64,000 bases of DNA. Origin: Gemmatimonadaceae bacterium. Lineage in GTDB: Bacteria; Gemmatimonadota; Gemmatimonadetes; Gemmatimonadales; Gemmatimonadaceae. The first letter of the stretch is position 1. Each line of letters begins with the position of its first letter. The translations under genes and the position numbers were made by a program. This document shows positions 1 to 64,000 of this stretch, piece by piece. The DNA lies in contig JAUSJA010000033.1 in the NCBI GenBank assembly GCA_030647905.1, forward strand, positions 186,001 to 250,000. Direction: 5' to 3'. Below the pieces are notes generated by a model that saw only the letters and a list, made by a program, of their open reading frames with translations, was not told where the DNA came from and did no database searches.

Positions 1-627
1 GGCGGTGTGATTGACAACCTTCCGGTCGGGGTAGCGTCTCAGGGAATGGACGCGGTGATCGCTGTGGATACCGGCAGCAGCTCGCTCGTCACGCAGCGCG
101 ACATCGCCCGGAACGGATTCACGGCTATCTACATGCGAGCCGCGACGACGATGATGCACGCCCTGCAGTTGTCTCCGTTGGAGCGATGGGCGGGTCCACC
201 GATGATCCTCGTCAGGCCGCGCGTCTCGCACATCGACTGGTTCAGCTTCACGCAGACCGATGAGTTGATCGAAGCCGGGTACAAGGCGGCGATGGAGGCG
301 CTCAAGCACTTCGACGAGACCCTCGAGGCCGAGAGCGGCATCTTCCCGCGGCGGGCCATGCGCATCTCGGTGAACCGGGAGAAGTGCATCGGGTGCACGC
401 TGTGCGTTGCGCTGGCGCCGCAAGTGATGGCAATGGACGATACCGGCAAGGCGGTTCCGCGGATCCCTGTGGTGGACTGGTCACCCGCTGATGGAGACTT
501 CGTGCATCACTGCCCGACCTACGCGATCGGGGCCGAGCCGGCCGTAGCGAATGGGAAGGAGAACATCCATGAGGCGATTGAAGCCAAAACGCCCGAGGAG
601 AAAGAAGAGCGGCTGGAAACGGCTTGA
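1..627 (+). CDS. Patatin-like phospholipase with C-terminal ferredoxin domain (3' part)
   Basis: The reading frame is open at the window edge, so the 5' part is missing. The first visible residues, GGVIDNLPVG, fit the end of the patatin Asp-Gly-Gly motif, whose Asp would lie just outside. The next ~100 residues look like the patatin C-terminal region. They are followed by a ferredoxin-like segment with CIGCTLC and a distal HHCPTYAI, giving Cys at residues 127, 130, 133 and 169 counted from the GTG at 7, which would hold one 4Fe-4S cluster. The tail is acidic. Patatins are serine acyl hydrolases; fusion to a ferredoxin suggests redox-linked lipid hydrolysis or membrane anchoring of an electron carrier, which is inference. 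Confidence 0.8.
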   Translation, partial: GGVIDNLPVGVASQGMDAVIAVDTGSSSLVTQRDIARNGFTAIYMRAATTMMHALQLSPLERWAGPPMILVRPRVSHIDWFSFTQTDELIEAGYKAAMEALKHFDETLEAESGIFPRRAMRISVNREKCIGCTLCVALAPQVMAMDDTGKAVPRIPVVDWSPADGDFVHHCPTYAIGAEPAVANGKENIHEAIEAKTPEEKEERLETA

Positions 628-661
628 AGGTGAACCGAGCACCCGCCCAACTCCGGATTCC

Positions 662-837
662 GTAGTGGGTCAGTTTCGAGTTGGCAGGATGGAGGCGAGC
701 CGCCCTGCGTGCCACGGAGAATGGAGGCCCTCAGCACCGCACTATGCGTGGTCCCGCAGTTCCCCCAACAACCGTTTTCCTCCGTGTGCTTCGTGTCTTG
801 TGGCAAGTGCAGAGACATGGCTAAACTGACCCACTAC
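662..837. mobile_element. MITE-like insertion with perfect 15-bp terminal inverted repeats
   Basis: The element starts with GTAGTGGGTCAGTTT (662-676) and ends with its exact reverse complement (823-837). It is flanked by a 10-bp direct repeat, TCCGGATTCC, at 652-661 and 838-847, which reads as a target-site duplication. The 176-bp interior has no credible ORF, so the element is non-autonomous. It lies between the patatin gene and the likely acnA promoter and accounts for nearly half of that 348-base gap. Duplications of 10-12 bp are known for the IS4 superfamily, but I cannot assign the family from the sequence. Confidence 0.85.
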
Positions 838-860
838 TCCGGATTCCACCACGACACGCG

Positions 861-889
861 TTCGTCTCGCGATATGCTACATTTAGAAT
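861..889 (+). promoter_or_regulatory. Possible sigma70-type promoter of acnA
   Basis: A good -10 candidate, TAGAAT (884-889), lies 17 bp after a weak -35 candidate TTCGTC (861-866). This would give an untranslated leader of about 80 nt before acnA. It begins 14 bp downstream of the MITE-like element's target duplication, so the insertion has changed what lies just upstream of this promoter. Confidence 0.4.
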
Positions 890-975
890 AGCCTGACGCC
901 CGCCAAAACCCAGGGCGCCAGTGGCTCAGAGCAACCGGCCAGCGCACGGCGCGGCCTGTTCCAGAGAAAGACACC

Positions 976-3759
<2,784 letters not shown>

Positions 3760-4392
3760 CTACCCGGCCATCTCCGTCTTCTTCCTGGTGAAGCGGAGCC
3801 GCGGAATCGCATCGTGTATCTGCTCGGTGACTTCGCGCTGCATGCGCACCGGATCGAGAGGCTGCAGCATGTCCCTCAATTCGGGATCGTTCCCCACGGT
3901 ATGGCCCAGCCGGGTGTACAGCCCCGCAATGAGATGCAGTGTCTTGGTGACCTCTTCCTCGATGCGGAGATTTATCTGAAGAGCCAGCTCTTCCCTCAAC
4001 TCGCCAATCGCCGACTCCCTGCTCTGGCTCATGAGCACGAAAATGGACAGGAAGATGGCCTCGAGTGAGACGATCATCGTCAGAAGTCCGTACGGGAACG
4101 GATCGAACTTCGGAAGAGCCGTGAATTTGCTGTTCCAGACAAGCCAGGTTGTAAACGCGACCGCGTGAGCGACGAAAAAACCGGTCGAGCTCGCGAGGCG
4201 CGTCAGCCAGTCCGCAGCGACCTGCATCCGTGTGTGCTCGCCGGAGTGTTGCGCCTTGATGGCGCGAAAGGTGGTGTGAATGCGGCTGCTACGCCGGGTA
4301 CGCCGGTCGTATCCCGCCGGCAGCGGGCTTCCATGCTGCGTCCTCAGCATCTCCGGCAGAATCGTGTCTTGGTTGAGGTCGTCTTCGGTCAT
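3760..4392 (-). CDS. DUF1003 membrane protein
   Basis: A 210-residue protein with two hydrophobic segments near residues 75-95 and 105-130, ending in the family signature LSLEAIFLSIFVLMSQSR. An Arg/Glu-rich cytoplasmic tail follows (IGELREELALQINLRIEEEV). This matches DUF1003, a family of unknown function often found near ion-transport genes. I start at the ATG at 4392; a TTG at 4431 would add 13 residues. No clear Shine-Dalgarno is visible for either. The neighbouring upstream sequence on the same strand is an NRAMP remnant, so the two may once have been an ion-transport pair. Confidence 0.85.
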   Translation of the reverse strand: MTEDDLNQDTILPEMLRTQHGSPLPAGYDRRTRRSSRIHTTFRAIKAQHSGEHTRMQVAADWLTRLASSTGFFVAHAVAFTTWLVWNSKFTALPKFDPFPYGLLTMIVSLEAIFLSIFVLMSQSRESAIGELREELALQINLRIEEEVTKTLHLIAGLYTRLGHTVGNDPELRDMLQPLDPVRMQREVTEQIHDAIPRLRFTRKKTEMAG

Positions 4393-4458
4393 GGCAATTG
4401 GTCGAGGATGTTGATGGCTACTGAAACACAAAGAGTCCGAATATCGCGATGAACATCG

Positions 4459-4767
4459 CTAAAGTGGCCGCCGAAAGTGGGTCAACCCACGCGAATGCGG
4501 CGTGAGTGATGTGGTGAGAATGATAAAATACATCGCGACATTCGATGCGAACGTGCCAATCCCTACGTCCAGCTTTCTTCGCTGGATCTCGAACTTCGAC
4601 GCGCCGATCCGATCCACCACGCGCCGCCTTCCGATGAGCTTCTCCTCCTCCACTTCCTGAGACGTCTGCCAGAAGCCCTTACTGGCCGCATCCTCGCGAG
4701 TCTTCGTACGCCTGTCGCTTCCGCGGAGCAGAATCTCCGCAGGCCGTTTTTTCGGGAGAACCTTCAA
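4459..4767 (-). pseudogene. Remnant of an NRAMP-family divalent metal transporter
   Basis: The translation from about 4674 down to 4497 gives FWQTSQEVEEEK, then GASKFEIQRRKLDVGIG, then a membrane segment ending MYFIILTTSLT. This is the central region of NRAMP (SLC11) metal transporters, normally 400-470 residues long. Both ends are unrelated sequence, and only about 60 residues of homology remain. The 3' break runs into TTGACCCACTTTCGGCGG on the minus strand, which resembles the end of an IS21-type element from memory. A transporter cannot be made from this fragment. The 102-codon frame around it is probably fortuitous. Confidence 0.75.
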
Positions 4768-4829
4768 TCGGATCGCAAGTCTGGTGGAAGGTTTCGAAAT
4801 CGGGGTAAACGTACCAGCTTTCAGAAGCC

Positions 4830-5744
4830 ATGAATACGACAGTCACCGTCGGATTGATCCAGGAGTCCGTGACCTCCGACGCGAACGCAAATGTCGAGCG
4901 CGCCGTCGAGCGGGTGCGCGAGGCGGCCTCGCGCGGAGTACAGATCATCTGCCTCCAGGAACTCTTCAACGCCCCCTATTTCTGCAAGGCGCAGAAGTCC
5001 GAGCGCTTCGACCTCGCCGAGCCGATTCCGGGCCCAGCGGTGGAGCGGATGCAGAAGGTCGCGCAGGAGCTCGAGGTTGTTCTGATCGTTCCGGTCTTCG
5101 AGCGGCAGGCCGCAGGTGTGTATCGCAATTCAGCCGCGATTGTCGACGCCGACGGATCCATGCTCGGCGTGTATCGCAAGATGCACATCCCCGACGATCC
5201 GCTGTTCTACGAGAAGTACTACTTCACCCCCGGCGACTCGAACGTCTCGTACGATGGCGCGCACAAAGGGGCGAGCGGGTTCTGCGTGTGGAACACCCGC
5301 TACGCGAAGATCGGCGTGCTGATCTGCTGGGATCAATGGTATCCGGAGGCGGCGCGCATCAACGCCCTGCTCGGCGCCGAGATTCTTTTCTATCCGACGG
5401 CGATCGGGTGGCATCCCTCGGAGAAGGCGGAGTTCGGCAAGGCGCAGGTGGATGCATGGCGGACGGCGCAGCGCGCGCACGCAATCGCCAACGGCGTGTT
5501 CGTCGCGTCTCCGAACCGTGTCGGCCACGAGGACGAGGAAGGGACGGACGGCATTGAGTTCTTCGGTCATTCGTTCATCTCCGATCCGTTCGGGCGCATT
5601 CTCACCGAAGCGGGTACGGAGCCGGCGGTTCTGGTCGCCGAGTGCGACCGCAGGCTGATCGAGGATACGCGTCGCAACTGGCCGTTCCTGCGGGATCGGC
5701 GGATAGACGCCTACGGCCCGATTCTCAACAGGTACATCGGATGA
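4830..5744 (+). CDS. aguB: N-carbamoylputrescine amidase
   Basis: Hydrolyses N-carbamoylputrescine to putrescine, CO2 and ammonia, the last step from agmatine. The 304-residue nitrilase-fold protein shows the catalytic Glu44 (CLQELFNAPYF), Lys117 (YRKMHIPDDP) and Cys166 (GVLICWDQWYPEAA). The region after the cysteine, ILFYPTAIGWHPSEK, is typical of AguB. It is the first gene of a plus-strand run and overlaps aguA by ATGA. No strong Shine-Dalgarno or promoter is visible in the short gap before it. Other nitrilase-family amidases are possible, but the aguA partner makes this assignment firm. Confidence 0.95.
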   Translation: MNTTVTVGLIQESVTSDANANVERAVERVREAASRGVQIICLQELFNAPYFCKAQKSERFDLAEPIPGPAVERMQKVAQELEVVLIVPVFERQAAGVYRNSAAIVDADGSMLGVYRKMHIPDDPLFYEKYYFTPGDSNVSYDGAHKGASGFCVWNTRYAKIGVLICWDQWYPEAARINALLGAEILFYPTAIGWHPSEKAEFGKAQVDAWRTAQRAHAIANGVFVASPNRVGHEDEEGTDGIEFFGHSFISDPFGRILTEAGTEPAVLVAECDRRLIEDTRRNWPFLRDRRIDAYGPILNRYIG

Positions 5745-6868
5745 CAGCCGCGAAGCCCGCGGTGGCACCGTGGGCTGTCGTGACATCGTCACATCCTGCC
5801 GGAAGTCGCATCATGCCGGCGGAATGGGAGCGCCATGATGCCACGTGGATCGCGTGGCCGCACGACGAGCCGGACTGGCCCGGCAAGCTGGGTGCGATTC
5901 CGTGGGTGTACGCGGAAATAGTTCGTGCGCTGCACACGCACGAGCGCGTCGAGATTCTCTGTCATGACGAATCCGTCCGAAACGCGGCAAGAGTGGCGCT
6001 CGATGCTCACGCCGTGGACTCCGCCGGGTACCGTCTGCATCTGGTACCGAACGACCGGGTGTGGCTACGCGATTCGGCTCCGACGTTCGTGTGGAACGAG
6101 ACCGGCGCGATAGAGATGGTGAACTGGCGCTTCAACGGGTGGGCCAAGTACCACAACTACACGCGCGACGAGAGGGTCGGCGAGGCGGTGGAGAAGATCA
6201 CCGGCCTCCCGCGCGTGACGGCGAAGCGCCCCGACGACGGCTCGTGGCTCGTCATCGAGGGTGGCGGCATCGAGACGGACGGCGCCGGATCGCTGCTAGT
6301 GACCGAGGAATGGCTGCTGAGCGACGTCCAGATCCGGAATCCCGGCATGACGCGGCAGGACTACGAATCGGCGTTCGCCGAGTATCTCGGCATCACCAAT
6401 ACCATTTGGCTGGGCGAGGGATGCGTCGGTGACGACACGCACGGTCATATAGATGACATCGCGCGGTTCGCTGCCCCGGGGGTCGTGCTGCTGGCGTACG
6501 AGGATGATCCTGCCGATGCCAATCACCCCCAGTCGGCTGATAACCTGTCGCGACTGGAAAGCGCGGCGAAGCGCAGTCCGTTGCGGGTCGTCCGCCTGCC
6601 CTACCCCCGGCCGGTCATCATGGAAGGTCAGCGCTTGCCGGCGAGCTACGCGAATTTCTACATCGCCAACGACGTGGTGCTCGTTCCGACATTCAACGAT
6701 CCGAACGACCGCGTCGCGCTGGAGATGATCGCGCGCGAGTTTTCTGGCCGCGAAGTCGTGGGAATACACGCCGTGGATCTGGTATGGGGACTCGGCACGT
6801 TGCATTGCCTCACACAGCAGCAGCCGGCTCCCACCGGTAATGATTCTGGCAGCGGAAGCGCTGTGTGA
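5741..6868 (+). CDS. aguA: Agmatine deiminase
   Basis: Converts agmatine to N-carbamoylputrescine and ammonia. The 375-residue protein begins at the ATG of an ATGA overlap with aguB, which argues against the longer upstream frame. It contains PAEWERHDATWIAWP near the N-terminus, the mid-protein GGGIETDG motif, and the catalytic cysteine at about C356 in LGTLHCLTQQ. The stop overlaps the next gene's GTG (GTGA). Together with aguB it forms an arginine-decarboxylase-dependent route to putrescine; no decarboxylase lies in this window. Confidence 0.96.
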   Translation: MTAAKPAVAPWAVVTSSHPAGSRIMPAEWERHDATWIAWPHDEPDWPGKLGAIPWVYAEIVRALHTHERVEILCHDESVRNAARVALDAHAVDSAGYRLHLVPNDRVWLRDSAPTFVWNETGAIEMVNWRFNGWAKYHNYTRDERVGEAVEKITGLPRVTAKRPDDGSWLVIEGGGIETDGAGSLLVTEEWLLSDVQIRNPGMTRQDYESAFAEYLGITNTIWLGEGCVGDDTHGHIDDIARFAAPGVVLLAYEDDPADANHPQSADNLSRLESAAKRSPLRVVRLPYPRPVIMEGQRLPASYANFYIANDVVLVPTFNDPNDRVALEMIAREFSGREVVGIHAVDLVWGLGTLHCLTQQQPAPTGNDSGSGSAV

Positions 6869-7302
6869 ACTCAGGGTCGCCGGAAGCGGTCCGCTCCGGC
6901 TTGCCGGGTCGCCCTTATACGGTGGTGTACGACGGTCACTGCAACGTATGCAGGAGACTCGTGCGGATGGTCACCAAATGGGACAGGCGCGGCGACCTGG
7001 AGATTCTTCCTTCACAGACGCCGGGTCTTCACGCACGCTTTCAGTGGATTCCGGCGCACGCCTTTCTCGAATCGGTGCAGGTGGTCGAGAACGGAACTGG
7101 ATTGACGTGGCAGGGCGCGGCCGCACTCGAGCGGCTCCTCGATACCCTGCCGAAGGGACCGCTCATCTCGTGGATTTTCTCGATTCCATTCGCGCGGCCG
7201 ATCGTCGAGCGATTCTACCGCTGGTTCGCGCGTAATCGGTACCGGCTCGGCTGCGGAGAGCACTGCCAGCTCCGCGAGCCGAACCTCGACTGCAAGGGTT
7301 GA
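6865..7302 (+). CDS. DUF393 (DCC family) thiol-disulfide oxidoreductase-like protein
   Basis: A 145-residue protein with YDGHCNVC (C26, C29) near the N-terminus, which matches the YDGxCxxC thioredoxin-like motif of the DUF393 family. The C-terminal FYRWFARNRYRLGCGEHC adds further cysteines. It starts with GTG in a GTGA overlap with aguA and so is translationally coupled to polyamine synthesis. A functional link to putrescine is not established. Members are thought to be small redox proteins; the substrate is unknown. Confidence 0.85.
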   Translation: MNSGSPEAVRSGLPGRPYTVVYDGHCNVCRRLVRMVTKWDRRGDLEILPSQTPGLHARFQWIPAHAFLESVQVVENGTGLTWQGAAALERLLDTLPKGPLISWIFSIPFARPIVERFYRWFARNRYRLGCGEHCQLREPNLDCKG

Positions 7303-7396
7303 AGTAGCGACTGAGAAGCCATCGGCCCGTGACCACGCCCCGCCACCCTCGTCCAATTGACGGGTGGGGATGCACCGCGCCCCTTCGGAGAAATAC

Positions 7397-8533
7397 TTGA
7401 GACTCACGGGACTTTTCATCGGTCTGGCCTTTGTCGCGGGATGCAGCAAGGGCACGAACTCATATACGGTAGGCGCCGCGGGTCCCTGGAAGGAGGGATA
7501 CGGCGTCATGAGCCGCCGCGGGATCGATCTTGCGGTAGATGAGATCAACCGCAACGGCGGGATCAACGGCGTACCGCTCAAGGTCGTTCCCCGCGACGAC
7601 GAGGCCAACAGTGCTCGGGCGGCGGCGATCGCACAGGAGTTCGTCGCCGATCCGAGCGTGCTTGCAGTGATCGGCCACGTCAACTCGGGTGCGATGCTCG
7701 CCGCGGCCCACATCTATGACGGCCAGCTGACCGCGGTCGCGACCACGGCGTCTTCGCCGGATCTCACCGGGGTGTCGAAATGGACCTTTCGCGTCATCTC
7801 GAGCGATTCGCTCAACGGCGTCATTCTCGCGCGGTTCGCATCGCGCATCGGCGGTACGTCGGCCGACCTGAAGCAGGCGTCGGTTCTCTACGAGAACGAT
7901 TCCTATGGACGCGGTCTGGCTGACGCGTTCCGGCGCGCCTTCCGCGGCACGATCATCAGCTTCGATCCGATCAGCGAGCACCTGGATCCCGAGCCGTTCG
8001 TGTCGTACCTGAAAATGCGCCGGCCCGGCATCGTGTTCGTCGCCGGGCGCGAGACGTCTGCGCTGCGTCTTCTCCGTGAAGCGAGGCGGCAGGGGCTCGA
8101 GGCCGTATTCATCGGCGGCGACGGTTGGCAGAGCATCGTGTCCGACACGGCGGCGTCGAACGGCGCCTACGTCGGTACGTCGTTCAACGCCGAGGACCCG
8201 AGTCCCGAGGTTCAGCGGTTCGTGAAGGCTTTCCGCGGGAAATACCAGACGAAACCTGACGCATTCGCCGCGCTCGCCTACGACGCGACCCAGCTGATCG
8301 CCCAGGCCCTGGCGAAGAAAGGCGCGAACCGGGCGGGCGTACGCGACTATCTGGCGTCCCTCAACTCGGCCAACGCGTTCGACGGGGTGACTGGACCGAT
8401 CTATTTCAATAGCAGCGGAGATCCCATAGGGATGGGATTCCATGTCGCACAGGTGGTCTCGGGGACGCTCACGTCGAGCGGCTCCCGCATTGCGGCGGTC
8501 GTTCCTGTTCCTCCAGCGCAGGCGCATCCATGA
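7397..8533 (+). CDS. Type 1 periplasmic binding protein, LivJ-like lipoprotein
   Basis: A branched-chain amino acid (LivJ/LivK) type substrate-binding protein. I choose the TTG at 7397 because GGAG lies at 7387-7390, 6 nt before it, and the peptide then has a compact signal sequence with lipobox FVAGC (Cys16). Alternative starts are GTG 7364 and ATG 7370. The early [22 protein letters not shown] segment is characteristic of the family, as is [13 protein letters not shown]. No permease or ATPase genes accompany it. Instead it overlaps a chemoreceptor gene by ATGA. The ligand may be an amino acid or related small molecule, which is inference. Confidence 0.88.
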
Positions 8534-10248
8534 CCAGCCGCTTCAATCCGACCCAGACGATCCGCCGCACGCTCGGGCTCGGATTCGCGCTCCTCATCCT
8601 CCTGCTTCTTCAGGCGGGATTCGTGGGCTGGGCGTCCATCTCCAATCTTTCCGATGAAGTCGGCGTGACATTCCGTCATGCCAACGACGTCACGCAACAG
8701 TCCGCGCGGTTCTCGCACGTCATAACGCAGGAAGTGCAGGCGGCGACAACGTATCTCTCCGACGCCGACCCGGTATCGGAGGCGGATTTCCGCCGTCTTG
8801 GCCTCGAAGCCCACAAGCTTCACCGCTCGTTCACCTCGCAGCGCACGGAGCTGGCGGGCGAAGTGGCCAACACGATCGCGGTGGACGGCCGTCTCGCCGA
8901 AGTGGAGAACGCTTTCGCGATCGCGCATCGTCTGAGTGATCTCGGACGTACCGAAGAGGCGCGGGACCAGACGCGGGTCGCCCGGCGGCTCGTCGGACAG
9001 CTGCTGGTGGAGCTCCAGCGCGTAGACAAGGCGAACAATCTCGCCTTCATTCGCGCCTCGGACGCGCTGAACGAGCACGCGATCAAGCGCTCGGCGCTTC
9101 TTATCTCGGTGATCGGCTTCGCGCTGCTGCTCGCATTCATCATCGTGATACGCACATCGCGGGAGATAGGGCGCCCGCTTCGGGCCCTCGTTCGTCACGC
9201 CTTGCAGCTGAGCCGTGGCAATCTGCTCAATCGGACGCCGACACCGGGCATGCCCGGCGAATTCCGCATGCTCGCGGACGCGATGAACCACGCCAGTGAA
9301 TCGCTGTCGCGCGTCGTGTCCGGCGCGGCTCATACCGCCGATGACGTCGCGCGCTCCGCGGGCGATCTCGCATCGGCGTCAAAGCAGATCGCCGATTCAG
9401 CCGGACAGGTCGCGGAGGCGGTCGGCGAGGTCTCTCTCGGCGCCGAGTCGCAGGTGCAGCAGCTGAAGAGCGTAAACGACACGCTCGACGGCATTCGCGC
9501 CCGGGCCGACGGAATGGTCGCGGGAGCGGGCGAAGTTCATGCCCTCGCGGGGGCGATCGAATCGGAGGCCGAATCGAAGCGGTCGGAAGTCGAACGGGCG
9601 CTGCAGATTCTTCTCGACGTGAGGAACGTGGTGCAGAAGGCGGCGGCGGAAGTGAGCGGCCTCACCGCGACGGCGGCCGAGATCAATGGATTCGTCGTCT
9701 CGGTCAGTCGGATCGCCGAGCAGACGAACCTCCTGGCTCTGAACGCATCAATCGAAGCGGCACGCGCCGGCCCGGCCGGACGCGGCTTCGCGGTCGTTGC
9801 CGCGGAAGTCGCGAAGCTCGCCGACCAGACGCAGACCGCCGCCGACGACGTCGTGCGCCTGACAGAAGCGGTGGCGACGCGGGTGACGACGACTTCGCGC
9901 GCGATGGAAGGCAGCGCATCTCATGTCGTCGAGATCGAGCGCGTCGCCCGCGAGCTGAGCGGTGCACTCGCGACAATCGTCGCCGCCGCTGAGCGGACGA
10001 GGCACAGCGCCGCCGCGGTGTCGTCGGCCGCCGAGGAGAACGTACGAGCCGTCGAGGGCGTGGTGGAGAACCTGACTCTGGTAGCGAAGACCGCCGAGAG
10101 TCACGCCGCGGCAGCGATGCAGGTTAGCGCGTCAACAGAGGAGCAGAGCGCCGCGTGCGAGCAGATGACGAGCGCATCGACTCAGCTCCTGGTCGGGAGC
10201 AGGCAGCTCAAGTCACTGGTCGGCGAGCTTCGCACCGCGGCCGCCTGA
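8530..10248 (+). CDS. Methyl-accepting chemotaxis protein
   Basis: A 572-residue transmembrane chemoreceptor. Membrane helix 1 is at about residues 15-36, followed by a ~150-residue helical sensor region. Membrane helix 2 is at about 189-208, with a HAMP domain to about 262. The long coiled-coil signalling domain has its hairpin tip near residues 395-433 ([18 protein letters not shown], then [11 protein letters not shown]). The tip reads AGPAGRGF where AGEAGRGF is usual. No C-terminal pentapeptide for CheR/CheB tethering is seen. The ATGA overlap with the binding-protein gene suggests the lipoprotein presents ligand to this receptor. Confidence 0.93.
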
Positions 10249-10252
10249 CTGA

Positions 10253-10308
10253 CCGTTACCCGTTGCCCGTTACCCGTTGCCCGTTACCCGCTACCCGCTA
10301 CCCGTTGT
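10253..10308. repeat. Eight tandem heptamers, CCGTTAC/CCGTTGC/CCGCTAC
   Basis: Immediately after the chemoreceptor stop, eight 7-bp units run head to tail with T/C and A/G variation at two positions. There is no ORF and no obvious terminator fold. Simple tandem arrays like this can change copy number by slippage. The array lies between convergent genes. Confidence 0.8.
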
Positions 10309-10350
10309 CTTGAGCCATTCCGAAATCTCTCCCTCGGGTGAGATGAACGT

Positions 10351-11571
10351 CTACTGCACACAGGCGGCGGCCGGATCTCCGACAGGCTTGTCCACCTTCG
10401 GACGGTGATCGAGGTTCGCGACGCGCACGGCAATGTCGCGGACGAAGTCGGCCACACGCGTCATATGGTCGTAGTCTATGTACTGCGGCTCGTCCGTTAA
10501 CTGATGGTAGTCCGGGTGCAGGCCCGTCGTGAAGAAAGCGATCGGGATGCCGTACCGGGCATACATGTAGTGGTCGCTACGGCAGTAGATGCGCTCGGGG
10601 TGCCCGTTGGCATCGAACTGGTAATCGAATTTGAACGGCCTCGGGCTCGCCGAGTTCGCCTGCTCGACGATGTCGCCGAGCTCGGTGGACACGCGGCGCG
10701 AGCCGACGATCTGCAGATAGTCGGGGCCGCCGCCGGCGATGTCAGCGGCGCTTCCGCGTCCCACCATGTCCATGTTGAGCTGGGCGACTATCTGATCCCG
10801 CGGAACGGTCGGATGGTCGGTGAACCACTTCGACCCGAGCAGACCCTTCTCCTCGCCCGTGTGCCATACGAAGATGACCGATCGCTTCGGCTTGACCGGC
10901 GCGGAAGCAAGCGCCTCGGCGATCTCCAGCACTGTCACAGTGCCTGATCCATCGTCGTCGGCACCGTTGCTGATCGAGTCGAGACGTGTCGGACGAATCC
11001 TGCGAAGACTGTCCACGTTGATGTGGATCACCGCGCGAAGCGAATCGCGGAGCGCGCGCTTGCTTCTGTCCCAGACCGGCGCGCCGAGCCGCGTGAGCTC
11101 GATGTTGTAGGCGCGCAGCGAATCGTGATCCACTGCCGTCGTGCGGGTGCCGATGTGATCGTTGTGCGCTCCAATGGCGACGTATTCGTTGCGGAGCACT
11201 GGATCACTCCCTCGCAGGATGGCGATTACGTTTCTCGCCGTGCCCGGCGGGGCGTCGCCCGCGAAACGCGCTGACGTGGACTGCATGTCCTGGAAATACG
11301 TCCCGTTCTCACCACCGGGCTCGAGCCCCATCCGCGCCACTTCGGCGGCGATGTACGTCGTGGCTTTCTGGTTTCCGATCGTCCCCGTCTCGCGACCCAT
11401 CATCGAGTCGTCGGCGTAAGTGTAAAGGCGCGTCCGGAGATCGCCAACGGTGATTCCCGGAGAAGTCCCACGTGGTGAGGGCGAGCTGCGCACAACCTGC
11501 TGGGCGCACGCGGTGACTGCCGCTGCCGCGGCGATGAACGACATGGTGCGCAGTGTTTCCGAACGTTTCAC
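10351..11571 (-). CDS. M28-family zinc aminopeptidase, lipoprotein
   Basis: A secreted zinc-dependent exopeptidase of about 406 residues. The GTG at 11571 is preceded by GGGAGAAGAGAA, a good Shine-Dalgarno, and gives a signal sequence with lipobox AVTAC. The dinuclear zinc site is readable in order: GAHNDHIG (His), GADDDGSGT (Asp), TGEEKGLLG (Glu pair), NMDMVGRG (Asp) and CRSDHYMY (His). The start sits 34 bp from the divergent queC start, so the two promoters must overlap. Likely role: release of amino acids from peptides at the cell surface. Confidence 0.92.
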
Positions 11572-11592
11572 TTCTCTTCTCCCTTTGACGTT

Positions 11593-11598
11593 TATCTT
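11593..11598 (+). promoter_or_regulatory. -10-like hexamer just upstream of queC (possible leaderless start)
   Basis: TATCTT ends 7 nt before the queC ATG at 11606, so transcription would start at or beside the start codon. No Shine-Dalgarno is visible and no clear -35 can be picked. Confidence 0.4.
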
Positions 11599-11605
11599 AA
11601 AGATC

Positions 11606-12322
11606 ATGGACCGGAAAAAAGCCGTCCTCCTGCTTAGCGGCGGCCTCGATTCGACGACGCTCCTGGCGCTTGCCACGAGCGAAGGTTACGCGGTGCATGC
11701 TCTCAGCTTCCGTTACGGCCAGCGTCACTCCGCCGAGATCATGGCAGCGCGAAAGATTGCCGCCCGCCATGGCGCAGTCCAGCACGTCGTCACCGAGATA
11801 GACCTTCGGGCCATCGGAGGATCCGCGCTGACATCCGATATTGACGTCCCGAGGGACCGGCCAATTGACGGAGTCGCCGAGATTCCCATCACCTACGTGC
11901 CGGCGCGGAACACGATCTTTCTTTCGTTCGCTCTGGCATGGGCCGAGGTGCTCGGCGCAGCCGACATATTCATCGGAGTCAACGCGCTGGACTACAGTGG
12001 CTACCCCGACTGCCGCCCCGAGTTCATCGAGGCGTTCGAGCGGATGGCACGCCTCGCGACGCGCGCCGGAGTTGAGGCGGAGGACGGCGTGCCGTGGATC
12101 AGCATCCGCACTCCGCTGATAGACATGTCGAAGAAGGAGATCATCGAGCTTGGGCTGCGGCTTGGCGTGGATTATTCGCTTACCACCAGTTGCTACGATC
12201 CGTCGGCGAGTGGCGAAGCGTGCGGCCATTGCGACGCCTGCCAGCTCCGCCTCCGCGGCTTCGAAGAGGCTGGCGCCGTGGATCCTGTGCGATACGCAGG
12301 CGCAAACGGGGTGAAGAAGTGA
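11606..12322 (+). CDS. queC: 7-cyano-7-deazaguanine synthase
   Basis: Makes preQ0 from 7-carboxy-7-deazaguanine, ammonia and ATP in queuosine synthesis. The 238-residue protein starts [18 protein letters not shown], containing the SGGLDS PP-loop. The zinc-binding cysteines appear near the C-terminus in [20 protein letters not shown]. The conserved [10 protein letters not shown] segment is present. The ATG at 11606 fits the family start; the longer upstream frame runs into the divergent peptidase gene. It overlaps queE by GTGA, forming a two-gene operon. Confidence 0.97.
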
Positions 12323-12954
12323 GCTACACGGTGAAGGAGATTTTCTACACTCTCCAGGGCGAGGGCGCGAACGCCGGGAAGGCCACCGTCTTCTGCCGGT
12401 TCAGCGGATGCAATCTGTGGACGGGACGCGAGGAGGATCGCTCGCGGGCAGTGTGCAACTTCTGCGACACCGATTTCGTCGGCGTCGGCCCTGACGGCGG
12501 GAGATTCACCACGCCGGAATCGCTTGCCGCTGCGATCGCCAACGCGTGGCGAGGCGAAGACATGCCGGTCGCGCGGCTCGTCGTGTGCACCGGGGGCGAA
12601 CCGCTTCTGCAGATGGACGAGCCGTTCATCGCCGCGGTACACAACGCCGGCTTCACGATTGCCATCGAGACGAACGGAACAATGCACGCGCCGCGCGGCA
12701 TTGACTGGATCTGCGTGAGCCCGAAAGCCGGCGCGTCTCTCGTGCAGAATACCGGCGACGAGCTGAAGCTCGTCTTTCCGCAGCCCGCCGCGATGCCCGA
12801 GGAGTTCGAGGCGCTCGACTTCGATCATTTCTTCCTCCAGCCGATGGACGGCCCGGCCGTCGCCGAGAACACGCGCCTCGCGATCGAGTACTGCATGCGG
12901 CATCCGCGTTGGCGGCTGAGCCTTCAGACCCACAAGCAGCTCGGTATCCGCTGA
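12319..12954 (+). CDS. queE: 7-carboxy-7-deazaguanine synthase (radical SAM)
   Basis: Radical-SAM enzyme that contracts 6-carboxytetrahydropterin to 7-carboxy-7-deazaguanine, the step before QueC. The 211-residue protein has [20 protein letters not shown] followed by a cluster motif of CX14CX2C (CNLW...CNFC), the spacing described for QueE rather than the classical CX3CX2[12 protein letters not shown] and ETNGT are also present. The GTG start lies in the GTGA overlap with queC. queD and the later queuosine genes are not in this window. Confidence 0.96.
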
Positions 12955-12967
12955 CTTCTCCGTCCCT

Positions 12968-13395
12968 ATGAACGTGGGCCTCCTTGCGTGCTGCGCGGGT
13001 GCTGTCGTGTCAACATTCTCCGTCACGGCGATGGCGCAGGAGACGGCGCCTGTCCGTCTCGACACGGTCGTGGTCACCGTGGATCGAGGGCCGGGGCGTT
13101 CCGTGCTCACCTCTCCCTTCGCGCTCTCCGTCGTCCGTCCCGACAGCTCGCGCCCGGGGCAGCGTCACACTTCGATTGACGAATCGCTGACGCTCGTCCC
13201 GGGACTCCTGGCTGTCAATCGCAACAATCCGGCTCAGGATCCGCGAATCTCGATCAGAGGATTCGGCGCGCGATCGGCGTTCGGCGTGCGCGGCGTGCGC
13301 GTCCTGCGTGACGGCATGCCGCGCGCGGGAGGAATTACGAGCCCGCGGCGGGGCGCAACGCGTACGTGGGAATCTCGATTCGCGCCCAGCGGTAG
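12968..13395 (+). pseudogene. TonB-dependent receptor with the central barrel deleted
   Basis: The 5' part encodes a signal peptide ending TAMAQ, a TonB-box-like DTVVVT and the start of a plug domain (TLVPGLLAVNRNNPAQDPRI, then SIRGFGARSAFGVRGVRVL). Around 13320-13333 the homology stops. In another frame, 13333-13395 encodes NYEPAAGRNAYVGISIRAQR and a stop, which looks like the very end of such receptors. About 115 N-terminal and 20 C-terminal residues therefore remain; some 500-600 residues of plug and barrel are gone and the two ends are out of frame. No receptor can be made. Confidence 0.82.
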
Positions 13396-13421
13396 CGACG
13401 AGCTGAGGCGGACCCGCGGCC

Positions 13422-14588
13422 TCAGCCAAGCGCTTCGAGGTACTTGATGCCGGCGCCGGTGTTGAACAGCACCACGCGCTCGTCCACACCGACCTTATTC
13501 GCGCCGAGAAGCTTTCGCAGCGCCGGCAGGCACGCGCCTCCCTCGGGGGCGACGAACAATCCTTCGGCGGCTCCGATCTCCCGCACCGCCGCGATCAGTT
13601 CCGCGTCGCTCACCGCGACTGCCGCGCCCTGCGATTCACGAATCGCGTCGAGAATGAGGAAATCCCCGATCGCCTTCGGCACCCGCAGTCCGGACGCCAC
13701 GGTCCTGGCATCCGGGAACATCGGGGCGAATCGCTCTCCGGCCTCGAACGCCTTCACGATCGGCGCGCAGCCTTCGGACTGGACCGTGATCATGCGGGGA
13801 CGGTCGGCGCTTATCCAACCCATCTCTTCCATCTCGTCGAACGCCTTCCACATCCCGATGAGGCCGGTGCCTCCTCCTGTCGGATAGACGATCACGTCGG
13901 GCAGTGTCCAGTCGAAGAACTCCGCGAGCTCGTAGCCGAGTGTCTTCTTTCCTTCGACGCGATATGGCTCCTTGAGAGTGGACATATCGAACCAGCCTTC
14001 TGCATCCTTGCGCTTCGCCACTTCCGCGCCGCAATCCGTGATGAGTCCATCCACCAGCGTAACGTGCGCACCGACCTGCTCGCATTCCACGACGTTGGCC
14101 CGCGGAGTGTCGCGGGGCATGAAGATGTGCGCCTCCATTCCGGCCCTTGCGGCGTACGCGGCCAGCGCACCGCCCGCGTTTCCCGCGGATGGAGCGGCCA
14201 CCTTCGTCACGCCAAGCTCCTTCGCCATGGACACCGCGGCGGACATACCGCGCGCCTTGAAGCTCTGCGTCGGATTCAGCGACTCGTCCTTGATGTACAG
14301 CTCGTTCATGCCGAGCGCGCTGCCCAGCCGCACCGCGTGAAGCATCGGAGTCCAGCCTTCTCCAAGCGAGACGATGTTCGCGTCGGAGGCGACCGGCATC
14401 ACTTCGCGGTAGCGCCACATGTCGCTGCGTCGGGTCCTGAGCGAGTTGCGCGTCAGCGAGCGCTGGGCTTCCTCCAGGTCATAGCGGACGAGCAGCGGTT
14501 TCCCGCACTTCTCGCAGACGTTGTACAGCCGGGCAGGCTCGTACCGGGTTGCGCACGCGGCGCACTCGAGATGGGTGACGTTGGTCAT
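13422..14588 (-). CDS. thrC: Threonine synthase
   Basis: PLP-dependent conversion of O-phosphohomoserine to threonine. The protein begins with a zinc-ribbon-like segment (C9, C12, C25, C28 in LECAAC and CEKCGK), as in archaeal-type threonine synthases. The PLP lysine is at about K111 in [10 protein letters not shown]. The phosphate-binding [10 protein letters not shown] and the C-terminal NTGAGIKYL are present. I start at ATG 14588 (MTNVTHLEC); ATG 14621 is possible. Neither has a clear Shine-Dalgarno. The gene ends beside the dead TonB receptor on the opposite strand. Confidence 0.95.
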
Positions 14589-14657
14589 AGGCAGGGCTAA
14601 GTTAAGCGAACCATCCTCCATTCGCTTCAGCCCCGCGACGACGCAATCTCGCCTCTC

Positions 14658-14741
14658 ATGATCGATTCGATCCGGCTCGTACTCGTGACGCTCGGCATCG
14701 CCGTGCTGACGCTCCTACTCGACCGCAGGGCGCGAAAGTAG
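14658..14741 (+). CDS. Possible 27-residue membrane peptide
   Basis: A short frame starts MIDSIRLVLVTL, continues hydrophobic and ends RRARK. It is a single membrane span with a positive C-terminus, a typical small-protein layout. Its stop overlaps the next gene's GTG as TAGTG, so it could couple translation of the downstream membrane protein. No clear Shine-Dalgarno is present. It may be only an upstream ORF. Confidence 0.35.
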   Translation: MIDSIRLVLVTLGIAVLTLLLDRRARK

Positions 14742-15268
14742 TGTACGCGGGCCACATCGGTGTCGCACTTGGCGCGAATGGAATCAGGAGAACGATTCCG
14801 CTCTGGCTTCTCGTTCTCGCCAGCCAGCTGCCCGACTGGAGCGACGCCACACTCTGTATCGCCGGCGTGCGCCCCTCTGTGCCGGGCATGTTGTCCCATT
14901 CTCTCCCCGCCGTGGCAATCCTCGCGGCCGCGATCGCGCTCGCATTCTACGCCAGGGAGCGCGACACTGCGGGAGCGATGCTCGTCCTGGCTGTCGTTCT
15001 GTCGCATGCCGGCGGCGATTATCTCACCGGGATCAAGCCCACCTGGCCCGGCGGGCCGATGATCGGGCTCGAGCTCTACGGTCGGCCAATGATGGACTTC
15101 GCTGTCGAATCCGTCGTGATCGTGGCGGGGTGGCTTCTTTACCGGAGGTCCTTCCCCGAAGACCGGCGTGGAACGAGGGCGATGATGGCGATCCCCGTCG
15201 CACTCATGGCGGTTCAGCTCGCCGCCGATATTGTATTCACGCTGACACCCGGGCTGAAAAAATGCTAA
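14741..15268 (+). CDS. Polytopic membrane protein resembling DUF457 metal-dependent hydrolases
   Basis: A 175-residue protein with about four or five hydrophobic segments. It begins YAGHIGVALGA, then has LASQLPDWSD, LSHSLPAVA and LSHAGGDYLTG. The conserved His and Asp residues at membrane edges resemble the YdjM/DUF457 family annotated as membrane-bound metal-dependent hydrolases. The GTG start overlaps the preceding 27-codon frame, and the stop overlaps the start of the HD-domain gene by 7 nt. The function is unknown. Confidence 0.65.
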   Translation: MYAGHIGVALGANGIRRTIPLWLLVLASQLPDWSDATLCIAGVRPSVPGMLSHSLPAVAILAAAIALAFYARERDTAGAMLVLAVVLSHAGGDYLTGIKPTWPGGPMIGLELYGRPMMDFAVESVVIVAGWLLYRRSFPEDRRGTRAMMAIPVALMAVQLAADIVFTLTPGLKKC

Positions 15269-15915
15269 GGATCCCTGGTGGCCCATTCCCGCACGGCAGC
15301 ACCACCTCTACTCCCGAGAATCCGTTGACTGATACGGTCCCGTCACGCGAGGAGGCGCTCGCAATCGTACACGAGTACACGGCGAGCGATTCGCTGCGCA
15401 AGCACATGCTGTCGGTGGAAGCCGCCATGCGCGCCTACGCCGCGCATTTCGGAGAGGATCCCGAACGCTGGGCAATCACCGGTCTCGTGCACGACTTCGA
15501 CTACGAGCGGTTCCCCAACGAAGCCCATTCGCCGACCGAGGAGCACCCCGCCGAGGGGGTACGGATACTGAGAAGCCACGGCTTTCCCGAAGACATCCTC
15601 GAAGCGATCCTGGGACACGCGAACTACAGCGGCGTCGCGCGCGAAACGAGAATGGCGAAGACTCTTTTCGCCGTGGACGAGCTGACCGGCCTGATCACGG
15701 CGACGGCGCTGGTGCGTCCGAGCCGGAGCGTGCTGGAGGTCGAAGCGAAGTCGGTGCGCAAGAAGATGAAGGACAAGGCCTTCGCCCGGGGCGTGAGCCG
15801 CGACGACGTGATCAACGGTGCCGCCGATCTCGGCGTGGACCTTGACGAGCACATTTCCTTCGTGATCAGCGCGATGCAGTCCGTCGCGGCTGAAATCGGT
15901 TTGGCAGGGTCATAG
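15262..15915 (+). CDS. HD-superfamily phosphohydrolase
   Basis: A 217-residue protein. The metal-binding HD pair is in TGLVHDFDYERFPNE, with a further His in HPAEGVRIL and GHANYSG, consistent with small HDIG-type proteins of about 180-200 residues. The ATG at 15262 overlaps the upstream gene. A TTG at 15324 would remove a low-complexity N-terminus and is a real alternative. HD proteins hydrolyse phosphate esters, often nucleotides; the substrate here cannot be told. The 169 bases before the desaturase hold nothing I recognise. Confidence 0.82.
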   Translation: MLRIPGGPFPHGSTTSTPENPLTDTVPSREEALAIVHEYTASDSLRKHMLSVEAAMRAYAAHFGEDPERWAITGLVHDFDYERFPNEAHSPTEEHPAEGVRILRSHGFPEDILEAILGHANYSGVARETRMAKTLFAVDELTGLITATALVRPSRSVLEVEAKSVRKKMKDKAFARGVSRDDVINGAADLGVDLDEHISFVISAMQSVAAEIGLAGS

Positions 15916-16084
15916 CGTCGTGGTGCGTGTCTTCGACTCCACGTGGTATCCGCGCGGTCGCGCGGGGGGGAAGCATCGAGCGGTCAAATTCCGCGACGAG
16001 CATTTCCGCGCGGGCCTCCAATGACGTCGTCGCGATTCCGACGTTCTGGGTTTCAGCCTTAACGGGGGTGACGCCGAGCGCGCC

Positions 16085-17059
16085 TCAGTCCATCACGAAC
16101 TCGCGCCTGAACGCGACGTCGAACGAGAATGTCTTGCGCTTGGTCTTCTGCTCGATCACGCCCGCGATCCGTTCCAGCCGCGCGGGGATCTCCATGATCT
16201 TCTGCTGCGCCTTGCGCCCCGTGTCGTTCAGCCCTTCGAGCGTGTCGATCGCCCAGAACTTGATCTGCTCTTCGACGATCTTCAGATAATCGCGCGGTCC
16301 GTAGATGCCGGCGCGGCGCACCACGTCGGCCAGCTCGCGGAAGTGCGGCATGCTGACTCCCGGCATTTCTATCGCCGGCATGATCTTCGCCGCCGATTCC
16401 AGCGCCTGGTTAGGATCACGCTTCAACACCTCGCGGAACACCGTACGGTAGAACGCGAAATGCCGGGCCTCCTCCTTCGCCACGTTCGCCAGCACCACTC
16501 CGATCGTCGGCTCGTACTCGGACGCAAGCTTGCCCGTGTTAGCGTGCGAGATCTGCGTTGCCCGCTCCTGCAGCGACGTATACACGAACACGCGGTACGG
16601 GTCCCTGTCCCAGTCCGGCGAGAACCCGGCGCGCAGATAGTCGAACTGCATCTTCTCCACTACGACCCGGTCGAAGACCTGCGCGTCGCGTGTGTAATCG
16701 TGCAGGATCAGCCCGTGTCTGTCTTCTTCCGCGGTCCACAGATTGGTCCAGTGGCGCCAGTGGCTCTCGTTGCCGAGATAGACCGCCAGAATGCGGTGGA
16801 AGTGTGGCAGCCCCTCCTCCGTCAGAAGATTCAGCGCGAGCGCGACGCGCGCGGGCGGGCTGATCCCCTCCGCTCGCTTCCTCAGCTCGCGGATGTGACG
16901 ATCGGGATCCGTATCCGGCGCCGGATCCAGGATCTCGCTCGGAAACCACAGTACCCGCTTGGCCTCGTGCTGGGCCATGAGCTCGGCAACAAACGGCTCG
17001 AGATCCGCCAGGACCTCGATCCTGGAGAGCATTGCGGCGTCAGCCGTGTTAACGGTCAC
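16085..17059 (-). CDS. Acyl-ACP desaturase (stearoyl-ACP type)
   Basis: Soluble diiron enzyme that places a double bond in acyl-ACP chains. The iron ligands are visible: E81/E82 (TEEGLPHF), E112-H115 (AEEDRHG), E165 (SLQERAT) and E197-H200 (KEEARHF). The 324-residue length suits the family, known from plant plastids, actinobacteria and some other bacteria. The GTG start at 17059 has AAGGG about 8 nt upstream and lies 56 nt after a near-consensus promoter. It is transcribed alone. The product probably sets membrane fluidity, so cold or stress control is plausible. Confidence 0.93.
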   Translation of the reverse strand: MTVNTADAAMLSRIEVLADLEPFVAELMAQHEAKRVLWFPSEILDPAPDTDPDRHIRELRKRAEGISPPARVALALNLLTEEGLPHFHRILAVYLGNESHWRHWTNLWTAEEDRHGLILHDYTRDAQVFDRVVVEKMQFDYLRAGFSPDWDRDPYRVFVYTSLQERATQISHANTGKLASEYEPTIGVVLANVAKEEARHFAFYRTVFREVLKRDPNQALESAAKIMPAIEMPGVSMPHFRELADVVRRAGIYGPRDYLKIVEEQIKFWAIDTLEGLNDTGRKAQQKIMEIPARLERIAGVIEQKTKRKTFSFDVAFRREFVMD

Positions 17060-17121
17060 ATCATCCCTTGAACGGTGTAACGGGCAGTTCCGGCCGCCGG
17101 GTGACCCGGACCCGGAAATAA

Positions 17122-17150
17122 ATTATCGTCCGTAGCGGAAATTGCATCAA
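17122..17150 (-). promoter_or_regulatory. Sigma70-type promoter of the acyl-ACP desaturase
   Basis: Read on the minus strand, TTGATG (17150-17145) and GATAAT (17127-17122) are separated by exactly 17 bp. Transcription would start near 17115, giving a leader of about 55 nt that contains the Shine-Dalgarno. This is one of the two best promoters in the window. Confidence 0.75.
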
Positions 17151-17181
17151 CCGCGCCCAATCCGGCCACGGTTGCCAACTT

Positions 17182-17748
17182 CTACACCATCGGCGCCGAT
17201 TCGGCCGCAAGCTCGGTCACTTCGCTGAGGGTGCGCTCGATCTGCCGGCGATGCCGCTCCTCGTGCTGCGCCACGAACAATCCCCACTGATACATGTCGA
17301 GCTCGCCCAGCAACGGATTGGGCCGCTTGATGGACTTGAGATCCAGTTCTGAAGCCGCCGAAAGCGTATCGCGAAGCCGCGCCCGCGCCACGGTCATCAC
17401 CGTGAGCGACTCGGGAACGGGCGTGTTGTCATCCGGCGTGGTCGTCGGTGGCGCCGTGATCTTCTTCACGACCTCGGTCACCCTGAACCTGTCGAGGCTC
17501 GACATGATCGAATCGTCGGACTCGTCGCCACCGATCCCTTCTTCACGCGCCTTCGCGATGGCGCTCGAGACCATCCTGGCGACGATCTGCTCCACGATCG
17601 CCAGATGGGCCACGACTTCTGCCGCCGACCAGCACGCGCCACGCGGACGAATCATCGCCACGGCAGGATTGATGTCACCTGCGGTCGCGATGAGCGCGGC
17701 GCGCGTCTCATCCATGTACGCAAACAATTCCGTCAGCCGTTTCCGCAT
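17182..17748 (-). CDS. DinB-family protein (cytoplasmic)
   Basis: A 188-residue predicted four-helix protein of the DinB/YfiT superfamily. The usual metal-binding histidines are suggested by VVAHLAIVEQ and by VAQHEERHRRQIER near the C-terminus. Family members are putative metal-dependent hydrolases or thiol transferases. The ATG at 17748 follows the thioredoxin gene's stop by one base (TGAAATG), so it is the last gene of a three-gene operon with elaA and the thioredoxin-like gene. Confidence 0.85.
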   Translation of the reverse strand: MRKRLTELFAYMDETRAALIATAGDINPAVAMIRPRGACWSAAEVVAHLAIVEQIVARMVSSAIAKAREEGIGGDESDDSIMSSLDRFRVTEVVKKITAPPTTTPDDNTPVPESLTVMTVARARLRDTLSAASELDLKSIKRPNPLLGELDMYQWGLFVAQHEERHRRQIERTLSEVTELAAESAPMV

Positions 17749-17749
17749 T

Positions 17750-18289
17750 TCAGCCACCCGCGTCCTCGATGATGGACAGAATCTCCGACATAATCGTCTT
17801 GCCCCTGTCACGCGCATACCAGGCGCGAATCAGAGGATATCGTTCGGGCTTCGGGAGCGCGAGACCCTCAGTCACCACCCACTCCTGCAGCGGGCCCGGC
17901 CGCGGCCCCCACCAGCCCTTCTCGGCGAAATCGTCATCGTAGACGATCACCACCGGAATGGACCTCGACCCGCGTGTCAGATGGGCATCCATCAGGTCAC
18001 GATTGCTGTCTCTGCCGAGGAGGCGCAACTCGATGTTCGGCGCCGCTTCCTCGAGCCTGGCTACATACGGCAGGATGTTTACCGAGTCACCGCACCAGTC
18101 TTCATTCAGAACGAGGAGATGCCAGCGCGGACGCACCGCCTTCGCCCGATCTTCGGCTTCCGGGGTCAGCAACGCGCGCTTGAAGACCGCATTCCACATT
18201 TCGGAGTTTTCTTTCGGTCTCGCCAAGAGCTCGGCGAACGTGGATCCGGCGAGAAAGCGCTCCTTCAGCGTGAGCGGACGATCATCCAC
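17750..18289 (-). CDS. Thioredoxin-fold protein
   Basis: A 179-residue protein with the sequence LVLNEDWCGDSVNILPYVARL, in which WCGDS occupies the thioredoxin active-site position. Only the first cysteine of the usual CxxC is kept, so simple disulfide exchange is doubtful. A cis-proline-like segment SRSIPVVIVYD follows, and the C-terminal GWWGPRPGPLQEWV is typical of this subgroup. It overlaps the acetyltransferase gene by 8 nt and is followed at once by the DinB gene. It may act in bacillithiol-like or other thiol chemistry, which is inference from the DinB neighbour. Confidence 0.8.
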   Translation of the reverse strand: MDDRPLTLKERFLAGSTFAELLARPKENSEMWNAVFKRALLTPEAEDRAKAVRPRWHLLVLNEDWCGDSVNILPYVARLEEAAPNIELRLLGRDSNRDLMDAHLTRGSRSIPVVIVYDDDFAEKGWWGPRPGPLQEWVVTEGLALPKPERYPLIRAWYARDRGKTIMSEILSIIEDAGG

Positions 18290-18767
18290 GCCGCATGTCC
18301 ACGTGCCAGATGTCGTCTTCGGTGTACGGCTCGGTGACGCGCTGGAAACCGAGCCCCTCGTAGAACCGCTCCAGATACATCTGGGCCGCGATGCGGATCT
18401 CCTTTCCCCAGCCTTCGGACTCGATTCGCCCGATCGCCTCGCGCATCAACGCCTGGCCGGCGCCCGCCCCGCGAACGTCGGGATGCGTCACCACCCGCCC
18501 GATCGACGCTTCCGCGTACTTCACGCGCGGCGGGAAGAGCCGCGCGTACGCGATCAGCCGCCGCCTCCTGTCCTCCGTCACCCAGCCGAAGAGATGAGTC
18601 GCCTTCTGGTCGGACCCGTCGGCATCCATGTAAGGGCAGGTCTGCTCGACGACGAACACTCGCTGCCTGAGCTGCATCGCGGCATAGAGATCGTCGGGAG
18701 TCAGGTCCTGGAACGCCGTGCACTGCCAGGAGATGGCCGAAATGGGCGTTGCGGATTGTGGCGTCAT
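18282..18767 (-). CDS. elaA: GNAT acetyltransferase, ElaA family
   Basis: About 161 residues. The sequence has LYAAMQLRQRVFVVEQTCPY near the start, as in ElaA, and the acetyl-CoA-binding segment VRGAGAGQALM. The C-terminal RFYEGLGFQRV is typical of GNAT folds. I start at ATG 18767; a TTG at 18794 would add nine residues. It leads the operon elaA-thioredoxin-dinB and is divergent from the second M28 peptidase. The natural substrate of ElaA is not known. Confidence 0.88.
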   Translation of the reverse strand: MTPQSATPISAISWQCTAFQDLTPDDLYAAMQLRQRVFVVEQTCPYMDADGSDQKATHLFGWVTEDRRRRLIAYARLFPPRVKYAEASIGRVVTHPDVRGAGAGQALMREAIGRIESEGWGKEIRIAAQMYLERFYEGLGFQRVTEPYTEDDIWHVDMRRG

Positions 18768-18881
18768 TCCGTCGCGTGACAGGTGAAAGCTCAATATATG
18801 TCCGCGGGTCTTACCTGTTTGCCATGGGACGCGAATATTCTTCGGGTTGCCCCGCGCGAAAACCCCTTCGAAGCATCAGGC

Positions 18882-20261
18882 ATGATTTTCAGAATTCTGG
18901 CCCGCATCGCAACCTGCGCGGCTCTTTCCGCCGTGGCCGCCGCCTGCGTGGCGTCCACCACCCGCGGCGTCCGTGTCGCGACGAAGGAAGCGGCTGGAAC
19001 GCGGACAGGCGCAGAGCCGCTGGATGCCACGATCGGATTGCGTCTCGATCCGGCCATCGCGTCGCTGCTCGGCGAGATTTCACCCAGCCGGATTCGCCAG
19101 ACCGATTCGATCCTCGTCGCCTTCGGGACGCGCCACACGATGGCCGACACGACGAGCGCGACACGAGGAATCGGTGCGGCACGACGGTTTCTCTTCGAAC
19201 GGCTGAGCGGATACAGCCGCGACTGCAACGGCTGCCTTCGCGTCGAGTATGACCCGGCGATGATCGAGGTCACCCGCCATCCGCAGCGTCCCAGGGTGAA
19301 TGTCGTCAACGTGCTCGCATGGCTTCCCGGACGCGACACCAGCCGCGTCATCGTCATTGGCGGGCATTACGATTCCTGCATCTGTAACGTGGACAGATTC
19401 GACTTCACGTCCGACGCACCGGGCGCTGACGACGACGGATCGGGGACTTCGGCGGTCGTGGAGCTCGCCCGCGTCTTCTCACAACGCTATCCCGGGGGAT
19501 TGGAGGCAACTGTCGTCTTCGCGCTCTACTCCGGGGAGGAGCTCGGACTCCTCGGCTCGACGCACCTGGCTCAGCGGCTGCACGACTCCGGCTACAAAGT
19601 CGCCGCCGCGGTCACCAACGACATCGTCGGCAATGTCGTCGCCGACGATGGGCGCGTAGACTCGACAAGCGTGCGCGTTTTCGGCGCGGATCCCGACAAT
19701 AGTCCCAGTCGCGAGCTGGCGCGTTACGCCTGGGCATCGGGCATGCTCTACAGTCCCGCATTCGCGGTGTATCCCGTCTTTCGTCTCGATCGGATTTCGC
19801 GGGGCGGTGACCATTCGCCGTTCGTGACTCACCGCGACGCGGGACTTCGCTTCACCGAGCGGCTCGAGAACTACAAGAGGCAGCATCTCCCGACGGACCG
19901 TCTCGCGGACGTGAATTTCGGCTATGTCGCGAACGTCGCGCGCCTCAACGCGGCCACACTCGGCGCCCTCGCAAGTGCGCCCCCCGTCCCCGACAGCGTG
20001 ACGGCGAGACGCAACCAACCTTCCGGTGGCCAGAAGTGGATGCTCTCGTGGAAGCCCGTGCCGGGGGCCGTCGCGTACGAAGTTCTCGTCCGCCGTACCA
20101 TCGCTCCCACGCATGAAAAACTCATTCGCGTCAACGGAGCGACATCGTATCTGCTGAGTGATCAGCTCGACGATCTGTGGGCCGGCGTTCGATCGGTGGG
20201 TGTCAACGGACACAGGTCTCTTACTGTCGTCGTTCCACCCCCGACCTTCGTGACCCGCTGA
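18882..20261 (+). CDS. M28-family peptidase lipoprotein with C-terminal FnIII-like region
   Basis: About 459 residues starting at ATG 18882, which gives a signal peptide with lipobox VAAAC. Zinc ligands appear as [32 protein letters not shown] and GGDHSPF. The order matches M28 exopeptidases. A ~90-residue C-terminal region (KWMLSWKPVPGAVAYEVLVR) resembles a fibronectin type III fold and may bind substrate or the cell surface. It is the second M28 enzyme in this window and only distantly like the one at 10351. The next gene overlaps its 3' end. Confidence 0.9.
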   Translation: MIFRILARIATCAALSAVAAACVASTTRGVRVATKEAAGTRTGAEPLDATIGLRLDPAIASLLGEISPSRIRQTDSILVAFGTRHTMADTTSATRGIGAARRFLFERLSGYSRDCNGCLRVEYDPAMIEVTRHPQRPRVNVVNVLAWLPGRDTSRVIVIGGHYDSCICNVDRFDFTSDAPGADDDGSGTSAVVELARVFSQRYPGGLEATVVFALYSGEELGLLGSTHLAQRLHDSGYKVAAAVTNDIVGNVVADDGRVDSTSVRVFGADPDNSPSRELARYAWASGMLYSPAFAVYPVFRLDRISRGGDHSPFVTHRDAGLRFTERLENYKRQHLPTDRLADVNFGYVANVARLNAATLGALASAPPVPDSVTARRNQPSGGQKWMLSWKPVPGAVAYEVLVRRTIAPTHEKLIRVNGATSYLLSDQLDDLWAGVRSVGVNGHRSLTVVVPPPTFVTR

Positions 20262-23200
20262 AACCGGTCGCCCGTCCCGGCCATCCGAGCATAGGCGGCG
20301 ACTCACTGCCTCTCGTAGGACGCGCAGAAGAGCTGGCTCTCATCGCCGAGATCCTGCGCGACGCGGCGAAGGGAGCGGGCAGAACCCTGATTATTTCGGG
20401 TGAAGGCGGCGTCGGCAAGACTCGCATTCTCACCGCCGGCGCGGAACGGGCGCAGAAGGAAGGATGGAACGTCGTGCTCGGGCGCGCCTACGCGGTGGAG
20501 ACCGGCATCCCGTACGCGTTGTTTTCCGACGCGCTTCTCCCGCTGCTTCGCAAGCTGGAACCGGGCGCCCTCTCCGTTCTGACCCGCGGCGGAACCGCGG
20601 AGCTCGCGTATCTCTTTCCAGCGATTGCCGGGCCGGGCGATCGTGAGCGGGCGGCTGCTGCCGTAGATCCATCCGAGCTCAAGGCGCGCCTCCTGTGGAA
20701 TTTCACGCAGTTCCTCTGCCGTCTCGCAGCGCGCCAGCCGCTCTGCATCGTGCTCGAGAATCTTCAGTGGGCGGATGTGTCGTCGCTCGAGCTCCTGCAT
20801 TTCGTCGCGCGCCAGATCCCCAGCCATCCCATCGCGCTCCTCACCTCGTACAACGACGCTGAGCGCGATTCGAATCCGGTTCTCCGCACGACGGAACAGT
20901 CGCTCATCAGCCTCGGTGTCGCCGTGCACCGCCGTCTGGGCCCCCTCTCGCACGCGGACGTGGGGCAGATGCTGGAGGAGAGATTCGGCGCCAACGGATC
21001 GGCGCTTCGCCAGTTCACGGCGCTCCTCTATGGTTGGACACGCGGGAATCCATTCTTCGTCGAGGAAACGCTCAAGTGGCTCGTGGAGTCCGGAGTTCTC
21101 CGGCAGGAGGACGGACGGTGGGTTGGATGGGATATCGAGTCGCTGCAGCTGCCGCCCACGGTACGTGACGCAGTCGCGGCCAGAATGGACCGGCTCAGCT
21201 CACCGGCGCGGGATATCGCGAATCTCGCGGCGGTGGTCGGAACGCGGCTCACGTTCGAGCAGCTCGCGGCGTTGTCGCCGCTTCCCGAATCGGCGCTCGC
21301 AGACGCGCTCGACGAGCTCGGCAATCATCGCGTGCTGGAGGAAGTTCAAGGCCCTGAAGGACAGGCGTACGATTTCGCCCATCCGATCCTCCAGCAGGTG
21401 AGCTACGGCGCCCTCGGCGCCGCGCGTGCGCGACTGCTGCACGCCAGCGTTGCCGAAGCACTCGAGAGCTACTATGGAAAACACGCGGCATCTCACGCTG
21501 GCGAGCTCGCATTCCACTTCACCCGATCCAGCACGCTCGCGCCGAAGGCGATCCTCTACCTGAACCAGGCGGGGCGAACCGCGCTCGCGAGCTACGCGAA
21601 TCGCGAGGCGGCGAGCTATCTCGCTTCGGCGTTGCAGCAGATGGAGCAGACGGAGGAAAGCGCTGTGGAACGCGACGAGATCATCCGCAACCTCGCGCGG
21701 GCGAAACAGCGGCTCGGAGACTACGACGAAGCCCTGGTGCTCTGGGCGACAGCGCGTGATTCCGCCGTCGCGCGCGGGGATCATGAAGCGCTGGCGATGA
21801 TCGAGTATCGAATGGGCCTCGCCTGCTTCTGGAGCGGACGGTTCGACGAAGCGCTCGCACACTACGCGAGCGGATTGGAGGCGGCCGAGCGGCAGAGCGA
21901 TCGCGCTGGAGTGGTCCGGCTTCACCTCGCGAAGGCGATATGCCTGCAGGAGCTGGGACGCCTCGATGCGGCCAAGGAGGAAGTGGAAAGCGCGCTTTTT
22001 GCGGCGGAGCAGACGGGAAGCGATGCATTGCTCGCACGCGCTCACCGCGCCCTTCTGCTGCTGTATGCGTGGACTGGCCCCGCCGACGTCGCTCTCTCGC
22101 ACGGAAAGAAAGCCATCGCATTCGCCGAAGCCGCCGGCGAGCGAATGCTCGAGTGGACCGCTCACTGGGGGATGGGATTGCTCGCAGGACTCACGGGCAA
22201 CGGCCCCGAAGTCATCGCGCATATCCATCAATGTGAGCGGATCGAGGAGCAGCTCAGGTCGCCGCTGCTTCCGCTCTGGACAGCCGAGCTGTCGCTGCAG
22301 TACGCGTCGTGGGTCGGCGAATGGGATGCCGGGCTCGCCACTGGAGAGCGCACGATCGCGTTGGCGCGCTCGCTGCGCCAGCGCACTCTCCTCCCGCGGC
22401 TTCTCGTGTGGACGGGACTGATCTACCTCTGGCGCCACGATCTCGAGCGCGCGCGCTCCTATTTCGACGAGGCGTGGGATCTGTCGGGTGCGGGGACGGC
22501 GACCGAGCACCGCGTGGATGTGCAGACGGTCGTGCCCGCACACATGGGTCTGGCGACGTATCACCTCGAGACAGACAACTACGCGGACGCGATCCGCATC
22601 GGCGAGGCCGGGCTCGAGCTTGCCGACAAACTCGGCTATGTCGCGTGGACGCTTCAGTGGCTGCTGCCGGTGGTTGGCGAAGCGGCACTCTGGAAGAGGG
22701 ATTTCAGGCGCGCCGAGGCGCATTCGGCGCGCATGAGGCGCGATGGGCGGCGGCTGAGCAATCCCGTGGCGCTGGCGATGGCCGACGCGTGCGATGGCAT
22801 GCTGTTTCTTTTCCGCGACGCCAGCGTCGAGAAATCAATACCGCTCTTGCGTGCGGCAATCAGCGCGTTCGAGGCGATTCCTCTTCCCGATGCGGCGTCG
22901 AGGGCGCGCCGGGTGCTGGCCGGCGCGATGAAGCACGCCGGTGACAGAGAAGGAGCGATGCGCGAGCTCCGAATCGCGCACGACGTCTTTGCGCGACTGG
23001 GGGCGGCGGGCGAGCTCGACAGCGTTCGAAACGAGCTGCGACAGCTGGGCGCGCGGCTCCCCGCTCGCACCGTCGCTACGGGAATGGCGGGACTGACAGG
23101 CAGAGAGCTCGAGATCGCCCGGATGGTGGCGCAGCGGAAGTCGAACAGGGAGATCGGCACTGCCCTCGACATTTCGGCGCGGACGGTCAGCACGCACTTG

Positions 23201-23284
23201 TCCAACATCTTCGCGAAGGTCGGCGTCGGGTCGAGGGGAGAGCTGGCCGACTTCATCCGGGCCAATTCGCTGGCCGCGGAATGA
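20177..23284 (+). CDS. Large LuxR-family regulator with AAA ATPase and TPR region
   Basis: About 1035 residues. The P-loop is at roughly 75-82 (SGEGGVGKTRI) in an NB-ARC/MalT-like ATPase module. TPR-like helical repeats fill the middle, and a LuxR HTH ends the protein (LTGRELEIARMVAQRKSNRE, then SARTVSTHLSNIFAKVGV). The only standard start in the frame is GTG 20177, inside the upstream peptidase gene by 85 bp. A CTG at 20258, overlapping that gene's stop, is possible. This architecture couples ligand or protein sensing to ATP-dependent transcription activation. The target is unknown. Confidence 0.9.
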   Translation: MGRRSIGGCQRTQVSYCRRSTPDLRDPLKPVARPGHPSIGGDSLPLVGRAEELALIAEILRDAAKGAGRTLIISGEGGVGKTRILTAGAERAQKEGWNVVLGRAYAVETGIPYALFSDALLPLLRKLEPGALSVLTRGGTAELAYLFPAIAGPGDRERAAAAVDPSELKARLLWNFTQFLCRLAARQPLCIVLENLQWADVSSLELLHFVARQIPSHPIALLTSYNDAERDSNPVLRTTEQSLISLGVAVHRRLGPLSHADVGQMLEERFGANGSALRQFTALLYGWTRGNPFFVEETLKWLVESGVLRQEDGRWVGWDIESLQLPPTVRDAVAARMDRLSSPARDIANLAAVVGTRLTFEQLAALSPLPESALADALDELGNHRVLEEVQGPEGQAYDFAHPILQQVSYGALGAARARLLHASVAEALESYYGKHAASHAGELAFHFTRSSTLAPKAILYLNQAGRTALASYANREAASYLASALQQMEQTEESAVERDEIIRNLARAKQRLGDYDEALVLWATARDSAVARGDHEALAMIEYRMGLACFWSGRFDEALAHYASGLEAAERQSDRAGVVRLHLAKAICLQELGRLDAAKEEVESALFAAEQTGSDALLARAHRALLLLYAWTGPADVALSHGKKAIAFAEAAGERMLEWTAHWGMGLLAGLTGNGPEVIAHIHQCERIEEQLRSPLLPLWTAELSLQYASWVGEWDAGLATGERTIALARSLRQRTLLPRLLVWTGLIYLWRHDLERARSYFDEAWDLSGAGTATEHRVDVQTVVPAHMGLATYHLETDNYADAIRIGEAGLELADKLGYVAWTLQWLLPVVGEAALWKRDFRRAEAHSARMRRDGRRLSNPVALAMADACDGMLFLFRDASVEKSIPLLRAAISAFEAIPLPDAASRARRVLAGAMKHAGDREGAMRELRIAHDVFARLGAAGELDSVRNELRQLGARLPARTVATGMAGLTGRELEIARMVAQRKSNREIGTALDISARTVSTHLSNIFAKVGVGSRGELADFIRANSLAAE

Positions 23285-23474
23285 CCGGAGTCGTGACTTC
23301 GCGCGAACACTTCGCCTCGCCGGCCAGCTCGCGCACCGTGCGCGTACATGCCGGAAAGACGTAACTGATTCCCGCGATAGAGGGGATCGCTGGCGAGCGG
23401 CGGTATTTCGGGTCATCCCCGGTCTTACCCCAAGAGCGGGGCCTTGCGGCACGAGTAATGATGTACCTGGAAGC

Positions 23475-24821
23475 ATGGCCCAGCAGACGTTTTCCCGACT
23501 CTGGCGCGGTGCCTCGCCGGATGCCGCGCTGATCGGCGAGATTCAGTCTCTCGCCCGTCCGCTGCGCACGCCGGCCGACCTCGATCCACTTCTCGACTCG
23601 ATCGGCGACGCGCGCTACGTGCTGCTCGGCGAAGCGACGCACGGGACGTCCGAGTTCTACACGTGGCGAACGGAGATCTCGCGCCGGTTGATCACCGAGA
23701 AAGGCTTTTCGTTCATCGCCGTCGAAGGCGATTGGCCGGACTGCTACACCGTGAACCGGTATGTAAAAGGGCTGACCGGCGGATCAGCGGAGAACGTGCT
23801 GCACGCGTTCGCGCGATGGCCCACCTGGATGTGGGCGAATCGAGAGGTTGCGGAGCTCGCGGAGTGGATGTGCGATCACAATGCCCGTCTCCCGGCGGAA
23901 CGGCAGGCGGGATTCTACGGGCTCGATGTGTACTCGCTATGGGAATCCATGCACGTGGTTCTGGAATACCTCGAGAAAATGGATCCCGAGCTCGCCAGAA
24001 CCGCGCGCCGCGCATATGCGTGCTTCGAGCCGTACGACGAAGATGCGCAGGAGTACGCGCGCGCGACTACGCTCGTTCCCACATCGTGCGAGGACGAAGC
24101 GGTGAGCATCCTGCGCGCTCTTCGTGGGCGCGCATCGGAATTCCGGGATGACGGACCCGATGCGTACTTCAACGCCGAGCAGAACGCGCTCGTGGCGCGC
24201 AACGCGGAGCTGTATTACCGGACGATGGTTCGCGGCGGGCCGGGATCGTGGAACGTGCGCGACAATCACATGGTGGAGACGCTGAACCGGCTGATGTCGC
24301 ACCATGGCCGCGGCGCGAAGGCCATCGTATGGGAGCACAACACGCATGTCGGAGACGCGCGATTCACCGACATGGCGACGTCGGGAATGGTGAACGTCGG
24401 CCAGCTCGTGCGTCAGGAGCACGAGCGCGATGGCGTGGTGCTCGTCGGGTTCGGAACCCATCGAGGCACCGTGATCGCGGGGCGCGAGTGGGGCGCCACG
24501 ATGGAACGGATGCGCGTTCCAGAGGCAAGAGAAGGCAGCTACGAGCACGCGATGAAGCTCGCTGGCATCGAGGATTCGCTGTTCATCTTCCCGGCCGGTG
24601 AGAGCGACGAGACCCGTGAGCTCCGCGAGCCGCGCGGTCATCGTGCGATTGGCGTCGTGTACAATCCGCACACCGAGCACTGGGGGAACTACGTGCCGAC
24701 GATACTTCCCGGGCGGTACGACGCGTTCATTTACATCGAGAAGACCGAGGCGGTGGACGCCTTACACATGGCCGTTCTCGTTGACGGCGAGGTTCCTGAG
24801 ACTTTCCCGAGCGGCCAGTAA
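23475..24821 (+). CDS. Erythromycin-esterase-family protein
   Basis: A 448-residue protein of the Ere/succinoglycan-synthesis-related family. Conserved residues include E53 and H56 in LLGEATHGTSEF, E84 in FIAVEGDWPD, and VWEHNTHVGDAR further on. Family members hydrolyse lactone or other ester bonds by a His/Glu mechanism. Most chromosomal copies have no shown role in macrolide resistance. The gene stands alone after a ~190-bp gap and converges on the amidohydrolase gene with 16 bp between them. Confidence 0.9.
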   Translation: MAQQTFSRLWRGASPDAALIGEIQSLARPLRTPADLDPLLDSIGDARYVLLGEATHGTSEFYTWRTEISRRLITEKGFSFIAVEGDWPDCYTVNRYVKGLTGGSAENVLHAFARWPTWMWANREVAELAEWMCDHNARLPAERQAGFYGLDVYSLWESMHVVLEYLEKMDPELARTARRAYACFEPYDEDAQEYARATTLVPTSCEDEAVSILRALRGRASEFRDDGPDAYFNAEQNALVARNAELYYRTMVRGGPGSWNVRDNHMVETLNRLMSHHGRGAKAIVWEHNTHVGDARFTDMATSGMVNVGQLVRQEHERDGVVLVGFGTHRGTVIAGREWGATMERMRVPEAREGSYEHAMKLAGIEDSLFIFPAGESDETRELREPRGHRAIGVVYNPHTEHWGNYVPTILPGRYDAFIYIEKTEAVDALHMAVLVDGEVPETFPSGQ

Positions 24822-24837
24822 AAGAGGTCGATTGTGG

Positions 24838-26349
24838 TCAATGGGTTTTCCGCCCTTCAGCCCTCGCCTGACGAACAATTTCCCTGACGTCTGCGAGTAA
24901 AGCCGGCGCATTGTATGGGATCCCATCCTTTATCGTCCACTGAACTCCACCGGTATGGACTTCCTTCCCGTTCACGATCTGGTCCACGCCGGTTGGATAC
25001 AGCACCTTCAGGTTCTCGAGCGGATTTCCATTCACGACAATGAGATCCGCGAGATAGCCAACCTTGATGCGTCCCAGATCCGATTCCCGGCCGAGGATCT
25101 TCGCATTGTTCGAGGTCGCGTGCTGAATGACCTTGATCGTGTTGAAGCCGGCTTCCTGGTGCAGCTCGAGCTCGCGGATTAACCCGAAGCCGTACATCTG
25201 GTAGATGAATCCGGCGTCATCGCCGGCGCCGATCACCCCGCCCCGCCTCTCGAATTCGCGTAGCGCATTCATCCAGATGCGGTAGTTCTCCTTCCAGAAG
25301 GTCTCATCGGTCGAAGTCCAACCGAGGAAGTACGAGCCGTGATTGTTCGAATTCGGCCTGAAGTACTCCTCGAGTGTCGGGTGCAGGTAGTCCCTGAACC
25401 ATGGCTGATTCTGCGCGCGCTGGAGATCGCGGCTCGCCTCGTAGATATCGAGAGTCGGAACCCACGCGACGTTCTTCGCGACCATGCCGTCGAGAACCGC
25501 CAGAAGTCTGTCGGCATCGGCTTCGCGCCACAGATGGCCGGCGTACCTGAAGCGGTCCACCTCGTTGTTGTAATTGTACGAGGGCGGGAAGTTCTGCACG
25601 CCATCCTTCAACGCCGCGTCGGGGATCCCGTACCAGTGCTCGATGCTCGTGGTGCCGAGGCGGATGTCGTCCCACGCTGTGGTCTCCTCGACACCGACGT
25701 GGTGCGCGATCCGAAGCCCGAGCTTGTGTCCCTCGTCCTCCATCGCGGTCATCACATCGCGATCCACAAGGAGAAGCTTGATGCCGTCCGCTCCCATCTT
25801 CTTGAGGTCGCGCACCCGTTGCCGCGCGGCGTCGGGAGTTTCGGGAGAAGGAGGATTCGAGAAGCGACCGTAGACGAAGATGCGCGGTGAGGCCACCTCG
25901 CCCCTGTCGCTGCGCCCGCGAAGATCGATGATGCTCTGCGTATCGTTGGCGCCAACTTCTCTGACGCTCGTGATTCCGCACGCCAGCCAGATCTTGAGCT
26001 CGTAGTCGAGTGGCTGCGGGATCCCTCCCCGCTCGTCCTGAACGTGCGCGTGGGCGTTGATGAGCCCGGGGAGAACGTACTTCCCCACCGCGTCTATCTC
26101 GGTCGCCGCCGCCGGTCGTCGCGCGCGACCATTCGCAACCGACACCGGATCCAGCCAGACGATCTCGGCGATGCGGTTGCCGCGGATCACGATGTCCGCG
26201 GGCCCGATTGCGGGGGTCCCGGCCCCGTCCACAATCATCGCATTACGGATCACCAGACTCTCGGCCCGCTTGCCCGAGACCGGGGCCTGCGCATGCGCGC
26301 TAGACGTCAACGCGATCGATACGGCCAGGACGCACGCGACAACTCTCAC
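24838..26349 (-). CDS. Secreted amidohydrolase-superfamily protein
   Basis: About 503 residues with a cleavable signal peptide (ending SSAHAQ). The metal-binding HxH is in LPGLINAHAHVQ. Later metal and catalytic residues are suggested by AHHVGVEE and the C-terminal GAGDDAGF. The fold matches imidazolonepropionase/prolidase-like amidohydrolases, common as secreted enzymes in this kind of genome. The GTG at 26349 has GGAG 7 nt upstream, a good Shine-Dalgarno. The substrate could be a dipeptide or cyclic amide. Confidence 0.88.
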   Translation of the reverse strand: MRVVACVLAVSIALTSSAHAQAPVSGKRAESLVIRNAMIVDGAGTPAIGPADIVIRGNRIAEIVWLDPVSVANGRARRPAAATEIDAVGKYVLPGLINAHAHVQDERGGIPQPLDYELKIWLACGITSVREVGANDTQSIIDLRGRSDRGEVASPRIFVYGRFSNPPSPETPDAARQRVRDLKKMGADGIKLLLVDRDVMTAMEDEGHKLGLRIAHHVGVEETTAWDDIRLGTTSIEHWYGIPDAALKDGVQNFPPSYNYNNEVDRFRYAGHLWREADADRLLAVLDGMVAKNVAWVPTLDIYEASRDLQRAQNQPWFRDYLHPTLEEYFRPNSNNHGSYFLGWTSTDETFWKENYRIWMNALREFERRGGVIGAGDDAGFIYQMYGFGLIRELELHQEAGFNTIKVIQHATSNNAKILGRESDLGRIKVGYLADLIVVNGNPLENLKVLYPTGVDQIVNGKEVHTGGVQWTIKDGIPYNAPALLADVREIVRQARAEGRKTH

Positions 26350-26465
26350 CTGTAAACTCCGATTCGGGACGCGCAGAAGTTACCGAAGATCAACCTGGAA
26401 CGACACAGGTCCGAGGTAGATTTTATCCCACATGTGACCTCTAATCTTCAGTTGATCGTCTGTTA

Positions 26466-27182
26466 ATGAAGACACTCATCATTCGAATCATGATCACAAA
26501 GACTTGTAAGACAGCTCTGTTCACAGCGGTCATAATGGCAGCCGCCGGTTGCACCGACACGGCGGGCCCCGGCACGGGAGTTCTACCGGAGCTCAAGCAC
26601 GACCCGATTCTCTTCGTCCACGGCTACGCCGGAAACGGCGGCAACTGGCAGGACATGAAAGTGCGATTTCTCGCGGACGGGTGGCTCGACGTCGAGCTCT
26701 ACGCGTACAACTACAGCGTTCTCTCGTCCAATGCGGTGAGCGCGGCCGAGATCCGCGATCAGGTTGACAACATCATCGCGAAGACGGGCGCGGCGAAGGT
26801 GGACATCATCGCCTTCTCGATGGGCAGCGTCTCGTCACGCTACTACCTCAAGAATCTCGGTGGCACGGCGAAGGTGGACGCCTGGGTCTCGCTTGCCGGA
26901 CCGAATCACGGCACCGACGCCGTCGAGAACAACAACTGCTCCTTCACTCCGTGCAAGGAGATCATCCCGGGCTCGGCATTCCTCACGGCGCTCAATGCCG
27001 GCGACGAGACGCCCGCGCTCGTGCGGTACGCAACATGGCGCTCGCCCTGCGACTCGACGATCAACCCTGACGAGAGCGTAATCCTGCTCGGCGCGACGAA
27101 TAATCTCAGCGCGTGCATCGCGCACCTGCAGTTCCTGACCGACGAGACCGTCTATCGCCAGGTGAAATCGTTCGTCGAGTGA
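26466..27182 (+). CDS. Lipase-like alpha/beta hydrolase, lipoprotein
   Basis: A 238-residue protein with a lipobox MAAAGC (Cys29), an oxyanion-hole segment ILFVHGYAGNGGNWQ, and a nucleophile elbow AFSMG (Ser118). D202 (NPDESVILLG) and H220 (CIAHLQF) are likely to complete the triad. The pattern, including GAAKVDIIAFSMGS and SRYYLKNLGG, matches Bacillus-type (subfamily I.4) lipases, which replace the first Gly of GxSxG with Ala. Here the usual His before Ser is Phe. Four cysteines in the second half could form disulfides. The start could also be ATG 26490. Confidence 0.87.
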   Translation: MKTLIIRIMITKTCKTALFTAVIMAAAGCTDTAGPGTGVLPELKHDPILFVHGYAGNGGNWQDMKVRFLADGWLDVELYAYNYSVLSSNAVSAAEIRDQVDNIIAKTGAAKVDIIAFSMGSVSSRYYLKNLGGTAKVDAWVSLAGPNHGTDAVENNNCSFTPCKEIIPGSAFLTALNAGDETPALVRYATWRSPCDSTINPDESVILLGATNNLSACIAHLQFLTDETVYRQVKSFVE

Positions 27183-27192
27183 CTCACGCGGC

Positions 27193-28212
27193 TCAGCGTC
27201 CGAAGCTGAACCCCAGCGAAGCGTAGGTATGGGCGTCGGCGGGCTGCACGCCATCGAATTGATTGTACGTGACGATGTCGCCGCCACTGACCATCCCGAG
27301 TTCTCCGACGATCCGCACCACCTTCGCGTTCATCCAGACCGAGCCGAAGAGGTTATTGCGCGACAGCTTCTGGCCGAGCGCGATCGGTCCGCCCGTGCCA
27401 CCCTGGGTAAGCGCTCTCGGCGCGACGATCACGGTGATGTTCGCCCTGGAATCGTACGTGTCGCGTCCGATTCCCGCGCCCGCGCCCAGGAAGAGAAAGC
27501 TTTTTCCCACGACAGCTCTCCACGATCGAGCACGCACGGTGACGTCGTCGAGGAGCAGCTTGTCGTCACCCGATGTGCCGGTGATGTTCACCCGCGGCAG
27601 CTCGCGATCCAGGAAGCTCACCGAGATTCCGGGGCGCACCGCCGTCTCCTTCAGCAATCCGAGCTTGCCTCCGAACCCTACCTTGAAGGAGCCTGACGGG
27701 ACGCTCACGTCTATCGAAGAGTTGCTGTACTCGGGGATGTACGCCGCGCTCACGAGCAGATCCACCGCGCCGAAGCCGCTCGAGGCCCGGCCCGGCAACA
27801 CACCGAGCGCCAGATCCGCCGTCACGAAACCGATGGGCTGCGTGTCGAGAGTGTAAGTGCTTTGCTGTGCGCCTCGTGTGTTCGGCACCACGCGATCCAC
27901 TTCGGGCAGCGATCCCCGGAGCGCGTTCACTCTTACGCCGAATGAGAAATGCCCGATTCCTCCGAGCGTTCCCGACACTCCCTGAGTGGGATTCCCGCCG
28001 GCGAGAACGGCGCCGAGCTGAGGCGCCATGTACCTGAACAGGTCTATCGCCTTCTGACACGCGTCCTGCGCAACCATGGTATTGTCGGGCTGTCCGAGCG
28101 AGTTCGAGCTGCCCGGCGGGCACTGCGGGTCTATTCCCTGGGCAGCGAGACGGGCCGGACCGAAAGTGATTGCAGCGACAAGAATGGCCGCCGCGAACGT
28201 GCCTGAATTCAT
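27193..28212 (-). CDS. Predicted outer-membrane beta-barrel protein
   Basis: A 339-residue protein with signal peptide ending RLAAQ, then a Cys-containing N-terminal stretch and many alternating hydrophobic strands (GFVTADLALGVLPG, KVGFGGKLGLLKE). It ends HTYASLGFSFGR, a terminal Phe-containing strand as in barrel proteins. I do not recognise a family. GGAA lies before the ATG. It converges on the lipase gene, with 10 bp between. Confidence 0.75.
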   Translation of the reverse strand: MNSGTFAAAILVAAITFGPARLAAQGIDPQCPPGSSNSLGQPDNTMVAQDACQKAIDLFRYMAPQLGAVLAGGNPTQGVSGTLGGIGHFSFGVRVNALRGSLPEVDRVVPNTRGAQQSTYTLDTQPIGFVTADLALGVLPGRASSGFGAVDLLVSAAYIPEYSNSSIDVSVPSGSFKVGFGGKLGLLKETAVRPGISVSFLDRELPRVNITGTSGDDKLLLDDVTVRARSWRAVVGKSFLFLGAGAGIGRDTYDSRANITVIVAPRALTQGGTGGPIALGQKLSRNNLFGSVWMNAKVVRIVGELGMVSGGDIVTYNQFDGVQPADAHTYASLGFSFGR

Positions 28213-28311
28213 CGTTGATTCCTGCTGTTTGACGTGTATTGAACGACGCGCGGAACGACCCCGCCGTCACTCGGGATAATGGCGAATGGGAAGAAGCGGA
28301 CCGCCGATCCG

Positions 28312-28902
28312 CTACAGCGCAAAATTCTCCGGCCGTTTGGCGATCACGCCACGGTAGAAATCCCTGAGCTGCGCCATGTCGCGGTCGCCATCGCCCGTCG
28401 TCCAGAACGGAGGCCCGATGCGCACAACTTTCTTCCCGTAATCGAACGCGACCGGAACGATCGGCACGTTTGCACCGTGCGCGACATGGTAGAAGCCGGT
28501 TTTCCATTCGGTGACGCGCTTTCGCGTTCCCTCCGGCGCCACAGCCAGAATCAGCTGGTCGGCAGCGTCGAACGCGGCCACAGTCTCGCTCACCCTGTCG
28601 CGGCTCACCGATCTCTCGACGGCAATTCCACCGAGCCACCGCACGAACACCCCAAGGGGCCACTTGAACAGCGTGTGCTTGCCGAGAAATGAAACGCGGA
28701 ATCCCAGCGAAAAGAGCGCGGCCACGCCAAGCGTGAAATCCCAGTTCGAAGTGTGCGGCGCGACGATGATGACGAACTTGGGCTGGTTCGGCATCGCACC
28801 CTCGAACTTCCACCGGATGAGCGACATCGTCGCGCGCCCGATGGACCGCGAGATGACGTTGCCGCGCGCCGGGATCAGTGGGCCGAGGGGTGGGATGTAC
28901 AT
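28312..28902 (-). CDS. Lysophospholipid acyltransferase (PlsC-like)
   Basis: A 196-residue protein with the HX4D motif in APHTSNWDFTLG, then ERSVSRDR, and the EGTR motif in VAPEGTRKRV. These are acyltransferase motifs I and III. It lies in the 1-acyl-glycerol-3-phosphate acyltransferase group, subgroup with short N-terminus. On the minus strand TTAAAT ends 7 nt before the ATG, with no Shine-Dalgarno, so the mRNA may be leaderless. A 90-bp gap separates it from the preceding gene. Confidence 0.9.
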   Translation of the reverse strand: MYIPPLGPLIPARGNVISRSIGRATMSLIRWKFEGAMPNQPKFVIIVAPHTSNWDFTLGVAALFSLGFRVSFLGKHTLFKWPLGVFVRWLGGIAVERSVSRDRVSETVAAFDAADQLILAVAPEGTRKRVTEWKTGFYHVAHGANVPIVPVAFDYGKKVVRIGPPFWTTGDGDRDMAQLRDFYRGVIAKRPENFAL

Positions 28903-28992
28903 CCGATTGATTTAATCGTCTCGACAAGCCACGGCCACCCTCGCGAGTGGCCGTCGGTCCCCAAATCCGCGTTGTTGGGGGGTGCGGCCGGA

Positions 28993-29430
28993 CTACCGCC
29001 TCCGATCGCGGCGGGTCAGAAGCGAGCACGTCGCGTTGTACGCCTTCGACGCGTCGCTGCCGGTCCTGACCCGATCCCAGGCCATGTACTGGATGTCGCG
29101 TGGATTGGGCTGCGACCCCTCGCGCACTACGGCGCCGTTGGCCGAGTAGAACGATTCGGTGAGCCGCTTGACGCGCACCGGCGTGCAGCGGAGCAGCGCG
29201 GACTGCGTCATGGACAGGTACGGCCGCCTGCTCTCCAGCGCATGGAGCTTCGCGTAATCCCAGCGCGTCCGCGTGAGGTACGATCCGTCGGCATTGCGCC
29301 TGGCGTTGGCCGTATCGAGCGCCACCGCGACCCTCGCATCCTTGAATACCGTCGGCCAGGGTGCCTGGGCGCGCGCCGCGGGAGCGGCGGCGGCAAGCGC
29401 CAGCGCGCCCATGAGGAATACACTCTTCAT
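28993..29430 (-). CDS. Secreted protein, possibly surface-adhesin-E-like
   Basis: A 145-residue protein with a signal peptide (MKSVFLMGALALAAAAP, ending AARAQ) and two later cysteines (LLRCTPVRVK and NATCSLL) that could form a disulfide. The segment ESFYSANGAVVREG resembles small periplasmic adhesin-E-like proteins, but the match is from memory and weak. GGAGA lies 6 nt before the ATG. It follows the two-component cluster on the same strand with a 29-bp gap. Confidence 0.7.
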   Translation of the reverse strand: MKSVFLMGALALAAAAPAARAQAPWPTVFKDARVAVALDTANARRNADGSYLTRTRWDYAKLHALESRRPYLSMTQSALLRCTPVRVKRLTESFYSANGAVVREGSQPNPRDIQYMAWDRVRTGSDASKAYNATCSLLTRRDRRR

Positions 29431-29459
29431 TTTCTGTCTCCGTCTGATCAACCCGGCTA

Positions 29460-31088
29460 TCAGGCCACCGGGAGCGTAAAGTTGAATTCGGCGCCGCTGT
29501 TGGGGGGACTGTCCACCCAGATCCGTCCGCCGTGGGCTTCGACGATTCCCTTTGCAATCGACAGTCCAAGCCCAGTCCCCAGCTTTGCCGTGGACTTGGC
29601 CTGCCAGTACCGGTCGAAAACGTGGGCGGCGTGCTCCGGAGGGATTCCCGGACCCGTGTCGGCCACCGTGAAACGCACTTCGGCGCTGTCGCAGTTCGCG
29701 AGTATGCGAATTTCGCCGCCTTTGGGAGTGAACTTGATCGCGTTGCCGATGAGGTTCGCGAACACCTGCAGAACACGCTCCCGGTCGGAGGCAACGCAAG
29801 TGGCGACCTCGGGCACGGTGAAGCTCACCTTGATCTGGGCCGCGGTCGCGAGCGGGGTCGCCGCCTCCACGGCCTCGTGCACCAGTGAATTCACATCCAC
29901 CGGCACCGGAACCACGGCCAGCCCGCCGGCCTGGATGCGCGCGACGTCCAGGAGATCCTGGATGAGGCGATTGGCCCGCATCGCCGACCGCTGAATCACC
30001 TCGAGCTGACGTCGCGCCGTGAGACGGCGATCGTCCTCCGGCGCGATGTCGAGCAGGAACGACGCCGCCATGTTGATCGTGTGCACCGGGTTCCGCAGAT
30101 CGTGCGAGACGATCGCGACGAGATCATCGCGCGCCCGCGTGGCGTCCTGCGCCGCGCGGAACAGCCGGGCGTTTTCCAGCGCCACCGACGCGAGCTGCGA
30201 CAACTGCGTCATCACCGCTTCATCGGCCTCGTCGAACGGTGCGCCGTCCTTCTTGTCCCAAAGCTGGATGGTGCCGAGCTTGTGTCCGTCGCGACCCACG
30301 AGATCGCACATCAGAGTGTTGGGAACGTGGAAGCCGGTCTTTCCCAGATCCACGGCGTCCGGGTTATTCGCCAGCATCGCCAGCATCTCGGGCGTTATTC
30401 CGGTCATCTCGTCGCGCGTGGCATCGGCCCACGACGTGAGCTCCTTCTCTCCGTCAGCCGGCGCCGAAGCGCGCCACATCGCGGTCTGCGCCTCGAGCGT
30501 GTCGCCGCTCGCGTCAGGCATCGCCGTGAGGCGCGTCTCGGCGTATCGCGCATTGAGGATCCTGCGCGCATTCTCGGTGGTCGCCTGGAGCATCGCGTCC
30601 ACCGCGAGCGTGGAATTGATCTCGACTGCCGCCTGGGCGACGGATCTCAGCTGCATCGCGTATCGCCGCAGCTCGACGTCGGCGCGACTCGCCTCGATCT
30701 CCGCCTGATGGATACGAAGCACGCCGCGAAGACTCTGTGCCAGCCGCTCGGGAGTGAGCGAGCTCTTCGGGATGTAGTCCGCGGCCCCGGCTTTCATCAG
30801 CTCGACTGCCGTCTGCTCATCGCCGAAACCGGTGAGCATGATGAACGGCGTGAGCAGTCCGCGCTCGCGCGCGCTGCGGACTACTTCGAGCCCGTCGCTT
30901 CCCGGCATGCGAAAGTCGAGCAGCGTGCAGTCGAAGTGTTCCCGCGTCAGGCAGGCAAGCGCGCTCTGGGCGTCCTCGGCTTCGGTGATGCTCGCCTCGA
31001 GGCCCGTCGCCTTGAGCGCACGGCGCACCGCCATGCGATCGACGTCGTCGTCGTCAACTACGAGAATCTTCAACCCGTGCTCAGCCAT
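29460..31088 (-). CDS. REC-GAF-histidine kinase
   Basis: A 542-residue signalling protein. It starts with a receiver domain (VVDDDDVDR; phospho-acceptor D58 in LLDFRMPG), continues with a coiled stretch and a GAF-like domain, and ends with HisKA (AIVSHDLRNPVHTI) and HATPase (DTGPGIP, GTGLGLSIAKGIVEAHGG). No membrane segment is seen, so it is cytoplasmic. It lies 4 bp after the single-receiver gene and would accept signal from its own receiver. The order receiver-first suggests it works within a phosphorelay with the upstream kinase. Confidence 0.93.
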   Translation of the reverse strand: MAEHGLKILVVDDDDVDRMAVRRALKATGLEASITEAEDAQSALACLTREHFDCTLLDFRMPGSDGLEVVRSARERGLLTPFIMLTGFGDEQTAVELMKAGAADYIPKSSLTPERLAQSLRGVLRIHQAEIEASRADVELRRYAMQLRSVAQAAVEINSTLAVDAMLQATTENARRILNARYAETRLTAMPDASGDTLEAQTAMWRASAPADGEKELTSWADATRDEMTGITPEMLAMLANNPDAVDLGKTGFHVPNTLMCDLVGRDGHKLGTIQLWDKKDGAPFDEADEAVMTQLSQLASVALENARLFRAAQDATRARDDLVAIVSHDLRNPVHTINMAASFLLDIAPEDDRRLTARRQLEVIQRSAMRANRLIQDLLDVARIQAGGLAVVPVPVDVNSLVHEAVEAATPLATAAQIKVSFTVPEVATCVASDRERVLQVFANLIGNAIKFTPKGGEIRILANCDSAEVRFTVADTGPGIPPEHAAHVFDRYWQAKSTAKLGTGLGLSIAKGIVEAHGGRIWVDSPPNSGAEFNFTLPVA

Positions 31089-31092
31089 GCGA

Positions 31093-31509
31093 TCAGGGCA
31101 TCTCCACCAGCATCCAGTACTTGTTGAGCGTCGCCATCCGATCGCAGAAATTACTGAACGTCACCGGCTTCAGCAGATAGCCCGCGACGTTGAGGTTGTA
31201 TGCGTCAATCTTGTCCTGATCGTCGTTGGACGTCGTGAGCACGACCACCGGCGTGCCCGCCAGCTCGGGATCGGCGCGCAGCGCCTGCAGGAACTCGATG
31301 CCGTTCATCTTCGGCATGTTCAGGTCCAGCAGGATCAGCCGCCGCTCCCTGGGAATCCCGGCGCCGCGGAGCATCTCCAGGGCCTCAAGGCCGTTGCCCG
31401 CCACGAACAGCGGATTGGAGACTTTGTTCCGCTCGAACGCGCGCCGGACGTTCATCACGTCCACCTCGTCGTCCTCCACCAGCAGGATATTCAACACTCT
31501 GTCGGACAT
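31093..31509 (-). CDS. Single-domain response regulator (Rcp1-like)
   Basis: A 138-residue receiver domain only: acidic pocket VEDDEVD, phospho-acceptor D62 (LLDLNMPKMNG), switch residues VVLTTS and K in LLKPV. The pattern matches the small receivers paired with phytochrome-like and CHASE3 kinases. Its ATG follows the kinase stop directly (TGAATG). No output domain is present, so it probably passes phosphate on, perhaps to the next gene's kinase. Confidence 0.93.
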   Translation of the reverse strand: MSDRVLNILLVEDDEVDVMNVRRAFERNKVSNPLFVAGNGLEALEMLRGAGIPRERRLILLDLNMPKMNGIEFLQALRADPELAGTPVVVLTTSNDDQDKIDAYNLNVAGYLLKPVTFSNFCDRMATLNKYWMLVEMP

Positions 31510-33357
31510 TCAGACACGCTCCCGCGATTTTGCCTTTGGCCAGAGGAACTTGAAACGGGCGCCCTTTCCGACCTCGGATTCCACCCACACCCTGCCGCCC
31601 CTCGCTTCCACGATCTTTTGCACCACTGAAAGCCCGATGCCGGTCCCCTCGACCTTGTCGCGGGCCTCCAGTGTCTGGAATATGCCAAATATGCGCTCGT
31701 GATACTGCGGCGCGATGCCCTGGCCGTTGTCCCGGACCAAGAATTCGTAGAACAGCCCAGCGTCGCTCCATCCGATCTCGATCAACGGGTTGACATTGCC
31801 CGTGTGCTTCATCGCGTTTCCGATCAGGTTCATGAACACCTGCTGGAGCGGGATCCGCTCCGCGCTGACGGTCGGCATGTCGGTCGCAATCTGCACTTTC
31901 GTTTCTTTCGGAGGAGCGATCAGCTCCACGACATCCTTCACCAGAGCCCCTGTGTCTATGTCCTCCGGTCTCGCCTTTGCCCTGCCCGCACGCGAGTACT
32001 GGAGGATTCCGTCAATGAGCGCCTCCATGCGATGCACCCGGCCACGCAGCATCTCCATCTGTGATTTGTTCTCGCCACCAAGCCGCTCGCCGAGATCCTC
32101 CTCGATCCACTGCGAGAGGTTGGCGATGCCGCGAAGTGGTGCCTTGAGATCGTGCGACGCCACGTAGGCGAACTGGTCGAGCTCCTGGTTGCTCCGCGCC
32201 AGCGCCTTCATGAGCTGGTTGCGCTCCGCTTCCGCCTTCTTCCGGGCGGTGATGTCGGCGAACGCCACAACCGCTCCGCGGTGCTCCCCGTCCGCGATGA
32301 TTGGCGAGCTCGAGTATTCGACTGACAGGGGCGATCCGTCCTTGCGCCAGAAAACTTCGTGCTCGCTGGCCGCGCTGCTGCCGGTGCGCGATGCCTGCCT
32401 GATCGGGCAGTCTTCCGCGGGGTACGGTGTGCCGTCAGGGTGATGATGATGCACGGTCATGTGCAGGTCCTTCCCGATCAGCTCGTCCACCGCATAGCCG
32501 AGCATTGCTGCGCCGGCGCGATTGATGAAGGTGCAGTTTCCGTTCGGGTCCATGCCGTGGAAGCCGGCTTCGGTGGACTCGAGCAGCGCGGTCATCTGGC
32601 GGGCGAGGCGTCCCTGTTCCTGCTGTGCGACCCGAGCATCGCGCAGAGCGCTCTCCAGCTTCTCCGCCTGCCGCTTCAGCTGGCGAGTCTGCTTTTCGAT
32701 CACCGAGCGCTGGAGCTCGCGCTCGATGACGTCGGCGCGAATGGACCACATGATGAGCAGCGAGAGAATGAACGCCAGCGCGCCGCCGATGCCGATGACG
32801 AGATAGGCGAGCCGCTGATTCTTCTCCTGCCGTACGGTGCGTATCCGGAGAAGCCGGCTCTCTTCCATCTCCATCGCCGCGGTGACGGCACGCGCGTGGT
32901 CCATCACCAGCTTGCCCTGACCGGACCTGATCAGATCGCTCGCCAGGCGAAACCCGTCTGTGCCGCGGAACCTCGCGATCTGATCGTTCAACTGGAGCTG
33001 CAGCATTGCCACGCTTTCCAGCGTGTCCAGACGAGCCTGCTGTGCCGGATCGGACGTGAGTGCGCGCAGCCTGGCTATGGACGCCGGCACACCCGCGTGG
33101 GCGGCGGCGAGCGGCGTGAGAAAGGATGAATCACCCGTCAGCACGAACCCGCGCGCCGATGTCTCCGCGTCGGCTAGTCCAGCGAGAACCTTCTGCTGCT
33201 CGAGAAGAACCTGACTCGTGTGGTCCACTTCCTCGGACGACCGCTCCGCCCGCGAAACCGTCCAGAACGATATCGCCGCGACGATCGCCACGAGCACTGA
33301 AGTGACGAGCCCGGCGGCGATCTTGGTACGAAGTGGCAGGATGAAGCTGTCGCTCAT
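31510..33357 (-). CDS. CHASE3-PAS sensor histidine kinase
   Basis: A 615-residue membrane kinase. Helix 1 is at about residues 12-32, followed by a CHASE3-type extracellular region (ETSARGFVLTGDSSFL). Helix 2 is at about 185-207. A PAS domain (ALLESTEAGFHGMDPNGNCT) follows with an ITARKKAEAERNQLMKAL coil, then HisKA (YVASHDLKAPLRGI) and HATPase (GIGLSVVQKIVEARGG). It is the first gene of the cluster kinase-receiver-kinase. The signal is unknown; the sensor is periplasmic, with a possible second input through PAS. Confidence 0.93.
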   Translation of the reverse strand: MSDSFILPLRTKIAAGLVTSVLVAIVAAISFWTVSRAERSSEEVDHTSQVLLEQQKVLAGLADAETSARGFVLTGDSSFLTPLAAAHAGVPASIARLRALTSDPAQQARLDTLESVAMLQLQLNDQIARFRGTDGFRLASDLIRSGQGKLVMDHARAVTAAMEMEESRLLRIRTVRQEKNQRLAYLVIGIGGALAFILSLLIMWSIRADVIERELQRSVIEKQTRQLKRQAEKLESALRDARVAQQEQGRLARQMTALLESTEAGFHGMDPNGNCTFINRAGAAMLGYAVDELIGKDLHMTVHHHHPDGTPYPAEDCPIRQASRTGSSAASEHEVFWRKDGSPLSVEYSSSPIIADGEHRGAVVAFADITARKKAEAERNQLMKALARSNQELDQFAYVASHDLKAPLRGIANLSQWIEEDLGERLGGENKSQMEMLRGRVHRMEALIDGILQYSRAGRAKARPEDIDTGALVKDVVELIAPPKETKVQIATDMPTVSAERIPLQQVFMNLIGNAMKHTGNVNPLIEIGWSDAGLFYEFLVRDNGQGIAPQYHERIFGIFQTLEARDKVEGTGIGLSVVQKIVEARGGRVWVESEVGKGARFKFLWPKAKSRERV

Positions 33358-33417
33358 TGAGGCGCGGGAAGGCGATGAGATTTCGTGGGGCGGCGGTTTT
33401 AATTTATCGCCGCGTCG

Positions 33418-33510
33418 TCACTCCCGGCGCATACCAAAGAAGTACCAGAGCACGAGCACGATGAGCGCGATTGCAGAGGCCACGACCACCATCTCGGTCT
33501 TGTCGAGCAT
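33418..33510 (-). CDS. 30-residue membrane peptide coupled to copA
   Basis: Starts [19 protein letters not shown] and ends WYFFGMRRE, a single span with a charged end. Its ATG overlaps the copA stop as TGATG, so it is translationally coupled. From memory, proteins that follow copA in some genomes start with just such an anchor and continue as a cupredoxin domain. Here the frame stops after the anchor and no cupredoxin is encoded downstream. It is either a genuine small subunit or a truncated relic. Confidence 0.6.
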   Translation of the reverse strand: MLDKTEMVVVASAIALIVLVLWYFFGMRRE

Positions 33511-35816
33511 CACGCTTCCCCGATTGGCGGCGCGCGGAAACCGCGAAGCCGCAGACTGTTGCCGAGCACCGAGACGCTGGAAAGCGACATCGCCGCGCTG
33601 GCGAGAACCGGAGACAGAAGCCACCCGGTGACCGGATAGAGCAGCCCGGCTGCCACCGGTATGCCGATGACGTTGTAGACGAATGCCCAGAACAGGTTCT
33701 GCTTCACGCTGCGGATTGTCGCGCGGGACAGCGCGATCGCCGTCACGACACGCCTCAGATCGCCGCGCAGCAGCGTGATGTCTGCCGCCTCGATCGCGAT
33801 GTCGGTCCCCGTTCCGATAGCGATCCCGACATCCGCCTGGGCGAGCGCCGGCGCGTCGTTGATTCCGTCTCCCACCATTCCAACGAGAGAGCCGGAGCTC
33901 TGGAGCCGAGCCACCTCGGTCGCCTTCTGGTCGGGGAGAACATCGGCGACGACCCGGCGAATCCCGACGCGGGCCGCGACGGCGTTGGCTGTGCGCCTGT
34001 TATCACCGGTCAGCATCACCACCTCGAGTCCCATTCGCTGCATTTCCGCGATAGCAGCGGCCGATTCGTTGCGGACTTCGTCGGCTACCACCACCGCTCC
34101 CAGCAGATTCCCGTCCGCAGCCACGACAATCGGTGTCCCGCCGCGTGACGCGTGCTCGTCCATTTCCACCTGCAGCGCGGACATATCCACGCCGCGGTCC
34201 CGCATGAACGCGGGGCTTCCGAGCAGGACATTTCTGTCGCCGATGACCGCTCGCAATCCCTGCCCCGGCAGCGCCTCGAATTCCGTCGCGCGCTCACGGG
34301 CGAGGCCGCGCTCATCCGCCAATCGCACGATCGCCTTCGCGATGGGGTGCTCGCTCCCCGATTCCGCGCTCGCGGCCAGGGCAATGAGATCGAGGTCGGT
34401 GATTCCGACCGGGAGAACACCGGTGACCGCCGGCTCTCCTCGTGTGATCGTCCCCGTCTTGTCGAGCACGATCGTGGACAGCTTGTGAGCGGTCTCCAGA
34501 CTCTCGCCGCTTCTCACGAGAATGCCGTTCTCCGCGGCGACTCCCGTTCCCACCATGATCGCCGTCGGAGTGGCGAGACCCAGCGCGCATGGACAGGCGA
34601 TGATGAGTACCGCGACGAAGTTGACGAGCGCCATCGTGAAGCGCGTCTCGACCGGAGCGGCGACGAACCAGATGGCGAACGTGGCGATCGCGATGCAGAG
34701 CACCACAGGCGTGAAGATGCCGCTCACGACGTCCGCGAGCCGCGCGATCGGCGCCTTTGATCCCTGCGCCTCCGCGACCATCTCGACGATGCGCGCGAGC
34801 ACAGTGTCGCGGCCGACACGCGTCGCCTCGAATCGGAAGGAGCCGGTGCGATTGATAGTCGCGCCGAACACCGTGTCGCCGGGCGCCTTGTCCACCGGCA
34901 TGCTCTCTCCGGTGAGCATCGATTCGTCGATCGTCGAGCTTCCCTCGCAAACCGTTCCGTCCACCGGGATCTTCTCGCCCGGTCTCACGACAATAATGTC
35001 GCCGCGCACGACCGATTCGATCGCAACGTCCGTCTCGCGATCTCCGCGAATGACACGCGCCGTCTTCGCCTGCAGTCCGATGAGCCGTCGTATCGCGTCG
35101 GATGCGCGTCCCTTGGCGCGTGCCTCGAGCATTTTTCCGAGGAGGATGAGCGCGATTATTACCGCCGCCGCCTCGAAATACACGGGGGGAGACATGTCTT
35201 TCCCACCGTGCGTCGCAGTGAAGAAGCCTGGTTCGACAAGCGCAGCGACAGAGTACAGGTACGCCGCGCCCGTGCCGAGCGCGATAAGCGTGTTCATGTC
35301 CGCCGCGCGGTGGCGGAGCGCGGCCCACGCGCCGCGATAGAACTGCGAGCCGGAGTAGATGACCACCGGAGTCGTGAGGGCGAGCTGAAGCCAGCCGGAG
35401 CCGGCGAACTCGAGCGCGACAATTCTTCCGTGCGCCATCGCCATCACCAGCACCGGAAGAGCGAGCGCAGCAGCGACGATGAACTTTCTTCGCAGCCGCC
35501 CGTAGTCGTCGCGCCTGATGAGTGCTTCCGCTTCTTCTGCCACAGAGGGCGCGGTGCCCGCCGGCGATGGGAGAATCGCGTCGTAGCCCGCGGCGCGAAT
35601 CGTTTCCACGATCCTGTTCACGTCGGTCACCGCGGGGTCGAACCGGACCATCGCGCGTTCGGTCGCCAGATTGACCGCGGCTTCGGTGACCCCTTCCGCC
35701 TTGCCAAGCGATCTCTCGATGCGCGCAGCACAGGCGGCGCACGTCATGCCGGTTATCGGGAGATCGACGCGATCGCTCTCCGCAGCCGATGGTGGAGCGA
35801 CAGTCACACTCGTCAT
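33510..35816 (-). CDS. copA: Copper-exporting P1B-type ATPase
   Basis: A 768-residue heavy-metal pump. It has one N-terminal HMA domain with [12 protein letters not shown] (C26, C29), then eight predicted membrane segments with the ion-binding CPC in [14 protein letters not shown]. The phosphorylation motif is [11 protein letters not shown] and the hinge is [17 protein letters not shown]. The HP motif is [10 protein letters not shown]. These mark a Cu(I) exporter. It sits 1 bp after a truncated csoR and is followed by a coupled membrane peptide. With the repressor broken, copA is probably expressed without normal copper control. Confidence 0.96.
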
Positions 35817-35817
35817 G

Positions 35818-35982
35818 CTACCGCCCGCTCCTGTACATCAGATCCACGATCTCGTCGTATATGACGCTCGCTTCCTGCTCGCTCGATCTGATGGCCGTGG
35901 CCGCGCAGTGCTTGAGGTGGTTCTTCATCAGATCCCGCCCGGTTGCCGGCAGCGCCTCGTGCACGGATTCGATCTGCGTCAT
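35818..35982 (-). pseudogene. Truncated csoR copper-sensing repressor
   Basis: The 54-codon frame reads MTQIESVHEALPATGRDLMK, followed by NHLKHCAATA and an IYDEIVDLM tail. This is the C-terminal half of a CsoR/DUF156 repressor (normally ~90 residues). The His and Cys ligands of helix 2 are kept (H22 and C26 in NHLKHC). The part starting with the first helix and ending with the conserved first Cys is missing; homology begins at the residues that usually follow that Cys. Upstream in frame is unrelated sequence. GAAGAG before the ATG could still drive translation of a short product. Confidence 0.8.
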
Positions 35983-35999
35983 TGGGGCTCTTCGGTCTG

Positions 36000-36767
36000 C
36001 TAGTTCGGCAGCGTCCAGCGACGTGCCGGCGCGGCGAATGGCCGCCCGGTCTTGCCTTCGCTGTCGGAACCTTTGCGCGCGTGCCGGTAAACCGCGACAG
36101 GGTACCGTCGGCAGTCGGGGGTATTGGTGCCGCGCACGCAGCCATTGTATCCAAGCAGCGCCTGCGGCAGCGTCCTCGACTGGCTGAGGTTGTCGGCAAG
36201 AATCGCCACCCCATGGCAGATGTTCGATTCGATGTCGAAGAGGTCGGACGACGGACAGCCCCACTTGCCGGCGTGGAACGGCATCACCTGCATCAGCCCT
36301 CGAGCGCCGACGAAGCTGGTTGCGCGCGGATCGAGCCACGGATTCTCGGTGAGCAGCACGCCGACGAGAAGCGACGATCCCACCTTGCGCCTCCGCGCCT
36401 CCTTCACGAGAGCCGCGGCAATCCGGTCGGCGCGCGCACCGTCCCTGGTGTACGCGCGAAGGATCTGCGAGACGTGACCTTCATCACTTCCCAGAGGGAA
36501 TCCGCCTCGACTACCCGAGCCGCTGGCGAGCTGCGCCGCCGTCGGCCGGTCACGCAGAACAATGTCGAGAATCTCGGATAGAGTGGGACGCCTGGCGACC
36601 ACCACAGCGGGCGGGAGTGACTGAATCGGCGGGACAGCGGCAGGTCGGACCACGCCACGCGTCACCGCTGCCGGAGGGGCTCCCGAGCCGATCTCCATGC
36701 CGATGATTGTCGCGCCCGCAATCACTGCCAGCGACGTTGCAGCCACCGCTGCCCGCTTTCGATCCAT
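36000..36767 (-). CDS. Lytic transglycosylase (SLT fold)
   Basis: A 255-residue protein with an N-terminal membrane segment, a proline-rich linker and a C-terminal SLT domain. The catalytic Glu is likely E141 in LLTENPWLDPRATSFVGARG, followed by LMQVMPFHAGKWG and LLGYNGC. It cleaves peptidoglycan. It ends 17 bp before the csoR remnant; its C-terminus may have been joined to that remnant by the same deletion. On the minus strand TAGTAT ends 7 nt before the ATG, suggesting a leaderless mRNA. Confidence 0.9.
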   Translation of the reverse strand: MDRKRAAVAATSLAVIAGATIIGMEIGSGAPPAAVTRGVVRPAAVPPIQSLPPAVVVARRPTLSEILDIVLRDRPTAAQLASGSGSRGGFPLGSDEGHVSQILRAYTRDGARADRIAAALVKEARRRKVGSSLLVGVLLTENPWLDPRATSFVGARGLMQVMPFHAGKWGCPSSDLFDIESNICHGVAILADNLSQSRTLPQALLGYNGCVRGTNTPDCRRYPVAVYRHARKGSDSEGKTGRPFAAPARRWTLPN

Positions 36768-36855
36768 GGTTCTTATACTAACGTATTGGGATCGAGTTCA
36801 TACGAACACGCGCGAGTGGCTTTCAGAGTCTCCACGCACCAATATCATCGGTACC

Positions 36856-38385
36856 ATGCCCAGACTTTCCAGGATTACCGCGCTCGCCCTGCTCACTTTC
36901 GCCGCCACCATCGCCGGCGCGCAGCAAACCCAGGTACGGCTGTACCGGACCGCGAACGAGCACCGCATACTCGGCGAATTCATGCAGCTGCTGGCGATCC
37001 CCAACATCGCGTCGGACAGCGCCGGGATCGCTCGAAACGCAGCGCACATCATCGCGATGATGGAAGGGCGCGGGCTCGCTCCCCGTCTCCTGACAGGCGC
37101 CGACAAGAAAGCGCCACCTCTCATCTACGGCGAGTGGCGCGTTCCCGGCGCCACCCGCACCGTCGTGCTCTACGCGCATTATGACGGACAGCCCACTGAT
37201 CCGGCGAAGTGGACTGGAAGCCAGCCGTGGGTTCCGGTCCTGCGATCAAGGGCGCTCGAGAGCGGTGGCCAGACGATCCCAGTCCCTCCCGAAGGAACCC
37301 GCATTGATCCCGAGTCCCGCATTTACGCTCGCTCCGCATCGGACGACAAAGCCGGCGTGTTCGCGATCCTCACCGCGATCGACGCGATCAAGGCGTCGAA
37401 CCTCACGCCGACGACGAACGTCCGGATCGTGTTCGATGGAGAGGAGGAGGCCGGCTCACCCCACCTCGGCGACATCATCCGCGCCAACGCGGCGCTGCTG
37501 ACTGGCGATGCGTGGCTGATTTGCGACGGGCCGGTGCACCAGTCGGGGCGCAAACAGGTCGTTTATGGAGTGCGGGGCGACATGAACGTGGACGTCACCG
37601 TCTATGGGGCCAACCGGCCGCTTCACAGCGGACATTACGGGAACTGGGCACCTAATCCCGCCCTTCTCCTCGTGCGACTGCTGGCGACGATGAAAGACGA
37701 GTCAGGTCGCGTGCTCATTCGCGGCTGGTATGATGACGTACAGCCACTCAGCCCGCTCGAGCGCCAGGCGATCCGCGATCTGCCGCCGTTCGACGACACG
37801 CTGCGCACCCAGCTCGGCTTCATGCATCCCGAAGGCGGAGGCAGATCGCTCGCCGATCTGATCAATCAGCCGTCGCTCAACATCAACGGGATCGTGAGCG
37901 CCGAGGCGGGCCCTGGCGCGCGGAACATCATTCCGACGACTGCAATGGCGACCCTCGACCTGCGACTGGTGAAGTCGGTGGACTACCGCCGCCAGATGCA
38001 GCGGCTCGTCGAGCACATCCGAAAACAGGGATTCACCGTGCTCGATCACGCGCCGGCGGCGGCCGAACGACTGAAGTATTCGCGCATCGCAATGGTGAAG
38101 CAGCGACCCGGTGGATACAACGCCGAGCGCACTGCAATGGATCTGCCCATCTCGCGATCAGTGCTCGTCGCGATCCAGTCGGCTTTCCCGGGACGCACTC
38201 TGGCGATTCCGACGCTCGGCGGAAGTCTGCCGTTGTCCATCATCAGCGATGCACTTCACGTTCCGACGATAACGGTGCCGATCGCCAACTATGACAACAA
38301 TCAGCACGCCGAGGACGAAAGCATCCGGATTCAGAATCTGTGGGACGGAATCGAGATGATGGCCGCTCTGATGATGCTCAGGTAG
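36856..38385 (+). CDS. Secreted M20-family dipeptidase/metallopeptidase
   Basis: About 509 residues with a signal peptide ending TIAGAQ. Zinc ligands are shown by LYAHYDGQP, RSASDDKAG and GEEEAGSPH, and the lid domain by LHSGHYGNWAPNP. The family includes peptidase M20A/CPG2-like enzymes that release amino acids from dipeptides. I start at ATG 36856; TATCAT lies 7 nt upstream with no Shine-Dalgarno. It is divergent from the transglycosylase. Confidence 0.92.
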   Translation: MPRLSRITALALLTFAATIAGAQQTQVRLYRTANEHRILGEFMQLLAIPNIASDSAGIARNAAHIIAMMEGRGLAPRLLTGADKKAPPLIYGEWRVPGATRTVVLYAHYDGQPTDPAKWTGSQPWVPVLRSRALESGGQTIPVPPEGTRIDPESRIYARSASDDKAGVFAILTAIDAIKASNLTPTTNVRIVFDGEEEAGSPHLGDIIRANAALLTGDAWLICDGPVHQSGRKQVVYGVRGDMNVDVTVYGANRPLHSGHYGNWAPNPALLLVRLLATMKDESGRVLIRGWYDDVQPLSPLERQAIRDLPPFDDTLRTQLGFMHPEGGGRSLADLINQPSLNINGIVSAEAGPGARNIIPTTAMATLDLRLVKSVDYRRQMQRLVEHIRKQGFTVLDHAPAAAERLKYSRIAMVKQRPGGYNAERTAMDLPISRSVLVAIQSAFPGRTLAIPTLGGSLPLSIISDALHVPTITVPIANYDNNQHAEDESIRIQNLWDGIEMMAALMMLR

Positions 38386-38409
38386 GCGAACCGGACTCTG
38401 GAGGGAACG

Positions 38410-38547
38410 ATGGAAGCAACAGGCAGCGCCGTGACACTCGGCACGATCGGGCAGATCGCCATCAATGTCCACGACCTGTGGATTTCCTTCTACAGAGATT
38501 CGGAGGACAACCACTTCGCCCTCATGAGTGAGGTCCCGCGCGCCTAG
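38410..38547 (+). pseudogene. VOC/glyoxalase gene with in-frame internal deletion
   Basis: The 45-codon frame begins MEATGSAVTLGTIGQIAINV followed by HDL, which is the start of a VOC-family protein. It then jumps to WISFYRDSEDNHFALMSEV, which is the family's C-terminal strand. About 80 residues between are gone, but the frame and stop are kept. The junction is at HDLW, where both flanks of the family have a similar HDL/HELW sequence, so deletion between short repeats is likely. A good GAGGGA Shine-Dalgarno (38401-38406) remains, so a peptide could still be made. Confidence 0.8.
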
Positions 38548-38693
38548 CCGATTCGCCTGTTTATTTGTTCGCCGTGTATGGGATTCGTAAAATCGACGAA
38601 TTTCGACACTAACCGACGAACCTTTCGTAGTGCCCTCATGTCCAACGAGTATATCGAAATCATCACCGCTCGTTTTCCAATCAGTGAGGCGAT

Positions 38694-38912
38694 ATGCAGG
38701 CACCATGGCAAGAGGGCGACGTAGCATCCACCACGTGTACGGTATGCGGGAAGCAGGTTCACGCCCGTTATGAGACCCGCGACATCCGTATTAGTCGGTC
38801 GGGCGTCACGTTTTCGAATATTCTCGTGAGCGTTTGCAGCGAATGCAATTCGATGATCTCGCTGCCGCGGCAGTCTATCGCGCAAATCCGCGAGTTGAGC
38901 AGCTGGAAGTAG
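38694..38912 (+). CDS. Small zinc-ribbon protein, YgiT/MqsA-N-like
   Basis: A 72-residue protein with two CxxC pairs (TTCTVCGKQV and VSVCSECNSM) 33 residues apart, separated by a basic strand-rich stretch. The layout resembles the N-terminal zinc domain of YgiT/MqsA antitoxins, but no HTH and no toxin gene is next to it. A TGAGG Shine-Dalgarno precedes the ATG by about 5 nt. The 146 bases before it are visibly richer in A+T than the surroundings and contain small inverted repeats such as ACGAA-cct-TTCGT. Confidence 0.65.
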   Translation: MQAPWQEGDVASTTCTVCGKQVHARYETRDIRISRSGVTFSNILVSVCSECNSMISLPRQSIAQIRELSSWK

Positions 38913-38946
38913 CAGGCTTCAGATAAAATCTGGACGTCTCCCTCGT

Positions 38947-41661
38947 ATGCGCCCTGACACCCGCTTCCGCACCTCGATCGTCGCGTCGCTGATCGTGATC
39001 GCGTCGCTGATCGCGCCCGCGTCGCTCTTTGCGCAGAATGGGGGCGTGCACCCGCAGCCCGCGCCCGTCGCGACAGCCGTCCGATTGACTTCGCTTGTGA
39101 CGATTGATGGAAAGCTCGACGAGGACGTGTGGCGGACCGCGCCCGCGATCACCGAGTTCAGGCAGTCGCAGCCCAACGAGGGGAAGCCGGGGACCCAGCG
39201 CACCGAGGTCCGGTTCGCTTTCGACGATCAAGCCATATACATCGGCGCGCGGATGTTCGATTCGCTTGGCGCAAAAGGCGTAGTGACGAGACTGCTGCGC
39301 CGCGACGCGCTCACCGAGAACGACAGCGACATCTTCCAGCTCACCTTCGACAGTTATCACGATCACAGCTCGCGCTTCATCTTCTGGATCAACCCCTCCG
39401 GCTCCAAGCGCGACGGCACCGGCGATCCGACGTGGGATCCGGTCTGGGAGGCGAAGACCCAGATTGACTCGGCCGGATGGACGGCGGAGCTGCGCATTCC
39501 ATTCAATCAACTCAACTTCTCGCGCGACGTTGACCAGACGTGGGGCGTTCAGGTCATCCGGTTCATCCACCGTCTCAACGAGAGACAACACTTCGCGTGG
39601 TGGCCGAACAACGAGGTGGGCGGGCCACAACGCTATGGCCACATCGGAGGGATCAGGATCGGCGACCGGCCGCGGGGAATGGAGATTCTCCCTTACACCG
39701 TAGGACGCGCGCGATACATCAGACCTCTCGATTCGTCGAACCCGTTCACAAAGACCAGTGACAAGGACTACCGCATCGGCGGCGACCTCAAGTACCGCCT
39801 GACGTCGAACCTGACTCTCAATGCGACCTTCAATCCGGATTTCGGGCAGGTCGAAGTGGATCCCGCGGTAGTGAACCTGTCGGCCTTCGAGACGTTCTTC
39901 TCGGAGAAGCGGCCTTTCTTCATCGAAGGACAGAACGCATTCGGGTTCGGGAACTTCAGCTGCTTCTTCTGCAGCAACGTCAGCGGTCTCGACATGTTCT
40001 ACACGCGTCGCATCGGCCGCAGTCCGCAGCTCTTTCCGGCCGGCACGTACGTGGATCAACCGGAGAACGCGACGATCATCGGCGCGGGCAAGATCACCGG
40101 ACGAACGAAGAGCAACTATCTCGTCGGGATTCTGGACGCGGTGACGCGGAAGGAGATGGCGAACGTAATCACCGTTGACCCCGCCACGGGCTCTCGCACA
40201 GCGTCAAAGGCGGAGGTCGAGCCGCTCACGAACTATTTCGTTGGCCGGGCGACAAAGGAATTCCAGGGAGGCGCCCAGTCGTTCGGCGGGATTCTGACGT
40301 CGGTTGATCGCTTCACGAGCGATTCGCTGGCCGAGGTGCGGCTTCCGAGCAATGCTCGCGGCGCCGGGTTCGACTGGGTCACCTCATGGAAGAACCGCGA
40401 GTACTCGTTCATGGGACAATATGCGCTGAGCGACGTGCGCGGGTCGAAGCTCGCAATGCAGCGCACTCAGCGCTCGAGCGCGCGCTATTTCCAGCGACCG
40501 GACCGCAGCCCGGGCGGAAACGGAATCTTCTCCGACGAATTCGATCCGGACGCGACGAGTCTCACCGGATACGGCGGATACGCGCGCCTCGCCAAGGACG
40601 GCGGCACATGGCTGTGGGAGGCAATGGTCAACTACCGCAGCCCCGGTTTCGAGGTAAACGACATCTCGTTCAACACGACGGCGGACTACGTGTATATGAA
40701 CGGCAACATCGCGCGCTCGGTCACCAAGCCCGGCCCGATCTTCCGCAACTACGCTGCGGTCGCCGGCGCGCAGCAGCAGTTCAATTATGACGGTGATCTG
40801 ACGGACCGCGAATACTCGGTGGGGATGTTCACGCAGCTCCTCAACTTCTGGCAGGCCAACGCGTTCATCATCCGGACACCCAAGGTGTACGACGACCGTC
40901 TCCTGCGCGGAGGTCCCGTGATCCAGAAGAGAGGATACCGGTACCACCAGGTCTTCCTCGGCACGGATGCCCGCAAGACAGTCTCCTTCTCGATCAACCC
41001 GAGTTTCAACGACTTCGACTACGGACCCGACGCGCTGAACCTGAACGCCAACGTCACGTGGAAGCCGACGTCCAACGTCCAGCTTTCCGCCGGACCGTCG
41101 TACCGGCGCGATGGCTCGGTGAGCCAGTTCGTGACGTCGGTCGCCGATTCCACCGCGACTGCCTTCTACGGCAGGCGGTACATCTTCGCCAAGCTGCAGC
41201 AGAAGCAGCTCGCGATGAGCACGCGTGCGAACGTGACGTTCACTCCGCAACTGACGTTCGAGCTCTTCGCCCAGCCGCTTATCGCCAGTGGAGACTATGT
41301 CACCTTCAACGAGTACGTCGCGCCGCGGAAGCGCACGTTGCACACCTTCAGCGGAAACGAGATCAGCTCGACGGTCGTGGACGGCCAGCGGCGCTACACG
41401 ATCGATCCTGACGGACCCGCGGGACCCGCAGCGCCGTTCAGCGTATTCGATCCCAACTTCAACTTCCGCGCTCTTCGCGGGAACGCGGTGGTGCGATGGG
41501 AGTACAGGCCCGGCTCCACGATCTTCTTCGTATGGCAGCAGAACCGGTCGGATTCGGAGCCTATCGGCAACTTCGACTTCAGCCGCGACCGGTCGGCGCT
41601 GTTCAACTCGCACCCGGACAACATTTTCCTGGTCAAGGCGACGTACTGGATAGCGTTCTAG
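38947..41661 (+). CDS. DUF5916 protein with N-terminal CBM9-like domain
   Basis: About 904 residues with a signal peptide (ending ASLFAQ). Residues ~45-230 look like a carbohydrate-binding family 9 domain (TIDGKLDEDVWRTAPAITEF). The rest matches DUF5916, with PFFIEGQNAFGFG and many barrel-like strands, ending VKATYWIAF. Such proteins are abundant in Bacteroidota and Gemmatimonadota and are thought to sit in the outer membrane. A TAAAAT box lies about 16 nt before the ATG. The substrate is unknown. Confidence 0.9.
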   Translation: MRPDTRFRTSIVASLIVIASLIAPASLFAQNGGVHPQPAPVATAVRLTSLVTIDGKLDEDVWRTAPAITEFRQSQPNEGKPGTQRTEVRFAFDDQAIYIGARMFDSLGAKGVVTRLLRRDALTENDSDIFQLTFDSYHDHSSRFIFWINPSGSKRDGTGDPTWDPVWEAKTQIDSAGWTAELRIPFNQLNFSRDVDQTWGVQVIRFIHRLNERQHFAWWPNNEVGGPQRYGHIGGIRIGDRPRGMEILPYTVGRARYIRPLDSSNPFTKTSDKDYRIGGDLKYRLTSNLTLNATFNPDFGQVEVDPAVVNLSAFETFFSEKRPFFIEGQNAFGFGNFSCFFCSNVSGLDMFYTRRIGRSPQLFPAGTYVDQPENATIIGAGKITGRTKSNYLVGILDAVTRKEMANVITVDPATGSRTASKAEVEPLTNYFVGRATKEFQGGAQSFGGILTSVDRFTSDSLAEVRLPSNARGAGFDWVTSWKNREYSFMGQYALSDVRGSKLAMQRTQRSSARYFQRPDRSPGGNGIFSDEFDPDATSLTGYGGYARLAKDGGTWLWEAMVNYRSPGFEVNDISFNTTADYVYMNGNIARSVTKPGPIFRNYAAVAGAQQQFNYDGDLTDREYSVGMFTQLLNFWQANAFIIRTPKVYDDRLLRGGPVIQKRGYRYHQVFLGTDARKTVSFSINPSFNDFDYGPDALNLNANVTWKPTSNVQLSAGPSYRRDGSVSQFVTSVADSTATAFYGRRYIFAKLQQKQLAMSTRANVTFTPQLTFELFAQPLIASGDYVTFNEYVAPRKRTLHTFSGNEISSTVVDGQRRYTIDPDGPAGPAAPFSVFDPNFNFRALRGNAVVRWEYRPGSTIFFVWQQNRSDSEPIGNFDFSRDRSALFNSHPDNIFLVKATYWIAF

Positions 41662-41696
41662 ACCCTCAACGATCGCTCACCGGCCTTCCCATCCTC

Positions 41697-41711
41697 CCCC
41701 CGAAGCGGGGG
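41697..41711 (+). terminator. Short GC hairpin after the DUF5916 gene
   Basis: CCCCCG-AAG-CGGGGG forms a 6-bp stem with a 3-nt loop 36 bp past the stop. No T-tract follows, so termination activity is uncertain. The rest of this 222-bp gap holds no gene that I can see. Confidence 0.35.
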
Positions 41712-41883
41712 CAGTGAGTCGCTGACCAGACTCGGCAGCCGGGGGGTCGGGAGCGGACAAGCCGCTCGCGGGTAACGCTGGCACGATTTCTGTCGGCTCT
41801 CTCAGGCTATCGGAAATCTCCTGAACGCGCCAATGTTCTCGAAGCGGTCCGATGGAAGCGACCCCTTATCGAGGAGAGTTCCT

Positions 41884-42279
41884 ATGGCGGCGAGGAAAGC
41901 GGGAAGAAGAAAAACCGCGAAGAAGGCAGGGCGAAAGTCCACCACAAAGAAATCCACCCGAAGGAAACCGGCGGCGAAGAAGTCCTCGCGCCGAAAGGTC
42001 GCTACGAAGAAGTCAGCGCGACGAAAGCCTGCCGCGAAGAAGGTCGTGCGCAGAAAACCGGCGGCGAAGAAGTCAGCGCGACGAAAGCCAACCGTGAAGA
42101 AGGTCGCACCCAGAAAACCAGCGGCGAAGAAGCCCGTGCGACGGCAATCGCCGGTGAAACGGGCAGTCGCTCCTCCGGCCCCGCCGCCGCCCCAGCCGCC
42201 GCAATCACCCTACGCCGCGAGCGAGCCGCCTACCCCGCCGCCAATATCAGGACCCGGGACGGACACAGGCGTAATTTGA
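41884..42279 (+). CDS. Histone-H1-like basic protein
   Basis: A 131-residue protein made of Lys/Arg/Ala repeats such as RRKPAAKKSA and RRKPTVKKVA, followed by a Pro-rich tail (PPAPPPPQPPQSP). It resembles bacterial H1-like and AlgP-type nucleoid proteins that bind DNA without sequence preference. The DNA repeats roughly every 30 bp between 41950 and 42130, so length may vary by slippage. GAGGAG precedes the ATG. Confidence 0.85.
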   Translation: MAARKAGRRKTAKKAGRKSTTKKSTRRKPAAKKSSRRKVATKKSARRKPAAKKVVRRKPAAKKSARRKPTVKKVAPRKPAAKKPVRRQSPVKRAVAPPAPPPPQPPQSPYAASEPPTPPPISGPGTDTGVI

Positions 42280-42283
42280 AAAA

Positions 42284-42324
42284 CGAAACCGCCGTCATCG
42301 AGACACTTAATGGCGGCGGTTTCG
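42284..42324 (-). terminator. Intrinsic terminator of the SIMPL gene
   Basis: CGAAACCGCCG (42284-42294) pairs perfectly with 42314-42324 and the stem extends three more pairs inward. Read on the minus strand it is followed by TTTTT (42283-42279). It lies 60 bp past the stop of the minus-strand gene and also follows the H1-like gene on the plus strand. Confidence 0.7.
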
Positions 42325-42386
42325 CGTCAGATCAACGACCGGACGCTCGAGCGGCGAAGCCGGCACGTGGTTGAGGACCTTCGCGA

Positions 42387-43115
42387 TCAGGGCGCTCGCC
42401 GCGCGATGAATTCCCAGCGCGCGGAGGCAACCGCGGTGATGGTCAGATCTGCCGGTGTGAGATTGGTTGGAACTGGACCGTAGCTGCTCGAGAGAGAACT
42501 CGTCGCCACAATGTACGCTTCCCGCATGTAGCCGGGTGACATCGACGTGGAGAGCGCCATCAGCTTGCCAAGCGAGCCGCCCGCGGCGGCAGCGAGCGCC
42601 TCGGCGTCGAGACGGGCTTCCCTCACGGCGATCGCCAGGGCCCGGCGACGCGCTCCCTCAATGTCGGGCCCGAGAAACTGCACCGGCAGAACCTGCGTCG
42701 CGCCCCCGGAGAGCGCGGCATCAATGAGCCTGCCGACGTCGGCAATGAGCGGAACTTCGATACGAAGTGTGTTGCGCGCCATGAACCCGTTGGGCCGCCG
42801 GCTGTTGTTGCTGGCCTCATAATCCTGCGCGACGGAATAGCTGCCATTGGTCAGCTCCGCGGGCTTCACGCCGGCCGCGTGAAGCGCTGTAATGGTCGCG
42901 TCCACTTTTCGCGCATTGTCAGCCGCAGCCCGCGCCGCGAGCAATGCTCTGCTCTCGACAGTCACAATGAGAACAGCGCGATCCGGCGTGATGTTCACCT
43001 CACCCCGGCCTACCACGGAAACCTCCGGACCGATCGGTGACGGGGGGACTTGAGCGATTCCCGTGCGCGATGCTGCGAGTGTCGCCGCGATGCCCAGCCT
43101 GATGAAACAGTGCAT
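42387..43115 (-). CDS. SIMPL-domain (DUF541) periplasmic protein
   Basis: A 242-residue protein with a signal peptide ending RTGIAQ, then VSVVGRGEVNITPDRAVLIV, which is the SIMPL/DUF541 start. Repeats and the SYSVAQDYE segment fit the family. Members are periplasmic, related to BP26/OMP28; the biochemical role is unclear. The ATG at 43115 has AGGAG 7 nt upstream, which decides this start over ATG 43145. Confidence 0.88.
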   Translation of the reverse strand: MHCFIRLGIAATLAASRTGIAQVPPSPIGPEVSVVGRGEVNITPDRAVLIVTVESRALLAARAAADNARKVDATITALHAAGVKPAELTNGSYSVAQDYEASNNSRRPNGFMARNTLRIEVPLIADVGRLIDAALSGGATQVLPVQFLGPDIEGARRRALAIAVREARLDAEALAAAAGGSLGKLMALSTSMSPGYMREAYIVATSSLSSSYGPVPTNLTPADLTITAVASARWEFIARRAP

Positions 43116-43269
43116 GTGCGAGCTCCTGTGTGCTGTTCTGTTCACTCAATAGTACCGTGCGGGAGCGAGGCGGGGCCGCACGGGGTATCATGGGAAGGCC
43201 AGCGGCCACGCAACCGGTCCCGAAAGAGATAGCCCTCAGCGACCAGACGCCCCGGCCCCCTCGAGTGCC

Positions 43270-45381
43270 TCAGCCAGCCGGCTCGCGAACCGGCTGTTCG
43301 GCGCCTGGCCTTCTCCTCGATACCGTCAGCATCTCCACCGCCGCGTCCACCGATTCCCGCGTCCCCGCCAGCGCCACTACGTCGCCGAGGCGCAGCGTCT
43401 CCTTTCCGGAAGGCACCACCACCTTGCTCCCCGACTCGCCGCGTCGAGTGATCGCCAGAATCGTCGCGCCCGTCTTCCCGCGGATGTTGAGCTCGGCAAG
43501 ACTGCGATTTAGCGCCGGACTGGTCGCGTCTATCTTCACCGGTACCGGCTCGCCAAGTCCGGGCAGCATGATGGCGATGTGCTCCATCGTACGGAACAGA
43601 TTCTCAGAATCGTCGTCGCGTGCGAGCTGCGGCGTGAGCGCCGCAACGATCACCTCCGCACCGGCGCGTGCATGCTCCTGCAGATTGAGCGCGCTTCGCC
43701 AGAACGCGAACCCGAGAACGATCGTCAGTATCCCCAGAAGCGGGAACCCGGAAAAGTTCGGTATGAATGGCTGGGTTACAGCGACGATCGGCGCACCGAC
43801 AATCAACAGAATTCCGAGTTGAAGCATCGTCACCAATGCGCGACGAGGAGCGGCGGCGAAGTCCGCCTTCCTCCTTCCGGCCGATGGCAACGCACGCATG
43901 GCAAGCACGAACCCGAGCATCCGCGCGCTGCGAATCATCCCGAGAAGCAGCGGAACCGCCACCACCGCGGCTCCGAGCACAACGACGAGCAACGAAGTTC
44001 GCTGCGTTGCGCCCGTCCAGTTGCTGAACATCGTCGTGAATCTGCCCCGCTCCGCCCCCGCCCCGATTATCACTCCCGCGAGCAGGAATGCGTCTAACAG
44101 AATCAGCCGGACGAGGCGCCGCGTGCGCGATCGCCCTGCCGTTGGAGGCGCGCTGCGAATGCGATCCACCCACGACGCGTAGAGCGCCACCGACGTCTGA
44201 ATCGGCCGCGGCAGCTTGCGATCCACCCACAACGCCGCCGGACCCGCCGCCCTGATGAGCCACGGCGTCGTCAGAGTGGTGATCGCCGACACCGCCACCG
44301 CCACCGGATACAGGAAGCTCCGCGTCGCGCCCGCCGCCAATCCCACCCCCGCGATGATGAACGAGAACTCGCCGATCTGCGCGAGGCTCATTCCCGCCTG
44401 CATGGATTTGCGCAAACCGTTGCCGGTGATGAACGAGCCCGCCGTCACCGCGACGACCTTGCCCGTGATGACGACGGCGCTCAATACGACCACCGCGACC
44501 CAGTGCTCGGCGATGAGACGCGGATCTATCAGCGACCCCACCGACACGAAGAAGATCGCCACGAACATGTCGCGGACCGGATGCACCAGCCGCTCGATCC
44601 TCACCGCCTCGCCCGATTCCGCCACAAGCGATCCGACGATGAATGCTCCCAGAGCCACCGAGTAGCCGAACGCGTACGCCACGTAGGCAGCGGCGAAGCA
44701 GACCCCGATCGTGCCGACGAGCGTCGTCTCCGCGCGATTCAGTCTCACGATCCCGCGCACGAATCTCGGAACGATCAGAATGCCGATCCCGACCAGCGCC
44801 ACGAGAAACGTCACCAGTCTTATCACGGTGATGCCGAGACTCCACGCGGAGAGGCCGGCGCCAGTCGCAGTCGCGGTAAGAAGCGCGATCAGAATGATCG
44901 CGATGAGATCCTCGACAATGAGGATCCCGAACACGACCTCGCGAAGCTTGCCCTGAACTCCGTTCTCCTCGAACGCGTGGGCGATGATGGTCGTACTGGA
45001 GATCGCCACGATCGCACCAGTGAACACGCTCTCGAGTGGCGTGAATCCGAGGAGAATACCGGTGAGATAGCCAAGCCCGACCATCGTGCTCGTCTCGAGA
45101 ACGGCGGCGAGTCCCGACGTCACCGCGATCTGACCGACTTTCTTGAGCCGGAATTCCAGACCAAGCGAGAACATCAGCAGGATCACGCCGAGCTCGGACA
45201 GCGTCTGCAGCACTTTCTCGTCGGCCGCAAGCGGGATCGGCACATACGGCCCGACCAGCATTCCCGCGAGGAGATATCCGAATACGACCGGTTGGCGAAG
45301 TCGCTGGAATACGAACGACGTCACCGCCGCGGTGCACAGGACGAGCGCGAGGTTCTCGAGGAAAGTGTGCGCGTTCTCCAC
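43270..45381 (-). CDS. CPA2-family cation:proton antiporter (KefB/YbaL-like)
   Basis: About 703 residues. The N-terminal ~390 residues form a Na+/H+-exchanger domain with 12-13 membrane segments (GYLLAGMLVGPYVPIP, SLGLEFRLKKVG, VEDLIAIILI). A second membrane block follows, and the end has a TrkA-C-like regulatory domain (GATILAITRRG, LRLGDVVALAG). No TrkA-N/NAD-binding domain is present, unlike KefB. I start at GTG 45381, where TATCAT lies 6 nt upstream; longer frames run toward the patatin gene. Its task is probably K+ or Na+ homeostasis. Confidence 0.9.
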   Translation of the reverse strand: MENAHTFLENLALVLCTAAVTSFVFQRLRQPVVFGYLLAGMLVGPYVPIPLAADEKVLQTLSELGVILLMFSLGLEFRLKKVGQIAVTSGLAAVLETSTMVGLGYLTGILLGFTPLESVFTGAIVAISSTTIIAHAFEENGVQGKLREVVFGILIVEDLIAIILIALLTATATGAGLSAWSLGITVIRLVTFLVALVGIGILIVPRFVRGIVRLNRAETTLVGTIGVCFAAAYVAYAFGYSVALGAFIVGSLVAESGEAVRIERLVHPVRDMFVAIFFVSVGSLIDPRLIAEHWVAVVVLSAVVITGKVVAVTAGSFITGNGLRKSMQAGMSLAQIGEFSFIIAGVGLAAGATRSFLYPVAVAVSAITTLTTPWLIRAAGPAALWVDRKLPRPIQTSVALYASWVDRIRSAPPTAGRSRTRRLVRLILLDAFLLAGVIIGAGAERGRFTTMFSNWTGATQRTSLLVVVLGAAVVAVPLLLGMIRSARMLGFVLAMRALPSAGRRKADFAAAPRRALVTMLQLGILLIVGAPIVAVTQPFIPNFSGFPLLGILTIVLGFAFWRSALNLQEHARAGAEVIVAALTPQLARDDDSENLFRTMEHIAIMLPGLGEPVPVKIDATSPALNRSLAELNIRGKTGATILAITRRGESGSKVVVPSGKETLRLGDVVALAGTRESVDAAVEMLTVSRRRPGAEQPVREPAG

Positions 45382-45452
45382 CCGCGCATGATACCAGCCG
45401 AGGACTGCCGCGGCCAGAAGGTCACGCGGTGTCCGCGCCGCGGCCGCGAAGC

Positions 45453-46517
45453 CTACCAGGCCGTGATGCGCTCGGCGATGCGGCCAGTTACCATAAGCTC
45501 GCGCAGCTCTTCGCCGAGTCGCTCGCTCGCGTCCACCACGCCCTGCCATCTGCGGATGCGCTCGCCCTCGGTCATCGTGTAGAAGTCGCGACGGTCGGGA
45601 ATCTTGCCGCCCGGCAGTGACGCAACGAATTCGGCCGACGGCGCAATGAGGAGCGCGCGGTCAAAGTTCACTCCGCTTGCCCTCCGCCATGGGATTCCCT
45701 TGTCGAACCATCCCGGCACGATGTGATCGTAGAAGTGCGGGTACAACACGAGCCCGTCTCCCGGCCCGAAGTCGAGATCGAGGTGGTAATCCAGCATGCC
45801 ACCGTCCCAGTGAGTCTCGCCTTCCCTGCCCGGTATCTCGACTCCCTCAAACACGAGCGGGATGGAGCCCGAAGCGATCAGCACCGCGCGAAGATTCTCC
45901 CGCGTGAGCGGAAGATGCACGGTGGGTAGATCCGACAGATGCAGGAAAGGCGTGTCGCTCCCCGCCGAGTGGAACACGTATCGCTTCATCTGGAGCGCGA
46001 GAGCGCGGCGGCTGACGAGATTGCCAACCGCCGCGATGGCGAGCGACGTGGCGAGAGCAATGCGCCGCGGACTGGCGGCGAGACCGGATCCCATCGTGGT
46101 GATCACGTGCACGCGCGCCCACGGATGGGAGAGAATCTCCTCGACACCGTTCGCGCCGAGCAGATCGTCGAGCAGCCGCGCCAGCACGTCCGTCACCTCG
46201 CGCGCCGACGGCTTCGGAGTGTATCTCTGCCCGTAGATGTATCCGTGATGCCCTCTCTCGAGCGCCGCGACCGGATCGCGCTGCGCGAGGCACGCAATGC
46301 GCCAGCTCCCGACGGACGATCCGATCAGGTGCATCACGCGCTCACGCGGCTGCTGGAGGAACTCGCCGAAGAGAAAGCGGTCGAGACCGGCGATGGACAG
46401 CCACTTCGCGCCACCCGATGCGGCGGGCAGGATGTCCACGTCCTCGGCGCGCAGCCCGCGCTCGCGTACGATCGCGAGAGCCCGGGTGCCAGCGCGGAGG
46501 GTGAGCGACGAGGCCAT
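45453..46517 (-). CDS. Patatin-like phospholipase
   Basis: About 354 residues. It has the lipase GxSxG as GSSVG with Ser68, an oxyanion-like SGGAKWLSIAG before it, and the dyad Asp in THWDGGMLDYH. This is a stand-alone cytoplasmic patatin without signal peptide. I start at ATG 46517; GGAGGG abuts it with too little spacing to be an ordinary Shine-Dalgarno. It is different from the patatin-ferredoxin protein at the window start. It is followed by the CPA2 antiporter after a 71-bp gap. Confidence 0.88.
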   Translation of the reverse strand: MASSLTLRAGTRALAIVRERGLRAEDVDILPAASGGAKWLSIAGLDRFLFGEFLQQPRERVMHLIGSSVGSWRIACLAQRDPVAALERGHHGYIYGQRYTPKPSAREVTDVLARLLDDLLGANGVEEILSHPWARVHVITTMGSGLAASPRRIALATSLAIAAVGNLVSRRALALQMKRYVFHSAGSDTPFLHLSDLPTVHLPLTRENLRAVLIASGSIPLVFEGVEIPGREGETHWDGGMLDYHLDLDFGPGDGLVLYPHFYDHIVPGWFDKGIPWRRASGVNFDRALLIAPSAEFVASLPGGKIPDRRDFYTMTEGERIRRWQGVVDASERLGEELRELMVTGRIAERITAW

Positions 46518-46740
46518 CCCTCCATTTAGCGATGCAGGTTTATCGCTGCAATGGCTGACATTCTCGTTCTGGGCGGTACACGCCGCCCGAGGAGTACCTG
46601 ATTTGGCTGGTGGAAGATTATCATCGAACCCGTTTCGCCTGCAGTCGGCTGTCCGGGTGTTATCTTTAGGCTGCGTCGGCCCTTCTCGAGAACTTCCCAC
46701 CTGATCTGCCGGCTCCCCACGGCCAATCCCCGAGCTTTCC

Positions 46741-46977
46741 ATGAGCGCCTACAAGAACCAGCAGCATCGCCTCGTCCGCGGCAGCCACCAGTTCCACTTC
46801 GTTTCCTACGATGGCCAGCCGTCGAACCCTCGGCGCGGCGAGCCGGCGACCGTCCCGATGTGGTATCTGATGAGAGCTGGCAAGCGCTGGCCGGTGATGC
46901 CGCAGGTACTCGGCGTTCCCGATTCGGAGGTCACCCAGGCGCTGACCGCCTGGCTGGATTCGCAGGGAATCGCGTAG
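46741..46977 (+). CDS. Small hypothetical protein
   Basis: A 78-residue, basic protein with aromatic residues (HQFHFVSYDG, MWYLMRAGKRWPVMP) and no recognisable domain, signal or membrane segment. The even composition and codon pattern look coding, and the flanking antisense frames do not. I cannot assign a function. Confidence 0.6.
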   Translation: MSAYKNQQHRLVRGSHQFHFVSYDGQPSNPRRGEPATVPMWYLMRAGKRWPVMPQVLGVPDSEVTQALTAWLDSQGIA

Positions 46978-47065
46978 CCGAAATAACTGGAAGCGTTGCT
47001 GCACCAGTTGAGGCACCTTCTTTCGACCTGCTTCGGCAGGGGCGTACCGCATTCCGGGTAGTGCG

Positions 47066-47578
47066 CTACGCACGGCAGCAGCGAACAGCGAGACGCACCG
47101 CTGCGATGCAGAGAAAACATGCAGCCGCCGCTGTCGCAACGGTGCGAACGCGAGTTCTTCGGGAATGGTACGACGACATTGCGAGAATCCTCCGCTTGAG
47201 CTGGGATGCAGATTCACTGAGAGCTGCGGCAAGGAAAGGACGGCTGGACACTCGCGCCCCAACGTCCAGCAAGAGCGAAGCGTACGCGTGTGAATCCGAG
47301 GTGTGGCGCAGAACTCGGCGGTCGCAATCGAGCTCGATGCTCGTTCGAAGTCGGCGCATCAGATACCAGAGCGCAAAGTTCCAGGGGAACGCGACCGTAG
47401 CGATCGCCGCTAACCATACCAGCACCGGATCAAAGGCTCGTGCGTGTTCCTGCTCGTGCGTTACGATCAGTGCTTGTTGTTCTGACGGAAGATCGATTAC
47501 CCATCTCGGCAGAACGACGTCGTAGCCGATGATTCCCGCGAGCGCAGGGCCGACCCGATGGGTCAGCCGGATCGACTG
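47066..47578 (-). pseudogene. Truncated M56 (BlaR1-like) peptidase
   Basis: About 170 residues with ALAGIIGYDVVLPRWVID, the zinc motif VTHEQEHARAFDP (HExxH), a membrane segment, and ELDCDRRVLRH. These are core motifs of M56/BlaR1 sensor-peptidases, whose usual 400-600 residues include four membrane segments and a sensor domain. The 5' half is missing: at about 47578 the sequence joins directly to a truncated blaI. The C-terminus ends soon after another membrane span, so no sensor domain is present either. Confidence 0.8.
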
Positions 47579-47777
47579 TGGGCAGATACCGGTGAGCCCG
47601 GCCTTCCTCACGGTGTCTCACGTAGCCTTTCTCTTCGAGAGTACGAAGAACAGTGAGAACGGTGGTGTAGGCGAGCTCGTCGTGCAGCTCCTTGCGGACT
47701 TCTGCTACGGTGACCGAATGAAGCTGCCACAAGACAGTCATGACATCCAGCTCACGATCCGTAAACGCTATCTTCAT
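47575..47777 (-). pseudogene. Truncated blaI repressor, DNA-binding domain only
   Basis: From ATG 47777 the frame gives MKIAFTDRELDVMTVLWQLH followed by LAYTTVLTVLRTLEEKGYV and RAHRYLPTV. This is the winged-helix domain of BlaI/MecI/CopY repressors. Homology stops at about residue 68; the dimerisation domain and protease-cleavage site are lost, and the frame enters the blaR1 remnant out of phase before stopping at 47430. A matching operator lies just upstream. A short DNA-binding peptide could still be made, but tight dimeric repression is unlikely. Confidence 0.82.
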
Positions 47778-47788
47778 TGCGAGCCTAT

Positions 47789-47806
47789 CTACTAGAGATG
47801 TAGTAG
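47789..47806. promoter_or_regulatory. BlaI-type operator dyad
   Basis: CTACTAGAGATGTAGTAG is a dyad with 8-bp half-sites and a 2-bp centre, matching in 7 of 8 positions. It closely resembles the TACTACA-NN-TGTAGTA operators of BlaI/MecI. It lies 12 bp upstream of the blaI remnant, where autoregulation would occur. Confidence 0.7.
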
Positions 47807-48017
47807 AGAGTAGCGGCTCTAAGTTTTTGAGCCAGGTTTTGGGCTGATCAGAGCTCCATGGGGAAGCAGAGGACAGCTCGATGCGAAGGAGCAAATTCAC
47901 TCCGGAGCAGGTGGCTCTGACGAATGAAATCCCATTCAGTCCGCCGCGGCCACTGGGCTGGCGATCGGCTCTACATTAGATGGTGTAGGGGATACACCAC
48001 TTTCACCCAGAGGATCT

Positions 48018-48227
48018 ATGACAGGCCGCGTGATGTCACCCCCCGCTTCCGTGCTCGGCGGAACCACCATTGTCCGGGTGGTCGAGAGAGGGGGCTCGGC
48101 GGTTCCCGAAGTCTGGGACGGCTCCGAATGGGCTGACGGCGACAAATCGTTACTGGATGAGTACGTTCGGGAAACGACCAGTCGGCTGTCGGAAGAAGAG
48201 CTGGAAGAGCGCGGAATCCCCGACTGA
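48018..48227 (+). CDS. Small acidic hypothetical protein
   Basis: A 69-residue protein beginning MTGRVMSPPASVLGG with an acidic second half (EVWDGSEWADGDKS, SEEELEERG). There is no signal or domain I can name. AGAGGA lies about 4 nt before the ATG, a good Shine-Dalgarno. The ~240 bases before it hold only the blaI promoter region. Confidence 0.6.
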   Translation: MTGRVMSPPASVLGGTTIVRVVERGGSAVPEVWDGSEWADGDKSLLDEYVRETTSRLSEEELEERGIPD

Positions 48228-48327
48228 GCGCGTAGCCGCTCGACTCTCGCCCGCTCATTCAGTGAGAGCGGGAAGGCTAGTGTGTCTCACCCGCACGAAC
48301 ACGATGCCGGAGCTCCACGCTTTAAGT

Positions 48328-48399
48328 TGCCCCTCCTAGGCTCGAACTAGGACTCTCCTGATCCAGAGTCAGGCGTGTTGCCAGTTACACCAAGGGGCA
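48328..48399 (-). tRNA. tRNA-Gln (CUG)
   Basis: The minus strand folds as a cloverleaf: acceptor TGCCCCT/AGGGGCA, anticodon stem CCTGA/TCAGG with loop CTCTGGA, anticodon CTG, and a TTCGA T-loop. No CCA is encoded. The 180 bases before the next gene show no other feature. Confidence 0.93.
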
Positions 48400-48579
48400 G
48401 AACAAGCTGCCTCGCAGACAACCGAGGCAGTCAGTCCAACTTAGTCGGTCACTGGCAGTTGTTCAATTGCCGCCAGCCGGGACGCGTTTCCCCTGAAGAA
48501 TCCAGCCCAGGACGGGTTCCACCGCGAGCCTTTAGGGTAGAACTTTTAGCCCCGAGAAGATCCACGTGAACTCAAGGCC

Positions 48580-49917
48580 ATGCAGCCTCTGTCTACATCG
48601 TACAGTAGCAACCGCTTCCCCGCGTTTCGCCGCGTCGCTGCGCGATGGCGCGCCATCACCACCGTTGCGGGAGTCTCGTGTCTCGCGACCGCGTGCCGTG
48701 ACGTCGGACCCGCATTCGGGCCGACGATCCCCATCGCCCGCGCGAACGCCGAGAATCTCTTCGGCGGAATCGCTCAGCGCTTCACCAACGTCCAGCGCAA
48801 CCCGAAGTTCAGTGTAGCCCGCGGCAAGCTCGGCAAGAACGCGCTCACGCCATCGGTCATCTACAACGACAGCTCCGTCTGGACGGCAATGGGCCCGGAC
48901 AGGACACGCACGGTCACCGTCGAAGGCGAGTTCGGCAACAACCGCTACCTCTTCGCCGCAAGGCCGTCCACGACTCCCGCGGACGCGGCTGGCGACTCCC
49001 GCCATCTGATGGTGTTGCGAAGGGTAGATGACGATCAGTTCGAGTGGCTCACCAACGTTGACATCGCCGCCGGATACATCGCCGCCAACGACATGCGTAA
49101 CGTCGTCGGGGCTCTCATGAAATCGGCCGAGCACCGGACGCCCGCCGCCATCCGCGCCGACTACCGCGAAAGCTTTCCGCGCACCGTCGCCGCGCTCGGC
49201 AGGCTTCTCACGCTCGACACGCTTCGCGTCACGAACGACGCCGATGGCGCCACCACAATCGTCCTCGGAATCCGTCTCGATCCCGGGCACATCCAGTCGG
49301 CGATGCCGGCGTTCGCCGCATACCTCGACAGATACGCTACCGAATCGAAGTACAAGTCAGTCGTGATGGACAAGCGCGGGGGACGATGGATCGAACTCTC
49401 CGGCGCCGACAACTTCATGACTCTCAGGCTTCGCTCGATCAACGGACACTTCGCCCCGCTCTCGGGCGCCATCCGTCCGATTCCCAACGAGCTTCAGCTC
49501 GTGTCCGAATTCACGACGAAGATCCTCATCTTTCACGTCGGATTCCGCAAGCTTGTCAGCGATGTCAGCGTGATAGACAGCGAGCATGAGACCGGGTGGT
49601 TCCTGCGGTTCACGCGCGAGCCCGACTGGAAACTCCCGCCGACTGTCGGATTCCTCATCAAGACACCGCTTCGCCGGCCCTTCCAGGGCGGTGGCGCAAT
49701 TTTCCGACTCGCTCTCCTCGACGCACCAGGCAGGCAGAGCGTCATCGGCCGGCGCACATCGGCCACAGTGCAGGAAAGCGCGATCCTCCGCTTTCTCAAT
49801 CGCCTGAGCGGCACCGCGATGGGCGACTTCGTCGGCAAAGCCGAGACGGAGGAGAACCGCTTCAGCGCCGATGCATTCAACGCAATGCGCCTCGACGCCC
49901 GGACGCTGATACAATAG
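48580..49917 (+). CDS. Hypothetical lipoprotein
   Basis: A 445-residue protein with a basic N-terminus and lipobox LATAC at about residue 39. The body is a mix of predicted strands and helices with no motif I recognise (e.g. NGHFAPLSGAIRPIPNELQL). It may be specific to this lineage. It is monocistronic and followed 31 bp later by a strong hairpin. Confidence 0.75.
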   Translation: MQPLSTSYSSNRFPAFRRVAARWRAITTVAGVSCLATACRDVGPAFGPTIPIARANAENLFGGIAQRFTNVQRNPKFSVARGKLGKNALTPSVIYNDSSVWTAMGPDRTRTVTVEGEFGNNRYLFAARPSTTPADAAGDSRHLMVLRRVDDDQFEWLTNVDIAAGYIAANDMRNVVGALMKSAEHRTPAAIRADYRESFPRTVAALGRLLTLDTLRVTNDADGATTIVLGIRLDPGHIQSAMPAFAAYLDRYATESKYKSVVMDKRGGRWIELSGADNFMTLRLRSINGHFAPLSGAIRPIPNELQLVSEFTTKILIFHVGFRKLVSDVSVIDSEHETGWFLRFTREPDWKLPPTVGFLIKTPLRRPFQGGGAIFRLALLDAPGRQSVIGRRTSATVQESAILRFLNRLSGTAMGDFVGKAETEENRFSADAFNAMRLDARTLIQ

Positions 49918-49948
49918 CGGGGCTGAGCGCGAGCCACAAAAACAAGAG

Positions 49949-49980
49949 AGCCGCGGGATCCTCTGGAGGATTCCGCGGCT
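49949..49980. terminator. Strong 14-bp hairpin, probably a bidirectional terminator
   Basis: AGCCGCGGGATCCT and AGGATTCCGCGGCT pair with a single G-T wobble around a CTGG loop. On the minus strand it is followed a few bases later by a T-run (TTGTTTTTG), and it also lies just after the plus-strand gene. Confidence 0.65.
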
Positions 49981-50120
49981 GTCATCTGCGGCAATGGGCC
50001 GCGAATCGTGCCACGCACGCCGTCATTGGAACTCTACGTCCTACCGATCGGCGGCGGGCAGCTACTCCAAAAGACCTTCCAGACCAGCATTCGCAACGAG
50101 TTGCGAATCGAACTTCATAA

Positions 50121-50193
50121 TGGAGCTGAGGGGGATCGAACCCCTGACCTCTGCAGTGCGAGTGCAGCGCTCTCCCAGCTGAGCTACAGCCCC
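50121..50193 (-). tRNA. tRNA-Ala (CGC)
   Basis: The minus strand gives acceptor GGGGCTG/CAGCTCC with one G-U pair, D-arm AGCTCAGCTGGGAGAGC, anticodon stem CTGCA/TGCAG with anticodon CGC, and a GGTTCGATCC T-arm. The 3' CCA is not fully encoded beyond the discriminator. Confidence 0.94.
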
Positions 50194-50267
50194 GCGCTTG
50201 TGCGCGACAAGCTGTAACGGCCTTCAGAAAAGCAATCAACCCGTCGCACCGGGCCCAAACGTCGAAA

Positions 50268-50287
50268 CCCCGCAAAAGCAGGCGGGG
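50268..50287 (-). terminator. Hairpin after the secreted DinB gene
   Basis: CCCCGC pairs with GCGGGG over an 8-nt loop; on the minus strand TTTC follows. It lies about 170 bp past the minus-strand gene. The remaining bases of this 261-bp gap hold no gene. Confidence 0.4.
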
Positions 50288-50454
50288 CTTCAGACTCCAT
50301 CTAAACTACCCCCATCAAGAGCCAATGTCAAGAGAAATATTCTGCCAGGATGCCCCTGCCCGGACCACCTAAGTCCTTGCCCGGAAATACGATACGCCTT
50401 CAGGCCCACCCTCCTTTTCACTGGCGCCAGTGGCTCGTTACTGGCGCCTGCATA

Positions 50455-50994
50455 TCACTGCCCCTGCGGCCTCGGCTGGCTCGATGGAGGAACCATTCCC
50501 TTGACCCTGAGATACGTCACGATGTTCCCGTAATGCTCCCCGTTATGCGTCGCATTGATCATCAGCGCATACATCCTCGGCCGGTCCTGCCCGAAAACCT
50601 TGATCATCGCCGCGCTCGCCGCATCCGACTGCTCATAGGCCTTTACGCAGTACGCGGTTGAAGCCTTGATGGCGGCGACGAGCCCCGCCTTGGTCGTCAC
50701 GCTCTTCTCGATGTCACCCTCAGCCTTTGGCGCCTCGCCCATGGCGGCCGCACAGAACATGTACTGCGCTCCCGCTACATGCCCTATGAGCTGGCCAAAC
50801 GTGCGGACCGTCGGAACCGGCCTGAACGAGTAATCCGCCTCCGGCATCTGCTCCGCAGCGGTCACGATGTACCCGGTGATGTCGCCCCACAGAGCCTTCG
50901 CGCTGGATACGCCCGGGTTCGCTGTCGCCGCCGCGCTTCCTTGCGCCATCGCGGGAGCGGCGACAAGTGACAGTATCAATGCAATTCGCTTCAT
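50455..50994 (-). CDS. Secreted DinB-family protein
   Basis: A 179-residue protein with a signal peptide (MKRIALILSLVAAPAMAQ). The DinB four-helix core shows histidines at QLIGHVAGAQ and NATHNGEHYGNIVTYLR, which could bind a metal. It is one of two DinB proteins in the window; the other lacks a signal. AAGGG sits about 8 nt before the ATG. The much longer frame that includes it is antisense to ribonuclease Z and is rejected. Confidence 0.85.
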   Translation of the reverse strand: MKRIALILSLVAAPAMAQGSAAATANPGVSSAKALWGDITGYIVTAAEQMPEADYSFRPVPTVRTFGQLIGHVAGAQYMFCAAAMGEAPKAEGDIEKSVTTKAGLVAAIKASTAYCVKAYEQSDAASAAMIKVFGQDRPRMYALMINATHNGEHYGNIVTYLRVKGMVPPSSQPRPQGQ

Positions 50995-51129
50995 GCAGGC
51001 ACCCTTGAAAGGAAGAACGCAAGAAACTATTCCGATCTTCCAAAGTTGCAACAGCGCCCGCGAATCCGCACGGTCGTCACATCGCCGATGGCGTTCCTGA
51101 CACCGCCGGGATTCCGATATATTCACCGC

Positions 51130-52056
51130 ATGTCGCTCACCGTGCGCTTCCTCGGCACCTCCGCGTCGCGCCCAACAGTCGAGCGCAACGTCACGTCCCT
51201 CGCCATCGTTCGCGAAGGCGAGACTCTGCTCATGGACTGCGGCGAAGGAACTCAGCGGCAGATGATGCGCTACGGCACGAGCTTCGCCTTCGCCGACATC
51301 TTCTTTACTCACATGCACGCCGACCACATGCTCGGCGTCATCGGATTGTTTCGCACGCTGGCATTGCAGGGCAGAACGGATCCGATGCGACTGTGGGCGC
51401 CGCGGGGCTCCGAAGCACTGCTGCGACAGGCGATCGCTCTCGGAAGCGACAAGCAGCCATTTCCCATCGAGATCAACGACGTCGTTCCCGACACCCCGAT
51501 CGCGCGCAAGGGTTATTCGATCCTGCCGTACGCCGTTGACCACAAGGACAGGCTCGCGCTCGGTTACGCGCTCGTCGAAGACATCCGGCTCGGACGCTTC
51601 AATCCCGACCGCGCGAGAGAGCTGCGAATTCCCGAAGGTCCGGCGTGGGGAAAGCTCCACAAGGGCCAGCCGGTGACGCTCGACGACGGAAGAGTCGTCG
51701 AGGCGTCGGAGCTCGTCGGTCCATCGAGACCAGGGCGGCGGGTCGTGTTCAGCGGCGACTCGCGTCCGGCCGAGTCCACGATTGCGATCGCCGAGGGAGC
51801 GGATCTGTTGATTCACGAAGCGACGTTCGCGGACGACGAGCTGCCGCGCGCGATCGAAACGGGACACGCAACCGCTCGCGAAGCGGCGGACATCGCGGCG
51901 AAAGCCGGAGTGAAGGAGCTGGTGCTGACACACCTCTCCGCGCGCTACTCCGTCAATGCCTCCGAGCTGCTCCAGCAGGCGAAGGAGTTGTTTCCGAACA
52001 CCGTCATCGCTCGCGACGGAATGGAAATCGAGGTTCCCTTCGCTTCCGAGGAGTGA
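51130..52056 (+). CDS. rnz: Ribonuclease Z (tRNA 3' processing)
   Basis: About 308 residues of the metallo-beta-lactamase fold. The zinc motif HMHADH (H61, H63, D65, H66) is in FFTHMHADHMLGV, and the RNase Z start LTVRFLGTSASRP is clear. The HEATF (His in LLIHEATFADD) and the terminal LTHLSARY are present. It trims the 3' ends of tRNA precursors without CCA, which suits the two tRNA genes nearby. TATATT ends 6 nt before the ATG at 51130, so the mRNA may be leaderless. Confidence 0.96.
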   Translation: MSLTVRFLGTSASRPTVERNVTSLAIVREGETLLMDCGEGTQRQMMRYGTSFAFADIFFTHMHADHMLGVIGLFRTLALQGRTDPMRLWAPRGSEALLRQAIALGSDKQPFPIEINDVVPDTPIARKGYSILPYAVDHKDRLALGYALVEDIRLGRFNPDRARELRIPEGPAWGKLHKGQPVTLDDGRVVEASELVGPSRPGRRVVFSGDSRPAESTIAIAEGADLLIHEATFADDELPRAIETGHATAREAADIAAKAGVKELVLTHLSARYSVNASELLQQAKELFPNTVIARDGMEIEVPFASEE

Positions 52057-52164
52057 TCAGCGCTGGAAGTCTTCGTCCTCTTCGGTGACCGGATCGTCAG
52101 CGATGGCGGGCGACGATGCCCGGCTGCACATTGAACGCGCAAACCAGCGTTGCAACCCAGACAT
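52057..52164 (-). CDS. Possible 35-residue acidic-tailed peptide
   Basis: The frame begins MSGLQRWFARSMCSR and ends VTEEDEDFQR. It occupies the gap between ribonuclease Z and the gamma-glutamyltransferase gene on the opposite strand. A G-rich stretch lies before the ATG. There is no independent evidence for expression. Confidence 0.3.
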   Translation of the reverse strand: MSGLQRWFARSMCSRASSPAIADDPVTEEDEDFQR

Positions 52165-52176
52165 GAGCTCGCCCCC

Positions 52177-54078
52177 ATGAGACTTACCCGCCCCGCAACG
52201 ATCGCCACGGCCGCATTGTGCGTGCTCGCTTCGCCTCTGACCGCGCAGCGTACGCAGAAACCACCCCTCCACGCCAGACACTGGATCGCAATCACCGGCA
52301 AGCCGCTGAGCGCCACTGCCGGCTCGATGATGTTCGAGAGGGGCGGTAACGCCATTGACGCGGCATGCGCGATGCTCGCCGCCGGAACGACGATGTGGGA
52401 CGTCCTCTCGTGGGGAGGCGAGACGCAAGCGCTGATCTACAATCCGAAGCTGAAGAAAGTGATCGGCATCAACGCCCTCGGCGTCGCACCGTCAGGAGCA
52501 ACGGCGGCATTCTACAAATCGAAGGGATTCCGGTATCCGCCCGAGTACGGCCCCCTCGCCGCGGTCACGCCGGGGACTCCCGGCGGCCTGATAACGATGC
52601 TGGCCGAGTACGGGACGATGTCGCTGAAGGAGGTTCTGGGGCCGGCGATCGAGATGGCCGACGGATATCCGATGGAAGCGCAGACGGCGAACTCGATCGA
52701 GCGCCAGAAGGGCGAGATAATGAAGTGGAAGTATTCGCGCGCGCTGTATCTCACTCATCCTGGCCAGCCGCGAGAGGCGCCGGAGGCGGGAGAGATCTTC
52801 GTGCAGAAGGATCTCGCCGCCACGCTTCGCAAGCTCGTCGAAGCGGAGCAGCAGGCGCTGCGCGCGGGTAAATCGCGCAAGGAAGCGATCTACGCCGCGT
52901 ACGACAGGTTCTACAAGGGCGATATCGCGCGCGAGATAGTGCGCGGCGTGCGCGAGGAAGGCGGCCTCTTCACGATGGCCGACCTCGCGAACTGGAAGGT
53001 GCGCATCGAGGAGCCGGTGAGCACGTCGTACCGCGGCATCCAGGTCTACAAGCTTCCTTTCTGGCAGCAGGGACCGGCGATGCTGCAAACGCTCAACATC
53101 CTCGAGAACGCCGATCTCAAGTCAATGGGATACAACTCGCCGAAGTACATGCACGCCATCTATCAGGCGATGAGCCTCGCGTTCGCCGACCGCGACTTCT
53201 ACTACGGCGATCCGTACTTCGCTCCCGAGGAGCCGGTGCGCGGTCTCCTGTCCAAGGATTACGCGAAGGCGCGCTACACGCAGATAGACTGGACGCACAA
53301 TGATACAACGGTGAAGCCCGGCGATCCCTTTGCGTATCAGGGCGGGAAGAACCCGTTCGCCGATCTTCTGTCGAAGTGGACCGTCGTGCCCGCGCCTGAC
53401 GACAAGCCGAAGAGCGGGCAGCAGGACAAGCAGACTCAGGACAGTGGGTCGGCGCCGCTCGCCAGCGCGGATGATGCATTCCACGACGCGTTCTATCGCG
53501 GCACGACATCCATCGAAGCGGCCGACGAAGAAGGATGGGTAGTTTCCATAACACCCAGTGGCGGCTGGGTTCCGGCGGTAATTGCCGGTAATACCGGAGT
53601 GGGACTGAGCCAGCGCGCGCAAAGCTTCGTCGCCGACCCCCGTGACGGACCCTTCAACGTGATCGAGCCCGGCAAGCGCCCTCGCGTGACGCTGACGCCG
53701 ACGCTCGCCCTCAAGGATGGGCTTCCGTATCTGTCGTTCGCCGTGCAGGGTGGAGACTCGCAGGACCAGAATCTGCTGCAGTTCTTCCTGAACGTGGTCG
53801 AGTTTGGAATGACGGTTCAGCAGGCGACGGAAGCGCCGAACATCAATAGCTACCAGATGCGCTCGTCGTTCGGCGCCCACGAGTCGCGACCCGGCCGCAT
53901 GCTCGTGGCGTCATCCACCCCCGACAGCGTGCGCGCAGAGCTTCAGCGCATGGGATACACGCTCGAGTTCGAGGAGAGAACTTCGGGCCCGATCAACGCC
54001 ATCTTCTTCGACAGAAAGCATGGGTCTTTCTGGGGCGGGTCGAGCAATCACGGCGAGGATTACGGTATCGCGTGGTAA
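52177..54078 (+). CDS. ggt: Gamma-glutamyltransferase
   Basis: About 633 residues with a signal peptide ending PLTAQ. GGT hydrolyses or transfers the gamma-glutamyl group of glutathione-like peptides in the periplasm after autocleavage. The nucleophile is expected at about T443 (YRGTTSIEAADEEG). The third residue is Ser where His is common (TTH). A hydrophilic 40-residue stretch rich in Asp, Lys and Gln precedes the cleavage point. Other family marks include GGNAIDAACAMLA and TPGTPGGL. It is monocistronic. Confidence 0.93.
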   Translation: MRLTRPATIATAALCVLASPLTAQRTQKPPLHARHWIAITGKPLSATAGSMMFERGGNAIDAACAMLAAGTTMWDVLSWGGETQALIYNPKLKKVIGINALGVAPSGATAAFYKSKGFRYPPEYGPLAAVTPGTPGGLITMLAEYGTMSLKEVLGPAIEMADGYPMEAQTANSIERQKGEIMKWKYSRALYLTHPGQPREAPEAGEIFVQKDLAATLRKLVEAEQQALRAGKSRKEAIYAAYDRFYKGDIAREIVRGVREEGGLFTMADLANWKVRIEEPVSTSYRGIQVYKLPFWQQGPAMLQTLNILENADLKSMGYNSPKYMHAIYQAMSLAFADRDFYYGDPYFAPEEPVRGLLSKDYAKARYTQIDWTHNDTTVKPGDPFAYQGGKNPFADLLSKWTVVPAPDDKPKSGQQDKQTQDSGSAPLASADDAFHDAFYRGTTSIEAADEEGWVVSITPSGGWVPAVIAGNTGVGLSQRAQSFVADPRDGPFNVIEPGKRPRVTLTPTLALKDGLPYLSFAVQGGDSQDQNLLQFFLNVVEFGMTVQQATEAPNINSYQMRSSFGAHESRPGRMLVASSTPDSVRAELQRMGYTLEFEERTSGPINAIFFDRKHGSFWGGSSNHGEDYGIAW

Positions 54079-54090
54079 GCGCGGCGAACT

Positions 54091-54106
54091 AAAGCGTTAA
54101 CGCTTT
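54091..54106. terminator. Perfect 16-bp palindrome between convergent genes
   Basis: AAAGCGTTAACGCTTT, followed by TTG on the plus strand. The 6-bp stem with TTAA loop and flanking A/T runs could act as a weak bidirectional terminator for ggt and the opposing gene. A binding site for a regulator is less likely here. Confidence 0.45.
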
Positions 54107-54116
54107 TGTCCTTATC

Positions 54117-54419
54117 TCAGGGGCTGACCCCGACGAGTGGGTTGGCCCCCGCACTTATCGGCATGGACCGCCGGAAAAGCAGATCGATGACGTCCTCGCT
54201 GAGCACCTTCATCACCGAGTCGCCGGTGACGCGCGACGTAACGCTCCGCGCCTCCGGTCCGTGCCACTGGTACCACGCATAACGGTCGAGCCCGGACGTC
54301 TTCCCGCCGGGATGATGGAACACGACCATCGCGTTGCTCGCCGTCGGCATTTTTACCGCCACGCCCCAGCGCGTACCGTCAGGACCACTGAACACTCGCA
54401 TCATCTTTCCCATCGCCAT
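54117..54419 (-). CDS. Small conserved-looking hypothetical protein
   Basis: A 100-residue protein beginning MAMGKMMRVFSGPDGTRWGV, with SNAMVVFHHPGG, ARSVTSRVTG and LLFRRSMPIS. I do not know a family name. Its ATG follows the DUF2203 stop directly (TGAATG), so the two form an operon; an inner Met at residue 7 is an alternative start. Confidence 0.75.
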   Translation of the reverse strand: MAMGKMMRVFSGPDGTRWGVAVKMPTASNAMVVFHHPGGKTSGLDRYAWYQWHGPEARSVTSRVTGDSVMKVLSEDVIDLLFRRSMPISAGANPLVGVSP

Positions 54420-54824
54420 TCACTTTCCATGTATCGAGGGCAGCGGCTGCCGTCCGGCAAAGCCCGCGTCTTCCTCGTGCCAGTACTGCACGCTCTCCTC
54501 ACCCAGCTGCCAGCACAGCAGCACCGGCCGGCCGTCCACCTCTCCCGGAAAATCCACCAGCCCGGTATCGAACCCCTTCATCTGCACGCCGATCTGCCTG
54601 ATCTCGGTCAGATATCCATCTATGTCGCGCGCGAGCTGCTGCGCTTCACTCTCCAGCCGATCGGCTTCGCCGTTCGGCTCGTCCACGCGCCTGGTGAGCG
54701 CGACCTCTTCGAACTCCCGCACCTTTTCCTGCCACCGCCAGTGGTCGCGCACCGCGTCGCTCACTATGCGGCGCACCAGTGGCAGCGTCCTGTTTGCCTC
54801 GTCAACGGTGAAGCTCGTGCGCAT
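54420..54824 (-). CDS. DUF2203 protein
   Basis: About 134 residues. The start FTVDEANRTLPLVRRIV and the C-terminal half (GLVDFPGEVDGRPVLLCWQL, then GEESVQYWHEEDAGFAGRQPL) are the full DUF2203 signature. The central part is a likely coiled coil. The function is unknown. I start at ATG 54824; the longer frame adds a basic non-conserved extension. Confidence 0.9.
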   Translation of the reverse strand: MRTSFTVDEANRTLPLVRRIVSDAVRDHWRWQEKVREFEEVALTRRVDEPNGEADRLESEAQQLARDIDGYLTEIRQIGVQMKGFDTGLVDFPGEVDGRPVLLCWQLGEESVQYWHEEDAGFAGRQPLPSIHGK

Positions 54825-54920
54825 GCGCGAACTGTGCGCAGGCGCCGCGCCGCGGTCAAGTCTGGCCGAGCGTGGTCTTTTCCGCGGTTCTTTCCTCAAG
54901 CCCGGAGCGCGAGCCAGCCT

Positions 54921-55844
54921 TCACTGGGATACGGAACCGGCTGCCGCTAGCGTCCGGTGGCCGAGGGCGGTCAGACGAGGCGAGTGCTCCCGCGAACCGC
55001 CGCGGTGCCTGACCAGTTGCGTCTCCACGTCGTCCGTGCGCGCGTCCTCGAACGCCGTGGCGAGCGCCGTTCGCAGCTTCGGGTCCACGCGCGGCACGTC
55101 GAGCCAGAAAATCCTCGGAAGACGCGAGCTCACCTGGCCGAGCGGCCACTCGTGGCCTCTCAGGTCGCGGAGCACGACATCGGTCTCGGACCGGTCGCCG
55201 TCCCACCGCGCGACGACGTCGTATCCGCCATGGCGCCAGCGCACGGCATCGCCTTCACGAACGCCTCCGGCGCCGAGTATGGCGGTGTCGCGCACGAGGG
55301 AGGCGAGCGAAACCGATTCTCCGGAGCGGACGTCTATCGCACCGCTCGAGGAATCGGACTGCTGGAAATCGTCGCGCTCGAGCGTCACGCGACGGTCGTA
55401 CAGGACATATGGGCCGGCCACTGCGAGGATGGCCGATTCGCCCGTAGCCGCGACGCTCACGTCCTCGCTCCCGTCCTCGTCCGGATCCAGTAGACGCGCG
55501 TCGGGATTGCGTGTGAGGTAGGCCTTCTCCCAAGCGCCGACGCGCGCGTCCTCGTAGAGGAGCCTTTTGCGGCCGCTCAGCAGCTCGCGGCTGTAGATCG
55601 GCTCACCCGTGAAGACGGCGTCCTCGTACGAGCGCGTGACTTCGTCCACATACACTTCATAGAAGCGGTCGCCGGCGCTGGTGAGGATCAGCGGGGAATT
55701 CCGCGCGCTGATCCCGCGCGGGCCGCTGCGCACCCAATACGTCGAGGCCGCGTCGGCCACGAGGAACTCCGCGGCCGGCGGGTTGGGAGCGGGCAACGAA
55801 CAGCCCATGAGGGGTAGAATGAACAGCCAGCGGGGGGATCGCAT
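54921..55844 (-). CDS. Hypothetical lipoprotein
   Basis: About 307 residues with a short signal sequence and lipobox LMGC near residue 15. It has many strand-like segments (YEVYVDEVTRSYEDAVFTG, YDVVARWDGDRSETDVVLRD) that suggest a beta-propeller or sandwich. I recognise no family. TATATT on the minus strand ends 8 nt before the ATG, and the gene is divergent from the DUF4015 gene. Confidence 0.75.
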   Translation of the reverse strand: MRSPRWLFILPLMGCSLPAPNPPAAEFLVADAASTYWVRSGPRGISARNSPLILTSAGDRFYEVYVDEVTRSYEDAVFTGEPIYSRELLSGRKRLLYEDARVGAWEKAYLTRNPDARLLDPDEDGSEDVSVAATGESAILAVAGPYVLYDRRVTLERDDFQQSDSSSGAIDVRSGESVSLASLVRDTAILGAGGVREGDAVRWRHGGYDVVARWDGDRSETDVVLRDLRGHEWPLGQVSSRLPRIFWLDVPRVDPKLRTALATAFEDARTDDVETQLVRHRGGSREHSPRLTALGHRTLAAAGSVSQ

Positions 55845-55852
55845 TGCTGGCA

Positions 55853-55860
55853 AATATAGT
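55853..55860. promoter_or_regulatory. Overlapping divergent -10 hexamers
   Basis: AATATAGT contains TATAGT on the plus strand (55855-55860), 5 nt before the ATG at 55866, and TATATT on the minus strand (55858-55853), 8 nt before the ATG at 55844. Both genes would have leaderless or near-leaderless mRNAs and compete for RNA polymerase. Confidence 0.5.
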
Positions 55861-55865
55861 GCATC

Positions 55866-57134
55866 ATGCCCGCCCAAACCTCTTCGACAATCGATCACAA
55901 GATGCGTTCATTTCTGTTGCTTGCCGTTCTCTCCACCGCCTGCGTAGGAAGCCGCGACGCGGCCGCCAGACGGGCTGAAGTCATCGCTGATTCGGTCGCC
56001 GGGTCGGTCGTCGGTGGCCGCAATGCTTCAGCCCAGGCGCCGGTGGCCGCGCCGCCGGTAATGCCCCCCGCCACCGGAAGCCTTTCGGCCGGTCTCGAGA
56101 AGCTCAGGACCGACCCGTCTGCGCCGATCCGCGGGCTCTACGTCAATCGCTTCGCCGCCCAGAGCACCAGGAAGATGCACAAGCTCCTGGCCATCGCCGA
56201 TTCGACCGAGATCAATGCGTTCGTCATTGACGTGAAGGACGAGTTCGGCATGAACTACAACTCCAGCGATCCTCTTCTGCAGAAGAACGCCGGCACCCAG
56301 ACAAAGATCACGAACATGAAGGCGCTCCTCGACACGATCAACGCGCACGGAGTCCTGCCGATCGCGCGGATCGTCGTCTTCAAGGACTCCGTGACGGCGC
56401 GCATGAATCCGCAGCACACCATTCGCAAGGCCGACAGATCACCGTGGCGCGATCACAAGGGCCTCACGTGGGTCAACCCGTACGCCAACGCGATCTGGGA
56501 GTACAATTTCCGCATCGCCGAAGAAGCAGTGAAGATGGGGTTCGGTGAAGTTCAGTTCGATTACATCCGCTTCCCCGAGCCGTACAAGAGTCTTCCGCCG
56601 CAGGTATTCCCCGAGTCCAACGCCCGCGGCAAGACGGAAGCTCTGGCGGAATTTCTCAAGGCCGCGAAGGCGCGCATTGACAAGCTCGGCGTGCGCACCA
56701 CGGCGGACGTCTTCGGCCTTACGACAACTGTGGGTGGAACACTCGAGGTCGGACAGAAATGGGAGCCGCTCGTGCAGTCGGTGGATGTCCTTCTGCCGAT
56801 GGTGTATCCGTCGCACTACCCGCGCGGGGCATTCGGCGTCGCACGTCCGAACACCGCACCATACGAGATTGTCCACACCGCCATCTCCCGCGCGCGCGTG
56901 AGAACCGAAGCGCTGGGCCTGAAGGGTCAGCGCGTCCGTCCGTGGCTCCAGGCATTCACGCTCGGTGCGCCCGCGTACGGCCCGGCCGAGATCGAGGCGC
57001 AGAAGAAGGCGGTGTACGATTCCGGTTATGACAGCTGGGTGCTTTGGCACCCCGGGTCATCGTACGACATCTTCGTCCCCGCGCTCGAGAAGACGCTGGC
57101 TTCGCGAGCGGCGAATCCTCCCGTCACGCCGTAG
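55866..57134 (+). CDS. Putative glycoside hydrolase (DUF4015), lipoprotein
   Basis: A 422-residue protein with lipobox STAC and a low-complexity Ala/Pro linker. It then has an alpha-amylase-like TIM barrel of the DUF4015 type: IRGLYVNRFAAQS, NAFVIDVKDEFG, VQFDYIRFPEP and LLPMVYPSHYP. Acidic residues in the last three motifs are the likely catalytic ones. The start at 55866 fits the -10 hexamer; an inner ATG at 55902 would give a more usual lipoprotein signal. The substrate is unknown. Confidence 0.9.
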   Translation: MPAQTSSTIDHKMRSFLLLAVLSTACVGSRDAAARRAEVIADSVAGSVVGGRNASAQAPVAAPPVMPPATGSLSAGLEKLRTDPSAPIRGLYVNRFAAQSTRKMHKLLAIADSTEINAFVIDVKDEFGMNYNSSDPLLQKNAGTQTKITNMKALLDTINAHGVLPIARIVVFKDSVTARMNPQHTIRKADRSPWRDHKGLTWVNPYANAIWEYNFRIAEEAVKMGFGEVQFDYIRFPEPYKSLPPQVFPESNARGKTEALAEFLKAAKARIDKLGVRTTADVFGLTTTVGGTLEVGQKWEPLVQSVDVLLPMVYPSHYPRGAFGVARPNTAPYEIVHTAISRARVRTEALGLKGQRVRPWLQAFTLGAPAYGPAEIEAQKKAVYDSGYDSWVLWHPGSSYDIFVPALEKTLASRAANPPVTP

Positions 57135-57153
57135 GAGCTAGCCCTGAAACCGG

Positions 57154-57182
57154 TGGGCAAACGTCCTATTCTCTACTATAAT
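57154..57182 (+). promoter_or_regulatory. Promoter of the HMA-mgtE operon
   Basis: A perfect TATAAT (57177-57182) lies 17 bp after TGGGCA (57154-57159, 4/6 to consensus). It ends 6 nt before the ATG at 57189, so transcription starts at the start codon. This is the best example of a leaderless promoter in the window. Confidence 0.7.
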
Positions 57183-57188
57183 TGCCGA

Positions 57189-57419
57189 ATGGTCACGACG
57201 GCGAAGATAAACGGCATGAGCTGCAGCCACTGCGTGCGGGCGGTATTCACCGCGCTCGGCGGAGTGCCGGGCGTGTCGCGCGCCGACGTGTCCATCGGAC
57301 AGGCCATCATCGAGCATGACGGGACGGTCAGCCCCGACGCTCTGCGCGAGGCCATCTCCATCGCCGGCTACGACGTCGCGGAGTTCCGCGAAGACCGGCG
57401 CACCCTCCCGGTGGTGTGA
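57189..57419 (+). CDS. Small heavy-metal-associated (HMA) domain protein
   Basis: A 76-residue single HMA domain with the metal site INGMSCSHCVRAVF (C12, C15), as in CopZ copper chaperones. The beta-alpha-beta fold is suggested by GVSRADVSIGQAIIEHDG and ISIAGYDV. It overlaps mgtE by TGATG. A copper or zinc chaperone would normally serve copA, yet it is coupled to a magnesium transporter instead. Confidence 0.9.
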   Translation: MVTTAKINGMSCSHCVRAVFTALGGVPGVSRADVSIGQAIIEHDGTVSPDALREAISIAGYDVAEFREDRRTLPVV

Positions 57420-58867
57420 TGAAGGAGCAGCGGCACACTCCCCTGCATACGCCGCCGACAGGCGAACATGAAGTGAGGGGAGTGGCCGCGCTGCTGGCCC
57501 CCGATATTCTCGCTCTGCTCGACGACGATCCGTCGAGCGTTGCCGCCGAGACCGAGGAGATTCACCCAGCCGATCTCGCCGACATAGCCGAAGCGCTGCC
57601 GCGCGAGCGCGTCGCAGATCTTCTCGCAGCCCTGTCCGACGGCCGCGCCGCCGATGTGCTCGAGTACCTCGACGAGGAGTTGCGCAGCGAAGTTCTCGAG
57701 CGCCTCCCCACCCGCAAGGCCGCCGCCCTCGTCACGGAGATGACGCCGGACGATCGCGCCGATGTGCTCGAAGATCTCGAGGAAGAGCGCGCCGACGAGA
57801 TTCTCGCCAAGATCCCCGCGCCCGAGCGCGAAGAGACCGAGCGGCTCCTTGCCTACGAGCCCGATACCGCCGGCGGATTGATGACGACGGAGTTCGTCTC
57901 GGTGTCGGAGGACACGCTGGTCGAGGATGCGCTCGCGGCCGTGCGACGCATCGCTCGCGGCGGCCGCCGGGAGGCGATGCACGCCATCTACGCGGTGGAC
58001 GCCGGCGGAGTGGTGAAGGGCGTGATGTCGCTGCACGAACTCCTCGCGGCGCCAGACGGAACACTCGTGCGCGACGTCGCATGGGAGGAAGTCGTCACCG
58101 TGCCGCCGATGATGGACCGCGAGGAAGTCGCACGGCTCACGTCGAACTACGACCTCGTCGTGCTGCCGGTCGTGGACAGCCACCACCGCATACTCGGCGT
58201 GGTCACGGTCGACGATGTGATCGACGCGCTGCAGGAGGAGCACACTGAGGACGTGCAGCGCTTCGGCGGAATGGAAGCGCTCGACGAGCCGTACACACAG
58301 ATCGGATTCTTCTCGATGATCAGGAAGCGTGGTGGCTGGCTCTCGATCCTGCTCGTGGGAGAGATGGCGACCGCTACGGTGATGAAGCACTTCGAGCTCG
58401 AGATCAGCCGCGCGCTGGTGCTGACTCTTTTCATCCCGCTCATCATGAGTTCCGGGGGCAACTCCGGCTCGCAGGCAACATCGCTTATCATCCGCGCCAT
58501 GGCGCTCGGCGAGGTGAAGCTGCGCGACTGGTGGCGCGTCGCCCTGCGCGAGCTTCCATCCGGCATCGCGCTCGGCATTCTGCTCGGACTGCTCGGCGTC
58601 ATTCGTGTGCTGGTGTGGCAGTACTTCGCGATCGGCGGAGGATACGGCGATCACTTCGTGCGGATCGCCGCGGTGGTGGGCTTCGCGCTCGTCGGCGTAG
58701 TGACATTCGGATCGCTCGCGGGCTCGATGCTGCCGTTCGTATTGAGACGCATCGGTTTCGATCCCGCGAGCGCATCCGCACCGTTCGTTGCCACTCTCGT
58801 GGACGTGACGGCGCTCAGCATCTACTTCTACGTCGCTCTGTTCTTCCTGAAGGGGACGCTACTGTAG
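57419..58867 (+). CDS. mgtE: Magnesium transporter MgtE
   Basis: About 482 residues. The N-terminal superhelical domain (HPADLADIAEALPRERVADL, repeated LxxLPxRKAA) is followed by two CBS domains (AIYAVDAGGVVKGVM and VLPVVDSHHRILGVV) and five membrane segments, with SGGNSGSQATSLIIRAMALG forming the pore region. This is the complete MgtE Mg2+ channel layout with its Mg-sensing cytoplasmic domains. GTG 57416 is an alternative start. It is coupled to the HMA gene. Confidence 0.96.
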   Translation: MKEQRHTPLHTPPTGEHEVRGVAALLAPDILALLDDDPSSVAAETEEIHPADLADIAEALPRERVADLLAALSDGRAADVLEYLDEELRSEVLERLPTRKAAALVTEMTPDDRADVLEDLEEERADEILAKIPAPEREETERLLAYEPDTAGGLMTTEFVSVSEDTLVEDALAAVRRIARGGRREAMHAIYAVDAGGVVKGVMSLHELLAAPDGTLVRDVAWEEVVTVPPMMDREEVARLTSNYDLVVLPVVDSHHRILGVVTVDDVIDALQEEHTEDVQRFGGMEALDEPYTQIGFFSMIRKRGGWLSILLVGEMATATVMKHFELEISRALVLTLFIPLIMSSGGNSGSQATSLIIRAMALGEVKLRDWWRVALRELPSGIALGILLGLLGVIRVLVWQYFAIGGGYGDHFVRIAAVVGFALVGVVTFGSLAGSMLPFVLRRIGFDPASASAPFVATLVDVTALSIYFYVALFFLKGTLL

Positions 58868-58906
58868 AACAGGGTCGGTGGCCACGCAAACAGCAGGTAA
58901 AAGTTT

Positions 58907-60847
58907 TCAGCCAGCTCCAGTCATTACCTCCCTCGAAGGGACCCTCGTCGCCACCTCCGGAACTCCGCGCGCCGGAAGTGTTTCGCGCAGCCCCATCTCG
59001 TTTTCGGCCGCGATGCCGTGCTCGAGCCACGCGTGCTCTCCCTTGAGAACCGACATCGCGAGCTTGTAGAGATTCTCGTCGTTGGGCCCGAAAAGATTCC
59101 GGAAGTGCTCGTCAATCCGGAGCCGCGCCTCGCGGCAGAACGTGTCCGCCAGCGCGATCGCTTCCTTCTGTCCCTTCGCCGCCAGCATCTGCGCGCGACT
59201 GCATGACGCCGACATCGCGAACAGCTCCGCCCCGATATCCACCGCCCTGAACAGCACCGCCTGCTTCCGCTCGAGCTTCGGACCGTACCGCACCATCGCG
59301 TGGAAGATGGACCGGCCGAGGTGGCGCGTGTTGCGCTCGATGTAGCGCATGTGGGTCGCGAGCTTTCCGAACTCGCCGTAGCTCTTGAGCTGTCCCGCGC
59401 CGACCCAACGCGTGGGATACCACGTCAGATAGAACGGCGTGGACTTCGCCATTGCCGAGAGACGCTGCTTCATGGACGACTCGGGGTTCACGATGTTGAA
59501 CGCGAGCTTGAAGTGATGGTCCACCGCTTCGCGGGCGATGAACAGCCGCATGATCTCCGACGATCCCTCGAAGATCAGGTTGATGCGGTAATCGCGCATC
59601 GCGCGCTCGACGGCGATCGGCTCCTCGCCGCGACTCGCCAGCGATTCGGCGGTCTCGTATCCACGCCCGCCGCGGATCTGAAGAGTGTCGTCAATGATTT
59701 TCCAGCCCGCTTCCGTGTTGTACAGCTTCGCGAGCGCCGCCTCGAGGCGGATGTCGTACCCGCCCTTCTCATACAGCGCTGTCGCCAGCTCGGCCACCGA
59801 CTCCATCGCGAAAGTGTTCGCCGCCATCTTCGCGATCTTCTGCGCCACGGCCTCGTGCTTTCCGATCGGCTGCCCCCATTGGACACGCTCGTTCGCCCAC
59901 TTCCTCACGATGCGAAGCATCACCTTGCCGGCTCCGGCGCATCCCGCCGGAATCGTTAGCCGCCCGGTGTTCAGAGTGACAAGCGCGAGCTTCAGTCCCT
60001 TGCCTTCCGCCCACAGGATGTTATCGCGCGGAACCTTCACGTTGGTGAAGCGGATCACTCCGTTCTCGATCGCCTTGAGACCCATGAAACGAAGGCGATG
60101 CACCACTTCCACGCCCGGCATGCTCGCGTCCACGATGAACGCGGTGATCTGCTTGACGTTCTTTCCCCTCGATTGCTTGTCCGGCGTTCTCGCCATCACG
60201 ACGAACAGCTCGGCGCGTGTGCCGTTGGTGCACCAGAGCTTTTCACCGTTGATGACGAAGTGCTCTCCGTCCTCGGTGGGCGTGGCCGTAGTGCGAAGGT
60301 TGGCAGGATCGGAGCCGGCGTCCACCTCGGTGAGGGCGAACGCGGAGATCGCACCCTTGGCGAGACGCGGGAAGAATCTCTTCTTCTGATCCTCGGTGCC
60401 GAAGAGCTTGAGCGGCTGCGGGACTCCGATGGACTGGCTCGCCGAAAGCAGCGCGACGAGTGATCCGTCTTTCGACGTCACGAGCTCCATCGCCCTGATG
60501 TAGCTCATCTGCGACAGGCCGAGGCCGCCGTACTCCTTCGGAATCTTGATGCCGAAGGCGCCCATGTCGCGCAGCTCCTGCACGAGCGACTCGGGGATTT
60601 CGCCGGTCCGGTCTATCTCGGCGGAGTCCACGCGATCGAGGAACGCCTTGAGCTTGTCCATGAACGGCTTGGCTCGGGCTTCCTCCGCGTCGTCGTTCGG
60701 CGGGTGCGGATATATCAGATCGGGGCGGAACCGTCCAAGGAAAAGCTCCCTCGCGAAACTCGGGTGCTCCCACTCGGTCTCACGCGCCGACTCGGCGACG
60801 TCTCGCGCTTCTTTCTCGGTGGCGAGGGCCCGCGGATCTTCCGTCAT
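58907..60847 (-). CDS. Acyl-CoA dehydrogenase (long C-terminal type)
   Basis: A 646-residue FAD enzyme. Standard motifs include FALTEVDAGSDPANLRTTAT and GRGYETAESLA. The catalytic base is expected in the IFEGSSEIMR region, whose usual aromatic neighbours are present. A ~200-residue C-terminal extension with helical segments resembles the very-long-chain type. It begins with ATGA overlap to the SURF1 gene. It oxidises fatty acyl-CoA in beta-oxidation; chain length cannot be read from sequence. Confidence 0.93.
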   Translation of the reverse strand: MTEDPRALATEKEARDVAESARETEWEHPSFARELFLGRFRPDLIYPHPPNDDAEEARAKPFMDKLKAFLDRVDSAEIDRTGEIPESLVQELRDMGAFGIKIPKEYGGLGLSQMSYIRAMELVTSKDGSLVALLSASQSIGVPQPLKLFGTEDQKKRFFPRLAKGAISAFALTEVDAGSDPANLRTTATPTEDGEHFVINGEKLWCTNGTRAELFVVMARTPDKQSRGKNVKQITAFIVDASMPGVEVVHRLRFMGLKAIENGVIRFTNVKVPRDNILWAEGKGLKLALVTLNTGRLTIPAGCAGAGKVMLRIVRKWANERVQWGQPIGKHEAVAQKIAKMAANTFAMESVAELATALYEKGGYDIRLEAALAKLYNTEAGWKIIDDTLQIRGGRGYETAESLASRGEEPIAVERAMRDYRINLIFEGSSEIMRLFIAREAVDHHFKLAFNIVNPESSMKQRLSAMAKSTPFYLTWYPTRWVGAGQLKSYGEFGKLATHMRYIERNTRHLGRSIFHAMVRYGPKLERKQAVLFRAVDIGAELFAMSASCSRAQMLAAKGQKEAIALADTFCREARLRIDEHFRNLFGPNDENLYKLAMSVLKGEHAWLEHGIAAENEMGLRETLPARGVPEVATRVPSREVMTGAG

Positions 60848-61533
60848 TTACGCCTCACGAAGAGGAACATGCCAATAATAGAGATGGCCGCAAAGGAAAA
60901 CCATTGCAGCGCGTAGCTCCTGTGCGAGCCCTCATCGAGCGGCGGAACATCGAGCCGCGGAGGGACGTTCACAGGGGTGCTGCCGCCCCCGATTAGTACT
61001 AAATAGTAACCAGCAACGGGATAAGGGAATGCCTGAGATACTGTAGGGCGATCCAGCCATCGGTACGCATTGCGGTGGCGTGCGGAGCGAACCTCGCCCT
61101 GGCGGGTCGAGAAGTTCTCGACGAACGCTTCTCCGGACATCGAGGCGGGCTCGCGCCACTTCGAGAGATCCACTGTCATCCCGTCCGGCGCGTACACCCA
61201 TCCGCGATTGACGAGAACTGCTGAGTCGCTCCCCGGAAGGCGCACCGGCGTGATGATGTTCACCCCCGGCGACCCGTCGCGCGACCGGTTGGTGATGACG
61301 ATCTCGTGATCGAAATCGTAGGTGCCGGATATCGTGACGCGCCGGTAGTGCGCCGCCGCGGTGTCAGCCGGCAAGTCCCGCACGGCGATCGGCGCCATCG
61401 CCGCGCGCGCGCGCAGCTCCGAATTGAGCGCGCGCCGCTCCGACAGCCGCTCGAGCTGCCAGAACCCGAGCCGGATGAAAACCGCGGCGAATGCAGTACC
61501 GAGAACAACGAACACGATATCACGGGGCTTCAT
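60844..61533 (-). CDS. SURF1-family cytochrome oxidase assembly protein
   Basis: A 229-residue protein with two membrane segments, at residues ~5-23 and near the C-terminus (LQWFSFAAISIIGMFLFV). The signature FWQLERLSERRAL, a TYDFDHEIVI strand, and GWVYAPDG are characteristic. SURF1 inserts heme a into cytochrome c oxidase, so an aerobic aa3-type oxidase is expected elsewhere. The stop overlaps the acyl-CoA dehydrogenase start. TAGATT on the minus strand ends 6 nt before the ATG. Confidence 0.92.
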   Translation of the reverse strand: MKPRDIVFVVLGTAFAAVFIRLGFWQLERLSERRALNSELRARAAMAPIAVRDLPADTAAAHYRRVTISGTYDFDHEIVITNRSRDGSPGVNIITPVRLPGSDSAVLVNRGWVYAPDGMTVDLSKWREPASMSGEAFVENFSTRQGEVRSARHRNAYRWLDRPTVSQAFPYPVAGYYLVLIGGGSTPVNVPPRLDVPPLDEGSHRSYALQWFSFAAISIIGMFLFVRRK

Positions 61534-61554
61534 GCCGTGAATCTAGATCACGGC
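61534..61554. promoter_or_regulatory. Operator-like inverted repeat at the SURF1 start
   Basis: GCCGTGA (61534-61540) and TCACGGC (61548-61554) are perfect inverted arms around a 7-nt centre containing TCTAGA. It directly abuts the SURF1 ATG and covers the -10-like TAGATT, so a bound protein would block transcription. Confidence 0.5.
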
Positions 61555-61671
61555 TTGCATCGAGGCATCGGAGTGGATGGAAGGGGGCAATGTTGGCAGC
61601 ATCGGTCTCGCAGACAGCACCCGCTGCCACATAGAGTAGCTAGCGGGCGCGCGACGATTTGGCGGCCCGGA

Positions 61672-62490
61672 TCAGAAGAACGACAACTGCTCCCCAAGCG
61701 TAGCGGGATCCACGGGCCGCTGGCCGAGCTGGTACTGGATATCGCGCGCGGTGGACGGACTATGGCCGCTGAATGTATTCGCGACGTAGCCGTAGATGTC
61801 GGAGAGCCCCGGCGGCATCTGCTTGATCGCCTCGACCCATGCGTCCACTTCACGCGTACGGTCCACTTGCACACGGGAGTAGTCAACGAGGTCACGGTTG
61901 GGTCCCATCCAGCGGATGTAGGCGAAATCGGCCGTGGGGCGCTTCGCCAGACCAAGCATGACCTTCCGCGGAATCCACCGCCCGTCCACCAGGGTCAGGC
62001 CGATGTTACGGTCGCGCAGCAGCGCGATGACTCCCTCGTTGATCCATCCGCGGTGGCGGAATTCGATCGTGAAGCGCAGATCGGACGGAACCCTGCTCAC
62101 GAAGTCCACCAGCGCGGGAAGCTCGGCCGGATCGAAGTCGGGGCTGAGCTGCACGAGGATCGGCCCGAGCTTGTGTCGCAGCTCGCGCGCTCTCTCATAG
62201 AACACTTCACCGACGCCGAGCGAGTCGCGGAGACGCTGTTCGTGGGTGATCTCCTGCGGCAGCTTGAGCGTGAAGACGAAGTCGTGCGGCGTGCGGTCGT
62301 ACCAGCCCTTGAATGTTGCCGGCGAGGGCACGCCGTAGAAAGTCGAGTCCACTTCTACCGAGCCGAACGCGCGCGAGTACACGGAGAGGAAATCGGCCGG
62401 CCGCGTGTTGACGGGAAAGAACGGACCAACCCAGGCGTCGTAGTTCCACCCCTGGGTGCCGATGTGAATCGCTGGCTTTCTGTCCGTCAC
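61672..62490 (-). CDS. DUF72 protein
   Basis: A 272-residue TIM-barrel-like protein starting IHIGTQGWNYDAWVGPFFP, with SVEVDSTFYGVPSP, FVFTLKLPQEITH, FTIEFRHRGWI and FAYIRWMG. These are the DUF72/YecE signature strands. The function is unknown. The GTG at 62490 is the likely start. The 138 bases between it and SURF1 hold the SURF1 regulatory repeat and nothing else I recognise. Confidence 0.92.
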   Translation of the reverse strand: MTDRKPAIHIGTQGWNYDAWVGPFFPVNTRPADFLSVYSRAFGSVEVDSTFYGVPSPATFKGWYDRTPHDFVFTLKLPQEITHEQRLRDSLGVGEVFYERARELRHKLGPILVQLSPDFDPAELPALVDFVSRVPSDLRFTIEFRHRGWINEGVIALLRDRNIGLTLVDGRWIPRKVMLGLAKRPTADFAYIRWMGPNRDLVDYSRVQVDRTREVDAWVEAIKQMPPGLSDIYGYVANTFSGHSPSTARDIQYQLGQRPVDPATLGEQLSFF

Positions 62491-62591
62491 TGTGCGCGGC
62501 GCATTTTGTTCCGGCTCGTGAGATCTGGTCTCAAAATTGCCCTTTTAAGGCTGAAAGCAACACACCCGCGAATTTGATTCCAGGAGGAACG

Positions 62592-63263
62592 ATGGATCGC
62601 AACGATCAGAACGGGCATCAGCACGGCGGCGTTCTGCGCCATGACGACAATCCGAGCATAAGCGAAGAAGTTGGCCATGCGGTGGGAGGAGTTTCGGGCG
62701 TCGTGATGGGAGCCGCGGTCGGCTCGGCCGGCGGCCCCATCGGCACGATCATCGGCGGAATCGCCGGCGCGGTAGGCGGATGGTGGGCGGGACGCACAGT
62801 CGCCGAAGCCGCCTCGAAGTTCAATGACCACGTCGACAACAACTACCGCCAGACGTACGAATCGCGCCCGGACCGCCTCGCCGACAGAACGTACGAGGAT
62901 GTGCGCCCCGCATATCAGCTCGGCCACCTCGCCAGCGAGAACCCCGACTACAACGGCAAGAGCTTCGAGACAATCGAGTCGGACCTGCAACGCGGCTGGG
63001 GCAACGACCTCCGCGCGCGTCACGGCGATTGGGCCGCAGTGCGCCCGTACGCCGAGGAAGCGTACACGAGCCGCAGATCCGTCTCGATGCGCGAAGCGAC
63101 CAACCGCATCCAGAACAGCGGCGAGAATCTCGCTGACCGGGCATCGGATACGACCCGCAACCTCGCCAACAGGGCGATTGATGCGGTGGACAACATCGAG
63201 GCTCGCGTTGATGGCAGTCCGGCGTCGGTGCCGGGACCCGATCCAACGGATCGCCGAATGTAA
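62592..63263 (+). CDS. Glycine-zipper stress-type protein
   Basis: A 223-residue protein. Residues ~28-65 form a glycine-zipper segment (GGVSGVVMGAAVGSAGGPIG, GGIAGAVGGWWAG), which inserts into or spans membranes. A hydrophilic region follows (RPAYQLGHLASENPDYNGKS) that resembles proteins annotated as general-stress related. AGGAGG lies 5 nt before the ATG at 62592, the best Shine-Dalgarno in the window. It is followed by an intrinsic terminator. Confidence 0.8.
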   Translation: MDRNDQNGHQHGGVLRHDDNPSISEEVGHAVGGVSGVVMGAAVGSAGGPIGTIIGGIAGAVGGWWAGRTVAEAASKFNDHVDNNYRQTYESRPDRLADRTYEDVRPAYQLGHLASENPDYNGKSFETIESDLQRGWGNDLRARHGDWAAVRPYAEEAYTSRRSVSMREATNRIQNSGENLADRASDTTRNLANRAIDAVDNIEARVDGSPASVPGPDPTDRRM

Positions 63264-63288
63264 AAAGGGAGAAAGCAGGAAGAACGAG

Positions 63289-63335
63289 GAGGCCGCGACA
63301 CGCGACACACCGCGACACGCGGCCTCTTTCGTTTC
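63289..63335 (+). terminator. Intrinsic terminator of the glycine-zipper gene
   Basis: GAGGCCGC (63289-63296) pairs with GCGGCCTC (63319-63326) and is followed by TTTCGTTT. The loop contains GCGACAC repeats. It touches the 3' end of the opposing gene. Confidence 0.7.
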
Positions 63336-64000
63336 AGCGATACGTTTCGAAGAATCCAGTGCCCGACCCACTCACGAGCTCGCCTCCAAGCCTGCCGGAG
63401 ATTCTCGCGACGCCCTTCATCTGAATGAAATATGGATGCGCGAAGCCGGCATCACGCTGTGGATCGCCCCGTTCACCGCCTGGCTCGCGATTGGCAAACG
63501 GGCTCTGATCGCGCGACTGGCGGCGTGTGTCGGTCGCGATCGCGTCCTCGATGTCGAGCTCGACTCGCAGCGTGTCGGCGCCGCGGACGTCGGCGAACGA
63601 TGCGCGAGCCGGCACTCTGACGGTCCTGCCGTCCACCAGAGCGGACCGGCCATCCTCATAAGTGATTCGTGCCGGGCGCATCACGGCGCGGAATCCGAGC
63701 GAGTCCACGAGGTACACGAAGAGCGGCGTCTCCCGTCCCTGTTGTTCGGGTCCCCGAACGCGGCCATATAGAATGGTATAAGCTCCTGCCCGCGCCGCGC
63801 CCCAGTCCCACGTCACGCCGCGCCAAACGCCCCAGTTGTGATCGTGATAGGATTGCGCGGCAGCGTACTGCTCGCACTTCGCGCCGACGCACACCTTGCC
63901 GGTCGCGCTCGCTCGCAATGCGGGCACGGCGTAACCGGAAACGAACTCCTCGGAGCCCAGCGAAGCGCCCGGGAAATAGGCGCGCGGCGCCGGAGCGACG
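63334..64000 (-). CDS. CrtC/lipocalin-like protein (5' end outside window)
   Basis: The frame is open to the window edge; at least 222 codons are present. Visible motifs are FPGASLGSEEFVSGYAVPAL, SYHDHNWGVWRGVTWDWG, and TILYGRVRGPEQ. The His-Asp-His-Asn-Trp-Gly stretch is typical of the hydroxyneurosporene-synthase (CrtC)/AttH-like fold. Whether it acts on carotenoids cannot be told, and no carotenoid genes are in this window. The C-terminus is complete. Confidence 0.65.
   Translation of the reverse strand, partial: VAPAPRAYFPGASLGSEEFVSGYAVPALRASATGKVCVGAKCEQYAAAQSYHDHNWGVWRGVTWDWGAARAGAYTILYGRVRGPEQQGRETPLFVYLVDSLGFRAVMRPARITYEDGRSALVDGRTVRVPARASFADVRGADTLRVELDIEDAIATDTRRQSRDQSPFANREPGGERGDPQRDAGFAHPYFIQMKGVARISGRLGGELVSGSGTGFFETYR

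Follow-up and report, generated by a model that had tools for sequence, protein, structure and literature searches.

The locus examined here raises the question of whether two joined parts of a BlaI repressor and its BlaR1 partner, next to an apparently perfect BlaI operator, still constitute a regulator or are the remains of one. The locus lies in the window, i.e. the whole stretch of 64,000 nucleotides that was analysed, which stems from a Gemmatimonadaceae genome available as a 3.1 Mb draft (37 contigs, 98.59% complete).

Anatomy of the blaI-blaR1 fusion

BlaI has kept its DNA-binding half, which on the minus strand is joined in a +1 frame to the catalytic half of its partner, a BlaR1 peptidase of the M56 family. 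The components are:

47580..47777, minus strand: blaI remnant, winged-helix DNA-binding half, residues 1-66 (PF03965, conserved columns)
47066..47575, minus strand: remnant of blaR1 (M56), 169 residues of the catalytic half, free of stop codons and including the HEQEH zinc motif
47430..47777, minus strand: fusion reading frame, 115 residues from the ATG at 47777 (66 BlaI residues plus 49 more)
about 47575-47580, minus strand: putative deletion junction at the protein level, with a +1 frame change

The Penicillinase_R profile PF03965 matched the 117-residue reading 47430-47783(-) at 1.9e-20, covering only profile positions 2-68 of 115. The N-terminal winged-helix DNA-binding domain is present and has kept 25 of 26 conserved BlaI columns. 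The C-terminal half is absent: Positions 69-115 of the profile, which hold the dimerisation and cleavage region, are unmatched, and the frame shifts at 47576-47580. The 49-residue tail of the fusion frame, nearly all of it out of frame, contains 11 Lys or Arg and 4 Asp or Glu residues. The Peptidase_M56 profile PF05569 matched the reading 47066-47611(-) at 1.2e-19 with positions 167-294 of 296. Here, 29 of 31 conserved columns are kept, including H40, E41, H44, E81, and D85 (remnant numbering). The N-terminal membrane half of BlaR1 (profile 1-166) is unmatched, and the only start codon of the remnant's own is an internal GTG (181 residues). Past position 133, the remnant has 36 further residues, compared to a median of 248 in relatives with their stop codon in view. 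However, at most 60 residues are found in seven of these 97 relatives, all from genomes of the same genus; a loss at the C-terminus of BlaR1 can therefore not be claimed.

These results agree for the most part with an earlier note on this DNA, which had described halves of BlaI and BlaR1 meeting out of frame at about 47575. The two Pfam matches, the +1 frame and a distance of 4 nt between the halves bear out the fusion, its position and the BlaI homology as such, and the unmatched profile positions 69-115 confirm the proposed loss of the dimerisation half. Two claims hold in part. The BlaI match is truncated as stated, but its end, given as residue 68, falls at residue 66-70 when counted from the ATG. 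The membrane sensor, which was said to be gone, is missing with respect to the N-terminal half but not demonstrably at the C-terminus.

The size of the gap was assessed by means of intact BlaI-M56 pairs (both genes on the same strand, BlaI match of more than 50 residues, M56 match of more than 120, meeting points -50 to 2000 nt apart). In all 94 non-duplicate pairs, the meeting points are at least 554 nt apart (median 602), versus 4 nt here, which argues for an out-of-frame deletion of approximately 0.55-0.6 kb; such a deletion would be the simplest account of the join. A BLASTN comparison with the intact pair L131 of the same-genus genome G011 yielded two collinear pieces, which abut at about 47544-47551 in the window and are located about 560 nt apart in L131. 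Relative to intact homologues, a frame-destroying lesion is thus present at the blaI-blaR1 join.

A profile search of the whole genome found only two PF03965 and two PF05569 matches, one of each at this locus and one of each on contig C27. No further piece of the broken pair and no second copy was detected by this search in the 37 contigs. In a scan of genome contigs with the BlaI half, 80 of 147 loci were kept, and identity to these relatives reaches 77%; the corresponding scan with the M56 half found none. No intact copy exceeded 77% identity for the BlaI half (among the 80 loci kept) or about 50% for the M56 half. Chance similarity was rejected as an explanation of the whole finding.

Operator and promoter region

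Upstream of the fusion frame, three features have to be considered:

47789..47806, no strand assigned: predicted BlaI operator O2, CTACTAN6TAGTAG, 12/12 arm bases
47807..47812, minus strand: putative -10-like hexamer TACTCT, as aligned with the intact L131
47813..47870, minus strand: place of the TTGACA -35 box and of the upstream operator O1 in most intact relatives; both are absent

Judged by its conservation, the palindrome at 47789-47806 can be regarded as a genuine operator of this BlaI subfamily. The comparison comprised the distinct upstream regions of BlaI relatives, without those cut by contig ends or identical to others. Sites matching in 10 or more of the 12 arm bases were found in 89 of these 148 regions, compared to 1.65 expected from shuffled sequences (spacers 5-7). 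With a spacer of 6 alone, the number was again 89 of 148. Among relatives with a BlaI identity of at least 60%, 81 of 106 possess such a site. Control searches gave 0 of 148 inside the gene and 0 of 140 at 400-560 nt upstream. Loci titled Dyella, Massilia, and Caballeronia likewise show good, single matches to this consensus.

A scan of the window with up to three mismatches yielded five operator-like matches versus 1.08 expected, and with zero or one mismatch solely this palindrome, read from both strands. In the whole genome, the relaxed pattern WACTAN6TAGTW recovered nothing but this palindrome, compared to 5 and 5 matches in the backwards control. When the stricter pattern was allowed up to two mismatches, four further places were obtained, each with two mismatches, versus 32 and 38 in the backwards control. 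The 3.1 Mb genome thus contains no other copy of this quality. The near-ideal operator of the earlier note is thereby corroborated, as is its position upstream of the start; the distance to the ATG at 47777 is 11 bp, not 12. The genome scan for additional operator copies, which the note had proposed, found none.

In relatives, the common layout is an O1 that runs into TTGACA, followed by the -10 box and by O2 near the start. Two or more operators, mostly 41-45 bp apart, were found in 61 of the 106 closer regions (for example L141, L143, L147, L172, and L176), and in 50 of the 106 an operator shares bases of its 3' arm with the best -35 box. The -35 box is perfect TTGACA in 54 of 64 regions with an O2-like site and matches in five of six bases at the expected distance in seven more, whereas shuffled sequences give about 6 of 64 regions with at least five bases. 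In the window, three of six bases match at the expected place, which is chance level, and O1 is missing. DNA similarity to L131 ends just upstream of TACTCT, and no promoter-like site was found in 46500-48400. A second change, which the earlier note had missed, thus appears to have removed or replaced the -35 box and O1. Note that by this score no operator is present in 25 and one operator in 20 of the 106 closer regions; a single operator alone is therefore no sign of decay. A good -35 box is also missing in 3 of the 64 O2-bearing regions. It is the missing -35 box combined with the broken frame that is a sign of decay.

The promoter region also bears on the main rival explanation, an error of assembly or binning. 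In this case, the real genome would contain an intact blaI-blaR1 pair, of which the contig skipped about 0.55-0.6 kb. The 37 contigs of the draft assembly and the intact coding sequence to either side of the join are compatible with such an error. However, neither a separate piece of the pair nor a duplicate at which a misjoin could have arisen is present in the assembly, which is 98.59% complete, and a single misjoin would not explain why the -35 box and O1, about 0.25 kb away, are missing too. An assembly error is hence considered improbable.

Probable decay, its age, and the genomic surroundings

Very probably, an ordinary blaI-blaR1 pair has become a pseudogene here fairly recently, leaving one fossil operator. 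By analogy with the relatives and with what is known of BlaI/BlaR1 systems, two operators around the promoter of the intact form would be occupied by a BlaI dimer that represses the blaI-blaR1 transcript, and the membrane metallopeptidase BlaR1 would relieve repression upon a signal. Through the deletion, the final 169 codons of blaR1 would have come to follow blaI codons 1 to 66-70 out of frame; the second change would have affected the -35 box and the upstream operator. Neither a dimeric repressor nor a complete membrane peptidase could then be produced, and the surviving operator would be a fossil. From this picture, we infer the loss of function, its recency, and the order of the two lesions.

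Neither half contains an internal stop codon or frameshift. Departures from conserved columns number 1 of 26 in BlaI and 2 of 31 in M56, compared to means of 1.23 and 1.27 in intact proteins, of which 58 of 94 (BlaI) and 27 of 94 (M56) depart as often or more. In a random-substitution model, so few departures have a probability of about 6% if 0.05 substitutions per site are assumed, and of 0.5% for a value of 0.08; under neutral drift, fewer than approximately 0.05 substitutions per site would thus have accumulated since the break. So few changes point to a recent break or, with lower probability, to a fragment that is still used and kept under selection. Compared with intact M56 proteins at equal BlaI identity, the M56 half shows a lower similarity to relatives (for example 39.6% versus 43.9% in the 65-70% class), and it ranks sixth lowest of 91. 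This mild sign of faster change speaks against selection, but the change may predate the break.

That the 115-residue protein, or a 181-residue M56 piece translated from the internal GTG, is made and active, for example by binding O2 weakly, is quite unlikely. The open frames, the kept DNA-binding and zinc residues and the perfect operator would fit such a role, but young age explains the same facts. Moreover, there is no -35 box or promoter-like site, the dimerisation half and the N-terminal half of BlaR1 are lacking, and nothing similar occurs among the 94 pairs. The absence of a -35 box and of O1 also makes it less likely that the 68-residue winged-helix peptide binds weakly, as the earlier note had considered.

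Even less probable is that a different member of the BlaI family uses the operator in trans, an idea which the earlier note had put forward together with a search for further blaI genes. This search led only to the BlaI-M56 pair on contig C27 (L005, G000:C27:14000-23000, 3345-4909), which makes the idea conceivable. However, the C27 BlaI is too divergent to be found at an E-value of 0.001 with the BlaI half of the window, no operator of this type was seen upstream of it, and the site is single in the genome. Use by another BlaI was rejected on the grounds of this divergence and the single copy. The C27 pair is flanked on one side by what we take to be an ABC permease of the metal type and on the other by a presumed CzcC-like outer-membrane protein, so that its role may lie in the control of metals instead of beta-lactams. 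A minimal one-piece regulator, in which a BlaI without dimerisation half but with a basic tail binds the remaining operator, or in which +1 slippage at CCC-A tethers the repressor half to the M56 half, is equally hard to credit.

The pseudogene reading can also be viewed in the light of the neighbouring genes:

48326..48399, minus strand: tRNA-Gln (CTG), bounds a variable interval
45453-46742: patatin-like gene (PF01734), the other neighbour of the remnant
46741-46977, plus strand: gene of 78 residues adjoining the remnant, without a Pfam match

The content of the tRNA-Gln interval varies among relatives. Of 36 searched, only G006 from the same genus has both flanking genes on one contig. It has the same tRNA-Gln and flanking genes; its interval lacks a BlaI match and holds a different gene of 287 residues, presumably PAP2-phosphatase-like by its motifs. 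The pair is therefore dispensable at this site. Other genes follow the tRNA-Gln in G007, G013, and G015. No repeat of at least 12 bases of the tRNA-Gln 3' end, a copy as left by integrating elements, was found within the window. The gene of 78 residues has relatives with 39-54% identity in 10 of the 36 other genomes searched and so belongs to a small family of proteins for which Pfam gave no name here.

The pseudogene in itself matters little, since regulator pairs of this kind are very common and it is simply a further decayed one. More useful is the operator rule that was tested along the way for this BlaI subfamily: A TTGACA promoter is surrounded by CTACTAN6TAGTAG-like sites, often two of them at a distance of about 41-45 bp. 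This rule can help to separate working from dead copies and to find targets in other genomes; it is not claimed to be unpublished. A literature search on BlaI in Gemmatimonadetes gave nothing on this case among the best matches.

Comparison with known systems

The remnant shares with the BlaI/MecI family (PF03965) the winged-helix half, its conserved residues and the presence of an operator where its own gene begins. In contrast to the remnant, members of this family possess the second half (profile 69-115). With the BlaR1/MecR1 peptidases (PF05569), it shares the HExxH zinc motif and other conserved residues of the catalytic half; it differs from them in the absence of profile positions 1-166 and of any start of its own except the internal GTG.

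Another truncated BlaI is encoded in L251 (contig C113 of G042, 3000-7000). It matches profile positions 1-71, and its end point is nearly identical to that of the remnant. The L251 protein continues into other sequence, and no joined M56 half was seen in the stretch translated. Its BlaI half at about 1980-2250 represents an independent truncation after the DNA-binding domain at nearly the same point.

The intact pair L131 has the gene order of the window, 70% identity in BlaI and 39% in M56, and a short C-terminus of BlaR1. Unlike in the window, its frames are intact and its operator CAACTAN6TAGTTG runs into a TTGACA -35 box.
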